64,000 bases of DNA from Pseudolabrys sp. (GTDB lineage Bacteria > Pseudomonadota > Alphaproteobacteria > Rhizobiales > Xanthobacteraceae), in assembly GCA_022843325.1 (NCBI GenBank), contig JALHNV010000006.1:20593-84592 (forward strand). The letters are read 5' to 3'. How positions within the stretch are numbered: the stretch's first letter is position 1; each line of letters begins with the position of its first letter. Below the pieces are notes generated by a model. That model ran no database searches. It was not told where the DNA came from and saw nothing but the letters and a program-made list of their open reading frames with translations. Below, in pieces: positions 1 to 64,000 of the stretch. The position numbers and the translations under genes were made by a program.

Positions 1-376
1 CGTCGCCGAGCAACTGCATCCGGTAGTGATTGGCGTCGGCCAGCCAGAGGTCGAGATAGTGCCGGGTCAGCCAGCGCCGCCAGCGGATCTGCAGCCATTG
101 ATTGAGGTAGAGCTGGTAGACCGCGAGCAGAATGAAAGCGGTGGCCAGCACGGAGAAATAGCCGAGCTGGTAGACGAAGGCGTCCCAGTTCCGCTCCTGC
201 AGCGCATTGTAGAAATCGGCATTCCAGGTGTTGAGCAACACGGTCAGGGCGACGATCCCGAGCTCGATGGCGATAATGGCCGCCAGCAGGAGGCGGCCGG
301 CCCACCGCTCCTGGGACCGGAAGAACGGGCTGGAGATGCGCCAGACGGTGGCGAGCGTGGTGGCGATGCCTCTCAC
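1..376 (-). CDS. SbmA/BacA-like ABC transporter permease/ATP-binding protein, N-terminal part (cut by window edge)
   Basis: Reverse-strand translation from GTG at 376: VRGIATTLATVWRISSPFFRSQERWAGRLLLAAIIAIELGIVALTVLLNTWNADFYNALQERNWDAFVYQLGYFSVLATAFILLAVYQLYLNQWLQIRWRRWLTRHYLDLWL..., typical of the ABC_membrane_2 family. Open to the left edge; absent from the ORF track because it is incomplete. Confidence 0.8.
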   Translation of the reverse strand, partial: MRGIATTLATVWRISSPFFRSQERWAGRLLLAAIIAIELGIVALTVLLNTWNADFYNALQERNWDAFVYQLGYFSVLATAFILLAVYQLYLNQWLQIRWRRWLTRHYLDLWLADANHYRMQLLGD

Positions 377-647
377 GGACGGGTCTCCTGTCGAGGGAAT
401 GCGAAGCTGAGTTGGGCGCCAGCCTAACCGATAAGGCCAATAGCGTCCGGTTATGTCGAAAAATGACCGGGGTTTGATAAAAAGCGTCAATTTCCGCCCG
501 TGCTCGCCTTGCCCATTGTTGCGTCCCGTCGCCGCAACCCCTACGATTGTTGCTCAAGGGTTGCCTGATCCGGGCTTAAATTGCCGGGGTCGTGGAATAA
601 GACCTGGCAAAGAAGCGTTTTAGGGATCATCCAAGGGAGGATTAAGA

Positions 648-1775
648 ATGACAAAGGACAAGATCACGACATCAGCGACTCGCCGCAAGTTTCTCGGCGG
701 CGCCGCGGTTGCCGGCGTGGCCACGATTGCCATGCCGCAGGTATCGCGCGCTCAAACCGTTACCATGAAGCTTCAGACTTCGTGGCCGGCGACCGACGTG
801 TTCACCGAAATGTGCCAGCAGTACATCACCCGCGTGAACGACATGGCCGGCGGCCGGTTGAAGATCGACCTGCTGCACGGCGGCGCGGTGGTGCATCCGT
901 TCCAGGTGCTCGACGGCGTGCACGGCGGCCAGATCGACATGGCGCATACCGTGACGGTGTATTGGTACGGCAAGCACAAGGCGGCGTCGCTGTTCGGCAC
1001 CGGCCCGGTGTTCGGCTTCAACGCCAACGAGGGTCTCGGCTGGATCTACAACGGCGGCGGCAAGGAGCTGTTCGACGAACTCCAGACCAAGATCATGAAG
1101 CTCAACGTCAAGAGCTTCTTCGCGATGCCGATGCCGACCCAGCCGCTCGGCTGGTTCAAGAAGCCGGTCACCAGCGCGGCCGACGTCAAGGGCCTGAAGT
1201 ACCGCACCGTGGGTCTCGCGGCCGACCTGATGCAGGCGATGGGCATGGCGGTTGCGCAGCTTCCCGGCGGCGAAATCGTGCCGGCCATGGAGCGCGGCGT
1301 GATCGACGCCTTCGAATTCAACAACCCGACCTCGGACCGCCGCTTCGGCGCGCAGAACGTGGCCAAGAACTACATGCTCGGCAGCCATCATCAGGCGACC
1401 GAGTATTTCGAGATCATGATCACGCGCAGCAAGTACGATGCGCTGCCCAAGGAGCATCAGGCGATCCTGCAATACGCCGCCGAGGCCGCCTCGTCCGCCA
1501 ACGAATGGCTGGCGATGAAGCAGTATTCGGACGATCTGCAGGAACTGATCAACAAGGACAAGGTCAACGTGCTCCGCACGCCGCAAAGCGTGTTCGACGC
1601 GCAGATCAAAGCGTGGGATGGGTTGATCGCCACGCTCGGCAACGATCCGTTCATGAAGAGGGTGATGGACTCGCAGAAAGCGTGGGTCCGCAAGGTCGTG
1701 TACTACAACATGATGAATGCGACCGACTACAAGGGCGCCTTCAATCATCACTTCCCGGGCGTCCTGAAGACCTGA
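648..1775 (+). CDS. TRAP transporter substrate-binding protein (DctP family), Tat signal
   Basis: TRRKFLGGAAVAGVATIAMPQ Tat-like leader; MKLQTSWPATDVFTEM... DctP-type body; followed by small and large TRAP permeases. Confidence 0.92.
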   Translation: MTKDKITTSATRRKFLGGAAVAGVATIAMPQVSRAQTVTMKLQTSWPATDVFTEMCQQYITRVNDMAGGRLKIDLLHGGAVVHPFQVLDGVHGGQIDMAHTVTVYWYGKHKAASLFGTGPVFGFNANEGLGWIYNGGGKELFDELQTKIMKLNVKSFFAMPMPTQPLGWFKKPVTSAADVKGLKYRTVGLAADLMQAMGMAVAQLPGGEIVPAMERGVIDAFEFNNPTSDRRFGAQNVAKNYMLGSHHQATEYFEIMITRSKYDALPKEHQAILQYAAEAASSANEWLAMKQYSDDLQELINKDKVNVLRTPQSVFDAQIKAWDGLIATLGNDPFMKRVMDSQKAWVRKVVYYNMMNATDYKGAFNHHFPGVLKT

Positions 1776-1891
1776 TCGCGCGATATGGGGCACAGCGTGC
1801 CCCGTGAAACTGGGAAGGGCGGCGCGCCAACGCGCCGCCCGACCTGTTGGCGCCGGGCGCATCCGGAAAGATCAGAGCGGATTCATCGCAC

Positions 1892-2521
1892 ATGACCGGT
1901 TTTCTGCATTTCATTGACTCACTGAGTACGTGGGTCGGCAAGGCCTTTGCCTGGCTAATCCTGATCCTTACGTTGGGCATCAGCTACGAAGTCTTCATGC
2001 GCTACGTCCTCGGCGCGCCGACCTCGTGGGCTTTCGATTTCAGCTACATCACCTATGGCGCGATGTTCTTGATGGCCGGCGCCTACGCACTGGCGCGCAA
2101 CAATCACGTGCGCGCCGACGTGTTGTACCGGCTGTGGAAGCCCGCCACCCAGGCCAAGATGGACCTCGCGCTCTACATTCTGTTCTTCCTGCCGGCGATC
2201 CTGGCCTTCATGTATTCGGGCTGGAATTACGCCAGCATGTCGGTGCGGTTTCGCGAGGTCAGCATTTTCAGCCCGGCCGGCATCCCGGTGTTTCCGCTGA
2301 AGGCGCTGATCCCGATTATCGGTCTGCTGCTCCTGCTGCAGGGTATTGCTGAAATCATCCGTTGCATCCTGTGCATCCGCACCGGCGCGTGGCCGCAGCG
2401 TCTGCACGATGTCGAGGAGACGGAATCTCTGATTCTCCAAGAGGCGAAGATCAACCAGGAGAGGGGTGCTGATGCCCACGCGGTTGAGCCGTTGCCAGGA
2501 CACAAGGGGACTGGCGTATGA
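1892..2521 (+). CDS. TRAP transporter small permease subunit (DctQ family)
   Basis: Start chosen at MTGFLHFIDSLSTWVGKAFAWLILILTLGISYEVFMRYVLGAPTSWAFDFSYITYGAMFLMAGAYAL; four hydrophobic segments; in TRAP operon. Confidence 0.9.
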   Translation: MTGFLHFIDSLSTWVGKAFAWLILILTLGISYEVFMRYVLGAPTSWAFDFSYITYGAMFLMAGAYALARNNHVRADVLYRLWKPATQAKMDLALYILFFLPAILAFMYSGWNYASMSVRFREVSIFSPAGIPVFPLKALIPIIGLLLLLQGIAEIIRCILCIRTGAWPQRLHDVEETESLILQEAKINQERGADAHAVEPLPGHKGTGV

Positions 2522-3861
2522 CCGATCCGCAAATCGGCATGTTGATGCTGGGGCTGTTTATCTTCATCATCATGCTTGGCTTCCCCATCGCCTTCACGCT
2601 CATGGCGATGGCCGTGGGCTTCGGTTACTACGCCTATTACATTCCCGGGCAGGAATTCTTCTCGAACCGCGTCTTCACGCTGCTGGTGCAGAAGGCCTTC
2701 GAGGTCATGTCCAGCGATGTGCTGGTGGCGGTTCCGTTATTTCTCTTCATGGGATATCTGGTTGAGCGCGCCAGTATTCTCGACCGGCTGTTTTATTCGC
2801 TGCAACTGTCGATGAAGAACGTCCCCGGTGCGCTTGCGGTGGCGACGCTGGTCACCTGCGCGATGTTCGCCACGGCGACCGGCATCGTTGGTGCGGTGGT
2901 GACCCTGATGGGCCTGCTGGCATTCCCTGCGATGCTCAAGGCCGGCTACGACGTGCGGCTTTCGGCCGGCGTCGTGTGTGCCGGCGGCTGCCTCGGCATC
3001 CTGATCCCGCCCAGCATTCTGCTGATCGTCTATTCGGCGACGGCCGGCGTCTCGGCGGTCAAGCTCTATGCCGCCGCCTTCCTGCCCGGTTTGCTGCTGA
3101 CCGTCTTGTACATCGGCTACGTCATCATCCGGGCGATGATAAATCCGGCGTTGGCGCCGAAACTGCCGAAAGAACAGACCGACGTTCCCTTCGGCACGGT
3201 GGCCTGGGCGCTGATGACGTCGTTCCTGCCGCTGGCCTTGCTGATCAGCTGTGTGTTGGGGGCCATCCTGTTCGGGCTGGCGACACCTTCGGAAGCGGCC
3301 GGCATCGGCGCGTTTGGCAGCATCATTCTCGCCGCGGCCTACCGGTCGCTCAACTTCACCATGTTGCGGGACTCGGTCTACCTGACCGCCCGCGCCAGCG
3401 CGATGGTCTGCTACCTGTTTATCGGTTCCTGGGTGTTCGCCTCGGTGTTCGCCGTGCTGGGCGGGCAGACGGTGGTCGAGCAGTTCTTCCTGTCCTTGAA
3501 CCTCAGCACGACGGGGTTCCTGCTGCTGACCCAGTTCATCATCTTTCTTCTGGGCTGGCCGCTGGAATGGACCGAGATCATCATCATCTTCGTGCCGATC
3601 TTTCTGCCGTTGCTGGACGACTTCAAGGTCGACCCGATCTTCTTCGGCATTCTGGTGGCGCTCAACACGCAGACCGCCTTCAACACGCCACCGGTGGCGA
3701 TGGCGGCGTTCTACCTCAAGGGTGTGGCGCCGGCCTGGGTCAAACTCACCGACATTTTCGCCGGTGCGCTGCCCTTCGTGTTCATGGTGTTCATGACCAT
3801 GGTGATCGTCTACGTCTTCCCCGGGATTGTGCTGTGGTTGCCGAATTACCTGTATAACTAA
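2518..3861 (+). CDS. TRAP transporter large permease subunit (DctM family)
   Basis: 447 aa multi-span membrane protein, GCLGILIPPSILLIVYS and FATPSEAAGIGA motifs; start overlaps preceding stop. Confidence 0.94.
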   Translation: MTDPQIGMLMLGLFIFIIMLGFPIAFTLMAMAVGFGYYAYYIPGQEFFSNRVFTLLVQKAFEVMSSDVLVAVPLFLFMGYLVERASILDRLFYSLQLSMKNVPGALAVATLVTCAMFATATGIVGAVVTLMGLLAFPAMLKAGYDVRLSAGVVCAGGCLGILIPPSILLIVYSATAGVSAVKLYAAAFLPGLLLTVLYIGYVIIRAMINPALAPKLPKEQTDVPFGTVAWALMTSFLPLALLISCVLGAILFGLATPSEAAGIGAFGSIILAAAYRSLNFTMLRDSVYLTARASAMVCYLFIGSWVFASVFAVLGGQTVVEQFFLSLNLSTTGFLLLTQFIIFLLGWPLEWTEIIIIFVPIFLPLLDDFKVDPIFFGILVALNTQTAFNTPPVAMAAFYLKGVAPAWVKLTDIFAGALPFVFMVFMTMVIVYVFPGIVLWLPNYLYN

Positions 3862-3913
3862 TGAGTTGCTCGGCACCCGATTTGGCACCGTGGCGAATAC
3901 CGGAGCGGAATGA

Positions 3914-5242
3914 ATGAGTGCATGCGCGTTCTCGCTGACTGAGGCGGCCGAACATATCCGCGAAGGCCGTCTGACGTCGGTCGAACTGGTGCAGGACTGC
4001 CTGGCGCGTGTCGATGAGGTCGAGCCGGCAGTGCAGGCCTGGGCCTTCCTCGACCGCGATCATGCGTTGAGGCAGGCGCGGGATCTCGACGAGCGGCGCG
4101 CCCACGGCAACCCGACCGGTCCGCTGCACGGCGTGCCGGTCGGCATCAAGGACATCTTCGATACCTCGGATTATCCGACCGAACTCGGCTCGCCGCTCTG
4201 GGCCGGCCGCACGCCGCGGCGCGACGCGGCGGCGGTGGCGCGGTTGCGCGCCGCTGGCGCGGTCATTATGGGCAAGACCGTTACCACCGAATATGCCTAT
4301 TTCCATCCCGGCAAGACCCGCAATCCGCATGACCCGGAGCGGACGCCCGGCGGTTCGTCGAGCGGTTCGGCGGCGGCGGTGGCGGCGCATATGGTGCCGG
4401 CTGCGATCGGCTCGCAGACCAATGGTTCGGTGATCCGGCCGGCCGCATTCTGCGGCGTGGTCGGCTTCAAGCCGACGCACGGGTTGATCCCGCGCACTGG
4501 CGCGCTGCTGCTGTCGCGCACCCTCGATCATGTCGGCGTCTTTGGCCGGACCGTGGCGGATGTCGCCCTCATGGCCGAAGTCATGGCCGGCCATGATGAC
4601 GAGGATCTCGATACCCGGCCCATGGCCCGGCCGCCGCTCGCCGCGGTGGCGGCCAGCGAGCCGCCTTTGCCGCCGCGCTTTGCCTTTGTGCGCTCGCCAG
4701 TGTGGGATGAGTACGCCGAGCCGGCGACCCGCGAGGCCTTCGCCGAATTGGTCGAAGCGCTCGGCGACCAGATCAGCCAGGTGGACCTCGGCGAGAGTTT
4801 CGGCGCCGTTATCGACTGGCAGAAAAAGATCATGGAAGTGGAGATGGCGTACAATCTCCACCGCGATTACGAAAAGGGCGGAGAGCAGCTCAGCGACCCG
4901 CTGCGCAAGCTGATAGAGCGGGGCCGCGGGATTTCCGCGGTCGACTACCTGGCGGCGGTCGGCGGCATTGCGCCGCTGACGCAAAACATCGATTCAATCT
5001 TCGAGGAATATGATGCGATCGTCACACCGGCCGCCCCGGGCGAGGCGCCTCGGGGCTTGAGCGCGACCGGCAACCCAATCTTCTCCACGCTCTGGACCTA
5101 TCTCGGAACCCCGGCTGTGACGTTGCCGATCATGCGCTCCGAAGCCGGGCTGCCGCTCGGCGTTCAACTGGTGGGACGCCGCCATAACGACGCACGGCTC
5201 TTGCGAACCGCGCGCTGGCTTGTCAACAATGTGGAGGGCTAG
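3914..5242 (+). CDS. Amidase (amidase signature family)
   Basis: GTGGSSSGSAAAVAAHMVPAAIGSQTNGSVIRPA-type signature (PGGSSSGSAAAVAAHMVPAAIGSQTNGSVIRPAAFCGVVGFKPTHG); catalytic Ser-cisSer-Lys context. Confidence 0.93.
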   Translation: MSACAFSLTEAAEHIREGRLTSVELVQDCLARVDEVEPAVQAWAFLDRDHALRQARDLDERRAHGNPTGPLHGVPVGIKDIFDTSDYPTELGSPLWAGRTPRRDAAAVARLRAAGAVIMGKTVTTEYAYFHPGKTRNPHDPERTPGGSSSGSAAAVAAHMVPAAIGSQTNGSVIRPAAFCGVVGFKPTHGLIPRTGALLLSRTLDHVGVFGRTVADVALMAEVMAGHDDEDLDTRPMARPPLAAVAASEPPLPPRFAFVRSPVWDEYAEPATREAFAELVEALGDQISQVDLGESFGAVIDWQKKIMEVEMAYNLHRDYEKGGEQLSDPLRKLIERGRGISAVDYLAAVGGIAPLTQNIDSIFEEYDAIVTPAAPGEAPRGLSATGNPIFSTLWTYLGTPAVTLPIMRSEAGLPLGVQLVGRRHNDARLLRTARWLVNNVEG

Positions 5243-5278
5243 GCGCCGACGGCGCAGCCCACCGGGAGGAGAGCGGCC

Positions 5279-5458
5279 ATGAGCAAAGACTTCGTCGCCG
5301 GCATTATCGGCATTGTCATGGTGATCGCCTTCCTCGGCATCATGCTGTGGTGGGTCACGATACTGCCATTGGCCATCATTATGGCCGGCGTCATGGCGCT
5401 TCTGATCTGGGACTGGGTGAACACCCTGCGTTATGGCGTTACCGGCAGCGGGCACTGA
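5279..5458 (+). CDS. Small membrane protein, 59 aa, two predicted TM segments
   Basis: ATG at 5279 preceded by GGGAGGAGAG; MSKDFVAGIIGIVMVIAFLGIMLWWVTILPLAIIMAGVMALLIWDWVNTLRYGVTGSGH. Below the ORF-track length cutoff. Confidence 0.65.
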   Translation: MSKDFVAGIIGIVMVIAFLGIMLWWVTILPLAIIMAGVMALLIWDWVNTLRYGVTGSGH

Positions 5459-5491
5459 CGCCCGCCGCCGCGACGCTGCCCCGGCGACACC

Positions 5492-6364
5492 TCACACCTT
5501 CGACGGGTCGCCCAAGGTGTCCTTGAAGAACGCGACAGTGCGGCTCCAGGCGAGATCCGCCGCCGCCTTGTTGTAGCGCGCCGCACCGGTGTCGTTGTTG
5601 AAGGCGTGCTGCGCGCCGGGGTACATGTGGACGGTGAAGCGTTTGTTGTTGGCCTTCAGCGCCGCCTCGTATTCGGCGATGCCGGCATTCACGCCGGGGT
5701 CGGTTTCCGCATAATGCAGCAGCAAGGGCGCCTTGATCGCCGGCACCTGAGCCGCCGGAATCTGGCGGCCGTAATAGGCGACGCCGGCATCGAGATCGGC
5801 GCTCGCCGCCGCCAGCCGGTTGACCATCAGGCCGCCGAAGCAGAAGCCGACGGCGCCGACCTTGCCGGTCGATTCCGGATGCTGTTTCAGGAACGAGACC
5901 GCCGCCACCAGCGCCGCCACCGCGTCGTCCTGGTTCAGCTTGGCATGGAGTTCGCGCGCCGCGTCTTCGCTTTCCGGGGTGCCGCCGACCAGCGACAGCA
6001 GATCGACCGCATAGGCGAGGAAGCCTTCAGTGGCGAACCGCCGCGCGACGTCTTCGAGATGCGGATTGAGGCCGCGGTTCTCGTGAATGACCAGGACGAC
6101 CGGGCGCTTGGCCTTGGCTTTTGACCGTGCGAGGTAGCCGTTGATCTTGCCCTTCGGCGACTCGAAGGCGAGGCGCTCGGTGACCAGCCGCGCATCGTCC
6201 GGCGGCACGATCGCGGCTTGCGCGTAATCGTTCTGCAGCATCGGCAGCAGCGCGACGGCGGCCGCGGTGGAACCGGCAAGGGTGGCCAGCCGGTCGAGAA
6301 ACTGGCGGCGATCCATGCCGCCATGGGTGAACGTGTCGTAGAGATCGATGATGCGTTGATCCAT
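5492..6364 (-). CDS. Dienelactone hydrolase family protein, Tat-like leader
   Basis: MDQRIIDLYDTFTHGGMDRRQFLDRLATLAGSTAAAVALLP leader; GKVGAVGFCFGGLM nucleophile Cys, AETDPGVNAGI, YPGAQHAFNND His motif. Confidence 0.9.
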   Translation of the reverse strand: MDQRIIDLYDTFTHGGMDRRQFLDRLATLAGSTAAAVALLPMLQNDYAQAAIVPPDDARLVTERLAFESPKGKINGYLARSKAKAKRPVVLVIHENRGLNPHLEDVARRFATEGFLAYAVDLLSLVGGTPESEDAARELHAKLNQDDAVAALVAAVSFLKQHPESTGKVGAVGFCFGGLMVNRLAAASADLDAGVAYYGRQIPAAQVPAIKAPLLLHYAETDPGVNAGIAEYEAALKANNKRFTVHMYPGAQHAFNNDTGAARYNKAAADLAWSRTVAFFKDTLGDPSKV

Positions 6365-6506
6365 GGCCGGCTCCTCTTGTGCTGTCCACAGTACCACAGC
6401 GCTCCGCGAGGGTATGGCGCGGTCCGGCTTGACGGAACAACAGGACGGCTTTTAAGCAGCGTCAATGCGTCGCGCTTGAGGCCGTCGCGATCCGGAGACA
6501 CCCAAC

Positions 6507-6956
6507 ATGATCGATCGAAACCTGACGGCCCGGAGAATTTTCATAATGTTGGGCGTGCTTGCCGCCGGCCTGTCGCTGGCGGCGCCTGAGCCGGGCCGCG
6601 CCGCCGAGCCATTCCCGTTCGGCGAGGAGCTGCTGCTCGACACCGCGCCGATGAAGCCGGGGCGGCGCATGCCCGGCGTGACCGTGGAGCGCAGCGGCAA
6701 TGCCGTGCTCGATTTGTGGTGCAAGAGCGTGCCGGCGCGGGTCGAGGTCACCGCGACCGCGATCAGGATCGAAGCCGCGCCGTTGCCCGAGGAACTGCCG
6801 GCGATGCAGAGCACCGCCCAGTGCACGCCCGAGCGCATTCTGGCGGACGCGGAGCTGCTGGCGGCGCTGACGAAGGTGACGGCGTGGCGGTCGCAGAAGG
6901 CGACGCTGATCCTGGAAGGGCCGACGACACTGACCTTCAAGACGGCGACGAATTAG
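6507..6956 (+). CDS. Secreted hypothetical protein, possibly META/HslJ-like
   Basis: Signal peptide MIDRNLTARRIFIMLGVLAAGLSLAAPEPGRAAE; C-terminal CTPERILADAELLAALTKVTAWRSQKATLILEGPTTLTFK resembles META-type domains (weak). Confidence 0.6.
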   Translation: MIDRNLTARRIFIMLGVLAAGLSLAAPEPGRAAEPFPFGEELLLDTAPMKPGRRMPGVTVERSGNAVLDLWCKSVPARVEVTATAIRIEAAPLPEELPAMQSTAQCTPERILADAELLAALTKVTAWRSQKATLILEGPTTLTFKTATN

Positions 6957-6966
6957 CGTTGCCCAC

Positions 6967-6998
6967 ATAAAAAAGGGCGCGGCCGAAGCCGCGCCCTT
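6967..6998 (-). terminator. Intrinsic terminator of groESL operon
   Basis: 11-bp perfect stem AAGGGCGCGGC / GCCGCGCCCTT (6973-6983 / 6988-6998); UUCG loop and following T run when read on the minus strand. Confidence 0.9.
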
Positions 6999-7024
6999 GA
7001 TTGTCGTTGGCGTGAGGAGCGGGC

Positions 7025-8813
<1,789 letters not shown>

Positions 8814-8819
8814 ACGTCG

Positions 8820-9116
8820 TCAGGCGATCACGCCCATGACGTCGGATTCCTTCATGATGAGAAGGTCCTCGCCGTCGAGCTTGACCTCGGTGCCGGACCA
8901 CTTGCCGAACAGCACGCGGTCGCCGGTCTTGATGTCGATCGGGATGAGCTTGCCGCTCTCGTCGCGGCCGCCCGGGCCGACGGCGATCACTTCGCCTTCC
9001 GACGGCTTTTCCTGGGCGCTGTCGGGGATGATGATGCCGCCTTTGGTCTTTTCCAAAGCGGTGATGCGGCGGACGACGATCCGGTCGTGCAGCGGGCGAA
9101 ACTTGGTCTTGGCCAT
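8820..9116 (-). CDS. groES: 10 kDa co-chaperonin GroES
   Basis: [49 protein letters not shown]... Confidence 0.98.
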
Positions 9117-9162
9117 GTGTTTCCTCGGCGGTCAGAACTGAAAGTGATTATCGTGCAACGCC

Positions 9163-9188
9163 TTAGCACTCTTTTTCGAGAGTGCCAA
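9163..9188 (-). promoter_or_regulatory. CIRCE-like HrcA operator upstream of groES
   Basis: TTAGCACTC-tttttcga-GAGTGCCAA inverted repeat; 9/8-nt arms match CIRCE consensus, but the spacer is 8 nt here. Confidence 0.8.
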
Positions 9189-9200
9189 GCTGCTTCCGGG

Positions 9201-9229
9201 GAGATATGGTGTCTCGCCAAAACTGTCAA
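9201..9229 (-). promoter_or_regulatory. Putative groESL promoter
   Basis: Minus strand TTGACA (9224-9229) N17 TATCTC (9201-9206), with an overlapping CTTGAC...CCATAT heat-shock-like match, just upstream of CIRCE. Confidence 0.55.
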
Positions 9230-9342
9230 GCAACGCTTATTGTTGTGCGGCTGCCGTGCTTTAGCCACGGCGTTAACGCTATGGTGTTAGATATCGCGCC
9301 AACAAAAGCTGTTTTCGGAAACGCGCGCCCCAGGAGCCCTGT

Positions 9343-9882
9343 ATGAGCCTCTCCCACCGCACCGGCCTGCCGGCCGCCCTGGTTTTTGCCATGCTCGCGC
9401 TTGGACTGGCCGGCTGCGCCACCGCGCCGCCGCCGGAACCGCCGCCGCCGCCGGTGGTGCCGACACTGCCGCCCGCCTTCCCGCCCCAGGACATCGTCGG
9501 GCGCTGGGGCCTGACCGCCTATCACAACGCCGAAGACCGCGAGCGCACCGAGAAGGCTGCCGCCGGCCAGTGCCGGCAGCCCTACGTGATCTCGATGGGT
9601 CCGACCGGCGGGGTCATGATGCATCTCGCCGACCAGGCGGTCCCGACCGAACTGCGTCTCAAGGGCGCGCCCGGGGGCAAGACCTATATCGGCCTCGATG
9701 GCGAACCGCCGGGCAGCCTGCAGGATCGCGAGGTGGTGAACTTCGATGGCCGCGTCATGGCGCTGCGTTTCGTCGATCCGGAAGTCCACGGCCGTTACGG
9801 CACGATGGTCTATGTCCGCTGCCCGGCCGAAGGCGCACGTCCGGCGGCCAAGCGCCCGCCAACCAAGAAACCGGCCACCTGA
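9343..9882 (+). CDS. Proline-rich lipoprotein of unknown function
   Basis: Lipobox LGLAGC followed by ATAPPPEPPPPPVVPTLPPAFPPQDIVGRWGLTAYHN. Confidence 0.75.
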   Translation: MSLSHRTGLPAALVFAMLALGLAGCATAPPPEPPPPPVVPTLPPAFPPQDIVGRWGLTAYHNAEDRERTEKAAAGQCRQPYVISMGPTGGVMMHLADQAVPTELRLKGAPGGKTYIGLDGEPPGSLQDREVVNFDGRVMALRFVDPEVHGRYGTMVYVRCPAEGARPAAKRPPTKKPAT

Positions 9883-9979
9883 GGCGCGTCTGATACAAAT
9901 CGGCCCGGCGCCCCGCGCATAAGCGTGGCGGCGCCGGTGTGCTAGAGACGTCGGCGTCGTCCGCTGAGACTGTTTCCGC

Positions 9980-11167
9980 ATGGCCGCCTTCCGCGACTTC
10001 TTAATCGGACCCTGGCGCGCGGTCCCGGTACTCGGTGTCACCCAGATTCTGGCCTGGGGCACGATCTATTATACGCCGGTGCTGATCGTGCCGCTGATCG
10101 CCGCCGATCGCGGCTGGTCTATCTCCTTTGCCATGGGTGGCTTTTCCGCCGGCCTTCTCGCGGCTGGCCTGAGCGCGCCGTTTGTCGGCCGGTCCATCGA
10201 CCGCTTCGGTGGCCACGTTGTGATGGCCATCGGCTCGCTGATCGGTGCCGCCGGGCTGATGCTGATCGGCTATGCCACGCATCCGCTGGCCTATCTCGCC
10301 GTCTGGATGGTGCTCGGCGTCGCCATGTCGGCGAACCTCTACGACTCCGCTTTCGCAACCCTCGGCCGCATCTTCGGCTCGGCGGCGCGGCGGCCGATCA
10401 CGGCGCTGACGCTGGCCGGCGGCTTTGCCTCGACCGTCAGCTGGCCCGTGACCTACCTGCTGCTCGAGGCGGTCGGCTGGCGCGGCACCTATTTGATCTA
10501 CGCGGCCTTGCTCGCCTTCGTCGCCGCGCCGCTGCACGCCTTTCTGCTGCCGCGCAGCCACTTCACCGTGGTGACGCCGCTGCCCGGTGACAGCAAGGTC
10601 CCCGGCAAGGTGATGCCGCCGCACGGGCTGCCGTTCATTCTGGTGGCGGCCGCGTTTGCTGCCTATGCCTTCGTGCCGTCCGGGTTGTCGGCACATCTGC
10701 TGGCGATGTTCGCCCGCTCCGGCATCGACGCCGGAACTGTGGTGTGGATCGGCGCGCTGTTCGGCCCGGCCCAGGTCGGGGCGCGGCTGATCGAATTTTC
10801 ATTCGGCCGCAATCTGCACCCGCTGTGGCTGATCCGCTTTGCGCTTAGCGCGTTGTTATGTGCCTTCGTGATGCTGGCGGTGCTCGGGCTGTCGGTGCCG
10901 GTGGCGGCGGCCTTCGCCGTGTTGTTCGGTGGCGCCAATGGGCTGGTGACCATTACGCGCGGTGCCGTGCCGCTGGCTCTGTTTGGCGCGGCCGGTTACG
11001 GGCGGCTGATGGGCCGGCTGGCCAGTCCGTTTCTGCTTGTTCAGGCGGCCGCGCCGCTGGTGATGGCGCTGGTACTGGAACGCACGTCCGACGCCCTGGC
11101 GCTGGCCATGGCCGCGAGCTTTGCGGCTTTGGCGCTGATTTGCTTCATCGTGATCCGGCGGCCGTAA
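9980..11167 (+). CDS. MFS transporter
   Basis: ~12 hydrophobic segments; ILAWGTIYYTPVLIVPLIAADRGWS..., GRSIDRFGGH loop motif. Confidence 0.88.
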   Translation: MAAFRDFLIGPWRAVPVLGVTQILAWGTIYYTPVLIVPLIAADRGWSISFAMGGFSAGLLAAGLSAPFVGRSIDRFGGHVVMAIGSLIGAAGLMLIGYATHPLAYLAVWMVLGVAMSANLYDSAFATLGRIFGSAARRPITALTLAGGFASTVSWPVTYLLLEAVGWRGTYLIYAALLAFVAAPLHAFLLPRSHFTVVTPLPGDSKVPGKVMPPHGLPFILVAAAFAAYAFVPSGLSAHLLAMFARSGIDAGTVVWIGALFGPAQVGARLIEFSFGRNLHPLWLIRFALSALLCAFVMLAVLGLSVPVAAAFAVLFGGANGLVTITRGAVPLALFGAAGYGRLMGRLASPFLLVQAAAPLVMALVLERTSDALALAMAASFAALALICFIVIRRP

Positions 11168-11173
11168 CCGTGC

Positions 11174-11815
11174 TCAGCCGAACAGCGCGTCAATGTCGCG
11201 CTGGCTGGCATGGCCCGCATCGCCGTCCAGCTTGGGCCCGTTTAGCAGGCCGCCACAGCGGGCAGGGGCTTCCGCAGCCGGCGAACCGGCCGCGCCATTG
11301 CAGCGGGCCAGCATCTGCGTGAGTCGGTCCTCGACCTCGTTTAACGCGGCGATCACCTTTCCGATACGCTGGCCGGCGAGATCCTGGAAATTGCACGCTT
11401 CGAAGATCCGAACGGTGTGATCCTGAATGTCCTGCGCCAGGCCCCGCTCGTAGTCGCGCGTCAGCGCTGCGGACAAGGCTCTGGCGCTGTCGTCGATGCA
11501 TTCAGTGGACCTGAGAATCGTTTCGGCGCCTCTCTCCATGCTTTCGACAGCGGCGCCGAGTTCGCCGGAGGCGCGCGTCATGCGCCGTTCCTTGTCGGCG
11601 CCGATCAGCGCGATGAGATCGCGTTTGTGCCGGACGACGGTTTCCTGCAGCAGCATCAATTCGCTCTTGAGCGGCTGCGGGGGATCGGCGGCTTTTGACG
11701 GCGCGTGCAGCGAACTGCGCTCGTCGAGGCTGTGCCGGGGTTGCGGGCTCGTTGGCAGCAACGTTGCACGTCCGAGCGGCAACGTTTGCTCGATGCGAAA
11801 AATCTTGCGCTGCAC
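11174..11815 (-). CDS. CheZ-family chemotaxis phosphatase-like protein
   Basis: Helical region ...MERGAETILRSTECIDDSARAL...IQDHTVRIFEACNFQDLAGQRIGKVIAALNEVEDRL with CheZ-like NFQDLAGQRI motif and short C-terminal ALFG tail. Confidence 0.75.
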   Translation of the reverse strand: MQRKIFRIEQTLPLGRATLLPTSPQPRHSLDERSSLHAPSKAADPPQPLKSELMLLQETVVRHKRDLIALIGADKERRMTRASGELGAAVESMERGAETILRSTECIDDSARALSAALTRDYERGLAQDIQDHTVRIFEACNFQDLAGQRIGKVIAALNEVEDRLTQMLARCNGAAGSPAAEAPARCGGLLNGPKLDGDAGHASQRDIDALFG

Positions 11816-12084
11816 GTCACGCCCCCACGCCGTGTTTCAGTCCACAGGCTTTACGGCATGGCCAATTAACGCTGGGTTGCAGTGCGAAGCGCGCCGCTGC
11901 CAAATCGCGCGAACAAGGTAAACGCCCGATTCACCATGGCCGTGCGCCTTTTACGCAAAATAAAGGCTGGGCCACGAAACGCGCGTGCGAAAGCAGCAAT
12001 GCGCCTGCGGTGCAGGCAAGGTTTACCAATCGGTGTTTGGGTCGATGGGTACAGGACCAAGACCAGCGTTTCGAGAGTAGCCTC

Positions 12085-12849
12085 ATGCACCGCGCAGTTA
12101 TCACCGGATTGTTTGTCACACTTAGTGCCGGCAGTGCGTCGGCACAATACTATACATCAGCGCCATACGGACGGCCGATGTCGTCGACGCCGCAGATGGT
12201 AGTGGTCGCGCAACCGCCGCAAATGCGCGCCGAGATGGGCGGCGGGTTCATCGAGTTTTTGTTCAGCGGTCCGCAGCCGCCGCGCCACGCCGCGCCGCCG
12301 CCGACCTTCTATCAGCACGAACCGCAACTGCAGCCGGCGCCGCGCGCTGCCTATGCCAGTGTCGGTCCGATGCAGCACGCGCCGGACTACCGGAACGCAC
12401 CGATCGACCCGCGTTATCTGCGTCAGGAGGTCGAGTACTCCGGTACCGAGACGCCCGGCACCATCGTGGTCGATACGCCGAACAAGTTTTTGTATCTGGT
12501 GCAGGAAGGTGGACGCGCTTTGCGCTATGGCATTGGCGTCGGCCGGCCGGGCTTCACCTGGTCCGGTGAGCATCTGGTCTCGGCGAAGAAAGAATGGCCG
12601 AGCTGGGTGCCGCCCGAGGAGATGCTGGAGCGCCAGCCGTATCTGCCGCGGTTCATGCCCGGCGGCCCGACCAATCCGCTCGGCGCGCGCGCGCTCTATC
12701 TCGGTTCGACGCTGTACCGCATCCACGGCTCCAACGAGCCGTGGACCATCGGACAGAACGTGTCCTCGGGATGTATCCGCATGCGGAACGAGGACGTGGT
12801 CGACCTTTACACCCGCGTCGGTGTCGGCACTAAAGTGGTGGTGATGTAG
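12085..12849 (+). CDS. L,D-transpeptidase (YkuD/ErfK family)
   Basis: Signal peptide MHRAVITGLFVTLSAGSASA; GTIVVDTPNKFLYLVQEGG... and catalytic HGSNEPWTIGQNVSSGCIRMRNEDVVDLY. Confidence 0.93.
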   Translation: MHRAVITGLFVTLSAGSASAQYYTSAPYGRPMSSTPQMVVVAQPPQMRAEMGGGFIEFLFSGPQPPRHAAPPPTFYQHEPQLQPAPRAAYASVGPMQHAPDYRNAPIDPRYLRQEVEYSGTETPGTIVVDTPNKFLYLVQEGGRALRYGIGVGRPGFTWSGEHLVSAKKEWPSWVPPEEMLERQPYLPRFMPGGPTNPLGARALYLGSTLYRIHGSNEPWTIGQNVSSGCIRMRNEDVVDLYTRVGVGTKVVVM

Positions 12850-12853
12850 GCGG

Positions 12854-13549
12854 TCAGCCTACATCACCGAAATCGCCGAAGTCACCACCATCCATCTCGG
12901 CAAAATCGGCACTGCCATCGTCGAGCAGGCCCGCGCTGCGGTCATTGCCGACGTCGCCGGCGCCGGCATCGCGCGAAAGATCGCTACTCGCGGCATTGTC
13001 ACCACCCCACGGCGACGCGGCTGCCGACTGTCCGCCGGCCGCTTCCGCACTTTTGCTGCCAAGCAGCGAACTGATCGAGCTGAACAGCAGCGCGCCGCCG
13101 ACCATGCCGGCCGCCGACGCTGCGGCGGTGCCGAGGAACGAGCCGCCCTGGCCGGGCGCTGCACCCGGAGTGCCTTGAGCCGCAGGGGCTGCGGAGGCCA
13201 GCGCGCCGCCGGTGTTCCAGCGTCCGTCATTGGCCGCATTGGCGCGCACGCTCGGCACCGACCCGCGCGCGGAGCCACCGCCCAGCGCATTGCGCATGGT
13301 GTCGAGGAAGCCGCCGCCGCCTTCGCGGGCGTCGTCGTCTTCGCCGCTGAGTTCGCGGATGCGCGCATCGGCGCGCTTGAGCGCTTCTTCCTGCACCAGC
13401 ACGGTTTGCACCAGGGCATAGACGGCGTGCGGCGCCTGCGCGAGACCGTCGGCGATGGCGCGCTCGGCTTCGGCATCGCGTGGTGCGCGCTCCAGCCGCG
13501 CGAGGCGGTCAAAAAGCTGATCAACCAGTTGGCGTTCCTGCGGCGTCAT
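12854..13549 (-). CDS. DUF2076 family protein
   Basis: MTPQERQLVDQLFDRLARLERAPRDAEAERAIADGLAQAPHAVYALVQTVLVQEEALKRADARIREL, Gly/Ala-rich tail. Confidence 0.85.
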   Translation of the reverse strand: MTPQERQLVDQLFDRLARLERAPRDAEAERAIADGLAQAPHAVYALVQTVLVQEEALKRADARIRELSGEDDDAREGGGGFLDTMRNALGGGSARGSVPSVRANAANDGRWNTGGALASAAPAAQGTPGAAPGQGGSFLGTAAASAAGMVGGALLFSSISSLLGSKSAEAAGGQSAAASPWGGDNAASSDLSRDAGAGDVGNDRSAGLLDDGSADFAEMDGGDFGDFGDVG

Positions 13550-13593
13550 GACGTCCTCCCAAAGGCGGTGTGCGCTTTGCCTAGAAACCGTAT

Positions 13594-14460
13594 CTAGGGT
13601 GTCTTGCCGCCGCCGCCAGAGGGGTTGGCTAGCGCCACGCCACGATCGGTCAGGAGCCGCGGGAAAGCATCCGAGTTGAAGTAGGCGTATTCGTGCTCCC
13701 GCAACGTCGTGAGCGGGTCGAGTTGCTTCAGCGCGTCGTCGACGAAGCCTGGGTGACACATAACAAGGCCACCGTCGGGCAGGCCGGTCAGAAACCGCGG
13801 AAAAATATCCGGAAAATGCGCGGCCGCCGTGAATGCGTAGGCGCCAGCGAAAGCCGGGTTTGTGGCAAGGCCCCGCCGTTCCGCCTTGCCGCGGAACCCC
13901 ATGCTGAGAATGTCGAGTACCAGCGCCTTGCTGTCGGGCAACCGGCGGGCGCCGCGGGCGCGGCCGCATTGCCGTACCCAGGCCTTCGGCGCCATTTCCG
14001 CCACCACCTGAAGAAAGGCGTCGCGCACCTGCGGCAGCAGTTGCACATGCTGGTGGCCGTCGACGAAGGCGGGAGCGCGGCCGAACACGCCGATGAAGGC
14101 GCGCATCTGGGCGGCAATTTCCGCAGCGAGGGATTCCGGGCTGAGCCGGCGCAGCATTGCCGACCGCATCAGATCCTTGTGCGGCGGGAAGGCGCCATGG
14201 CGCAGCGGCGCGAAGCCGGCGCTCATCGGCTTGAACGGCGCGGTGAGCGTGACATGCAGGCCGAGCGCGGCGCGCCGACCGTTAGCACTGACGTCGATCA
14301 ATGCCGCCGCTTCGGCCTGGTCGAGATGCGGCACCGGCATCATCACCGAGGTGGCGTTGAGCCGCCCGTGCGCAATCAACTCGCGGATCGCCGCGTTGAC
14401 ACCCGGCGCGATGCCGTAATCGTCGGCACAGAGCCAAATCCGGCGCGGGTTTGCGTTCAT
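13594..14460 (-). CDS. ChbG/HpnK (YdjC) family polysaccharide/hopanoid deacetylase
   Basis: RRIWLCADDYGIAPGVNAAIRELIAHGRLNATSVM...VDGHQHVQLLPQVRD... MCHPGFVDD. Confidence 0.88.
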   Translation of the reverse strand: MNANPRRIWLCADDYGIAPGVNAAIRELIAHGRLNATSVMMPVPHLDQAEAAALIDVSANGRRAALGLHVTLTAPFKPMSAGFAPLRHGAFPPHKDLMRSAMLRRLSPESLAAEIAAQMRAFIGVFGRAPAFVDGHQHVQLLPQVRDAFLQVVAEMAPKAWVRQCGRARGARRLPDSKALVLDILSMGFRGKAERRGLATNPAFAGAYAFTAAAHFPDIFPRFLTGLPDGGLVMCHPGFVDDALKQLDPLTTLREHEYAYFNSDAFPRLLTDRGVALANPSGGGGKTP

Positions 14461-14470
14461 CGGTTTTGAC

Positions 14471-15556
14471 TTATTCGGCGGCGCGCGCCGCGCCGCCCCG
14501 CGCTCGCGCGCTTTCCCGAGCCGGCTGCTTGCCGGTGTCGGCCGTATCGGCGCGCTTGATATTGTGTTCGGCGACGAAATAGACCGGACGTGCCTTCGCC
14601 TCCGACAAGAGCTTGCCGATGTATTCGCCGAGCACGCCGATCATGATCAGCTGCACGCCGCCGATGACCATCACGCTGACCACCAGCGACGGATAGCCGG
14701 GGACATCCTGTCCGAACAGCAGCGTTTCCATCAGGATCCAGCCGCCGAACAACAGCGCCGTTGCCGCCAGCAGCAATCCGAGCAGGCTGGCGACGCGCAG
14801 TGGCGCCACCGAGAAGGACGTCAGCCCCTCGATCGACAGGCCGATCAGCGTCCAGATGTTCCAGGTCGATGTGCCGTGCTCGCGCTGCGCCGGCTCATAG
14901 TCGACCCGGATCTGGCGGAAACCGATCCAGCTCGACAGGCCCTTGAAGAAACGGTTGCGCTCGGGCATTTGCCGCAACGCCGCCGCAGCGCGCGGTGACA
15001 GCAGACGGAAATCGCCGGCATCCTCAGGGATTTTCTGCCGCGCCCGCCAGTTCAGCAGCGAGTAGAATGCCTTGACGCCCAGGGTGCGCAGCCGCGGTTC
15101 GGTCTCGCGATGGGCCTTGGCGGTATAGACGACGTCATAGCCGTCATCGAGCCAGTGCCCGACCAGGGTTTGGATCAGGGTCGGCGGATGCTGGCCGTCG
15201 CCGTCCATGAACAGCACGGCGCCGAGCCGCGCGTGTTCGAGACCGGCAAGCAAGGCGGCTTCCTTGCCGAAATTGCGCGACAGCGTGACAACCTGCACGT
15301 CGAGCGGCAGCGCCGGCAGCGACTGCGCGATCCGGCTGGTGTCATCATGGCTGCCGTCGTCGACATAGACGACCTCCATGGCGAGGCCGTATTTGCTTTG
15401 CAGATAGCGCGCGACTTCGGCGATGCGTTCGTGCAGGCCGGCGAGGCCTTTGGCTTCATTGAAGACAGGAACCACGATCGACAATCCGGGAGAAGCGGGC
15501 GATGAGTTCCGCGGCCGCGAAATGCGTGTGCCAGATTTTGCCGGTTTGACCGCCAT
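14471..15556 (-). CDS. Family 2 glycosyltransferase (polyprenyl-phosphate sugar transferase type)
   Basis: LSIVVPVFNEAKGLAGLHERI...VYVDDGSHDDTSRIA...SRNFGKEAALLAGLEHA...FMDGDGQHPP; two C-terminal TM helices. Confidence 0.93.
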   Translation of the reverse strand: MAVKPAKSGTRISRPRNSSPASPGLSIVVPVFNEAKGLAGLHERIAEVARYLQSKYGLAMEVVYVDDGSHDDTSRIAQSLPALPLDVQVVTLSRNFGKEAALLAGLEHARLGAVLFMDGDGQHPPTLIQTLVGHWLDDGYDVVYTAKAHRETEPRLRTLGVKAFYSLLNWRARQKIPEDAGDFRLLSPRAAAALRQMPERNRFFKGLSSWIGFRQIRVDYEPAQREHGTSTWNIWTLIGLSIEGLTSFSVAPLRVASLLGLLLAATALLFGGWILMETLLFGQDVPGYPSLVVSVMVIGGVQLIMIGVLGEYIGKLLSEAKARPVYFVAEHNIKRADTADTGKQPARESARARGGAARAAE

Positions 15557-15696
15557 TGTTTTGCCTGTCGCTCTCCGTGACGCCGATCTATACCGCACCG
15601 GGGCAGCGCTGTCGCCTGCACCGCCCGCCACCAAAGTCGCACAGCCTGCCGGGCAGACCGGGTCGATCCGGTGGCGGCGAGATGGTAGGAAGGACG

Positions 15697-16140
15697 ATGA
15701 TTCCGGCGCCTCTCAAGAACATCATCGACCGTCTCACAGTGGCCTGGCACGAGCGTGCCATTGCCCTGAAGGCGATCAGTTTTGCCATGGTCGGCGTCGT
15801 CAATACGCTGATCGATCTCAGTGTTTTCTGGACCACCGTGAACTTCCTGCAATGGGCATTGGTGCCCGCCAATGTGTTCGCCTGGCTGGTGGCGGTGTCG
15901 TTCTCCTACGCCATGAATTCCTTCACCACCTTCGGTCCGGAATCCGGGCGCGTGCTGCGCTGGCGCGACTACGGCACCTTCGTCGCCTCGGGCATCGCCG
16001 GCATGATCGCCAGCACCACGACGCTGGTGCTGCTGTCCTACGTGTTGCCCGTGCTGGCGGCCAAGCTGATATCGATCCTGGTCAGCTTCGTGGTCAACTT
16101 CTCGCTGTCGCACTTCGTGGTGTTCAAGAAGCGCGTATAG
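15697..16140 (+). CDS. GtrA family membrane protein
   Basis: ALKAISFAMVGVVNTLIDLSVFWTTVNFL...NVFAWLVAVSFSYAMNSFTTFG...SFVVNFSLSHFVVFKKRV. Confidence 0.9.
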   Translation: MIPAPLKNIIDRLTVAWHERAIALKAISFAMVGVVNTLIDLSVFWTTVNFLQWALVPANVFAWLVAVSFSYAMNSFTTFGPESGRVLRWRDYGTFVASGIAGMIASTTTLVLLSYVLPVLAAKLISILVSFVVNFSLSHFVVFKKRV

Positions 16141-16153
16141 CGGCCGACCTGAT

Positions 16154-17125
16154 CTATAACCCCGCCTCGAGCTTGGCGTAGAGCGGGTTGTCGCGCGCGA
16201 ACACGTAGTCGAGATCGGCGACGGCGACGGCTTCGGCGCCGTTGTCGCGCAGGTAGCTGGTCAGCGCATAGACCTGGCCGGGCGGGCAGTGCAGCGTCAG
16301 CATGCCCGACGAGGTCGGACCGCCGAACGGCGTGGCCACGCCGAATTTCTGTTTGGCATTCTCGACCAGCGCGGCATCGCAGGCGGCAAACCGTGCCCGC
16401 ACTTCGCGGAAGGCGCGGGCGCGTGCTTGCGCGGCGATGCGATCGAGGATGACGCGTGCGGTCTCGCGTTCGCTTGGTCCCCAGTTGGCACCGCGCGCCG
16501 CCACCAGATTGGCCTGCGAGCGCAACATGGTGCCGTCATCGACGATCTTCAGGCCGTTGGCGACCAGCGTGTTGCCGGTAGTGGTGATGTCGACGATCAA
16601 TTCGGCGGTGCCGGCGCCGGGCGCACCCTCGGTCGCGCCGGAACTTTCGACGATGCGATAGTCGATGATGCCGTGCGCCGAGAAGAATTCGCGCGTCAGG
16701 TTGATGTACTTGGTCGCGACCCGCATCTTGCGGCCGTGGTGATGACGGAACGCGGTGGCGACGTCGTCGATGTCGGCCATGGTGCGCACGTCGATCCAGG
16801 CCTGCGGCACGGCGACCACGACATTGGCGAAGCCGAAGCCGAGGCCTTCGATCAGCACCACGCGCGTGTCCGCGTCGGGAATCATTTCCCGCACCAGATC
16901 TTCGCCGGTGACGCCGAGATGTACGGCGCCGGCCGCGAGCTGTGCGGTGATTTCCGACGCCGAGATATAGGCGACCTCGACGCCGTCGAGCCCGGCAATC
17001 GCGCCGCGATAATCGCGCGCGCCACGCGGCTTGACCAGATTGAGCCCGGCGCGGGCGAAGAACGCCTCGGCGTTTTCCTGCAGCCGGCCTTTGGCCGGCA
17101 CGGCGAGAACCAGCGGCGAACTCAT
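16154..17125 (-). CDS. hisG: ATP phosphoribosyltransferase
   Basis: [24 protein letters not shown]...[14 protein letters not shown]... [33 protein letters not shown]. Confidence 0.95.
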
Positions 17126-18276
17126 GATGCGGCTCCGTACATCGCCAGCCGCTCGATCCAGACTGCAAGACCGACCGCGGGAATGGGCTCGCGAGCGCCG
17201 AGACGGGTCAGCAGGCCGTCGTAGCGGCCGCCGGCCACCAGCGGATCGCCGACGCGGGCCGGATCGGTCAGCTCGAACACAAAGCCCGAGTAATAGTCGA
17301 AACCGCGCCCGAAGGCGGTGGCGAATTTGATCCGCTTGAGATCGACGCCGCGCGCGGCGAGGAAACCGGTGCGGCTTTCGAACAGGTCGAGCGCCGGGGC
17401 GAGGGCGCCCGCCATGTTGGCGTCGGCGGCGAGCGCGCGCAGGGCCGCCGCCGCCTGGTCGGGATCGCCACCGATGACGAGGAAGCGTTCGATCAGGCCG
17501 CGGACATCGCCCGGCAGCTTGGCGCCGGCGCCCAGCGCCGACTGCTCGAGGAAACGGTCGGCGATTTCCCCGACGGAGCGGCCGCCGACCGCGGTGATGC
17601 CGGCAATCGACAACAGGTCGGTGACCAGCGCGTGCGCGCCCTTCGGGTCGGAGCCGGCCAGCGCCGCCAGCACGCCCTGGTACTCAGGGCGCGTGCTGTT
17701 GCCGCCCAGCACCAGCCGGTCGAGGTCCTGCGCCAGATTGCTCTTGCGGTTGAAGTCCTTGATCAGCCGTCGCTTCCAGGCCGACGGCAGATCGAGCCCG
17801 GCCACCAGCGCGGCAAACAGCGCCACGTCGCCGGTGCTGATGTCGGGCGCGTTCAGGCCGTAATGCGCGGTCGCTTCCAGCGCCAGCGACAGCATCTCGG
17901 CATCGGCGGCCGCCTTGTCGGTACGGCCGAAGGATTCGATGCCCGCTTGCAGGAATTCGGCGGGCTGGTCGGTGCGGTGGCGAAAAACCGGGCCGAGGTA
18001 GCTGAACCCGGCCGGACGCCCGGCAGCCGCTGAGGCGAGATAATCGCGGGACACCGGAATGGTCAGGTCGGGACGCAGGCAGAATTCGGCCCCCCCGGGC
18101 GCGGTCGTCAGATACATGCGTCTGCGGATGTCTTCCCCGGACAGATCGAGGAACGGCTCGGCGGGCTGCAGGATGGCGGGCGTGACGCGGCCATAGCCGG
18201 CGCGCTCATAGGAGGCGACCAGCGCCTCCGCCCGTGCGCCGGGTCCCGTCGTCTGCTTGGTTGCGCTTGCGTCCAT
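17122..18276 (-). CDS. hisZ: ATP phosphoribosyltransferase regulatory subunit
   Basis: HisRS-like fold motifs ([41 protein letters not shown]) lacking full HisRS; overlaps hisG by 4 nt. Confidence 0.93.
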
Positions 18277-18493
18277 CGTGCCGTCAGCCTTTGTCCTTCA
18301 ACAAAGGCGGCCTTTAGCATGTCCCGCTTAAGGATTCGACGGCGTTTCGCCGCTGCCCTTAACGCCCTCACGGTGCAAATGACTGGCGTCGTTAACGAAT
18401 CCCGGTGCGCGCGGGAGCTATTCCGCATTGCGGTACGCGGGTAAGACAATATCAACACAACCAGTATTGAGTATAACTTGATGGAGTTTCACG

Positions 18494-18988
18494 ATGTCAC
18501 AGACACAGCCAGTTCACCCCGATACAGAGCCAATCCAGCGCGACGTGGTCGAGGCCTTTTACCGGGCTTACGCCGCGCGCGACATCGCATTAATCGCGCC
18601 GTTCCTCGACGACGACATCAAGTTCACCATTAGCGGGCCGGTCGATGTGCTGCCATTTTGCGGCGTCCGCCATGGCAAGGTGGCCGTGCTCGATCTGATC
18701 GAACGGCAGATGCCGGCAGTTTTCCGTGTCTTTAGTTTTGTCACCGAAAACATGCTGGTCGATGGCGACCGCGCCTCGACGCTCAATCGCCTCTCGGCCT
18801 GGCGGAATTCCGACGGCCGCGTGATCAGCTACCGGCTCGCGCACTTCATGCGCTTTCGCAACGGCCAGGTGGCTGAGATTTTGTCCTTGATCGACAGTTT
18901 CGACGCGGTCGAGCAGGTGATCGGTCATCCGCTCGATGTGCACGACACCCGCGATGCGGCGTTGGACTGCGACCTGGTCGCGGTCTGA
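18494..18988 (+). CDS. SnoaL-like / NTF2-family protein (ketosteroid isomerase-like)
   Basis: VVEAFYRAYAARDIALIAPFLDDDIKFTISGPVDVLPFCGVRHGKVAVLDLI... HFMRFRNGQVAEILSLIDSFDAVEQVIGHPL. Confidence 0.85.
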   Translation: MSQTQPVHPDTEPIQRDVVEAFYRAYAARDIALIAPFLDDDIKFTISGPVDVLPFCGVRHGKVAVLDLIERQMPAVFRVFSFVTENMLVDGDRASTLNRLSAWRNSDGRVISYRLAHFMRFRNGQVAEILSLIDSFDAVEQVIGHPLDVHDTRDAALDCDLVAV

Positions 18989-18995
18989 CAAGCTT

Positions 18996-20030
18996 CTACG
19001 CCGCGGGCTCAACCTCGTCGACTTGCTGCACGTCCTGGACGTGCTGCACGTCCTGTCCCGGCAACACCGTTTCCTCGGGTTCGGCCGCCGTCTGCATCGA
19101 CTGCGGTGCGGCGGCACCGTCGACGGCTTCGACCGGCGCCTGAGCGGCGTGCGGTGTCTCGCTGGCATGCACCGTCACATCGACCGTCATGCCGAGAAAC
19201 TGTCCCTTGGTGCCGTCGAAAACACCGGAGATGGGGATGGCCTGCGAGGGATCGCGCGTCACCGCGATGCGGATCAGGTTATCGCCAGCGATGAGGCCAT
19301 TGGTCGGGTCGTATTCCACCCAACCGGCACCGGGCAGATAGACATCGGCCCAGGCATGCGTTGCGCCGGAGCCCTGCATGGCGCCATCGGCGCCGTCGAG
19401 CGCGGGGTCGTAGAGATAACCGGTGACGAAGCGGGCGCCGAAGCCAAGGCTGCGCACCGCCTCGATGAAAAGCAGCGCGAAGTCGCGGCAGGTGCCGCTC
19501 TGCCGCTGCAAGGTCTCGATCGGCGTTTGCGTGCCTTCCTCGTAACGCGCGGCGTACATGAACTCGGCCTTGATGGCGGAATTGATGTTGGCCAGCAGAT
19601 TATAGGTCGACATGAAGCGCCCTTTGACGAAGCGCTTCGCCCAGGTCTCCACCAAGCTCTGGGGGTCGGGATAATGGCGGTCGAGCAGGCGGCCGAGATC
19701 GCTGCGGTCATTGGCCGAATAGACGAAGGGGTAGACCTGCGCTTCGGCAGCAATCGGGAAATTCGGCCGCGCCAGGCCGTAATGTTCGAGATGCAGCGTG
19801 CTGACAATCAGCAGTTCGGCCGCCTCGTTGGCGAATTCGACGCGCGCGACCGAGTTGCCGAACACGTCATGCATCCAGCGCAACTCGCCGGGCGGCGACA
19901 GCGTCAGTTCGGCGCCGACCAGCCGCAAGTCGTGGCTGTCGCGCGGCCGCAGCATCAGGCGATGCGCGCCGAACGGCACGGGGTTGGAATACCTGTAGCG
20001 GGTCTCGTGGCGCACCGTCAGATATTTCAT
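18996..20030 (-). CDS. Transglutaminase-like family protein
   Basis: MKYLTVRHETRYRYSNPVPFGAHRLMLRPRDSHDLRL...; QSGTCRDFALLFIEAVRSLGFGARFVTGYL... THAWADVYLPGAGWVEYDPTNGL (Cys-His-Asp triad). Confidence 0.95.
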   Translation of the reverse strand: MKYLTVRHETRYRYSNPVPFGAHRLMLRPRDSHDLRLVGAELTLSPPGELRWMHDVFGNSVARVEFANEAAELLIVSTLHLEHYGLARPNFPIAAEAQVYPFVYSANDRSDLGRLLDRHYPDPQSLVETWAKRFVKGRFMSTYNLLANINSAIKAEFMYAARYEEGTQTPIETLQRQSGTCRDFALLFIEAVRSLGFGARFVTGYLYDPALDGADGAMQGSGATHAWADVYLPGAGWVEYDPTNGLIAGDNLIRIAVTRDPSQAIPISGVFDGTKGQFLGMTVDVTVHASETPHAAQAPVEAVDGAAAPQSMQTAAEPEETVLPGQDVQHVQDVQQVDEVEPAA

Positions 20031-20056
20031 GGGGATGAGGCCTGACGATGTTGCGC

Positions 20057-20371
20057 TTAGAGGGGGCGGGGCTTGCGCTCCGGGGCTTGGTCGGGCGGGG
20101 CGGCTGCCTCGGTATGGGCATCCCCTCGTGTGCCGGCGGGTTCGGCCGGTTCTTCCAGCGGACCGGGCTTGAGCGCCGGCACAAGCGGAAAACGGCAGCC
20201 GGTATGCCGCTGCATCAACATCTGAATTGGGAACGGCCAACGCTCGTCCACGACCCCGGCGCCTTTTCTTGTTATGGGCTTATGCGGGGAGAACGCGCGA
20301 ACGCAGCGATAAGTTCCATCGCTGCCGAGCGATTGTGCAGCATCCGAGCGCGGGCTGTTTCCTCCGCTCAT
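20057..20371 (-). CDS. Hypothetical protein (uncertain)
   Basis: Open frame directly upstream of the transglutaminase gene, ...MLMQRHTGCRFPLVPALKPGPLEEPAEPAGTRGDAHTEAAAPPDQAPERKPRPL; its 5' part overlaps a repeat so only the C-terminal part may be real. Confidence 0.3.
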   Translation of the reverse strand: MSGGNSPRSDAAQSLGSDGTYRCVRAFSPHKPITRKGAGVVDERWPFPIQMLMQRHTGCRFPLVPALKPGPLEEPAEPAGTRGDAHTEAAAPPDQAPERKPRPL

Positions 20372-20451
20372 TCCCGCGCAAGCGGGAATCCAGAGCCGCG
20401 GGTTCGGAGGTTTACGCCCCTAGGTCCCCGCTTTCGCGGGGACGAGCGGGG
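20365..20451. repeat. Palindromic repeat, TTCCCGCGCAAGCGGGAATCCAG...TAGGTCCCCGCTTTCGCGGGGACGAGCGGG family, copy 1
   Basis: Two hairpins (TTCCCGC GCAA GCGGGAA; GTCCCCGC TTTC GCGGGGAC) separated by ~30 nt; related copy at 40960-41055. Confidence 0.8.
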
Positions 20452-20500
20452 TAGGGCCGCGCCGCGCGGGGACAAACGGGGTAAGCCGCGCCGGGGCGCC

Positions 20501-22138
20501 TTAGCCGATGCCGTGTTTGGTCAGGATGCCGCGCACCGCCGCCACCAAGCCGTCCTCGGCCACCGCGAACTGGGCCTCGGCCTGCTTTTTCAGGTAGTCG
20601 TCGCGGTCGGCGGTGAGCCCGGCGATCTCGGCGCCGAGGATCAGGTCCTTGATCTGGACCTCGCCGCGCGCCTTTTCGTCGCTGCCTTGGATGATGACGC
20701 AGGGACTGTGCCGCTTGTCGGCGTATTTGAGCTGGTTGCCCATGTTCTTCGGGTTGCCGAGATAGAGCTCGGCGCGGATGCCCGCGGCGCGCAGCGCCGA
20801 CACCATCTGCTGATAGTCGGCCATGCGGTCGCGGTCGAACACGGTGACGACGACCGGGCCGGGGACCGGCTTGCTGTCCAGCTTGCCGAGCGCGGTGAGC
20901 GCCGCCTGCAGCCGCGATACGCCGATGGAGAAGCCGGTCGCCGGCACAGGCTCGCCGCGAAAGCGCGATACCAGCCCGTCATAACGCCCGCCGCCGCCGA
21001 CCGAGCCGAAGCGCACCGGGCGGCCTTTGTCGTCATTGATCTCGAAGGTCAGTTCGACCTCGTAGACCGGGCCGGTGTAGTACTCGAGACCGCGGACGAC
21101 GGACGGGTCGATGCGGATGCGGTCTCGGTCATACCCGGCGGATTGGACCAAGTTCGCGATTTGCTCCAGTTCTTGGACGCCTTCACGTGAAGTCGTGTCT
21201 GAACCGAAATGGGTCATCAAGCCATCAATCACACCCTTGTTCGTTTCGGCATAATAGTCAGCATCTTCGTCAAGCGAATTAAACTTGAGTGTTTCGCCTT
21301 TAGTCGCCCGTTCGGCCTGGGACAAATTTGTTACATCTTCGAGCGGAGTCACCCGCCCAGACTGAAGCTGTGTAAAAACAATGATCTTTTCTGACTGTTT
21401 CTTATCGAGCCCTGCGCCTTTGGTGTAATCGCCGCTCTCGTCCTTGCGGCCCTCGCCAAGCAATTGGCGTACGCCTTCAGCGCCGAGCCGATCCAACTTA
21501 TCGATTGCTCGCAAAACAGTGAGGCGCTTGCCGGCATTCTCATCGCCACCAAGCCCAATCGCCTCCATCACCCCATCCAGCACCTTGCGGTTATTCACTT
21601 TCACGACATAGCTGCCGCGCGGCACGCCGAGCGCTTCCATGGTGTCGGCGGCCAGCATGCACATCTCGGCATCCGCCGCCATCGAGGCGGAGCCGACGGT
21701 GTCGGCATCGAACTGCATGAACTGGCGGAAGCGGCCGGGGCCGGGCTTCTCGTTGCGGTAGACGTAGCCGTTGCGATAGCTGCGATAGGGCAGCACCAGC
21801 CGGTCGGTGCCGTAATTCTCCGCGACATGGCGCGCCAGCGGCGCGGTCAGGTCGTAGCGCAGCGAGATCCACTGCTCGTCGTCGTCCTGGAACGAGAAGA
21901 CGCCTTCGTTCGGCCGGTCCTGGTCCGGCAGAAACTTGCCGAGCGCGTCGGTGTATTCCATCGCCGGCGTCTCGACCGGATCGAAGCCGTAGCGCTCGAA
22001 CACGACGCGGATCGCCTCGACCATCGCGCGGTTGGCGGCGATCTCGGCCGGGCCGCGGTCGGCCAAGCCGCGCGGCAGGCGTGCCTTGAGCTTCTGCGGC
22101 TTGGCGCCGGATTTCTTATTGACGGTGGGATCGGCCAT
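20501..22138 (-). CDS. hisS: Histidyl-tRNA synthetase
   Basis: [13 protein letters not shown]..., [65 protein letters not shown]-terminal anticodon-binding domain. Confidence 0.95.
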
Positions 22139-22551
22139 GGCGCTTGAACGGTTGCTTTGGGAGGTAATGGCCGCGTGGTAGCAGCCACCCCGGCAGGCGG
22201 CAAGCCAGACTGGCCGGTCTGTCGCGGCACGATCGGTGCGGAATTCCCGGCTGATTTCTGCGTGCGGCCGGCCCCCCGGCGACCGTGGCCATGCGGCGCG
22301 GATGACCGTTCAGGCAGCCCTCGCCGAAGAAGTCGCCAATCCGAACGATGTCAGGTACACGGCATAACAATTCCGCTGCACGGTCTGATGGGTAAGCGGT
22401 GTTGTCGTTGCGGGGGCCAGTCGCGGCAATAGGGTGGGTCGACGTCCGGCAAGCCGTCCCCTGCCAAACCGGCCCTTGGGCGTGGAATGGGACCGGTCGT
22501 ATAGTCGCGCAGGGCCGAATTGCCGTCATGTCGCGTTTGCAGGAGAGATCG

Positions 22552-23892
22552 ATGCCGATGCCGTCGAGCGCAGCCTTGAATGCCCCGAACGATCTTGAGC
22601 CGTTCTGGATGCCGTTCACGTCCAACCGGGCCTTCAAGAAGCGCCCGCGCCTGCTCGCCTCAGCCAAGGACATGCACTACGTCACCCCCGATGGCCGTCA
22701 GGTGATTGACGGCTCGGCCGGGCTCTGGTGCACAAACGCCGGTCATAACCGCGCGCCGATCGTCGCGGCGATCCAGGCCCAGGCGGCCGAGATGGACTAC
22801 GCGCCGCCGTTCCAGTTTGCGCATCCCAAGGCCTTCGAGCTGGCCTCCCGCATCGCCGCTCTGGCGCCGGGCGACCTCGATCACGTGTTTTTCTGCAATT
22901 CCGGCTCCGAGGCGGTCGATACCGCGCTGAAGATTGCGCTGGCGTATCATAATGTGCGGGGCAACGCATCGCGGGTCAGGCTGATCGGGCGTGAACGCGG
23001 CTATCACGGCGTTGGCTTCGGCGGCGTGGCCGTCGGCGGAATCGTCAACAACCGCAAACAGTTCGGCGCGCTTTTGGCCGGCGTCGATCATCTGTCCCAT
23101 ACCTATAACCGCGCCGAACAGGCTTTCTCGGTCGACCAGCCGGAGTGGGGCGGCCACCTCGCCGACGAACTCGACCGGCTGGTGGCGCTGCACGATGCCT
23201 CCACCATCGCCGCCGTAATCGTCGAGCCGATGGCGGGCTCGACCGGCGTGATCCCGTCGCCGAAGGGCTATCTGCAGAAGCTGCGGTCGATCTGCGACAA
23301 GCACGGCATCCTGCTGATCTTCGATGAGGTCATCACAGGCTACGGCCGGCTCGGCTATGCCTTCGCCGCCGAACGCTATGGCGTCGTGCCGGACATGATT
23401 ACCTTCGCCAAGGGTATCACCTCCGGCAGCGTGCCGATGGGCGGCGTCCTGGTGCGCAAGCACATCTACGACGCCTTCATGCAGGGGCCCGAGCACATCA
23501 TCGAACTGTTTCACGGCTACACCTATTCGGCGCATCCGCTGGCCTGCGCGGCTGGCCTCGCCACGCTCGATCTCTACCGCGAGGAGGGCCTGTTCGAGCG
23601 CGCCCGCAAGCTGGAGAAGCCGTGGGCGGATGCGGCCCTCGGTCTCAAGGGCCTACCCAACGTGCTCGATATCCGCCCGGTCGGCATGACCGTGGGCATC
23701 GACCTCGCGTCGCGGCCCGACGGGGCCGGTAAGCGTGGCTTCGAGGCCCTCGACGCCGGTTTCTTCGACCACGACATCATGTTCCGCGCGGTCGGCGACA
23801 CGCTGGCGTTGAGCCCGCCGTTGATCGTCAGCGAGAGCCAGATCGGCGAGATATTCGACAAGGTGGGCAGGATCATCAAGGCGGTGGCGTGA
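22552..23892 (+). CDS. Class III aminotransferase (beta-alanine/omega-amino acid:pyruvate type)
   Basis: AGGAGAG ribosome-binding site before ATG 22552; FWMPFTSNRAFKKRPRLLASAKDMHYVTPDGRQVIDGSAGLWCTNAGHNR...; LLIFDEVITGYGRLG; TFAKGITSGSVPMGGV PLP lysine. Confidence 0.93.
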   Translation: MPMPSSAALNAPNDLEPFWMPFTSNRAFKKRPRLLASAKDMHYVTPDGRQVIDGSAGLWCTNAGHNRAPIVAAIQAQAAEMDYAPPFQFAHPKAFELASRIAALAPGDLDHVFFCNSGSEAVDTALKIALAYHNVRGNASRVRLIGRERGYHGVGFGGVAVGGIVNNRKQFGALLAGVDHLSHTYNRAEQAFSVDQPEWGGHLADELDRLVALHDASTIAAVIVEPMAGSTGVIPSPKGYLQKLRSICDKHGILLIFDEVITGYGRLGYAFAAERYGVVPDMITFAKGITSGSVPMGGVLVRKHIYDAFMQGPEHIIELFHGYTYSAHPLACAAGLATLDLYREEGLFERARKLEKPWADAALGLKGLPNVLDIRPVGMTVGIDLASRPDGAGKRGFEALDAGFFDHDIMFRAVGDTLALSPPLIVSESQIGEIFDKVGRIIKAVA

Positions 23893-23994
23893 GACAGAGC
23901 CAATTGGCGTTTGACAAGCCCCCGGCTTTGGCAGGAACGTCTTCTCCTCAATAAAAAATGAGGCGCCCAACGCGGCGCCACGGGGGAGGAAGCC

Positions 23995-24804
23995 ATGTCA
24001 GGATTGTCGCGGGTCGTTGCTGCATGCTTTGCCGTCATCCTTTCCGCGTCTTCGGCACCGGCTGCTGAGGTGAAGCTGGCCGACGGCACCGTGCTCGGTG
24101 ACAAGCCTTTCTACATTGTCACTTATGTGGAGGCTGACCCGCGGGCGACGGAAAAGGTCAGGAAGCTGATCGTGCAGCACAGCGCGGACAGCCGTCAGGA
24201 CAACGGCGCTGTCAGTTTTCAGGCGCTGCAGCGCAGCGAGCGCAAGAATCATTTCGTGCTGATGGAAGTCTGGTCCGACCCGGCGGCCCGTGACGCCCAC
24301 ACCAAGGCCGCGCACACGCAGGCTTTCCGCAAGGCGTTGCAGCCGTTGCTTTACAGTCCATTCGACGAACGGGTGCACGTGGGGATGGTCGTCGGCGATG
24401 CGCCGAAAGCTTTAAGGCCTGGGAAGCGTGCCGTCTACGTCGTCACCCATGTCGATATCATTCCGACCGAACAGATACCGCCCTGCAAGCGCCAGGTCAG
24501 CGAAAACGGCCCCTGCGGCCTGGCGCTGGTGAGGCAATTGGTTGAAGCGGGCCGCAAGAGTGCGGGCAACATTCGCTTCGATGCGCTGACCCAGGCCAAT
24601 CGCCCTAACCACATGAAGGTCGTCGAGATATGGAAGTCGGCGGAGGATCAGCAGAGGCACACGGTATCGAAGGGCGTGAAAGATTTCCGTGACCAGCTTT
24701 CGGCCATCGCACCGGGCAGCGGCGTGGCGGGCGATCCAACCCGGTTGCTCAATCCGCTGACCGGCAGCCTTTACGACGAGCGGATGTATCGCGCGATAGA
24801 CTGA
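23995..24804 (+). CDS. Secreted protein with two tandem ABM-type (dimeric alpha-beta barrel) domains
   Basis: Signal peptide; FYIVTYVEADPRATEKVRKLIVQHSADSRQDNGAVSFQALQRSERKNHFVLMEVWSDPAARDAHTKAAHTQAF, then a second similar unit VYVVTHVDIIP...RFDALTQANRPNHMKVVEIWKSAEDQQRHTVS. Confidence 0.8.
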   Translation: MSGLSRVVAACFAVILSASSAPAAEVKLADGTVLGDKPFYIVTYVEADPRATEKVRKLIVQHSADSRQDNGAVSFQALQRSERKNHFVLMEVWSDPAARDAHTKAAHTQAFRKALQPLLYSPFDERVHVGMVVGDAPKALRPGKRAVYVVTHVDIIPTEQIPPCKRQVSENGPCGLALVRQLVEAGRKSAGNIRFDALTQANRPNHMKVVEIWKSAEDQQRHTVSKGVKDFRDQLSAIAPGSGVAGDPTRLLNPLTGSLYDERMYRAID

Positions 24805-24875
24805 GCGGTGCCGGCGCTGATAGACAGCCTGCCAGCATCTCAGCTATTCCTTGTCTCCCGTTCAGGAGACATGCC

Positions 24876-26324
24876 GTGCACGCAGCCTTTCCCGAATCCG
24901 GCCTTTTGATCTTCGCCAAGCGCGAATGCGACACCTGCGCCATGGTCGAGCCGGTGCTGGGCGAACTGGCGCGCACCGGCCAGCCCATCGTGGTGCTGAC
25001 CCAGGACGATCCGACCTTTCCCGAAAGCCTCGCGCCGATTGACGACACCGCGCTGGAGCATTCGTTCCGCTTCGACATCGAGGCGGTGCCCACAGTCATC
25101 CGGATGGAGAACGGCAAGGAGGTGGCGCGCACCTTCGGCTGGAACAGGGCCGAGTGGAGCCGCGTCAGCGGCGTGGATGGCTTGGGCGCGGGCCTGCCAG
25201 ATATGCGGCCGGGCTGCGGCTCCAAGACCCGCGAGCCCGGCGTCTACGAAGAACTGGTGGCGCGCTTCGGTGACACGGGCTTCGCCTCGCGCCGCATTAC
25301 CATCGGCGCCTGGGACGACGACATTGAGGCCTGCTTCGACCGCGGCTGGAGCGACGGCTTGCCCGTCGTGCCACCGACCGACGCCCGCATCATCCGCATG
25401 TTGAGCGGCACCGCGCGCAGGCCCGACGAAGTCATCGGCCTGGTGCCGCCGAATCTGCTGCCGATCACGGTTGAGAAGGTCGCCATCAATGCCGTGATGG
25501 CCGGCTGCAAGCCGGAATACATGCCGGTGGTGCTGGCGGCGCTGGAAGCTGCCCTCGAGCCGGAAGCGACCATGCACGGCGTCTTGTGCACCACCTGTTT
25601 CTCCGGGCCGATCCTCGTCGTCAACGGGCCGATCGCCCGGGAGATCGGCATGAACTCCGGCATCAACTGTCTGGGGCAGGGCAACCGCGCCAACGCCACC
25701 ATCGGCCGCGCGCTGCAACTGATCATCCGCAATGTCGGCGGCGGCCGGCCCGGCGAACTCGACCGCGCGGTGCTGGGCGGTCCCGGCAAGCTGACGTTCT
25801 GCTTTGCCGAGGACGAAAGCGACAAGACGTGGATGCCGCTGTCGGTGGCGCGCGGCATCGCGCCGGGCAAGAACGCCATCACGCTGTTCCAAGGGGATGG
25901 CATCCAGGGCTTCATCGACCAGCGGTCGCGCACGCCTGAGCAACTGACCAAGTCTCTCGCGATGGCGCTGCTGGCGGTGGGCCATCCGAAACTGTGCGAA
26001 TTCACCAACGCCATGCTGGTGCTGGTGCCCGAGCATTATGCGATCTTCCGCGACGCCGGCTGGGACCGTGACCGCATCACCCGCGAACTTCACGCCGCCA
26101 TGGTGCGGTCGGGCGCCGACGTGGTGCAGGGCGCGCATGGCATCGGCGAAGGCATCGATCCAAAGCGGCGCGATGAGACGGCGGTCAACAAGTTCTGGCC
26201 AGAAGGACTGCTTATCGTCCACGCCGGCGGTCAGGCCGGGCTGTTCTCGGCAATCTGCGCCGGCTGGACCGGCGGCCGCTTCCGCCATGAATCCAAACCC
26301 GTCACCAGGGAGATCCGGCCATGA
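24876..26324 (+). CDS. Thioredoxin-fold protein fused to large C-terminal domain of unknown function, associated with UGSC protein
   Basis: N-terminus LLIFAKRECDTCAMVEPVLGEL...RFDIEAVPTVIRMENGKEVART (CxxC thioredoxin fold); C-terminal ~370 aa with many conserved-looking Cys/Gly motifs. Confidence 0.75.
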   Translation: MHAAFPESGLLIFAKRECDTCAMVEPVLGELARTGQPIVVLTQDDPTFPESLAPIDDTALEHSFRFDIEAVPTVIRMENGKEVARTFGWNRAEWSRVSGVDGLGAGLPDMRPGCGSKTREPGVYEELVARFGDTGFASRRITIGAWDDDIEACFDRGWSDGLPVVPPTDARIIRMLSGTARRPDEVIGLVPPNLLPITVEKVAINAVMAGCKPEYMPVVLAALEAALEPEATMHGVLCTTCFSGPILVVNGPIAREIGMNSGINCLGQGNRANATIGRALQLIIRNVGGGRPGELDRAVLGGPGKLTFCFAEDESDKTWMPLSVARGIAPGKNAITLFQGDGIQGFIDQRSRTPEQLTKSLAMALLAVGHPKLCEFTNAMLVLVPEHYAIFRDAGWDRDRITRELHAAMVRSGADVVQGAHGIGEGIDPKRRDETAVNKFWPEGLLIVHAGGQAGLFSAICAGWTGGRFRHESKPVTREIRP

Positions 26325-26875
26325 AGAGCGGCATCACCATGCGCGACCCCACCGCCGAGACCGCCTCGGTGCTGCGGCAGCGCGCCAATCCGCTCGACAC
26401 GCTGAAGGGCCGCACTGTCGCGCTGATGGACATCGGCAAGATGCGCGGCGACGAATTTATCGACCGGCTGGAGCAACTGTGCCACGACCGCGGCGTCGCG
26501 ACCCGGCGCTACAAGAAGCCGACCAACACCCGCGTCGCACCGAGGGAGATGATCGCCGACATTGCCGCGCACTGCGAGGCCGTGATCATCGCGCTGTCGG
26601 ATTGCGGTTCGTGCACGTCCTGCTCAACGCACGATCTGTCCGATCTCGACAAGCTAGGGCTGGCGGGCGTGAGCGTCCTGACCGAGGAATTCCGCCAGGC
26701 CTTCGAGCAGCAGAAATCGGCGATCGGCTTTGACGCCGCGTCCATCTATGTGCCGCATCCGATGCAGAACAAGACCACGGCCGAATTGCACGCCTTCGCC
26801 GAGCAGTCGGTTGACGAAATCCTGTCGGCGATCTGCACCGCCGCGGCGCCGAACCCGGTGCGCCGCGCCGCCTGA
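26321..26875 (+). CDS. UGSC-family (seleno)protein, cysteine form
   Basis: AVIIALSDCGSCTSCSTHDLSDLDKLGLAGVSVLTEEF: CGSC at the position of the UGSC motif; start overlaps upstream stop (translationally coupled). Confidence 0.75.
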   Translation: MKSGITMRDPTAETASVLRQRANPLDTLKGRTVALMDIGKMRGDEFIDRLEQLCHDRGVATRRYKKPTNTRVAPREMIADIAAHCEAVIIALSDCGSCTSCSTHDLSDLDKLGLAGVSVLTEEFRQAFEQQKSAIGFDAASIYVPHPMQNKTTAELHAFAEQSVDEILSAICTAAAPNPVRRAA

Positions 26876-26878
26876 CGC

Positions 26879-28402
26879 CTACCGCACCGCTGCGAAGGCC
26901 GGCTGCGGCAGCAAAATCGCCCAGCCGACGGTGCGGCTGGTGGCGCCGCGGCGGTCCTTCAGCGTGAACGGCGGCTGCATCGCGGCGTCGGCGGCAATCG
27001 CCCGGAATTGCGGCGGCAGGATATTCGGATCGCCATCGGTCCATACCACCACAGCGCCGCGGCTCCTGAGATCGGCGAGATCGATCCACGGCGCGCGCTC
27101 GGGCTTGCCGTCAATAAGGACGCGCGGGCGGTCTGGCGAATAGTGCGAGGTATTGCCGCCGTCCCACATGGTGCCGATGACGTATGGGATGGGCTGGCCG
27201 GTGACGGCGCGGTAGCGTTGCGACAGTTCGCGGCCGAGATCGTGCCCTGGAAAAAACGCCGCGCGGTAGCGCTGGTCGAACTGCGGCAGCACCGCGTAAT
27301 TGCCGATGAAGGCCAGCGCCAGACAGGTGAACACAATGGCCCACGTCGTCAGAATGCGGCCGAAGCGTGCCGTGTCGAGCGTGTGGCGCGCCGCCAGCAC
27401 CAGCCACACGCCGATGAACAGCCACAGCGGATAGCCCCACATCGCCACGGTGCCGCGACCGCTCAGCGCCGACAGCGCCAGCACCGCCGCCACCGGGCCG
27501 AAGGCCAGCAGCGTGACGATACGGCGGTCGAAGGCGTCGGGCTGGGCCACGGGCGTCTCGTCGTCGCGACGTCGGGGCCAGAACAGCGGCAGCGCGATCA
27601 GCAATGCAGGAATCAAAAAGAAGAACTGGCTGGCGGCGAATTGCAGCGGCCGCCAGACATGATCGATCAGGCCGCGCGGCTGCACGGCGCGCTGCTCGGC
27701 ATAAGCCAGCGGCAGAAAATCGTTCTGAACCAGCCAGATCAGGTGCGGTGCCATGGTCGTCAGCGCCACCGCAGCGGCGACGTAAGGCCCCGGCGTCACC
27801 AATGTCTTTCGGGCATCGCGGTCGAGCAGCAGGAACAGCGCCATCGGCGCCGCCAGCATGATCACGAAATATTTCGCCCACAGCGAGATGCCGAGAGCCA
27901 GGCCGAGCAGGATCCATTCGCCCAGCGCCCGCTCCCTCAGCGCGCGGTGAAAGGCAAAGCCGGCCAGTGCCCAGAATGGCAGCTGGATGACGTCGTGGTT
28001 GAACTTGGCGGCGGTGTAATTGAGGTAGTGCAGGCCGTCGACGATCAGCACCGCCACCAGCGCCCCGAGCGGGCCGAGGAGAGGGGTGGCGGTGCGCCAG
28101 ACCAGCGCCAGCGCCGCCACCACCGCCAGCTGCGCCAGCAGGTAATAGGCGAAATCCTGCCCCACCAGCCGGTAGACGATCTCGACCAGCCACCACGGCA
28201 GCGGCGGCAGCTTGTCATAGCCCAGCTGCCATTCGCGGCCGTAAATCAGCGCCTCGATCAAATCGAGCGGCAAATTCGGGTAGAACAGCGCCGGCAGCGC
28301 GGTCCACACCGCCGCATGCAGCAGCAGGATGACGGCCAGAGCGCGTCCCGGCGCGGTGGCGATGCGATTGAGGAGGGGGGCGCGAGCACGGCCGAGTTCC
28401 AA
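26879..28402 (-). CDS. Family 39 (ArnT/PMT-like) glycosyltransferase membrane protein
   Basis: Many TM helices; LPLDLIEALIYGREWQLGYDKLPPLPWWLVEIVYRLVG N-terminal motif with acidic catalytic region. Confidence 0.85.
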   Translation of the reverse strand: MELGRARAPLLNRIATAPGRALAVILLLHAAVWTALPALFYPNLPLDLIEALIYGREWQLGYDKLPPLPWWLVEIVYRLVGQDFAYYLLAQLAVVAALALVWRTATPLLGPLGALVAVLIVDGLHYLNYTAAKFNHDVIQLPFWALAGFAFHRALRERALGEWILLGLALGISLWAKYFVIMLAAPMALFLLLDRDARKTLVTPGPYVAAAVALTTMAPHLIWLVQNDFLPLAYAEQRAVQPRGLIDHVWRPLQFAASQFFFLIPALLIALPLFWPRRRDDETPVAQPDAFDRRIVTLLAFGPVAAVLALSALSGRGTVAMWGYPLWLFIGVWLVLAARHTLDTARFGRILTTWAIVFTCLALAFIGNYAVLPQFDQRYRAAFFPGHDLGRELSQRYRAVTGQPIPYVIGTMWDGGNTSHYSPDRPRVLIDGKPERAPWIDLADLRSRGAVVVWTDGDPNILPPQFRAIAADAAMQPPFTLKDRRGATSRTVGWAILLPQPAFAAVR

Positions 28403-28550
28403 CGCGTTAACTTCCTGCGAATAAGGGGCGATTTGTCGTTACCATAGCAGGTGTTCGAGGTTGCGCGGAACCGCCGCCTCATGGACATTGGGCCCAGCCG
28501 TTGCGAATCAGGGGTTGCAGCGGCCGGCGGGACTCCGCCCGGGATCAATC

Positions 28551-29891
28551 ATGCGTCGTATCAGTGCCATTTTCATCGCCGTCTGCATGGTGATCGTCGC
28601 CGCCTCGATCGGCGCGGGCCTGTATCTCGGCCTCGGCATCGACGCCACGCTGTCGGCGGTGGCGGCGCTGGGCGCGCTCACCGTGATGGCGCTGTACAAC
28701 ACCATCGCCAATCGCCTGCGCGACCGCAGCGAACTCGGCGACCAGATCGCCGACCTGTCGCGCGGCACCGCCGACCTCGCCCGTCAGGTGGCCGAGACGT
28801 CACGCCGTCTCAACGCGCTGGAAGGCAACGTCAACGCCACCATCAACAGGGCGCGCGGCGCGGTCGATCCGCTGGCGGCCGAAATCGGCGAACTGGGCAG
28901 CTTGGTGCGCCAGCTCGCCGATACCGTCGCCATGCACGAGGCGGCGTTGCACGGCACCGGCGTGGCATCCCGGCCATCCGCCGCGGCCCAGAATTCTGCG
29001 GCGTCCGAAGACATGCCGCTGGCGCTGAGCGAGAACGACGCCGTCACCGGGGCGCGGCGCTTTCAGGGCCTGTCGCGCGAGGGCATCGCCGACATGATCG
29101 GCCGCGCCGCCGACGCCAACCGCATCGATCTTTATCTGCAGCCGATCGTCACGCTGCCGCAGCGCAAGGTGCGCTATTACGAAGCGATGTCGCGCCTGCG
29201 GACCGAGGACGGCGACATCATCCCGGCCGGCGACTTCATCGACTACGCCGAAACCTTCGGCCTGATGCCGAAGATCGACAACATGCTGGTGTTCCGCTGC
29301 GTGCAGGTCACCCGCCGCCTGCAGCTCAAGAGCCGCGACGTCGGCCTGTTCTGCAATGTCAGCGCTTCGACGCTCACCGATGCGGCGCACTTCCGGCAGT
29401 TTCTCGACTTCGCCAGTGCCAACCGCGCCCTCGGCTCGGCGCTGATGTTCGAGTTCACGCAGGAGGCCTACCGTGCCTTCGGTCCGATCGAGCAGGAAAG
29501 CCTGTCGGCGCTCGCCGAATGCGGCTTCCGCTTCTCGATGGACCACGTCACCGATCTACGCATGGAGCCGAAGGAACTGGCCGACCGCCACTTCCGTTAC
29601 CTGAAAGTGCCGGCCAAGTTGCTGCTCAACAAGGCAGCCAATGCCCACAGCGATATCCACCCCGAGGATCTCGCAGATCTCCTGGCGCGCTCTGGCATCG
29701 ACCTGATTGCCGAACGCATTGAAAGCGAGAGCATGGTACTCGATCTGCTCGATTACGACGTCCGCTTCGGCCAGGGCTTCCTGTTCTCGCCGCCGCGCCC
29801 GGTACGCGCCGAGGCTCTCTCCACCGCGGCCGGCGAAGCGGGCCAGCCGATGACGCCGGGGCTGATGGCCGCGGCCGCTCCGACCGGCTGA
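28551..29891 (+). CDS. EAL-domain protein with N-terminal TM helices and coiled coil (TipF-like)
   Basis: MRRISAIFIAVCMVIVAASIGAGLYLGLGIDATLSAVAALGALTVMALYN; then coiled coil; EAL domain (LYLQPIV...YYEAMSRLR...FCNVSAST...IAERIES...GQGFLFSPP). Confidence 0.85.
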   Translation: MRRISAIFIAVCMVIVAASIGAGLYLGLGIDATLSAVAALGALTVMALYNTIANRLRDRSELGDQIADLSRGTADLARQVAETSRRLNALEGNVNATINRARGAVDPLAAEIGELGSLVRQLADTVAMHEAALHGTGVASRPSAAAQNSAASEDMPLALSENDAVTGARRFQGLSREGIADMIGRAADANRIDLYLQPIVTLPQRKVRYYEAMSRLRTEDGDIIPAGDFIDYAETFGLMPKIDNMLVFRCVQVTRRLQLKSRDVGLFCNVSASTLTDAAHFRQFLDFASANRALGSALMFEFTQEAYRAFGPIEQESLSALAECGFRFSMDHVTDLRMEPKELADRHFRYLKVPAKLLLNKAANAHSDIHPEDLADLLARSGIDLIAERIESESMVLDLLDYDVRFGQGFLFSPPRPVRAEALSTAAGEAGQPMTPGLMAAAAPTG

Positions 29892-29895
29892 TCCA

Positions 29896-30759
29896 TTGCC
29901 CAATCTCATCTCGCATTTTGCGTCCATCGCGGCCGACTATGACGTTCTTCTGTGCGACGTCTGGGGCGTCGTGCATAACGGCGTCGCCGCCTTTCCGCAG
30001 GCCTGCGATGCGCTGATGCGCGCGCGTGCGGCCGGCGTCACTGTGGTGTTCATCACCAATGCGCCGCGGCCGCACCTTGTCGTCAGGGGACAGCTTGAGG
30101 GCCTGAAAGTGCCGCGCGAGACCTATGACGACATTGTCACCTCCGGCGATGTAACGCGCGGCGTGATCGAGACGCGGGCGGGGCAGAGCCTTTATCATCT
30201 CGGCCCGGCGCGCGACCGGTCGATCTTCACCGACATGAAGACGCCGGTGCGCTTTGCCCCGGTCGATAGCGCCGATTATGTGGTCTGCTCAGGCCTCGAC
30301 GACGACGATCTCAACACGCCGGAAGATTATCGCCGCGAGCTGGAGATCATGCGGGCGCGCAACCTGTTCATGATCTGCGGCAACCCCGACCGGGTGGTCG
30401 ATCGCGGCGACCGGCTGGTCTATTGCGCCGGCGCAGTCGCCGATCTCTACGCTTCCATGGGCGGCGAGGTGCTGTACGCCGGCAAGCCGTTCAAGCCGAT
30501 TTATGACATGGCGCTGGCGAGCGCCGAAAAGGTGCGGGGAAGCAATGTCCCGCTTGACCGGGTGCTGTGCATTGGCGACTCGGTGCGCACCGATTTGCGT
30601 GGCGCCCGTGACGCCGGCATCGATTTCCTGTTCATCACCGCGGGGATACACGCCGAGGAACTGGGCGGGCGCGATGGCCCCGATCCCGAAGCGATCAGGA
30701 CGGTGCTCGGCGCCGCCGGCGCGCTGCCGAAAGCGGTGATGCGGGATCTGGTGTGGTGA
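29896..30759 (+). CDS. HAD-superfamily hydrolase (TIGR01459-type)
   Basis: YDVLLCDVWGVVHNGVAAFPQACDALMRARAAGVTVVFITNAPRP...; TTG start; VLCIGDSVRTDLRGARDAGIDFLFITAGIH. Confidence 0.9.
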   Translation: MPNLISHFASIAADYDVLLCDVWGVVHNGVAAFPQACDALMRARAAGVTVVFITNAPRPHLVVRGQLEGLKVPRETYDDIVTSGDVTRGVIETRAGQSLYHLGPARDRSIFTDMKTPVRFAPVDSADYVVCSGLDDDDLNTPEDYRRELEIMRARNLFMICGNPDRVVDRGDRLVYCAGAVADLYASMGGEVLYAGKPFKPIYDMALASAEKVRGSNVPLDRVLCIGDSVRTDLRGARDAGIDFLFITAGIHAEELGGRDGPDPEAIRTVLGAAGALPKAVMRDLVW

Positions 30760-30770
30760 GGGCGGGCGGC

Positions 30771-31160
30771 TCAGGCCGCGTCCGGAAACACCGCGTCGAT
30801 CTTGCTCTTGAGGGTCTGCGCGTTGAACGGCTTGACGATGTAATTCGATACGCCGGCCTTCTTGGCGGCGATCACGTTCTCGGTCTTGGATTCCGCCGTC
30901 ACCATGATGAAGGGGATGCGGGCGAGGCCCGGATCGGAACGGACTTCCTGCAACAGGTCGTAACCGGTCATCGGCTCCATGTTCCAGTCGGAGATGACCA
31001 GGCCGTAGGGCCGCGTCCGCAACTTGTTGAGCGCTGCCGAGCCGTCGCTGGCGTCGTCGATGTGTTCGAACCCGAGCTGGCGCAGCAGGTTGCGAATGAT
31101 GCGGATCATCGTGTTGTAATCGTCGACGATCAGAACCGGCGTCGAGACGTCAATGGCCAT
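30771..31160 (-). CDS. Single-domain CheY-like response regulator
   Basis: PVLIVDDYNTMIRIIRNLLRQLGF...GLVISDWNMEPMTGYDLLQEVR...PFIMVTAE...NYIVKPFNAQTLKSKI. Confidence 0.93.
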   Translation of the reverse strand: MAIDVSTPVLIVDDYNTMIRIIRNLLRQLGFEHIDDASDGSAALNKLRTRPYGLVISDWNMEPMTGYDLLQEVRSDPGLARIPFIMVTAESKTENVIAAKKAGVSNYIVKPFNAQTLKSKIDAVFPDAA

Positions 31161-31318
31161 GCCCTTTCGCCCCGATGAGGGGCGCCCCTTCCTGGAGTAC
31201 GGTGGACCGTACCCATGGCGCTTGAATAACCGGTTAATTTGAAACTTTGTTTACGGCGCGGTAACCCTTTTGCCCGCTGAGACGGTGAGCGTGCCGTTAA
31301 CTTGAGCAATGTGACGCG

Positions 31319-32299
31319 ATGAACGAACAGACCTTGCCGGCCAAGAGCTTTACCGTCGTCCGCGATGGCGACATCGGCGCGCTGCATGGCGCCGTGGTGG
31401 CGCTCGGCAATTTCGACGGCGTGCATCGCGGCCACCGCACGGTGATCGCGGCGGCGCAGGCGCGCGCGGCCAAGCTGAACCGCAAGGCGGCGGCGCTGAC
31501 CTTCTCGCCGCATCCGCGGCTGTTCTTCCGCCCGCAGGACACGCTGTTCCAACTCTCCAGCGAGCACAACAAATTGCGGCTGCTGGCGGCGACGGGTCTC
31601 GACGGCGCCATCGTCATGCCGTTCGACGCCCAACTCGCCGCCACCTCGGCGCAGGATTTCATCGAGCAGATCCTTGTCGGCCGCTTCGGCATCGGCGGCG
31701 CCGTCATCGGCTTCGACTTTCATTTCGGCCAGAAGCGCGCTGGCTCGCCGGAATATCTGACGGAGCAGGGCGCCCGGCTCGGCTTTACCGTCGATGTCGT
31801 GCCGCCGCTGCGGGATGACGGGCGGCCTGTGTCTTCCGGTGAGGTTCGCAAGGACTTGTCCGAGGGGAAAGTAGAGGATGCGGCCCAACTGCTGGGCGCG
31901 CCCTGGTTCGTCACCGGCGAGGTTATCCATGGCGAGAAGCGCGGCCGCGAACTCGGTTTCCCCACCGCCAACCTCAAGCTCGATCCGTCCTGCGGGCTCA
32001 GGCACGGCATTTATGCCTTGCAGGTGCGGCTGGACGGCCGGCTGCATGACGGCGTTGCCAGTTTCGGCCGCCGGCCGACCTTCGACGACGGCGCGCCGCT
32101 GCTCGAGGTGTTCCTGTTCGACTTCAAGGGAGACCTCTACGGCCGCGAGATTGACGTCGCCTTCATCGGCTGGATCCGTCCCGAGCAGAAGTTCGAGTCG
32201 ATCGCGGCGCTGAAACAGGCGATGGACGGGGATGTGGCGCAAGCCCGCGCCGTGCTGAAGGCCGCGGGCGAGGCGTTTCCGATCCTACGGGAAATATAG
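31319..32299 (+). CDS. ribF: Bifunctional riboflavin kinase/FAD synthetase
   Basis: VVALGNFDGVHRGHRTVI...; VIGFDFHFGQKRAG; HGEKRGRELGFPTANL. Confidence 0.96.
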   Translation: MNEQTLPAKSFTVVRDGDIGALHGAVVALGNFDGVHRGHRTVIAAAQARAAKLNRKAAALTFSPHPRLFFRPQDTLFQLSSEHNKLRLLAATGLDGAIVMPFDAQLAATSAQDFIEQILVGRFGIGGAVIGFDFHFGQKRAGSPEYLTEQGARLGFTVDVVPPLRDDGRPVSSGEVRKDLSEGKVEDAAQLLGAPWFVTGEVIHGEKRGRELGFPTANLKLDPSCGLRHGIYALQVRLDGRLHDGVASFGRRPTFDDGAPLLEVFLFDFKGDLYGREIDVAFIGWIRPEQKFESIAALKQAMDGDVAQARAVLKAAGEAFPILREI

Positions 32300-32358
32300 G
32301 CTTTTCAGCCGTCGGCGCGGCCTTTCCGCAACGGAATCGGCCTGCTACATAGCGGCCC

Positions 32359-35300
32359 ATGTCCGACCCCAAAACACCGAAAACCGAACGCGATTACTCC
32401 GAAACGCTGTTCCTGCCGCAGACGGAATTCCCGATGCGCGCCGGCCTGCCGCAGAAGGAGCCCGAACTGCTGAAGCGCTGGCAGGAGAGCGATCTCTACG
32501 GCCAGTTGCGCGCCGCGTCCAAGGGCCGCGAGAAGTTCGTGCTGCACGACGGCCCGCCTTACGCCAACGGCAATATCCATATCGGCCACGCGCTCAACAA
32601 GATCCTCAAGGACGTGGTGACGCGCAGCCAGCAGATGCTCGGCTATGACTCGAACTACGTGCCGGGCTGGGACTGCCACGGCCTGCCGATCGAGTGGAAG
32701 ATCGAGGAAGAGAACTACCGCTCCAAGAACAAGGCCAAGCCGAACTTCTCCGATCCGGCGGCGATGGTGGCGTTCCGGCAGGAATGCCGTGCCTATGCGC
32801 AGAAGTGGCTGGACGTGCAGCGCGACGAGTTCAAGCGGCTCGGCGTCGAGGGTGACTGGGACCATCCTTATACGACGATGAGCTTCCCGGCCGAGGCGCA
32901 GATCGCGCGCGAGCTGATGAAGTTCGCTGCCAACGGCCTTTTGTATCGCGGCTCGAAGCCGGTGATGTGGAGCGTGGTCGAAAAGACCGCGCTGGCTGAG
33001 GCGGAGATCGAGTACGAGGACTACACCAGCGATACGGTGTGGGTGAAGTTTCCGGTTAAGTTGTCCAACGGCGGTGCAACAGACTCCGTCATGCCCGGGC
33101 TTGACCCGGGCATCCACGACTTGCTGCGTAACAAAGACGTGGATGGCCGGGACAAGCCCGGCCATGACGGTGTGGCGAGCGTCGTCATCTGGACGACGAC
33201 ACCGTGGACCCTGCCGGGCAACCGCGCCGTCTCATTCTCGCCAAAGGTCGAATACGGCCTCTACAAGGTCACCGATGCGCCGCCCGAAAACTGGGCGAAG
33301 GTCGGCGAACATTACATCCTGTCGAAGAATCTGGCCGGGGAGGTGTTCAAGCAGGCTAAGGTCGCGGCCTACGATCTGATCCAGGACGTCTCCGCCGGCG
33401 CGCTGACTGCGATGACGCTGCGTCATCCGCTCCACGGACGCGGGTACGACTTCGACGTGCCTTTGCTCCCCGGGGATCACGTCACCGACGACGCCGGCAC
33501 CGGCTTCGTCCACACCGCGCCCGGCCACGGCCGCGAGGACTTCGAGGTCTGGACCGCGCATGCGCGCGCCCTTGAAGCACGCGGCATCAACCCCGCCATC
33601 CCCTATACCGTCGACGAGAACGGCGCGCTGACCGAGGCTGCGCCCGGTTTCACCGGCAAGCGCGTCATCAACGACAAGGGCGAGAAGGGCGACGCCAACG
33701 ACGCCGTCATCAAGGCGCTGGCGGAAGCCGGCAATATCATCGCGCGCGGCCGCCTCAAGCATCAGTATCCGCATTCGTGGCGCTCGAAGAAGCCGATCAT
33801 CTTCCGCAACACGCCGCAGTGGTTCATCGCCATGGACAAGGATGTCGATACGTCCGGCGACACGCTGCGGGCGCGGGCGCTGCAGGCGATCTCCGTCACG
33901 CGCTGGGTGCCGGAGCAGGGCCAGAACCGCATCACCGGCATGATCGAAGGCCGCCCCGACTGGGTGATCTCGCGGCAGCGCGCCTGGGGCGTGCCGATCG
34001 CCGTGTTCATCAAGGAAAAGCCGGACGGCTCGGTCGAAATCCTGCAGGACCTGGAGGTCGAGCGCCGCATCCTCGAGGCTTTCGAGCAGGAAGGCGCCGA
34101 CGCCTGGTATGCCGACGGCGCGCGCGAGCGCTTCCTTGGGCCAAAGCTCGCCAGCGAGACCTGGAAGAAAGTCGACGACATCTGCGATGTCTGGTTCGAT
34201 TCCGGCTCGACGCACGCCTTCGTGCTCGAAGACCCGGTGCACTTCCCGCAGCTTGCCGGCATCAAGCGCAAGGCGGTCGGCGGCGCCGATACCGTGATGT
34301 ATCTGGAAGGCTCCGACCAGCACCGCGGCTGGTTTCATTCTTCGCTGCTGGAGAGCTGCGGCACGCGCGGCCGCGCGCCCTTCGACGTGGTGCTGACGCA
34401 CGGCTTCGTGCTCGACGAGCAGGGCCGCAAGATGTCGAAGTCGACCGGCAACGTCACCGCGCCGCAGGACGTCATCAAGCAGTCCGGCGCCGACATCCTG
34501 CGCATGTGGGTCTGCGCTTCCGATTATGCCGACGACCTTCGCATCGGACCGGAAATTCTCAAGACCACCGCCGATACCTATCGCAAGCTGCGCAACACGC
34601 TGCGCTGGATGCTGGGTACGCTCAGCCATTTCCGCGAGGAGGATCGCGTCAAGTTCGAGCGCATGCCCGAGCTCGAGCGGCTGATGCTGCACCGGCTGTC
34701 CGAACTCGACACCCTGGTGCGGCAGGCTTATGCCGATTTCGACTACAAGCGCATCTTCGCGGCGCTGTCGGCCTTCATGACGTCGGACCTGTCGGCGTTC
34801 TATTTCGACATCCGCAAGGACGCGCTGTATTGCGATCCCTATTCGTCAGTCACGCGCAAGGCGTGTCTGACGGTGGTCGATCATCTGTTCCGCTGCACCG
34901 TGGTGTGGCTGGCGCCGATGCTCTGTTTCACCGCGGAAGAGAGCTGGGCGGCCCGCTACGGCGCCGATGCCAAGTCGGTGCATCTCGAACAGTTTCCGGA
35001 ATTGCCGGCGGCATGGCGCGACGACAGACTGGCCGAGAAGTGGCGCAAGGTGCGCACGGTGCGCCGCGTGGTCACCGGCGCGCTGGAGATCGAGCGGGCG
35101 CAGAAGCGCATCGGTTCGTCGCTGGAGGCGCATCCGATCGTCCATGTCTCCAATCAGGAACTGTTCGAGGCGGTGGTCGATATCGATCTCGCGGAAATCT
35201 GTATCACGTCGGCGGCGACGCTGGTGGAAGACGAGGGGCCGGCGAATGCGTTCCGGGCGCCGGACGTCAACGGCGTCGCGGTGGTGCCGAACCTTGCCGA

Positions 35301-35430
35301 GGGCACCAAGTGCGCGCGGTCGTGGAAGATCCTCACCAATATCGGCGCCGACCCCGCCTACCCGGACGTCTCGCCGCGCGACGCCAAGGCGTTGCGCGAA
35401 TGGGAATCCCTGCGCAAGGCGGCGGAGTGA
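32359..35430 (+). CDS. ileS: Isoleucyl-tRNA synthetase, with in-frame palindromic element
   Basis: [61 protein letters not shown]; extra peptide [30 protein letters not shown] before [10 protein letters not shown]. Confidence 0.97.
33086..33172. repeat. ~88-bp nested palindromic element, copy 1, inside ileS
   Basis: cgtcATGCCCGGGcttgaCCCGGGCATCCACGacttgctgcgtaacaaagaCGTGGATGGCCGGGacaagCCCGGCCATGACgg; outer stem CATCCACG/CGTGGATG and two arm hairpins; near-identical architecture at 43443 and 45098. Confidence 0.9.
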
Positions 35431-35440
35431 TCGACGCTCG

Positions 35441-35959
35441 ATGACCGAAAGCAACGCGTATCTATGGGGCCCCCTGACCCTGTTCGGCCTGACTATCGCA
35501 GCGGTCGTCGGCGTGCTCGATCAGGCCAGCAAGCTGTATCTGCTGTTCGTGCATGACCTCGGCGCAAATCCTGTGCGCCTCGGGCCGTTTCTCGATCTGG
35601 TGCTGGCGCGCAATACCGGCATCAGCTACGGCCTGTTCCAGTCCGACGGGGCGCTGGTGCGGTGGCTGCTGCTCGGGTTCAAGGTGGTGGCGGTGGCGTT
35701 CCTGTGGGTCTGGCTGGCACGGGCGGAAAATCGTCTCACCGCGCTGTCCTTGGGCCTCATCATCGGCGGGGCGGTCGGCAACGCCATCGACAGGCTGGCC
35801 CATGGCTGGGTGGTTGATTTCGTATTTTTTCACATTCAGACCGCCGATTGGCGGTTCAATTGGTACGTTTTTAACCTCGCCGATGTCGCCATCGTTGCCG
35901 GGGTGGTCGGTCTGCTGTATGAGTCCCTGGTCGGCGTCCGCGCCGCAAAAGCGCCCTGA
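35441..35959 (+). CDS. lspA: Lipoprotein signal peptidase
   Basis: VGVLDQASKLYLLF, LVLARNTGISYGLF, GGAVGNAIDRLAHGWVVDFVFFH...FNLADVAI. Confidence 0.95.
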   Translation: MTESNAYLWGPLTLFGLTIAAVVGVLDQASKLYLLFVHDLGANPVRLGPFLDLVLARNTGISYGLFQSDGALVRWLLLGFKVVAVAFLWVWLARAENRLTALSLGLIIGGAVGNAIDRLAHGWVVDFVFFHIQTADWRFNWYVFNLADVAIVAGVVGLLYESLVGVRAAKAP

Positions 35960-36058
35960 TCCGCGACCATAAACTGAGGGTTAGCGCCTCGGAAAAGATG
36001 CGCCCACTCTGTCGATGCCGGAATGCCGCAGCAGTTTACGGTTAACGGCCAGATTTGG

Positions 36059-36775
36059 ATGAGCACCATGTTGCCGACCCGCCAGTCCACCCGACTTTCC
36101 CTCTGCGCGGCCTTTGGCCTGACGCTCGGTGCCGCCCTGGTATCGGTGCCTGTTCCGGCCTTCGCCGACGACGAAAATCCCGCCTGGGATACCAAGATTT
36201 TCCGCAGCATTCTGGAAGGCTTCGGCTTGCAGCGCGGCGGCAATGGCATCGTGTACCAGGAGCGGGCCCCGCTGGTCATTCCGCCGACCGCGACGCTGCC
36301 CCCGCCGGAAGTCAGCGGTGCGGCTGCGACCAACAATCCGGCCTGGCCGAACGATCCTGATGTTGCCAAGCAGCGGACCGAAGCCAGGCTCGAGCGCGAT
36401 CGGCGTCGTACCTTTGCGTCGGACGTTATCCTAAAAGAACAGCGTGTGTTGAGCCCGTCGGAGTTGACGCCCGGCGGAGCCCCGTCGCGCAATCGCGCGC
36501 CGGTCGATGACGGCGGCTACCCGGTGTCGGCCTATGGTTCCGGCAGCCAATTCGACGATCTCGGTCGCAGCCGCAGCAGCAGTTTGTTCAGCAACATATT
36601 CGGTGGCGGCAAGAACGAAACCGTCCGATTCACCGGCGAGCCGGCGCGTTCATCGTTGACCGATCCGCCGCCGGGCTACCAGACGCCGTCGCCGAACCAG
36701 CCCTACGGTCTGTCCAGCGGTACGACTGCGCCGAAGCCGGTCAATGACATGCTCACGCGGCACGAGGCTCGATAG
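36059..36775 (+). CDS. Secreted hypothetical protein
   Basis: Signal peptide ending VPVPAFADD; NPAWDTKIFRSILEGFGLQRGGNGIVYQERAPLVIPPT...; position between lspA and M16 genes. Confidence 0.75.
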   Translation: MSTMLPTRQSTRLSLCAAFGLTLGAALVSVPVPAFADDENPAWDTKIFRSILEGFGLQRGGNGIVYQERAPLVIPPTATLPPPEVSGAAATNNPAWPNDPDVAKQRTEARLERDRRRTFASDVILKEQRVLSPSELTPGGAPSRNRAPVDDGGYPVSAYGSGSQFDDLGRSRSSSLFSNIFGGGKNETVRFTGEPARSSLTDPPPGYQTPSPNQPYGLSSGTTAPKPVNDMLTRHEAR

Positions 36776-36879
36776 CGCCAGCGCTATTGGGCTGATGCGT
36801 GGGGCGGCGGCGATGCCGCGGCACGCTCCCGCGATTCAGGTTTTGCGGCAGCAACCCCGAACATATTGAGGCATCGCCT

Positions 36880-38256
36880 GTGATCGCCACGACCGCTTCC
36901 GTCGCTCGCGCCCTCTGCGTCACGATTGCGGCGCTAGTCAGTGTGGCGGCGTCGGCAGCCCCCTCAGGCGACTCTCGCGTGGCGTCCTACACGCTGTCGA
37001 ATGGTCTTGAACTGGTGGTCATTCCCGATCATCGCGCGCCCGTCGTTACGCACATGATCTGGTACAAGGTCGGCGCTGCCGACGAGACGCCGGGCAAGTC
37101 GGGACTGGCGCATTTCCTCGAACATCTTCTGTTCAAGGGCACCGAGAGGCACCCGGCCGGCCGCTTCTCGCAGGAGGTCGCCCGCTTTGGTGGGCAGGAG
37201 AACGCCTTCACGTCCAGCGATTACACCGGCTATTTCCAGCGTGTACCGAGCGAGAAGCTCAAGGACGTGATGGAGTTCGAAGCCGACCGCATGACCGGAC
37301 TGCAACTCACCGACGCGGTGGTGCTGCCGGAGCGCGACGTGATCCTTGAGGAGCGCAATTCGCGCGTCGAGAACAATCCGCGGGCGCGGCTCGGCGAACA
37401 GATGGATGCCGCGTTGTATCTCAACCACCCTTATGGCCGGCCGGTGATCGGCTGGCGCCACGAGATCGAAAAGCTGACGCTCGACGATGCCGTCGTTTTC
37501 TACCGTCGATTCTATGCGCCGAACGGCGCCATCGTGGTAATCGCCGGCGACGTCAAGGCGGCCGAGGCGCTCAAGTTCGCCGAAGAGACCTACGGTAAAA
37601 TACCGCGCCAGAGTTCGCTGGCGCCGCGCCAGCGGCCGCAGGAGCCGCCTCCGGCGTCGCCGCGCACGCTGACGCTGGCCGACCCGCGCGTCGAGCAGCC
37701 GGCGATGCAGCGCTCCTATCTGGCGCCGTCTTTTGCCACCGCCAAACCGGGCCAGTCGGAGGCGCTGGAAGTGCTCTCCCACATCCTCGGCGCGGGCTCC
37801 AACAGCCGGCTCTACCGTGCGCTGGTTGTTGAGAAGGGCGTCGCCGTTGCGGCGGGTGCGTGGTACCAGAGTTCGGCGCTCGACATGTCCAAGTTCGCCG
37901 TTTATGGCGCGCCGCGCGATGGCGTCACGCTTCCGCAACTCGAAAGTGAAATGGATGCCGTGATCGCGCGGCTGATCGCCGACGGCGTCACCGCCGAAGA
38001 ACTCGAGCGCAGCAAGTCGCGGTTGATCGCCGATGCGATCTACGCCCAAGACAATCAGGCCAGCATGGTGCGCTGGTATGGCGCGGCGTTGACCACAGGC
38101 GCCACCGTCGCCGACGTGCAGCGCTGGCCCGAGCGCATCCGCGCGGTCACCGCCGCCCAGGTCCAGGAAGCGGCGCGCGAATGGCTGGACAAGCGGCGCT
38201 CGGTTACCGGCTATCTGATCAAGGATGTCAGCGTACCGCCGGAGAAGCGCTCATGA
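36880..38256 (+). CDS. M16 family zinc metallopeptidase (active subunit)
   Basis: GTG start; SGLAHFLEHLLFKGTERHPAGRFS carries HxxEH. Confidence 0.93.
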   Translation: MIATTASVARALCVTIAALVSVAASAAPSGDSRVASYTLSNGLELVVIPDHRAPVVTHMIWYKVGAADETPGKSGLAHFLEHLLFKGTERHPAGRFSQEVARFGGQENAFTSSDYTGYFQRVPSEKLKDVMEFEADRMTGLQLTDAVVLPERDVILEERNSRVENNPRARLGEQMDAALYLNHPYGRPVIGWRHEIEKLTLDDAVVFYRRFYAPNGAIVVIAGDVKAAEALKFAEETYGKIPRQSSLAPRQRPQEPPPASPRTLTLADPRVEQPAMQRSYLAPSFATAKPGQSEALEVLSHILGAGSNSRLYRALVVEKGVAVAAGAWYQSSALDMSKFAVYGAPRDGVTLPQLESEMDAVIARLIADGVTAEELERSKSRLIADAIYAQDNQASMVRWYGAALTTGATVADVQRWPERIRAVTAAQVQEAAREWLDKRRSVTGYLIKDVSVPPEKRS

Positions 38257-39575
38257 GCCGCTGGTTCGCTCCGATTGCCATCGCCGCAGCGGCGCTGCTG
38301 ACGGCGGCCCCCGCCGCAGCGGTGACGATCGAAAGGATTACCAGTCCATCGGGCATTGCGGCGTGGCTGGTGCGCGAGCAGGCGGTGCCGCTGGTCGCGC
38401 TTAATTACGCCTTTTCCGGCGGCTCCGCGCAGGATCCGGCGGAAAAAGGCGGCGTTGCCAATTTGGCCGCCAGCCTGCTCGACGAGGGCGCCGGCGATCT
38501 CGACAGCAAGACCTTTCACGAGCGGCTTGAGAACAAGGCCATCGAACTGAGCTTCAGCGTCGGCCGCGACTATTTCCGCGGCTCGCTGCGGGTGCTCAAC
38601 GAGCATCGCACCGAGGCTTTTGACGTGTTGCGGCTGGCGCTGACGGCGCCGCGCTTCGACACCGCCGATGTCGAGCGGGTGCGCGGCCAGATACTCTCAG
38701 GCCTGCGCCGAGACACCACCAACCCGAACAATATCGGCAGCGACAACTGGTGGCAGACGGCCTTCCCGGGCCATCCTTACGGCCGCGACGCGAAGGGCAC
38801 ACTCGAAACCGTGCCGCGCATCGGCGTCCCCGACCTGCGCGATTATGTGCGACGCGTCTTCGCGCGCAACGACCTGACGATTTCGATCGTCGGCGATATC
38901 GATGCCAAGACGGCCGGCGAACTGATCGACCGCGCCTTCGCCAAATTGCCGGCCAAGAACGACCTCAAGCCCGTTCCCGCCGTCACACCGGCCGGACTCG
39001 GCCGCCGCAACGTCATCACGCTCGATGTGCCGCAGGCCGTGGTGACCTTTGGCGGCAATGGGCTGGCGCGCAACGATCCTGACTTCATGGCGGCCTATGT
39101 CGTGAATCATATCCTCGGCGGCGGCAGTTTCTCGTCGCGCCTGTACCGTGAGGTGCGCGAAAAGCGCGGGCTCGCCTACGGCGTGTCCAGCAATCTTGTG
39201 TGGTTCAATCACGCCGCCATCCTGTTGGGCGGCACGGCGACCCGGGCCGACCGCACCGGCGACGTGCTGGCGATCATCGAGGCGGAAACCAAACGCATGG
39301 CCGCAGAAGGACCGACCGCCGACGAACTGGCGGCGGCGAAATCCTTCCTCAAGGGCTCCTATGCGCTGTCCCTCGACACCTCGACCAAGATCGCCGCGCA
39401 GCTGACGCAGATACAGCTCGACAATCTCGGCATCGATTACATCGACCGCCGCGGCGCCATGATCGACTCCATTACCCTCGACGACGCCAAGCGGGCCGCC
39501 AAGCGGCTCTATGACGGCGGCCTCCTGATGACCGTCGTCGGCCGGCCGGCCGGGGTGCTTTCCACCGGCCAGTGA
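38253..39575 (+). CDS. M16 family peptidase homologue lacking HxxEH (inactive partner)
   Basis: ALNYAFSGGSAQDPAEKGGVANLAASLLDEGAGD replaces HxxEH; HILGGGSFSSRLYREVREKRGLAYGV. Overlaps upstream stop. Confidence 0.92.
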   Translation: MSRWFAPIAIAAAALLTAAPAAAVTIERITSPSGIAAWLVREQAVPLVALNYAFSGGSAQDPAEKGGVANLAASLLDEGAGDLDSKTFHERLENKAIELSFSVGRDYFRGSLRVLNEHRTEAFDVLRLALTAPRFDTADVERVRGQILSGLRRDTTNPNNIGSDNWWQTAFPGHPYGRDAKGTLETVPRIGVPDLRDYVRRVFARNDLTISIVGDIDAKTAGELIDRAFAKLPAKNDLKPVPAVTPAGLGRRNVITLDVPQAVVTFGGNGLARNDPDFMAAYVVNHILGGGSFSSRLYREVREKRGLAYGVSSNLVWFNHAAILLGGTATRADRTGDVLAIIEAETKRMAAEGPTADELAAAKSFLKGSYALSLDTSTKIAAQLTQIQLDNLGIDYIDRRGAMIDSITLDDAKRAAKRLYDGGLLMTVVGRPAGVLSTGQ

Positions 39576-39638
39576 ACCGTTGCGCGGGCCAGACGTTAGC
39601 AGCGATATTGTCGCTCATATTTTTATGGACGGGGCCCG

Positions 39639-40955
39639 ATGACCATTCAGCAATCCATCGATAATGCGCTTGAGAAAAACATCGGCGCGCACGGCGTGGA
39701 CGGCAGCGTCCTGAAACAGGCGCTGGCCCGCGCCGAAGGCGCGCTCGAAACCTTGCGCAAGCAGTATGCCGACGGCAGCCTGCCGCTGCTGCAACTGCCG
39801 CAGAAGGGTGACGATGTCGCGGCGCTGAAGGATCAGGCCCGGCAACTGGCGGACCGCGCCACCGATGTTGTCATCATGGGCACCGGCGGCTCGAGCCTCG
39901 GCGGCCAGACGCTGGCGCAACTGGCCTGGCACGGCGTGCCGGGCGTCGGCGCGCTCCGCAATCCGCCGCGCCTGCATTTCCTCGACAACATCGATCCGGA
40001 GTCCTACGCCGAACTGCTGAAGCGGCTGCCGCATGCGAGCACCCGCTTTGTCGCCATCTCCAAGTCCGGCGGCACCGCCGAGACGCTGATGCAGACCATC
40101 GCGGCGCTGTCGGCGCTGAAGGCGCAGAACCTCGGCCCGCGCATTCCCGATATCTTCCTCGGCCTTACCGAGCCGGCCAAGGCGGGCAAGCGCAACGGCC
40201 TGCGCGAACTGCTGGCGCATCACAAGGTGCCGTGCCTTGATCATGACACCGGCGTCGGCGGACGTTTCTCGGCGCTGACCAATGTCGGCCTGCTGCCGGC
40301 CTCGATGCTCGGGCTCGATATCGCCGCCGTGCGCGCGGGCGCCGCGCTGGCGCTGGCGCCGGTGCTGGCGAAGAAGCCGGCAGCCGAGGTCCCTGCGGCG
40401 CTGGGCGCCGCGCTGGCGGTGGCGCTGGCCGAGAGCAAGGGCAAGAGCATCAGCGTGCTGATGGCCTATACCGACCGGCTGGAGCGCTTCACGCGCTGGT
40501 ATGTGCAGCTCTGGGCCGAAAGCCTCGGCAAGAACGGCAAGGGCACCACGCCGGTCGCTGCGCTCGGGCCGGTCGATCAGCACAGCCAGGTACAGCTCTA
40601 TCTCGGCGGACCACGCGACAAGCTGTTCACGGTGATCACGCTGGCCGCGGCTGGGCTCGGACCGAAGATGGATGCCGCGCTGTCGAAACTCGCCGGCGAG
40701 CCGGATTTCGCCGGCAAGACCCTCGGCGATCTCGTGGCGGCGGAAGGCCGCGCCACCGCCGAGACGCTGGCCAAGAATGGTTGCCCGGTGCGCACCATGC
40801 ATCTCGACAAGCTCGACGAGGAGAGCCTGGGCGAATTGATGATGCATTTCATGCTGGAGACCATCATCGCCGCGCATCTCCTGGGTGTCGACGCCTTCGA
40901 CCAGCCGGCGGTGGAAGAGGGCAAGGTGCTGGCGAAGAAGTATCTGAGCAGCTAG
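39639..40955 (+). CDS. pgi: Glucose-6-phosphate isomerase
   Basis: VVIMGTGGSSLGGQTLAQLA, VAISKSGGTAETLMQ, GGRFSALTNVGLLPASMLGLD, PVDQHSQVQLYLGGP. Confidence 0.88.
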   Translation: MTIQQSIDNALEKNIGAHGVDGSVLKQALARAEGALETLRKQYADGSLPLLQLPQKGDDVAALKDQARQLADRATDVVIMGTGGSSLGGQTLAQLAWHGVPGVGALRNPPRLHFLDNIDPESYAELLKRLPHASTRFVAISKSGGTAETLMQTIAALSALKAQNLGPRIPDIFLGLTEPAKAGKRNGLRELLAHHKVPCLDHDTGVGGRFSALTNVGLLPASMLGLDIAAVRAGAALALAPVLAKKPAAEVPAALGAALAVALAESKGKSISVLMAYTDRLERFTRWYVQLWAESLGKNGKGTTPVAALGPVDQHSQVQLYLGGPRDKLFTVITLAAAGLGPKMDAALSKLAGEPDFAGKTLGDLVAAEGRATAETLAKNGCPVRTMHLDKLDEESLGELMMHFMLETIIAAHLLGVDAFDQPAVEEGKVLAKKYLSS

Positions 40956-40959
40956 CACC

Positions 40960-41055
40960 GCTCGTTCCCGCGCAAGCGGGGACCCAGATCGATATCACAT
41001 TCGATCGTGATCGTGATCTTGGCCCTGGATTCCCGCTTGCGCGGGTTTGAGCGGG
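40960..41055. repeat. Palindromic repeat GTTCCCGCGCAAGCGGGGACCCAG...CTGGATTCCCGCTTGCGCGGG, copy 2
   Basis: Arms homologous to 20365-20451; internal segment differs (gatcgatatcacattcgatcgtgatcgtgatc). Confidence 0.8.
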
Positions 41056-41081
41056 TCTTGGGGAACGCCGCCTGATGGCGC

Positions 41082-41516
41082 ATGATGGGAATCATGCACC
41101 GCGTCACCGACAAAATCGCCCTGGACGATTCCGAACTGATCGAGAGCTTCGTGCGCTCGTCCGGGCCGGGCGGGCAGAACGTCAACAAGGTGTCGTCGGC
41201 AGTGCAACTGCGCTTCGACGCGCGCCGGTCGCGGGCGCTGCCAAACGACGTCGCGGTGCGGCTGATGAAGCTGGCCGGGCGGCGGCTGACCAAGGACGGG
41301 GTCATCGTCATCCTGGCGCAATCGTACCGCGAGCAGGAGCGCAACCGCACCGAGGCGCGAGAGCGGCTGTTCGAGTTGATCCGCGAGGCGGCGGTGCCGC
41401 CGGTGCCGCGCCGGGCCACCAAGGTGCCGAAGTCGCAGAAAAAGAAGCGGGTCGAGGGCAAAAAGCACCGCTCCGCCATCAAAAGCATGCGCGGCGGCCG
41501 GCCCGGGCTGGAATAG
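41082..41516 (+). CDS. arfB: Alternative ribosome-rescue peptidyl-tRNA hydrolase
   Basis: ESFVRSSGPGGQNVNKVSSAVQLRFD (GGQ motif); basic C-terminal tail KKKRVEGKKHRSAIKSMRG. Confidence 0.94.
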   Translation: MMGIMHRVTDKIALDDSELIESFVRSSGPGGQNVNKVSSAVQLRFDARRSRALPNDVAVRLMKLAGRRLTKDGVIVILAQSYREQERNRTEARERLFELIREAAVPPVPRRATKVPKSQKKKRVEGKKHRSAIKSMRGGRPGLE

Positions 41517-41633
41517 CGGGCATAGGCACCGCCGTCGCCTCGCGGCGGCCATGACGCCCCGCTACTGTCACAGGCCATCGAATCGTGCCGCTATCCCTCG
41601 CCCTGCGCGCGGGCAGGGGTGGAAAGAGACATC

Positions 41634-43439
41634 ATGCCCGTCCGCCAGCTTTCCGAGGCCACCGTCAACCGCATCGCCGCCGGCGAAGTGGTCGAGCGCC
41701 CGGCCAGCGTGGTCAAGGAACTGGTCGAGAACGCGCTCGATGCCGGCGCCCGCCGCATCGACGTGCTGACCGACGGCGGCGGCCGCCGCCTGATCCGCGT
41801 CACCGACGATGGCGACGGTATGACGCGGGCCGACCTCGATCTGTGCGTCGAACGCCACGCCACCTCGAAACTGTCCGGTGACGATTTGCTGTCGATCCAC
41901 ACGCTCGGCTTCCGCGGTGAAGCGCTGCCGTCGATCGGCGCGGTGGCGCGGCTGACCATCGCGACCCGCCACGCCAGCGAACCGCATGCCTGGACCGTCA
42001 CCGTCGATGCCGGCGCCAAGTCGGATCTGAAGCCTGCAGCGCTCGGGAAGGGCACCACGGTCGAGGTGCGCGACCTGTTCTATGCCACGCCGGCGCGGCA
42101 GAAATTTCTCAAGACTGACCGCAGCGAAGCGGAAGCCGTGCGCGAGGTGGTGCGGCGCCTGGCGATGAGCCGGCCCGACGTCGCCTTCACGCTGGCCGGC
42201 GAGGAGCGCGCGCCGGTGACCTGGGCGGCGGCGGCCGACGAACTTGGCCGGCTCGGCGATGTGTTGGGCCAGGATTTTCGCACCAATGCCGTGCGCGTCG
42301 AGGCGGAACGCGAGGGCGTGCGCATCGAGGGCTTTGCCGGATTGCCGACGCTGTCGCGCGCCAATTCGCTCGGCCAGTATCTGTTCGTCAACGGCCGCCC
42401 GGTGCGCGACAAGGTGCTGGTCGGTGCGGTGCGCGCCGCCTATTCCGATTATCTGCCGCGCGACCGGCATCCGCTGCTGGCGCTGTCCGTGACGCTGGAG
42501 ACGCGCGAGGTCGACGTCAATGTTCATCCGGCCAAGACCGAGGTGCGTTTCCGCGACGGCGGGCTGGTGCGCGGCCTGATCGTGCGCGCGTTGAAAGAGG
42601 CCCTGGCGCGCGACGGCCAGCGCGCCGCAACGACGGGCGGAGGCGCCACCATTGCCGCCTTCCGGCCGCTCGGCGCAGCCCGGCGCGAGATATTCGACTG
42701 GCGGCGCTCGCCGGCGCGGCCCGATCCGCGCGGCTTCGTGCCGGCCCGCGGCGGCGCCGCGTTCGGTCTGGCCGAAGCGGAGCAGGCGGCGTTCGATGTC
42801 GGCCATCCCTCCGCCGATGCGCGCATCGAAAGCTTCGAGCCCGCCACGGACCTGATCGAACGGCCGCTCGGCGCGGCGCGGGCGCAGGTGCACGAGACCT
42901 ACATCGTTTCGCAGACCCGCGACGGGCTGGTGATCGTCGATCAGCATGCCGCGCATGAGCGCATCGTTTATGAGCGCATGAAGGCGGCGATCGAGAAATC
43001 CGGCGTGGCGCGGCAACTGCTTCTGATCCCGGAGATCGTCGAACTCGATGAGGCCGACGCGGCGCGGCTGGCCGCGCGGGCCGATGATCTGGCGCGCTTC
43101 GGCCTTGGCATCGAAGCCTTCGGTCCTGGCGCCATTGCGGTGCGCGAGACGCCGTCGATGCTCGGCGAGGTCGACGTGCACGGCCTGTTGCGCGATCTCG
43201 CCGAGCACATGGCGGAGTGGGACGACGAACTGCCGCTGGAGCGCCGGCTGCTGCACGTGTCGGCCACCATGGCCTGCCACGGCTCGGTGCGCGCCGGCCG
43301 CAAACTCAGGCCCGAGGAGATGAACGCGCTGCTGCGCGAGATGGAAGATGTACCGAATTCAGGCCAGTGCAATCACGGCCGGCCGACCTATGTCGAATTG
43401 AAGCTGACGGATATCGAGCGGTTGTTCGGGCGGCGATGA
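41634..43439 (+). CDS. mutL: DNA mismatch repair protein MutL
   Basis: [51 protein letters not shown]-terminal [36 protein letters not shown]. Confidence 0.97.
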
Positions 43440-43442
43440 TTG

Positions 43443-43530
43443 TCATGGCCGGGCTTGTCCCGGCCATCCCGCTGAGGGACGTACTGTGACCACCTGAGCG
43501 GGATGCGCGGGTCAAGCCCGCGCATGACAG
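43443..43530. repeat. ~88-bp nested palindromic element, copy 3 (between convergent mutL and rsmD)
   Basis: GTCATGGCCGGGCTTGTCCCGGCCATCCCGCTgagggacgtactgtgaccacctgAGCGGGATGCGCGGGTCAAGCCCGCGCATGAC; outer stem CATCCCGCT/AGCGGGATG differs from copy 1 but still pairs. Confidence 0.9.
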
Positions 43531-43545
43531 CCGATAGGCCGGCGT

Positions 43546-44100
43546 TTACGAATGCCGCAAAAACACCAGCTCCGTATCGTCGTACGCCCGCCGCTCAAGC
43601 TCCTCGAAGCCCGCCGGCGCCTTGAAGCCGGCGTCTTTGGCTTCCTCGACCACCGCCAGCGCGTCCGCTTTCAGCCAGCCGCCGTCGCGCGCCGCGGTCA
43701 GCGCCTTTTCGGCAAGGCCCTTGCGGTAGGGCGGATCGAGAAACACCAGCGAGAACGGCTCCATCGGATGGGCCGGGCCGAGCGTGGTGGCGTCGCGCCG
43801 GAAGATGCGCGTGGTGCCGCCGAGCCCGAGCGTCTCGGTATTCTGCCGCAGCAGTGCCCGCGCCTCGACGCCATCGTCGACGAACAGCGTAAAGGCGGCG
43901 CCGCGCGACACCGCCTCAATGCCGAGCGCGCCGGTGCCGGCGAACAGGTCGAGCACGCGCGCATCGGTGACCGGATCGCCATAGGCATGCATCAGGATAT
44001 TGAACAGCGCTTCGCGCAGCCTGTCGGCGGTCGGGCGCAAGCCCTCCGATTTCGGCCCGGCGATGGGGCGCGAGCGCAGGCGTCCGCCGACCACGCGCAT
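43546..44100 (-). CDS. rsmD: 16S rRNA (guanine966-N2)-methyltransferase
   Basis: MRVVGGRLRSRPIAGPKSEGLRPTADRLREALFNIL; VLDLFAGTGALGIEAVSRGA; FLDPPYRKGL. Confidence 0.95.
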   Translation of the reverse strand: MRVVGGRLRSRPIAGPKSEGLRPTADRLREALFNILMHAYGDPVTDARVLDLFAGTGALGIEAVSRGAAFTLFVDDGVEARALLRQNTETLGLGGTTRIFRRDATTLGPAHPMEPFSLVFLDPPYRKGLAEKALTAARDGGWLKADALAVVEEAKDAGFKAPAGFEELERRAYDDTELVFLRHS

Positions 44101-44102
44101 GA

Positions 44103-45083
44103 TCAGCGCGGCCTCGACGGCCGCGGGCCGCCGGTGCGGTCGCGGCGCACCTTCTTGTTCTTGCCGATGTAGGACTTGCGCTCGCGCTTCGGCGGCGGCG
44201 CTTTCTCCTCCCTGACGGGACGGCCGCGCCGCGTGGCGCCCGGTCCGCGTGCGTCTGTTGGTGCCTCGGGACGGCGCGCCGGACGCGTGCGCAACTCGTC
44301 GTCGCCGAGCGGCGCGTCGAAATCCGCTTCCGCCTGCGCGATGATGGCGTCGCCGAGCAGCCGCTTGAGCTCTTCGGTTTCGACCTCGGCGACGGCGCCG
44401 TCCTTCAAGTCGCCCAGTTCGAACGGACCGTAGGACACGCGGATCAGCCGGTTCACCTTCAGCCCGAGATGCTCGAGCACCTTGCGGACTTCACGGTTCT
44501 TGCCCTCGCGGATGGCAAAGGTCAGCCAGACATTGGCGCCCTGTTCGCGGTCGAGCGTCGCCTCGATCGGTCCGTAGCGCACGCCTTCGATGGTGATGCC
44601 GGCCTTGAGGCCGTCGAGCGTCTCCTGCGTGACGCGGCCGAGCGCGCGCACGCGGTAGCGCCGCTCCCAGGCGGTGGCCGGCAGTTCGAGTACCCGCGCC
44701 AGCCCGCCGTCATTGGTCAACAGCAGCAGGCCTTCGGTGTTCATGTCGAGGCGGCCGATGCTGATCAGCCGCGGCAGGTTTTTCGGCAGCGCGCGGAAGA
44801 TGGTCGGGCGGCCTTCCGGATCGGCATGGGTGGTGACGAGTCCGCGCAACTTGTTGCAGCGGAACAGCCGGGTGCGCTCATGGCCCGGCAGCGGCGCGCC
44901 ATCGACGGCGATGCGGTCCCTGGCGGTGACGTTCAGCGCCGGCGAGGCGATCAGGGCGCCGTTGACGGACACCCGCCCGGCGGCAATCCATGCCTCCGCC
45001 TCGCGCCGCGACGCCAGCCCGGCGCGGGCGATGACCTTGGCGATGCGCTCGCCGGGGATTTCGGTTTTGATCGGTTTGGACAT
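44103..45083 (-). CDS. rluB: 23S rRNA pseudouridine synthase (RsuA/RluB family)
   Basis: S4 domain ERIAKVIARAGLASRREAEAWIAAGRVSVNG; LISIGRLDMNTEGLLLLTNDGGLARVL; REGKNREVRKVLEHLGLKVNRLIRVSYGPF; basic tail. Confidence 0.92.
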   Translation of the reverse strand: MSKPIKTEIPGERIAKVIARAGLASRREAEAWIAAGRVSVNGALIASPALNVTARDRIAVDGAPLPGHERTRLFRCNKLRGLVTTHADPEGRPTIFRALPKNLPRLISIGRLDMNTEGLLLLTNDGGLARVLELPATAWERRYRVRALGRVTQETLDGLKAGITIEGVRYGPIEATLDREQGANVWLTFAIREGKNREVRKVLEHLGLKVNRLIRVSYGPFELGDLKDGAVAEVETEELKRLLGDAIIAQAEADFDAPLGDDELRTRPARRPEAPTDARGPGATRRGRPVREEKAPPPKRERKSYIGKNKKVRRDRTGGPRPSRPR

Positions 45084-45097
45084 TCCGGCCTATCGGC

Positions 45098-45185
45098 GTC
45101 ATGGCCGGGTTGATCCCGGCCATCCACGACTTGCTGCGGGACCGTGTATAAAGACGTGGATGCCCGGCACAAGGCCGGGCACGAC
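45098..45185. repeat. ~88-bp nested palindromic element, copy 2 (between divergent rluB and tadA)
   Basis: GTCATGGCCGGGTTGATCCCGGCCATCCACGACTTGCTGCGggaccgtgtataaaGACGTGGATGCCCGGCACAAGGCCGGGCACGAC. Confidence 0.9.
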
Positions 45186-45199
45186 GAATAGCGGACACC

Positions 45200-45646
45200 A
45201 TGCCCCCACCCAGCTTCATGCAACTCGCGCTCGATCAGGCCCGCGCGGCGGGCGCCCGCGGCGAGGTGCCGGTCGGCTGTGTCATCGTGCACGACGGCGC
45301 GGTGGTGGCGGCAGCCGGCAACCGCACGCTGGCCGACCGCGACCCGACCGCGCATGCCGAACTGCTGGCGATCCGCCAAGCGGCAGCCGTACTGGGTTCC
45401 GAGCGGCTGACCGGTTGCGATCTCTACGTCACGCTGGAGCCCTGCGCGATGTGCGCGGCGGCGATCTCCTTCGCCCGGATCCGCCGGCTTTATTTCGCCG
45501 CCGCCGATCCGAAGGGCGGCGCGGTCGAGAACGGTGCGCGGTTTTATTCGCAGCCGACCTGTCATCACCGGCCCGAGGTCTACGGCGGTATCAACGAGAG
45601 CGAGGGTGCTGCCTTGCTGAAGGAATTCTTCGCGGCGCGGCGGTAG
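45200..45646 (+). CDS. tadA: Nucleoside (tRNA adenosine-34) deaminase
   Basis: TAHAELLAIRQAA (HAE) and TLEPCAMCAAAISFARIRRLYFAAADPKGGAVENGARFYSQPTCHHRPEVYGG. Confidence 0.95.
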   Translation: MPPPSFMQLALDQARAAGARGEVPVGCVIVHDGAVVAAAGNRTLADRDPTAHAELLAIRQAAAVLGSERLTGCDLYVTLEPCAMCAAAISFARIRRLYFAAADPKGGAVENGARFYSQPTCHHRPEVYGGINESEGAALLKEFFAARR

Positions 45647-45657
45647 CGGCGGCGCGC

Positions 45658-45843
45658 TTATGCCAGCCGGTCGACCAGTTTGCCCATGCCGGGCGGCGGC
45701 GGCGCGCGGTCGTGCGGTTTCTCGTCGGCCACGTCCTGTTCGGCGCGCTGCTCAAGCGTCCGCTGCGGCGACGCGCTGCGCTTCGGCACAATGGCGCGAA
45801 TGTCGAAACGCCTTCCGTCGCGGTTGGTTGCCCGGTTCACCAT
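45658..45843 (-). CDS. Small hypothetical protein, 61 aa (uncertain)
   Basis: MVNRATNRDGRRFDIRAIVPKRSASPQRTLEQRAEQDVADEKPHDRAPPPPGMGKLVDRLA; convergent to tadA, not overlapping it. Confidence 0.4.
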   Translation of the reverse strand: MVNRATNRDGRRFDIRAIVPKRSASPQRTLEQRAEQDVADEKPHDRAPPPPGMGKLVDRLA

Positions 45844-45934
45844 GCGCGGACCTTACCGCGCAGGTGTCAAAATAATGGAACTCCGACGCGAAAAATCCGG
45901 CTGTCGTCTTTAAGGCTTCGTTAGCCGTAACGGC

Positions 45935-47011
45935 TCAGGCGGCGCGGGCGAATTCCCACGCCTTGTCGGCGAGCGGGCGGATGGTGTCGGCGCGGGCCGG
46001 GGCAAAATCGGAGGTCGCGGTGCCGTCGCGGACGCGGCCGACGATGCCCTGCAGGATGGCGGCGAGACGGAAGAAATTATAGGCGAGATAGACCGGCAGT
46101 GCCGGGCGCGGGTCGAGCCCGGTGCGCGCCACATAAGCATCGACGTAATCGGCCATCGACGGAATGCCGAGGGTCTTGAGGTCGTGCCCGACCAGAGAGC
46201 CGGTGCCGGCCGCGCTGTCGGAATGCGGCATGTGCCACGCCATCAGATGATAGGTGAAATCCGCCAGCGGATCGCCGAGCGTCGACAGCTCCCAGTCCAG
46301 CACCGCCAGGACTTTCGGTGAGTCGTGAGCCACGATCAGGTTGTCGATGCGATAGTCGCCATGCACCAGCCTTGGGCTGCTGGATGGCGGAATGTGCGAC
46401 GGCAGCCAGTCGATCAGTTTCTCCATCGCCTCGATCGGTTCGGTCTGCGAGGCGCGGTATTGCTTCGACCAGCGCTCGACCTGGCGGGCAACATAGTTTT
46501 CGCCGCGGCCGAAATCGGCAAGGCCGATTTGCACGGGATCGAACGCATGCAGCCGCGCGATGGCGTCGTTCATGGCGTCGTACACCGCGGCCCGTTCGGC
46601 CGGGTTGGAGCCATCCATGTGCGGCTCCCAGAACACCCGGCCGTCGGCGAAATCCATGACGTAAAACGGCGTGCCGGCGACGCTGTCGTCGGCGCAGTAA
46701 GCCAGCGGTTCGGCGACCGGAAAACTTTGGCGGTGCAACGCGCTGATGACGCGGAATTCGCGGTCGACCGCATGCGCCGACGGCAGCAGCTTGCCGGGCG
46801 GCTTGCGCCGTAGCACGTAGCGCCGCGCCGGCGTGCCGAGCAGATAGGTGGGGTTCGACTGGCCGCCCTTGAATTGTTTCACGGTTAGCGGGCCGGCATA
46901 GGCGGCAATGTTCGCCGCCATATATTGGTCGAGCCGCGTCTCATCAATGCGCAGCGCCTCCGTCACCTCCTTGGTGCCGGAAAACGCCTGCTGCTTGTCG
47001 ATGCCGCTCAT
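45935..47011 (-). CDS. Phosphotransferase family protein (APH fold)
   Basis: LTVKQFKGGQSNPTYLLGTPARRYVLRRKPPGKLLPSAHAVDREFRVISAL...; RLVHGDYRIDNLIV...VLAVLDWELSTLGDPLADFTYHL. Confidence 0.94.
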   Translation of the reverse strand: MSGIDKQQAFSGTKEVTEALRIDETRLDQYMAANIAAYAGPLTVKQFKGGQSNPTYLLGTPARRYVLRRKPPGKLLPSAHAVDREFRVISALHRQSFPVAEPLAYCADDSVAGTPFYVMDFADGRVFWEPHMDGSNPAERAAVYDAMNDAIARLHAFDPVQIGLADFGRGENYVARQVERWSKQYRASQTEPIEAMEKLIDWLPSHIPPSSSPRLVHGDYRIDNLIVAHDSPKVLAVLDWELSTLGDPLADFTYHLMAWHMPHSDSAAGTGSLVGHDLKTLGIPSMADYVDAYVARTGLDPRPALPVYLAYNFFRLAAILQGIVGRVRDGTATSDFAPARADTIRPLADKAWEFARAA

Positions 47012-47020
47012 GCAACGGGC

Positions 47021-47686
47021 CTATTTGCGGACGGCACCGAAGGTAATGGGTGCGTCGGCGTAGATCTTGTAGCTCTGCGATTTCGGCTTCGCCTTGTCCT
47101 CGTCGTTGGCGTATTCGATCGAGCTTTTGCCGATCAGTCCGCGCGGCAGAATCATGACCCGGATAAAACGGCTCGGCCGGTCGGCGGCGGCCTGCGCGAA
47201 TACCGGATCGGGGCCGGCCTCGTACCAGGCGCCGCCGGGTCCATAGGAGGTCGACCGGCCATGCGTATCGACGCGAATGCCGCCCTCGATCAGGCAGCGG
47301 ATGCCCGGCCCCTGGTGGCGGTGCAGGAGGGCGCAGCCGCCGGGCGGAAAGGCGACGCTGTCGCCGCGCAGCAGCAAATCGCCTTTCGGCATTGAATCGA
47401 GAAAGGCCGAAAATTTCTCGCGCGTGATCATGCCCGGCGCGCAGGCGACCGTGGAGCCCTGGTCGCCGCGCGCCAGTTCCCAGCGCCAGCAGGTGACGCC
47501 GTCAGGACCTGGCTTCACCGCGGTGGCGCCTTCGCCATGCCAAGTTTCGCCTTCGCTCAGCGGCTTGCCATCGATGGTGGCGGTGCCATGCACGACGAAG
47601 ATGAAACGCGGCAAAGGCGCCAGCCGGAACTCGACATTTTCGGCGCTGGAAAGGACGTCTTCGTAAAGCCGCAACACGGGATGCAT
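47021..47686 (-). CDS. Cupin-like domain protein
   Basis: FIFVVHGTATIDGKPLSEGETWHGEGATAV...; FPPGGCALLHRHQGPGIRCLIEGGIRVDTHGRSTSYGPGGAWYE. Confidence 0.75.
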   Translation of the reverse strand: MHPVLRLYEDVLSSAENVEFRLAPLPRFIFVVHGTATIDGKPLSEGETWHGEGATAVKPGPDGVTCWRWELARGDQGSTVACAPGMITREKFSAFLDSMPKGDLLLRGDSVAFPPGGCALLHRHQGPGIRCLIEGGIRVDTHGRSTSYGPGGAWYEAGPDPVFAQAAADRPSRFIRVMILPRGLIGKSSIEYANDEDKAKPKSQSYKIYADAPITFGAVRK

Positions 47687-47737
47687 GTCTTTTTTGTCTC
47701 CTACCTGTGCGTCTTCCGGTGTACCCGGGAATGGCGG

Positions 47738-48136
47738 TCACGCCCGCCGCGCGGCGGCGATGTCGGTCTGCAAGAAATCGGCGCCCTTGAATAGCAGCGG
47801 CAAGTTGCGCGACTTGGCAAGGCCATAGGTAAAGCAGTCGGCGATATTCAGACGCGCCGGATGGCGGCCCTTGCCATAGCGCAGGAAGGCCTCGACGGCG
47901 ATGTGCGCCTGTTCCACCGTTACGTCGACGGTCTCGATGCCGAGCGCTGAGAGCAGTTGTGCGATCCGTTGCGGATCGGCATCGATCCGGCGACCAATCA
48001 CCACCAGGTTGGTTTCGACCAGCGAGACAGCCGACATAATTGCGCCATCGGCGGAATCGAGGGCGGCGATCATATCCGCGGCGTCAGGCTCGTCGCGCAC
48101 AATGGCAACGACCGCGGAACTATCGACCACCATCAT
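47738..48136 (-). CDS. vapC: VapC-like PIN-domain toxin
   Basis: MMVVDSSAVVAIVRDEPDAADMIAAL; SLVETNLVV; GKGRHPARLNIADCFTYGLAKSRNLPLLFKGADFLQTDI. Confidence 0.92.
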   Translation of the reverse strand: MMVVDSSAVVAIVRDEPDAADMIAALDSADGAIMSAVSLVETNLVVIGRRIDADPQRIAQLLSALGIETVDVTVEQAHIAVEAFLRYGKGRHPARLNIADCFTYGLAKSRNLPLLFKGADFLQTDIAAARRA

Positions 48137-48393
48137 CGCGGCAGGCCGTTGTCGTCGTAGCCGATGATATCGTCGTCGGTCAGATCGTCGTTGATTCTCT
48201 TCAGCGAACCGAAATAGGCCAGTTGTTCGGCCAGCTTCAGGCGATCCACCCGGCCCTGGCGATGCGGCGGCTCCAGTTTGGCCAGCCGCTCGGCCACCGA
48301 ACGGTCGATGGCATCGGTCAAGGTCTCGCCGGTGCGGGCGGCAAGTTCGCGAATGCGCGCTTCGGTCTCAGGGTTCTTGATAAACACGCCCAT
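48133..48393 (-). CDS. vapB: VapB-like antitoxin (PSK family)
   Basis: MGVFIKNPETEARIRELAARTGETLTDAIDRSVAERLAKL; GGAGG Shine-Dalgarno 5 nt before ATG 48393; overlaps vapC start. Confidence 0.88.
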   Translation of the reverse strand: MGVFIKNPETEARIRELAARTGETLTDAIDRSVAERLAKLEPPHRQGRVDRLKLAEQLAYFGSLKRINDDLTDDDIIGYDDNGLPR

Positions 48394-48402
48394 CGACACC
48401 TC

Positions 48403-48433
48403 CGTATATACTCAACGTACGAAAGTATATACG
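48403..48433 (-). promoter_or_regulatory. Putative VapBC autoregulatory operator
   Basis: Perfect 10-bp inverted repeat CGTATATACT-N11-AGTATATACG overlapping the vapB translation initiation region. Confidence 0.75.
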
Positions 48434-48450
48434 TAGTCCTGCCGCCACCG

Positions 48451-49728
48451 CTAGGAGGATTCTCGCTCGATGGCGCGCCAGCCGATATCGCGGCGGCAGA
48501 AGCCGCCCGGCCAGTCGATTTTGTCGACCGCCTGATACGCGCGGTGCTGCGCTTCGGCGACCGTCTTTCCCCGGGCGCAGACATTCAGCACGCGGCCGCC
48601 ATTGCTCAGAACTCGCCCGCCGTCGGCCTTGGTGCCGGCGTGGAAAATCTCGACGCCCTCGACCTGCGCGGCCGCGTCGAGGCCTGCGATCGGCGAGCCG
48701 CGCTGGTAATCGCCGGGATAGCCGTTGGCCGCCATCACCACGGTCAGCGCCGCGTCCGGGTACCAGCGCAGATCGAAGTTCTTCAATTGCCCGTCGCGTG
48801 CCGCCATCAGCGCCGGCACCAGATCTGACATCAGACGCAGCATCAACACCTGACATTCGGGGTCGCCGAAGCGGACGTTGTATTCGATCAGTTGCGGGCC
48901 ATCCTTGGTGATCATCAGGCCCGCAAACAGCACGCCCTTGAACGGCGCGCCCATCGCCTTCATGGCGCGCACCGTCGGATGGATGATCTCGTCCATCACA
49001 CGCTGGTTCATCTCCGGCGTCATCACCGGTGCCGGCGAATAGGCGCCCATGCCGCCGGTGTTCGGCCCCTTGTCGCCGTCGCCGACGCGCTTGTGATCCT
49101 GCGCCGAGGCAAGTGCGATGGCGGTCTCGCCATCGCACAGCGCGAAGAACGACGCTTCCTCGCCGACCAGACAGGCCTCGATGACAATTTCCCAGGCGGG
49201 CTGGCCAAGCCCGCCATCGAACATCATGTCGATGGCCGCTTCGGCCTCGGCCACCGTTTCGGCGACCACGACGCCTTTGCCTGCGGCGAGTCCATCGGCT
49301 TTCACCACGATCGGGGCGCCCTGCTGGCGCACATAGGCTTTGGCGGCCTCGGCGCCCTTGAAGCGTTCATAGGCCGCGGTCGGGATCTTGTTGGCCTTGC
49401 ACAGGTCCTTGGTGAAGCCCTTGGAGCCCTCCAGCCGCGCCGCCCATTTGCTTGGGCCGAACGCCTTGATGCCCGCAGCTTCCAGATCGTCGACGATGCC
49501 GGCGCACAGCGGCACTTCCGGGCCGACCACGACCAGATCGATCTTTCGGTCCTTAGCGAAGGCGATCACCGCCGCATGGTCGGCGAGGTCCAGCGCCACG
49601 CATTCGGCCTCGGCCGCGATGCCGGCATTACCGGGCGCGCAGTAGAGCTTGTCGGCCAGCGGGCTCGCCGCCATTTTCCACGCCAGCGCGTGCTCGCGAC
49701 CGCCGGAACCCAGGATCAGAATATTCAT
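48451..49728 (-). CDS. purD: Phosphoribosylamine-glycine ligase
   Basis: [77 protein letters not shown]. Confidence 0.97.
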
Positions 49729-49802
49729 GAAAGGGCCGCCTTAGGGGATCATCGCCGGGTGGTGTAGCATGGTGCCTCACCCCCGCAAGAGATTCGGTCC
49801 GA

Positions 49803-51368
49803 ATGGCAGAGCCCGCCCTGAATAACGTTGTGGAATGGTCCGTTTCCGAGCTGTCGGCGGCCCTCAAACGCACGGTTGAGGACAATTACGGCTACGTCCG
49901 GGTGCGCGGCGAAATCTCCGGTTTCCGCGGCGCGGCGCCGTCCGGGCACTGCTATTTCCGCCTCAAGGACGACCGGGCGGTGCTGGAAGGCGTGATCTGG
50001 AAGGGCGTCTACGGCCGCATGCGGGTGAAACCCGAAGAGGGCCTCGACGTCATCGTCACCGGCAAGCTGACGACGTTCCCCGGCTCGTCGAAATATCAGT
50101 TGGTCATCGACAGCCTGGAGCCCGCCGGCATCGGCGCGCTGATGAAGCTTCTCGACGAGCGCAAGAAGAAGCTCGCCGCCGAAGGGCTGTTCGACGAGGC
50201 GCGCAAGCAACTCATTCCGTTTCTGCCCGATGTCATCGGCGTGGTGACGTCGCCGACCGGCGCCGTCATCCGCGACATATTGCACCGGCTGGCCGACCGA
50301 TTCCCGCGCCGCGTGCTGGTGTGGCCGGTGCGGGTGCAGGGCGACGCCTCGGCCGGTGAAGTCGCCAACGCCATTCGCGGTTTCAACGCGCTGCCCGAGG
50401 GCGGCGCGTTGCCCCGGCCCGATCTGATCATCGTCGCGCGCGGTGGCGGCTCGCTGGAGGACCTCTGGTCATTCAATGAAGAGATCGTCGTGCGCGCCGC
50501 GGCCGACAGCATGATCCCGCTGATCTCGGCGGTCGGCCACGAGACCGACATCACACTGATCGACTTTGCCTCCGACCGGCGGGCGCCGACCCCAACCGCC
50601 GCCGCCGAAATGGCGGTGCCGGTGCGCGCCGAACTCCTGGGCACGCTCACGTCGCTCGGCGCGCGCAAGCTGGCCTGCTGGCAGCGCGGGCTTGAGCGAC
50701 ACCGCAAGGAACTGGCGGCGCTGACGCGGGCGCTGCCCAAGGACATTCTTGCCGGCCCGCGTCAGCAACTGGATACGCTGGCCGAACGGCTGCCGCGCGC
50801 GCTCCGCGCCAACGCGCAGGTGCACCATACCCAGTATTCGCGCGTCGCCACGCGGCTGGCGCCGCAACTGCTGTCGAACACGGTCGAACGGCGGCGCGAG
50901 CGCTACGACAGCCTCAACCAGCGTCTCAAGGCCAGCCTGATCGCCAATGCGCAAGCCCATTCCGCGCGCATCGAACGGGCGAAGGAGCGTGTCGTTGCGT
51001 TCGGCGAGCGTTCGCAGCGCGCGACGGTGGCGCTGCTCAAACACCATCAGGGCCGCATCGAGCGCGCCGACCGGCTGCTGAATGCGTTTTCGTACCGCGA
51101 GGTGCTCAAGCGCGGCTTTGCGCTGGTGCGGGACGGCGAGGGCCGGCCGCTGCGCGGCGCTGCGGGCGTTTCGGCAGGCATGCCGCTCGACATCGAATTT
51201 GCCGATGGCCGCATCGGCGCCACGGCCGATGGCGCGGGCGCCGCCGTCGTTGTCAGAGAGACAGCCGTCACCCGGACGGTGGTCGTCGAGGCGCCGCCGA
51301 AGCCCAGGCCGCGCGCCAAAGGCGGCGGCGAGGGTTCTGGCGGGCAGGGCAGCCTGTTCGGGGCCTAA
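49803..51368 (+). CDS. xseA: Exodeoxyribonuclease VII large subunit
   Basis: [104 protein letters not shown]. Confidence 0.96.
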
Positions 51369-53485
51369 TACTTCACACTCGCGAACAGCCGCACCCCCAA
51401 CCCCGGCATCACCACCTCATCCTTGGAATAGGACGCGCTGTTGCGGATGGTGCGGTTGAGCAAGTTGGTGCCATTGATGCCGACCGTGATCGCGCTGAGC
51501 TGGTCGCGGCGCGGATTGACGGCGTTCCAAGTGTAGCTCACCTCGGCGCGCAGGTCGTCATAAGCCGGCGTCGTGGTTTCGGCGACAGCAGCGATGTCGT
51601 TCTGTGCGAAGGCGTGGATCAGACGCACCCGCGCCAGCCAGTTGGCATCGCGCCAGTAAGCTCCGCCGCCGAGCCGCATCGGCGGAATGCGGGGCACATT
51701 GGTGCCGTCGCTGAACGTCGCCCTCACCAGGTCGAACTGGTTTTCGACACCGAAGACGCCACCTGCCACGGGCAGCAGATCCCACTGGCTCTGTAATTCC
51801 ACGCCGCGGAACGTCGCGTCACGCTGCGAGAAAATCGCTTCGCTGAGTTCCTCGTCGGGCAACGAGCAATCGCCGGCATCGTCGCACGTGTTGCCGGTGA
51901 GCCGCCGGTAGATGAAGCCCTTGTATTTGGTAACGTAAGCCGTCGCCTCGAAGCGGAACGGCCCGGTGGCGCGGCGCAGGCCGAGCTCCAGCGACTGTGC
52001 TGCCTCGATGCCGAGGCCGATATTGCCCTTGTCGAATGTCTCGGTGGCGTGATGACTTCCGCCGGAGAACAGTTCGGCCGGTTTCGGCGCGCGCTCGACA
52101 TATTGCCCCGTGATGCTGGCGACGAGATCCAGCGGCAAATTCTGTATCAGTCCGAGGCTGACGCTCTTCGGCGTGAAACCGAGCGAGGCCGGCGTTTGGC
52201 CGAGCACGCCCGGCACGTCGAAGGAACGCGCCGTGCCGTCGAGATCGACCCGCTCGATGCGGCCGGCCAGTTGCGCCTTGGTGGTGTCGGTGAATTTGAA
52301 TTCGTTGAACATGTAGCCGGCGATACGGCGGTTGCTGTTCGGGTCCCACAGGCCGATGCCGTCCGGGCTCGACGCGGTCAGCTTCTGGTGGCCGCCCTGC
52401 ACGCCGATCGCCGTGGTTAGCGCCGCGAAGCGCAGATTGAACGGCGCGAGCTGCATTTCGACGCGGCCTTCCTGCTCCTTGTTGGTGAAGGTCTGGTGCA
52501 CCGTGTCGGAGCCGGGATCGGCCGTGTCCTCGAGGCCGCGTTCGTCGTGCTTGTAGTCGGTGAAGCCGCCCCAGAAACGGATCGCATCAATGGCGCCGCC
52601 CGGACTGCGCCATTCGCCTTTGGTCAGAATCTTGGTTTGGTTGGCGTCAATGCGGGCGTTCTCCTCAGCGCCCTCGCTGGTGGGGATATGATAGAGCGCG
52701 TTGTTCTGCATGATGGCAGCGCCGACGAAGCCGTTGTCGAAGATGTAGGAGCCGCCGACCGACTGTCCGTTGGCGCGGGCGGCGGAGTTGGCCTGACGGC
52801 CGCCGGGAATCCGGTAGTCCTGCGCGTTGCGCGCGAACGCGTCGGCGTGGATGGCGACATTGCCAGCGCCGGCATCCAGCAGCACCGCGCCGTCGTGGCC
52901 GCTGTCGACGCTGCTGGCCGCGCCGCGCAATTCGGTTGATATGCCGCGCTTCGGAATTGCGGTCGGAATGCGGTTGTTGGTGGTTTCCACCACGCCGCCG
53001 ATCGCCTGCGGGCCGAACCGCAACGAGGCCGGGCCGCGGATCACTTCGACGCGGTCGATGCTGAGCGGATCGACCGGGACGAAGTGGTCTTCGCCGAGAT
53101 CGGACGCGCCGTTGGCGCCGATGCCGTTTTCCTGAATACGCACGCGGTTGACGTCGAGACCGCGGATGATCGGGCGGCTTGAGGCGCCGGGGGCGAAGCC
53201 CGAGCCGGTGATGCCGGGCATGCCGAACAGCAGATCGCCAAGAGTGGCGGCGCCGCTGCGGCGGATGTCGGCGTCCGGCACCACGGTGACGGTGGCGAAC
53301 TGGTCGGTCACCACCGGCAGCGTGCCCTGCAATTCGCCGGTCGCGGGTGCGGTGGCGGGCCGCTGGATCGGGCTGGGCGTGCTGACCACGATCTCCGGCA
53401 GCGCGACTTGCGCGGTTGACGGCGTGGCGAGCAGAACGAACGGAGAGACGGCCAGCAGCAGGCTGCGGCGGATACGAAACGACAT
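51365..53485 (-). CDS. TonB-dependent receptor, ZnuD-like
   Basis: Signal peptide [26 protein letters not shown]; plug [85 protein letters not shown]-terminal [12 protein letters not shown]. Confidence 0.88.
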
Positions 53486-53579
53486 GAGAACCTCGAGAAC
53501 CTGAACATCCGGAAACCCAACGGGACAGGCCGGCGCGGGAGGCGCGACCGATCGCGATGAGGCGAGACTGAAGCGGAGA

Positions 53580-53930
53580 TCAGGCCCGCGGCGGCGCGCG
53601 GGGCTGGAACGGCTGCCGCGCCGCGTGCCGCTGGACGTTGTCTTCGGAAGGGATTGGCGCGCGGGCTGCCGTACCGACCGGCAGCAGCAGCGCAGGTATC
53701 GATGAACCAAACGGGGTCGCGTCGATATTCAGGATGGCGCAGATCGCGCAGGCGTCGCGCCCGTGACGATCGCCCGGACTACCATCTCCGGTTGTATCTG
53801 GTTGTATCGCGCTCGCCGGTGTGGCCGCGACCTCTGCGGCATGCCCATGGCCGAAAGACACCGCCAGGTGCAGGGTCAGCGCTATCAGCGCCAGCCATCG
53901 CGTTCGTGTTCGCCGTTTGCGCATCCCCAC
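53580..53930 (-). CDS. DUF2946-like small protein
   Basis: TRWLALIALTLHLAVSFGHGHAAE leader and DACAICAILNIDA Cys motif; immediately upstream of TonB receptor. Confidence 0.6.
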   Translation of the reverse strand: MGMRKRRTRTRWLALIALTLHLAVSFGHGHAAEVAATPASAIQPDTTGDGSPGDRHGRDACAICAILNIDATPFGSSIPALLLPVGTAARAPIPSEDNVQRHAARQPFQPRAPPRA

Positions 53931-53946
53931 CGTCGCCCTGTCGTAG

Positions 53947-53961
53947 TGTTACAATATAACA
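53947..53961 (-). promoter_or_regulatory. Putative Zur box
   Basis: TGTTAcAaTaTAACA inverted repeat, A/T-rich in an otherwise GC-rich genome, directly upstream of the DUF2946/TonB receptor pair. Confidence 0.6.
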
Positions 53962-54108
53962 TTACGTAACGGCGCCGGTGTCAATCTCTCTCTGCGGCGG
54001 TGATATGGCCCGGCGCAATGCCCAATACGGTTGGAACCGGCGCAGGGTTTCGTTCTTGCGTGTGAGCGACTATCTTCAACGAACCACCCGCCGCCACGGA
54101 GGCTTCTC

Positions 54109-54327
54109 TTGCTCAATCGCTACGACCGCTCGCCGCCGACCAACGGCGAGGCGGAGGTGAAATACCTTGACGGCGATTTCCGCGTGGTGCGGCCGGGCGC
54201 CTTCGTGCGCTGCGCGGTGACCGCCGTGCCGATCCCGCTTGAGGAACTGAAGTACTGGAGCGTCGACCGGCAGGAGGCCTATGCCTCGCCCGAGGCTGTG
54301 TTGCAGCGGCTGGCGCCCGAGCGCTAG
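54109..54327 (+). CDS. DUF2093 family protein
   Basis: TTG start preceded by GGAGG; LLNRYDRSPPTNGEAEVKYLDGDFRVVRPGAFVRCAVTAVPIPLEELKYWSVDRQEAYASPEAVLQR. Confidence 0.85.
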   Translation: MLNRYDRSPPTNGEAEVKYLDGDFRVVRPGAFVRCAVTAVPIPLEELKYWSVDRQEAYASPEAVLQRLAPER

Positions 54328-55316
54328 CGACCCAGCTTTTCCAGAATGAGCCGCCGCAACGCATCCGCATCATCCACGGCCAGTGTGACCGGCAACACGT
54401 GCGACTTGGCGGCCAGCGCCGCCAGCAACGGATCGCCCGCAATCCGCGCGCGGTCTTTCTCCGTGGTGAGGAGCGACAGGCCGTCGCGCTCGGCCTGCAT
54501 GATCAGGTCGCCGGCCTCTTCGCCCGTGTAGCGATGATGGTCGGCGAAGCTGCGGCGCTCGGCCACCTCGATGCCGGCATCGGTCGCTGTGGCGAAGAAC
54601 TTCTCCGGATCGCCGATACCGGCAAAGGCCAGAGCCTTGCGCGCTTTCAGCGACGCGACCGCAGCCGGGTCGGGCGTCAGCCGGCCATGGAACATCGTCA
54701 GGTGAGGCGCCGCGGCGATGACGGTGTTGGCGGCCGCACCATCGCCAATCACCAGGAGTGCATCGGTACGCCGTAATTGCGCTATGAGAGGCGCGCGCAA
54801 GGGACCGGCGGGAAACACGCAGCCATTACCGATGCCGCGCCGGGCATCGATTACAGCCAAGGTGAAATCTTTCGCCAGCGATCCGTTCTGCAAGCCATCG
54901 TCCATGACGATGACATCGGCGCCGTGGGCAATCGCGGCCTGCGCGCCGGCGACGCGGTCGCGCGCCACGATGGTCGGCGCCGTCCGCGCCAGCAGCAGCG
55001 CTTCGTCGCCGACCGCCGCGGCGCTGTCCGTCTCCGGACCGACCTGCTTCGCGCCAACGTTGCTGCCGCCATAGCCGCGCGTCAGGCAAAAGGGCTTGCG
55101 CCCCTCGGCGGTCAGTATCTGTGCCAACATGATGGCGGTTGGCGTCTTGCCGGCGCCGCCGAGCGTGAAGTTGCCGACGCACAGCACCGGCACGCCGCAT
55201 CGCGCCCCGGACTTCTGCATGCGTCGGGACGCCACAGCGCCGTAAGCCATGCCAAACGGCGACAACAATGCGGATTGCAGCCCCGGTTCTTCCCACCAGA
55301 AGCCGGGTTCACGCAT
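54324..55316 (-). CDS. lpxK: Tetraacyldisaccharide 4'-kinase
   Basis: MREPGFWWEEPGLQSALLSPFGMAYGAV; VPVLCVGNFTLGGAGKTPTAIMLAQIL; VIVMDDGLQNGSLAKDFTLAVID. Confidence 0.96.
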   Translation of the reverse strand: MREPGFWWEEPGLQSALLSPFGMAYGAVASRRMQKSGARCGVPVLCVGNFTLGGAGKTPTAIMLAQILTAEGRKPFCLTRGYGGSNVGAKQVGPETDSAAAVGDEALLLARTAPTIVARDRVAGAQAAIAHGADVIVMDDGLQNGSLAKDFTLAVIDARRGIGNGCVFPAGPLRAPLIAQLRRTDALLVIGDGAAANTVIAAAPHLTMFHGRLTPDPAAVASLKARKALAFAGIGDPEKFFATATDAGIEVAERRSFADHHRYTGEEAGDLIMQAERDGLSLLTTEKDRARIAGDPLLAALAAKSHVLPVTLAVDDADALRRLILEKLGR

Positions 55317-56613
55317 GGCCGACCCGCTGGCGCAGCGCAAGTTGCATCAGGTAGGGCTCGATCGCTTGCAGCGTGCGCTCCAATGCGCCGCCCAGCGTAT
55401 CGACCGTTGCGCGCGCCGCCTGAGCCATGCGTTCGCGCGCCGCCGGCTGGCCCAGCATCGCGGCGAGGCCGGCGGTGAGGCGGTCGGCGTCAAGCACCGT
55501 TTCGGCGCCGTGCGCCTCGTCGAGCGCGCGATAGATTTCAGCAAAATTCCACACATGCGGCCCATGCAGGATGGCGGCGCCGAGCTTGGCGGCCTCGATC
55601 GGATTCTGTCCGCCATGCCGCACCAGCGAGCCGCCGACGAACACGACCGGCGCCAGGCGGTAGATCAGCCCCAGCTCGCCCATCGTATCAGCGATGTACA
55701 CATCGGTATTGCGCTTCGGCAGGTTGCCCGTCGAGCGCAGCGTGGACGACAGGCCTGCCGCCGCCGCGATATCCATGACGCCGGGGCCGCGCTCGGCATG
55801 GCGCGGCGCGATCAATGTCAACAGGCCGGGGAAGTTCGCCCGCAGGCGGGCATGCGCGGCGACGATGAAATCCTCTTCGCCGGGATGGGTCGAGGTTGCG
55901 GCCAGCACCGGCCGGTCGCCGATGGCGTCGCGGAGCGCGTTCAGGCTGGCGGTGTCGGCGGGCGGTGCGGGGACATCGAACTTGAGATTGCCGGTGGTGA
56001 CGATGCGTGGTGCGCCGAGGTCATCGATGCGCAAAGCGTCGGCCGGCGTTCGCGCCAGGCACAGATCGAAACGATGCAGCAGGTTGCCGATCGAGCGCGG
56101 CAGATAGCGCCAGCGTTGAAATGAATGCTCCGACAGCCGCCCGTTGACCATGATCATCGGCACGTTTCGCCGGGCAGTCTCGATGAGCATGTTAGGCCAC
56201 AGGTCGGATTCGACGAACAGCGCCAGGTCCGGCTGCCAATGTTCGAGAAAGCGTCGCATATAGCGCGGCACGTCGAGTGGCACGAATTGATGGATGACGC
56301 CGGGCGGCAGCCGCTGCTCCGCCATTGCGCTCGATGTGACGGTGCCGGACGTCACCAGCACGCGAATATTGCGGGCGGCGATCCGCGCGATCAGCGGCAG
56401 CACGCAGATCAGTTCGCCGACGCTGGCGCCGTGGATCCAGACCAGCGGTCCTGCCGGACGCTCGAAACCGGCTTCGCCGCGCCGCTCGCCAAGCCGTGAA
56501 TGAATTTCCTTGCCGCGCTTGAGCCGCCGCGCCAGCAGCAGCGGTGCCAGCGGCCGTGCCGAAGCTGACAGCAGCCGATAGGCGCGCAACGGTGCGGTCA
56601 GTTTGTCGCTCAC
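55309..56613 (-). CDS. waaA: 3-deoxy-D-manno-octulosonic acid transferase
   Basis: RPAGPLVWIHGASVGELICVLPLIARI; VESDLWPNMLIETARRNVPMIMVNGRLSEHSFQRW; VFVGGSLVRHGGQNPIEAAKLGAAILHGPHVWNF. Confidence 0.96.
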   Translation of the reverse strand: MSDKLTAPLRAYRLLSASARPLAPLLLARRLKRGKEIHSRLGERRGEAGFERPAGPLVWIHGASVGELICVLPLIARIAARNIRVLVTSGTVTSSAMAEQRLPPGVIHQFVPLDVPRYMRRFLEHWQPDLALFVESDLWPNMLIETARRNVPMIMVNGRLSEHSFQRWRYLPRSIGNLLHRFDLCLARTPADALRIDDLGAPRIVTTGNLKFDVPAPPADTASLNALRDAIGDRPVLAATSTHPGEEDFIVAAHARLRANFPGLLTLIAPRHAERGPGVMDIAAAAGLSSTLRSTGNLPKRNTDVYIADTMGELGLIYRLAPVVFVGGSLVRHGGQNPIEAAKLGAAILHGPHVWNFAEIYRALDEAHGAETVLDADRLTAGLAAMLGQPAARERMAQAARATVDTLGGALERTLQAIEPYLMQLALRQRVGHA

Positions 56614-57311
56614 GGCGCCGGTCCCCGATCGACGATCGCATAGGCGCGCGCCGTGACGGTGTTGAGTTCGTTCTGCACCTGCTGCCGCGCGGATTCCAAC
56701 ACGGCGGCGTCGGCATCGGCCGCCACATAAATCGGCGTTCCGGCAATCATCGACAGCCGGCCGAATGGCAGGTTGATGGCGCTGCGATCCCAGTTGTTGA
56801 GCACCTTGCGGCGCTGCGTCGCGATGGCCACGGGATAAATCGGTCGTCCCGAGCGCTGCGCCAGCTTGACGACGCCCATGCCGGCGACACGTGAAATCTT
56901 CGGTACGTCGGCGGTCAGCGCGACGTTATAGCCGTCATGCAACGCTTCCAGCATTTCGTGGAAGGCGGTGGCACCGCCCTTGCGGTGAAATTCGCCATTA
57001 TGCGCGCCGGAGCCGCGAATGGTGCCGATGCCCAGTCGCTCGGCGGCGCGCGCGTTCATTTCACCGTCGCGGTGCCGCGAGATCAGCACCTTGGTGCGGT
57101 GGCTGGGATGGTCGCGTTTGATGAACGGCGCCATGAAATGCTGACCATGCCACATCGCGATGATGACCGGCATCTGGATGGTCTCATAGATATCCGCCGG
57201 CTCAAGGGTGACCCGGCTGGTGCGCCAGACGAAGCGCAAATAAGACGCCGCTGTCGCTCCAACGGCGCCCAGAAATGCGGGCGAGGCGGCGATCCGGGAG
57301 AACGTCGGCAT
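56610..57311 (-). CDS. Lysophospholipid acyltransferase family protein (DUF374)
   Basis: PVIIAMWHGQHFMAPFIKRDHPSHRTKVLISRHRDGEMNARAAERLGIGTIRGSG...NVALTADVPKISRVAGMGVVKLAQRSGRPIYPV. Confidence 0.93.
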   Translation of the reverse strand: MPTFSRIAASPAFLGAVGATAASYLRFVWRTSRVTLEPADIYETIQMPVIIAMWHGQHFMAPFIKRDHPSHRTKVLISRHRDGEMNARAAERLGIGTIRGSGAHNGEFHRKGGATAFHEMLEALHDGYNVALTADVPKISRVAGMGVVKLAQRSGRPIYPVAIATQRRKVLNNWDRSAINLPFGRLSMIAGTPIYVAADADAAVLESARQQVQNELNTVTARAYAIVDRGPAP

Positions 57312-57334
57312 CGGTCCCTTTCGGGTTCTGAACG

Positions 57335-57586
57335 CTAGCGCGCCGGCTTTGCCGGATTGTCGGGGTCGAGCAGGCGATGCAGGTGAACGATAAAGTAGCG
57401 CATATGCGCGTTGTCGACGGTCTGCTGCGCCTTCGCCTTCCAGGCGACATAAGCGCTGGCATAATTCGGGTAGATGCCGACGGTTTCCACCGCGTCGAGG
57501 TCTTTGAACTCGCTGCCGCCAAGTTCGGTTAGTTCGCCGCCAATGACGAGATGCAGCAACTGTTTGCCGGGTACTATATCGGACAT
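57335..57586 (-). CDS. DUF4170 family protein
   Basis: KQLLHLVIGGELTELGGSEFKDLDAVETVGIYPNYASAYVAWKAKAQQTVDNAHMRYFIVHLHRLLDP. Confidence 0.85.
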   Translation of the reverse strand: MSDIVPGKQLLHLVIGGELTELGGSEFKDLDAVETVGIYPNYASAYVAWKAKAQQTVDNAHMRYFIVHLHRLLDPDNPAKPAR

Positions 57587-57704
57587 GGCTCGATTCCTGG
57601 CTTGATGTTCGGAGAAGCCCCGGCGGACCCATATGGACGACGAAAGCGAAGATTTAGCGGCAGAACCCGGGTTTATGCAAACCCTGGCTTGATGCCAATT
57701 CGCT

Positions 57705-58508
57705 TCAAGCGAAATCGGCCTGGCGGTTGCGCATCTGTTCGAGCAATGCGCCGTGGCGGGCGGGACCGGCGGCGATCAGCGCGCCGTGCACCACTTGCGG
57801 ACGATTATAAAGTGGCGTGCGGCCGAAAAAGTCGGTCATCGCGCCACCGGCTTCGTGCACCAAAAGGTCGGCCGCGGCAAGGTCCCAGTCGTGACTGCCG
57901 GAGGAGGCGAAGGCGACATCGAGTCCGCCATGCGCCACACGGGTAAGCCGCAAGGCCAGCGAATGCACCTTGGGCTGCGCGAGGATGCCGGGATGGCGGT
58001 CGGCGAGGCGATCGAGGTAGCGCTTCGGCCCGGCCATGCTGGCGCCGTCGAGCGCGTCGCCGCCGCTGGCCACGATCGCGATACCGTTCAACGTGGCGCC
58101 GGCGCCGCGCACGGCGAGAAACATCTCGTCGGTGACCGGAGCATAAAGCGCGGCAAGTTCGGGCCTGCCATCGCCGACCAGTGCCACCGAAATGGTCCAG
58201 TCCGGTTTGCCGGAAATGAAGGCGCGGGTGCCGTCGATCGGGTCGACGATCCAGGCCGTGCGCATGGACCGGCCGGAGAGGCTGTCTTCTGTCTCTTCCG
58301 ATAGCCATCCGGCGTGCGGCGCCAGCGCGGTGAGCCGCGTCTGCAGCAGATTGTTGACGGCAATGTCGGCATCGCTGACCGGCGAGCGGTCCTCACCCTT
58401 GGTCCAGTGCTTGTAATCGAGCCGCCGCGTCGCCAGCGCCAACGCGCCGGCTTCGCGCATCACCGCTTCAAGGGGCGCGCGCAGCGGCGCGCATTCACTG
58501 GCCGGCAA
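57705..58508 (-). CDS. Inositol monophosphatase/CysQ family phosphatase
   Basis: WLSEETEDS; IVDPIDGTRAFISGKPDWTISVAL; GSHDWDLAAADLLVHEAGGAMTDFFGR. Confidence 0.92.
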   Translation of the reverse strand: MPASECAPLRAPLEAVMREAGALALATRRLDYKHWTKGEDRSPVSDADIAVNNLLQTRLTALAPHAGWLSEETEDSLSGRSMRTAWIVDPIDGTRAFISGKPDWTISVALVGDGRPELAALYAPVTDEMFLAVRGAGATLNGIAIVASGGDALDGASMAGPKRYLDRLADRHPGILAQPKVHSLALRLTRVAHGGLDVAFASSGSHDWDLAAADLLVHEAGGAMTDFFGRTPLYNRPQVVHGALIAAGPARHGALLEQMRNRQADFA

Positions 58509-59859
58509 CGGTCAGGCCCTCCAGTCGCACCGTCGGCGCATTGATGGTCGAGCGGAATTCCAAATCGTTGGCCGGCGTCATGCTGCGGAAAATGTCGAAC
58601 AGATGGCCGGCGATGGTCACCTCGCTGACCGGATAGGTCTTGTGGCCGTTCTCGATCCAGAAGCCGGAGGCGCCGCGGCTGTAGTCGCCGGTCACCATGT
58701 TGACGCCCATGCCGATCAGGTCGGTGACATAGAAGCCATCTTCGATGTCGGCGATCAGTTGTTCGGGCGACGTGGTGCCGGGCTCGAGATGCACGTTGCT
58801 GGCCCCGGGCGAGGGCGACGACGAGACGCCGCGCTGCGCGTGTCCCGTGGTGACGAGACCGAGTTCGCGCGCGGTGGCGCAATCGAGCAGCCAGGAGCGC
58901 AGCACGCCGCCGTCGATCAAAGAGAGCTTCCGGCCCGCGACGCCTTCGCCATCGAACGGATGCGAGCGGAGGCCGCGCTTGCGCAGCGGATCATCGATGA
59001 TGCGGATGTTGTCGGCGAAAAGCTTCTCGCCCATCTTCTCGCGCAGGAAGCTGGTCTTGCGCGCGATCGACGCGCCGTTCACGGCGCCGGCCAGATGCGA
59101 CACCAGCGTGCTGGCGACGCGGCGATCGAACACCACCGGCACCTTGCGGGTCGTCACCTTGCGCGGGTTGATGCGTTCGACCGCGCGCTCGCCGGCGGTG
59201 CGGCCGATTTTCTCCGGACTGTCGAGATCGGCGGCGTGCAGCGCCGAGGAGAAATCGTAATCGCGCTCCATGCCGGTGCCCTCGCCGGCGATGGCCGTCA
59301 TCGATACCCCGTGCCGCGAGCCGAGATAGGCGCCGCGGAAACCGTGGCTGGTCACCAGCACCATGCCGCCGATGCCGGCCGACGCCGAAGCGCCGCCCGA
59401 TTTGGAAACGCCTTTAACGGCGAGCGCGGCCTGTTCGGCGTCGCGCGCCAGTTTTTCAAGCTGCGCCACCGTCGGCAGGTCGCGGTCGATGAGATCGAGA
59501 TCGGCGAATTGACGGGCCAGCAGGCTTTCGTCGGCCAGACCGGCATATTTGTCTTCCGGCGCGACGCGCGCCATTGCCACGGCGCGCTCGGCCAAAGCCT
59601 GGCTGCCGTCGCCGGACAGGTCATTGGTCGAGACCACCGCCTGGCGGCGGCCGACCAGAACGCGCAGACCGAGATCGTCGCCTTCGGAATTTTCCGATTC
59701 TTCAACCGCACCGTCGCGCACCTCGATCGACAGCGAGACGCCGCGCACCACGACAGCGTCGGCGGCATCGGCGCCGGCCGCACGGGCGGCTTTCACCAGC
59801 CGTTCGGCACGGTCGGTAAGGGCGGACTGGTCGAACAGGGAGGCTGTGGGGGCGAGCAT
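58495..59859 (-). CDS. pmbA: TldD/PmbA family protein
   Basis: DGAVEESENSEGDDLGLRVLVGRRQAVVSTNDLS; PVVFDRRVASTLVSHLAGAVNG; RGASGFWIENGHKTYPVSEVTIAGHLFDIFRSM. Confidence 0.92.
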   Translation of the reverse strand: MLAPTASLFDQSALTDRAERLVKAARAAGADAADAVVVRGVSLSIEVRDGAVEESENSEGDDLGLRVLVGRRQAVVSTNDLSGDGSQALAERAVAMARVAPEDKYAGLADESLLARQFADLDLIDRDLPTVAQLEKLARDAEQAALAVKGVSKSGGASASAGIGGMVLVTSHGFRGAYLGSRHGVSMTAIAGEGTGMERDYDFSSALHAADLDSPEKIGRTAGERAVERINPRKVTTRKVPVVFDRRVASTLVSHLAGAVNGASIARKTSFLREKMGEKLFADNIRIIDDPLRKRGLRSHPFDGEGVAGRKLSLIDGGVLRSWLLDCATARELGLVTTGHAQRGVSSSPSPGASNVHLEPGTTSPEQLIADIEDGFYVTDLIGMGVNMVTGDYSRGASGFWIENGHKTYPVSEVTIAGHLFDIFRSMTPANDLEFRSTINAPTVRLEGLTVAGQ

Positions 59860-60097
59860 GATGGCTTTCAAATGGCGCTTGTGGCGCTCCGGTTCAACCG
59901 GCGGATCGGAACAATTCGGCGGCGGATCGCAACACCTCGTCAATCATGGTTCGCAACGCGTCGTCAATCATGGAGGGCGATACCATTTTTGCTAACGGCG
60001 ATTAACCGCGAACTTTAAGCAGATTCGGACGTCATTCCGCCATCATCCCCCTGCGACCGGGCACATAAGCCTGGCGCGGGAGAGTTTGAGGCGTCAA

Positions 60098-60667
60098 ATG
60101 AGAAGTGGCGGATACCCCGGCGGGTCGGGTCGCGCAATGCGACTCGACCCGTTCAGCCTCCCCGTGCGTTTCGCGGCGACCGACGCCGCGGCCGACGAGC
60201 GGGTCAGGCACGTGGAACTGCACCGCGAACGCGTGGTGGTGCGGCGTTCGCTGTCCGGCATGCGCATGGCGCTCAACCTGCCGGTGAAGGCTTTCACCGG
60301 CGTCGCCATCAAGGTCAAAGCGGGCGAGGGCGACAATGGCGCCACCGTTTGGGTCGTGCTGCAGCACCGCGACCCGGCGCTGGCGCTGCCGCTGTTTGTC
60401 ACCCGGGAGACCGACGAGGCCTTCGCCGAGTGGCGGACCTGGGCCAAGGTCCTCGGCCTGCCGCTGCTGGTGGAAGAAGACGGCGCCCTCACCGAGCCTT
60501 TCGCACGGCTCGGCCAGATGCGTCTGGAGGCTGTCAAGCCGCGCCGCCGCCGCCGCAGTGCGCTGAAGCGCCGGCGGCCGACCATGCCGCTGCGCCGGGC
60601 GATGGGTGGTCTGACGGCGGCCACGCCGGTGCATCGCGGCGAGCGCGAGATCATCGCGCGGAATTAA
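60098..60667 (+). CDS. DUF6101-like hypothetical protein
   Basis: MRLDPFSLPVRFAATDAAADERVRHVELHRERVVVRRSLSGMRMALNLPVKAFTGVAI...; basic C-terminus. Confidence 0.75.
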   Translation: MRSGGYPGGSGRAMRLDPFSLPVRFAATDAAADERVRHVELHRERVVVRRSLSGMRMALNLPVKAFTGVAIKVKAGEGDNGATVWVVLQHRDPALALPLFVTRETDEAFAEWRTWAKVLGLPLLVEEDGALTEPFARLGQMRLEAVKPRRRRRSALKRRRPTMPLRRAMGGLTAATPVHRGEREIIARN

Positions 60668-60685
60668 CCGCTTGTTTTCTTTGCC

Positions 60686-63600
60686 TCACGCCTTGCCATA
60701 CCCTCCCGCCGTCGGCGTCTGGATGATGATCGCCTCATCGGTATCGATCGTGGTGGCGTCGCAGCCTTGCAGCCGCTCCATCCGCCCGTCCTTGCGCCGC
60801 ACCCAGTTCTCGCCGATCTGGCCGTCCTCGCCACCGGCCAGACCGAACGGTCGCACGCGGCGGTGACCGGTGAGCAACGTGCACTCCATGGTCTCGCGGA
60901 AACGGATGGTACGGCGGATGCCGTCGCCCGCGCTCCACTTGCCCTTGCCGCCGGAGCCCTTGCGGATGTGGAAGTCCTCCAGCACCACCGGATAGCGGAA
61001 TTCCAGCACTTCGGGATCGGTCAGCCGCGTGTTCGTCATGTGCGTGTGCACGGCATCGGTGCCGGGAAAGCCGGGGCCGGCCGGCGAACCCGAGCAGATG
61101 GTCTCGTAATACTGATAGGTCTTGTTGCCGAAGTTCAGGTTGTTCATGGTGCCTTGCGCGGCGGCCATGGCGCCGAGCGCGCCGAACAGGCAGTTGGTCA
61201 CCGCCTGTGACGTCTCGACATTGCCGGCGACAACGGCGGCGGGATATTCCGGCGTCAGCATCGACTTCTTCGGCACCACGATGTTGATCGGCCGCAGGCA
61301 GCCGGCATTCATCGGAATGTCGTCGTCGACCATCACGCGGAACACGTAGAGCACGGCGGCGCGCGTGACAGGTTCCGGCGCGTTGAAATTGGTCGGCTGC
61401 TGCGGCGAGGTGCCGGTGAAGTCGACGGTGGCCTCGCGCTTCTTCTTGTCGACCGTGATCTTCACCTTGATCACGGTGCCCTGGTCCATCTCGTAGCTGA
61501 ATTCACTGTCGTGCAGCCGGTCAATGACGCGGCGAACGCTTTCGGCGGCGTTGTCCTGGACGTGCTGCATGTAGGCCGTCACCACCGGCATGGTGAACAG
61601 CGTCACCATTTTGCGCAGTTCGGCCACGCCTTTCTCGTTGGCGGCGATCTGCGCCTTGATGTCGTTGATGTTCTGCACCGGGTTTCGCGCCGGATACTTT
61701 GCCCCCAGCAGCGCCGCCAGCAATTCCTTCTCGCGGAAGCGCCCACGATCGACCAGCTTGAAATTGTCGAACAGCACGCCCTCCTGCTCGATGGTCGTGG
61801 CATTGGGCGACATCGAGCCCGGCGAGATGCCGCCGACATCGGCGTGATGGCCGCGCGACGCCACCCAGAACAGGATCTTTTTCTTTTTGTCGTCGAACAC
61901 CGGCGTGCAGACGGTGATGTCGGGCAGATGCGTGCCGCCGTTATAGGGCGCGTTGATGACGTAGACGTCACCGGGCCTGATCTTGCCCTTGTTGTCGCGG
62001 ATCACGGTCTCGACCGAACGGTCCATGGAGCCGAGATGCACCGGCATGTGCGGCGCGTTGGCCACCAGCGTGCCGTCCGCTGCGAACACCGCGCAGGAGA
62101 AGTCGAGCCGCTCCTTGATGTTGACGGAGTAGGCGGTGTTCTGCAGCGATACGCCCATCTGTTCGGCGATCGACATGAACAGGTTGTTGAACACCTCCAG
62201 CATGATCGGGTCGGCGTGGGTTCCGATCGCATACGTGCGCTTCAGCGCCTTGACGCGCGTCAACACCAGATGATCTTTCGCCGTCAGTTCGGCCTGCCAG
62301 CCCGGCTCGACGACGATGGTCTGGTGCGGCTCGATGATGATGGCTGCGCCCTTGATTTTGGCGCCGATCTTCAACTGGTCACGGGTATAGACATTGGCCT
62401 TGTGCCATTGCCCCTGCGAGAAGAAGCGGGTGCGCCGCGCCGGCGTCGGCAGTTTTGCCGCCGTGCGCCGGGCCTTCTTCTCATTGAACCTCGCACCGCC
62501 GCCGACGGCTTCTACAGAAACCGCCTCGACCACCATCTGCTTGTTGCGGTCGATGAAGCCGAAGCGCGCCTTGTGCGCCTTCTCGAAGGCGCGTTGCATC
62601 GCGGGCAGGGCGCCGGCCTGCACCACCAAAGCGGTGTCGGTGCCGGCGTAACGGATGTGGGCGCGAACGATGACCTTGATCTTGGCCGCCGCCACGCCCT
62701 GTCCGGCGACCTCGGCCTTGACCGCGCGGCCGAGCGTGGCGCCGGTTTTTTTCAGGGAGGCGAGCGCCTTGGCGCCGAACGGCAGCTCGATCGCCTGTTC
62801 GCGGGTGGCGCGAATGTCGGCCAGCCCCATGCCATAGGCCGACAGCAGCGACGAGAACGGATGGATCAGCACCTTGGTCATGCCGAGCGCGTCGGCCACC
62901 AGACAGGCATGCTGGCCGCCGGCGCCGCCGAAGCAATTAAGTGCATAGCGGGTCACGTCATAGCCGCGCTGCACCGAAATCTTCTTGATCGCATTGGCCA
63001 TGTTCTCGACCGCGATCTTGATGAAGCCGTCGGCGATTTCCTCCGCCGACTTGCCATCGATCTGTTGGGCCAGTTCGGCGAAGTCACGCTTGACCGCGTC
63101 GGCGTCGAGCGGCTGGTCCTGCTGCGGCCCGAAGATCTTCGGGAAGAAGTCCGGCAGCAGCTTGCCGGCCATCACATTGGCGTCGGTGACGGCCAGCGGA
63201 CCGCCGCGGCGGTAGCAGGCCGGCCCCGGATTGGCGCCGGCCGAGTCGGGGCCGACGCGGAAGCGTGCGCCATCGAAATGCAGGATCGAGCCGCCGCCGG
63301 CGGCCACGGTGTGAATGAGCATCATCGGCGCTCGCATGCGCACGCCGGCGACTTCGGTCTCGAAGGCGCGTTCGTATTCGCCATCGAAATGCGACACGTC
63401 GGTCGAGGTGCCGCCCATGTCGAAGCCGATCAGCCGGTCGAAGCCAGCCTGCCGGCCGGTCTCCGCCATGCCAACCACGCCGCCGGCCGGGCCAGAGAGG
63501 ATGGCGTCCTTGCCCTGAAACAGCTCGGCCGCGGTGAGTCCGCCAGACGACATCATGAACATCAGGCGGATTTCTTCTTCACCACCTTCCCCTCCAGGGG

Positions 63601-64000
63601 AGGGTAAGACTGCAGTGCCCTGCATCTCCTTCGACACCCGGCTCACGTACCGTTTCAGGATCGGCGATAGATAGGCGTCGACCACCGTCGTATCGCCGCG
63701 GCCGACCAGCTTGATCAGCGGCGAGACTTCGTGGCTCACCGAGACTTGGGCAAATCCCATGTCGCGCGCGATCGAGGCGACGCGCTGTTCGTGCTCGGGG
63801 TAGCGATAAGCGTGCATGAACACGATCGCGACGGCGTCGATGCCGTCGGCTTTCGCCGCTTCCAGATCGGCGCGCACGGCGCCGAGATCGGGTTCACGCT
63901 CGACCTTGCCGTCGGCCAGCACGCGCTCATCGACTTCCGCCACGCGCTCGTACAAAAGTTCGGGTTTGACGATGTGCTTGGCGAAAATTTTCGGCCGCGC
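60686..64000 (-). CDS. Fused hydantoinase A/B (5-oxoprolinase-like), cut by right window edge
   Basis: HyuA part: [48 protein letters not shown]; HyuB part: [45 protein letters not shown]...[15 protein letters not shown]. Frame stays open to 64000 ([20 protein letters not shown]...). Confidence 0.93.
63571..63617. repeat. Short palindromic element inserted in frame in the HyuAB fusion gene
   Basis: ccttcccctccaggggagggtaagac hairpin (CCTTCCCCT/AGGGGAGGG, one mismatch), translated [15 protein letters not shown] in the middle of a conserved HyuA region. Confidence 0.6.

Follow-up and report, generated by a model that had tools for sequence, protein, structure and literature searches.

A CGTC-tagged REP dimer within the reading frame of ileS in a Pseudolabrys-like genome

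The ileS gene of a Pseudolabrys-like Xanthobacteraceae genome (hereafter G000, 94% complete) contains a palindromic repeat in its reading frame, which raises the questions of what this repeat is, whether it becomes part of the isoleucine–tRNA ligase (IleRS) and how it came to occupy a conserved gene. The locus lies in a window of 64,000 nucleotides, the whole stretch of DNA that was analysed (Table 1), and was compared with a genus sample of 43 genomes that includes 39 congeners whose ileS can be read. The original prediction of an in-frame palindrome was correct, although the extent proposed for it (33086-33172, ~88 bp) was slightly too long, the repeat covering 83 bp (33087-33169). The gene was also expected to cross the repeat without a stop, and its 1023 codons indeed form one ORF (32359-35430).

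Table 1. Coordinates of ileS, of the repeat within it and of related features; positions are those of the window, except in the last three lines, where locus names are given.
Feature	Position	Strand	Remarks
ileS, isoleucine–tRNA ligase	32359..35430	+	1023 aa; one intact frame across the repeat
Head-to-head dimer of CGTC-tagged REP units, in frame in ileS	33087..33169	+	83 bp; nested palindrome
REP unit 1	33087..33116	+	CGTC tag, 9-bp stem ATGCCCGGG/CCCGGGCAT, 5-nt loop CTTGA, CCA tail
Spacer between REP units	33117..33139	+	23 nt; elsewhere only in the G306 ileS copy (43 genus genomes)
REP unit 2, opposite orientation	33140..33169	-	stem ATGGCCGGG/CCCGGCCAT, loop ACAAG, GACG end
IWTTTPWTL codons, conserved, first strand of the CP1 editing domain	33187..33213	+	directly downstream of the insert
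Intergenic REP dimer, CGTC(TGTC)-tagged	43441..43529	+	89 bp; relative of the ileS repeat
Intergenic REP dimer, ileS-repeat subtype	45097..45186	+	90 bp; relative of the ileS repeat
IleRS linker with SPSPRARGEG...SPQAGRGDLADAS, Rhodoplanes elegans	L058/L155		
IleRS linker with SPSPRARGEG...SPQAGRGDLADAS, Rhodopseudomonas faecalis	L080/L206		
IleRS linker with SPSPRARGEG...SPQAGRGDLADAS, G046	L299		

The product is recognised as IleRS by the TIGR00392 ileS equivalog model (791.9 bits, cut-off 621.4, in a profile search of the 1023-aa product). Both catalytic motifs are intact, HIGH (residues 74-77) upstream of the insert and KMSKS (691-695) downstream, and the residues that are invariant in 38 relatives are all kept, including TTT 279-281, H385, H390 and D394 in the editing domain; the conserved residues behind the insert begin at residue 277. 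The codon signal is equally strong on either flank of the repeat. Since a single frame carries essential motifs on either side of the insert, the latter is probably translated as part of IleRS. An assembly artefact, or an ileS gene in decay, is hardly credible as an explanation of this arrangement: G000 is a draft of 137 contigs and repeats do cause misjoins, but ileS is in frame on both flanks of the repeat and the same arrangement occurs in the independently assembled G306 (MAG: Pseudolabrys sp., JAURVZ010000051.1, an 80% complete bin), which has the repeat in the same ileS linker, while decay is at odds with the intact catalytic motifs and with the single match that a genus-wide ileS query finds in G000. 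An AlphaFold model of the whole enzyme, with a mean pLDDT of 67 from a shallow alignment and a pLDDT below 50 over most of the insert, is overall too weak to place the insert.

CGTC-tagged REPs have been described as units that carry a CGTC, TGTC or CCTC tag outside the stem, a stem of 8-9 bp beginning with AT, a loop of 4-5 nt and a CCA tail, and that form head-to-head dimers (Di Nocera et al., 2013; PMC3733652). The ileS repeat is a head-to-head dimer of such units and bears all of these structural marks: both units have a 9-bp stem beginning with AT, a loop of 5 nt and a CCA tail, and the tag stands outside the stem, as CGTC at 33087-33090 and as GACG at 33166-33169. It folds with -65.4 kcal/mol, whereas shuffled sequences reach -36.0 +/- 3.5 (z = -8.4), and its half-site patterns have two and four matches in the window, where none was expected (at most three mismatches). 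At the protein level, IleRS residues 244-270 are fully coded by the repeat and residues 243 and 271 partly, the peptide ending in ...DKPGHDG; no Pfam or NCBIfam model matches the 30-aa repeat peptide. With regard to the marks of a MITE, the repeat has inverted ends, but no clear target-site duplication can be assigned, given that the linker differs in sequence from one relative to the next. The window also contains a second palindromic repeat, CCGCTCATTCCCGCGCAAGCGGGAATCCAGAG, in three copies (20364-20397, 40958-40988 and 41021-41054), two of which form an inverted pair. The Rfam microRNA models mir-5882, mir-789 and MIR8565 have full-length matches to the repeats at 33087-33169 and 40958-41054 that fall short of the curated score; a microRNA reading of these sub-threshold matches was rejected in favour of mere hairpin resemblance, and the three Rfam entries may merit a check for bacterial contamination.

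Relatives of the repeat had been predicted in intergenic DNA near 43443 and 45098, and both are present there (Table 1). The whole of G000 contains 75-76 CGTC-REP loci among those fetched, nearly all outside supported coding frames, and 43 of 75 are head-to-head dimers, so that the genome shows the habit of CGTC-tagged REPs, namely many copies, mainly intergenic and mostly in head-to-head dimers. The nearest other copy in G000 differs from the ileS repeat by nine edits. The genome search for in-frame copies that had been proposed, carried out here as a codon-usage test on every open frame crossing a repeat, left ileS as the sole G000 locus (1/75) with coding signal on both sides. In G306, the codon-usage test placed 2 of 64 repeat loci in supported coding frames, ileS and the gene of a GT87-family membrane protein; in the latter (L338:627-1997:-), the CGTC REP dimer is in frame and the Pfam domain runs through the repeat. 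Rarity caused by the chance of an open frame was considered and rejected: 46 of 47 dimers have a stop-free frame in at least one of the six, commonly in two or three, and therefore stop-free passage is easy once a repeat lies within a gene, the rarity being one of tolerance. The Y1 transposase domain (Y1_Tnp, PF01797) has no match in G000 (94% complete) or G306 (80% complete), and one match in the related genome G292. The lack of a match in the two carriers is in line with the report that CGTC-tagged REPs, which are mostly intergenic, have no dedicated transposase (PMC3733652). Beyond the genus, no further case of a CGTC REP in IleRS was found in 396 further genomes sampled at order level and 384 at class level (about 780 in total, the two samples overlapping by a few genomes); a candidate in the class-level genome G864 turned out to be a false pattern match.

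The insertion had been predicted to lie in the linker that enters the CP1 domain before WTTTPWT, and the site does align there, between residues 220 and 228 of the solved bacterial IleRS 8c9e, which has a seven-residue stretch at this place. Alignment with close relatives revealed both the gap of about 30 residues and the empty site that were anticipated: six congeners (G143, G034, G070, G111, G264 and G322) have 13 residues between WVKF and VVIW (for example PVTNGTGDVAKAS), where G000 has 43; their linker is short, about 11 residues, and the IleRS of G000 shows a net gain of 30 residues (90 bp). The closest empty-site match reads ...NGTGD/VAKAS, as compared with ...NGGATD[repeat]GVAS in G000. 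The residues coded by the repeat occur in no other linker seen save that of G306, and therefore they are not shared by repeat-free lineages. The linker is hypervariable: the 207 loci fetched, which include some redundancy, have 134 distinct versions, 12-59 residues long, of which the 88 longer ones fall into 56 sequence groups. Recognisably related linkers are found across genera (L222 of G252 with L096 of G097, and L236 of G280 with L097 of G341), the linkers of near relatives being unrelated. In G292 (L248) and G240 (L139), the linker, together with some 300 bp of CP1 following IWTTTPWT, is 55-67% identical to G000, as against nearly 90% in most other ileS sequence, which suggests that the linker and the start of CP1 were replaced in these genomes by recombination, as if from another lineage.

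Our preferred reading, to which we give a probability of about 85%, is that a non-autonomous CGTC-REP dimer was inserted in the hypervariable linker between the catalytic domain and CP1 and is translated as a tolerated neutral loop. The dimer would have reached the linker as a copy, through the process by which such repeats spread, and the 90 bp would have been gained in a stop-free phase, so that ileS stayed intact. IleRS would thereby carry about 29 extra residues as a flexible, exposed loop leading into the editing domain, which it would tolerate because the linker is without conserved sequence or length, and the repeat, most likely of no benefit, would survive because its insertion site is neutral. 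Insertion rather than another route of copying, the translation and exposure of the loop and the neutrality of the repeat are what we infer here.

The second carrier bears directly on this neutrality. The G000 and G306 copies share 79 of 83 nucleotides; unit 1 differs in G306 by the paired change C9G/G23C, which keeps the stem and results in P246R and G251R, and the remaining differences are two bases, both in the spacer. Within the repeat there is one synonymous change over 18.7 synonymous sites, compared with 41% of synonymous sites differing in the rest of ileS (dS 0.60). From these sequence comparisons, the two repeat copies appear to postdate the divergence of the genes around them, and so little synonymous drift implies a recent origin of the copies, a transfer, or a constraint on the DNA or RNA. 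This drift is less than expected of an old neutral passenger and counts against the neutral account. It could instead speak for a useful insert, whether as an mRNA hairpin at which ribosomes slow down between the domains or as a charged loop that adjusts tRNA binding, editing or the response to inhibitors, as could the great stability of the hairpin, the preservation of the stem in G306 at the cost of two residue changes and the presence of two repeat families in this linker. However, paired stem changes are the usual variation among intergenic copies as well, linkers of similar length and unrelated sequence serve elsewhere, and only 2 of the 39 congeners with a readable ileS (G000 and G306) have the repeat, which the nearest relative G292 lacks. 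Therefore, we regard a useful insert as improbable and retain the tolerated neutral loop.

How the two ileS genes came to share the repeat is a separate matter. In the ileS tree, G000 branches with G292, its closest relative, and G306 branches with G264, G240, G092, G225 and G268, a G000+G306 clade being rejected by the AU test (p ~1e-5). Simple common descent of both ileS copies is weakened by this test together with the synonymous comparison, and a simple transfer of a gene segment received no support from sliding identity. The DNA immediately left and right of the repeat differs between G000 and G306, and similarity is not raised in the neighbouring 150-bp windows on either side of it; among the histories considered, we lean towards parallel insertion or a short transfer. 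The doubtful alternative is one ancient insertion inherited by both Pseudolabrys species, followed by several losses through replacement of the linker segment. It would account for the 23-nt spacer, which was not found outside the two ileS copies in the 43 genus genomes (at most three mismatches), and the replaced CP1 start of G292 and G240 offers a parallel for such losses, but it needs at least three of them on the tree, it conflicts with the rejection of G000 and G306 as sisters, and the repeat has diverged at synonymous sites far less than the gene has. Somewhat the likelier history is that near-identical young copies were inserted in parallel, or that a short linker segment was transferred between the two species after their split, as this agrees with the near-identity of the copies despite the divergence of the gene, with the differing flanks directly beside the repeat, with the separate placement of the two carriers, and with the presence of another repeat family in the same linker in three other genera. 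Nevertheless, a source copy with this spacer is found in neither genome (G306 being only 80% complete), and the ordinary similarity of the flanking windows marks no transfer tract.

This other family is found in IleRS linkers of 46-59 residues of the type SPSPRARGEG...DLSPQAGRGDLADAS, in Rhodoplanes elegans and Rhodopseudomonas faecalis, which are named strains and not metagenome bins, and in G046 (Table 1). The DNA of these linkers consists of CCCTCTCCCCGC..GCGGGGAGAGG hairpins, which number 64 to 180 per genome in those three genomes, and among the 392 genomes of the family the GGGGAGAGG-type repeat is in the IleRS linker of three, a low frequency, as is that of the CGTC REP, which is in the linker of G000 and G306. 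It resembles the CGTC REP of ileS in being multi-copy and in frame in the same linker, and differs from it in its unrelated sequence and longer insert. The CP1-entry linker as a repeat hotspot is a lead, short of a result: we tentatively suggest that it may be a preferred port where unrelated palindromic repeats (CGTC REPs, the GGGGAGAGG type, and possibly RPE-7 of Rickettsia) repeatedly become protein, its extreme variability partly recording repeats that have decayed or been replaced. What makes this locus interesting is that two repeat families occupy one linker; together with the near-identical copies in two species, this makes the choice of targets and protein innovation from repeats directly testable. 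In practical terms, the ...DKPGHDG peptide will recur in annotation pipelines and protein databases, where knowledge of its origin averts false domain calls.

Compared with known systems, the ileS repeat shares with the CGTC families of PMC3733652 its tag, stem, loop, tail, dimer form, mainly intergenic habit and want of a transposase, in a host genus outside the coverage of that work. In the same article, REPs of the CGTC and GTAG types are described within genes, tRNA synthetase genes of X. oryzae and of the sphingomonads Erythrobacter litoralis and Sphingopyxis alaskensis among them; in the two sphingomonads, CGTC REPs are in frame in the synthetases. Its authors suggest that REPs within genes may be tolerated in linkers and loops. 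Within the same family of bacteria, the Br-REP1 and Br-REP2 elements of Bradyrhizobium are likewise palindromic repeats of intergenic DNA and 3' UTRs (PMC5082802), although of other sequences.

The likeness to the Rickettsia palindromic elements that was originally proposed holds, the superfamily being that of the CGTC-tagged REPs, with whose families RPE-4 and RPE-6 have been equated (PMC3733652); RPE-4, RPE-6 and RPE-7 have been argued to share an origin, and RPE-7 (144 bp) is listed in the isoleucyl-tRNA synthetase RJP_0691 of spotted-fever Rickettsia (PMC3767692, Table 1 therein). These three elements are palindromes of about 30-50 codons in frame at exposed sites of conserved, often essential proteins (PMC3767692); the place of the ileS linker in solved homologues would fit such a site away from the active centre, and the ATGAC motif is common to the Rickettsia elements and the ileS repeat. 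The ileS repeat likewise lies in frame in a conserved protein and leaves the frame unbroken. In contrast, each Rickettsia genome contains many insertions, which are old, being present in all orthologues at the same sites, whereas frequent occurrence in coding genes of the same genome is seen neither in G000, with its one supported coding insertion, nor in G306, with its two, and few congeners carry the ileS repeat. RPE-1 is also a protein-coding palindrome in frame in genes, and an RPE-1-tagged guanylate kinase is reported to be translated and active (Ogata et al., 2000; PMC2229807); it is longer (105-146 bp) and stands outside the CGTC families counted in PMC3733652. The claim that no such case had been described for a synthetase of Hyphomicrobiales is uncontradicted in the literature searched; elsewhere, in-frame elements have already been reported in tRNA synthetases, including Rickettsia IleRS. 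We did not find an earlier description of the repeat in this genus and gene position. The phenomenon thus has precedents in Rickettsia and in some further bacteria, and the ileS case is a further example, showing outside Rickettsia, in soil and water Alphaproteobacteria, how intergenic repeats become protein sequence of an essential enzyme; what is new, in comparison, are the near-identical copies in two non-sister species, the double residue change that preserves the stem and the second repeat family in the linker.
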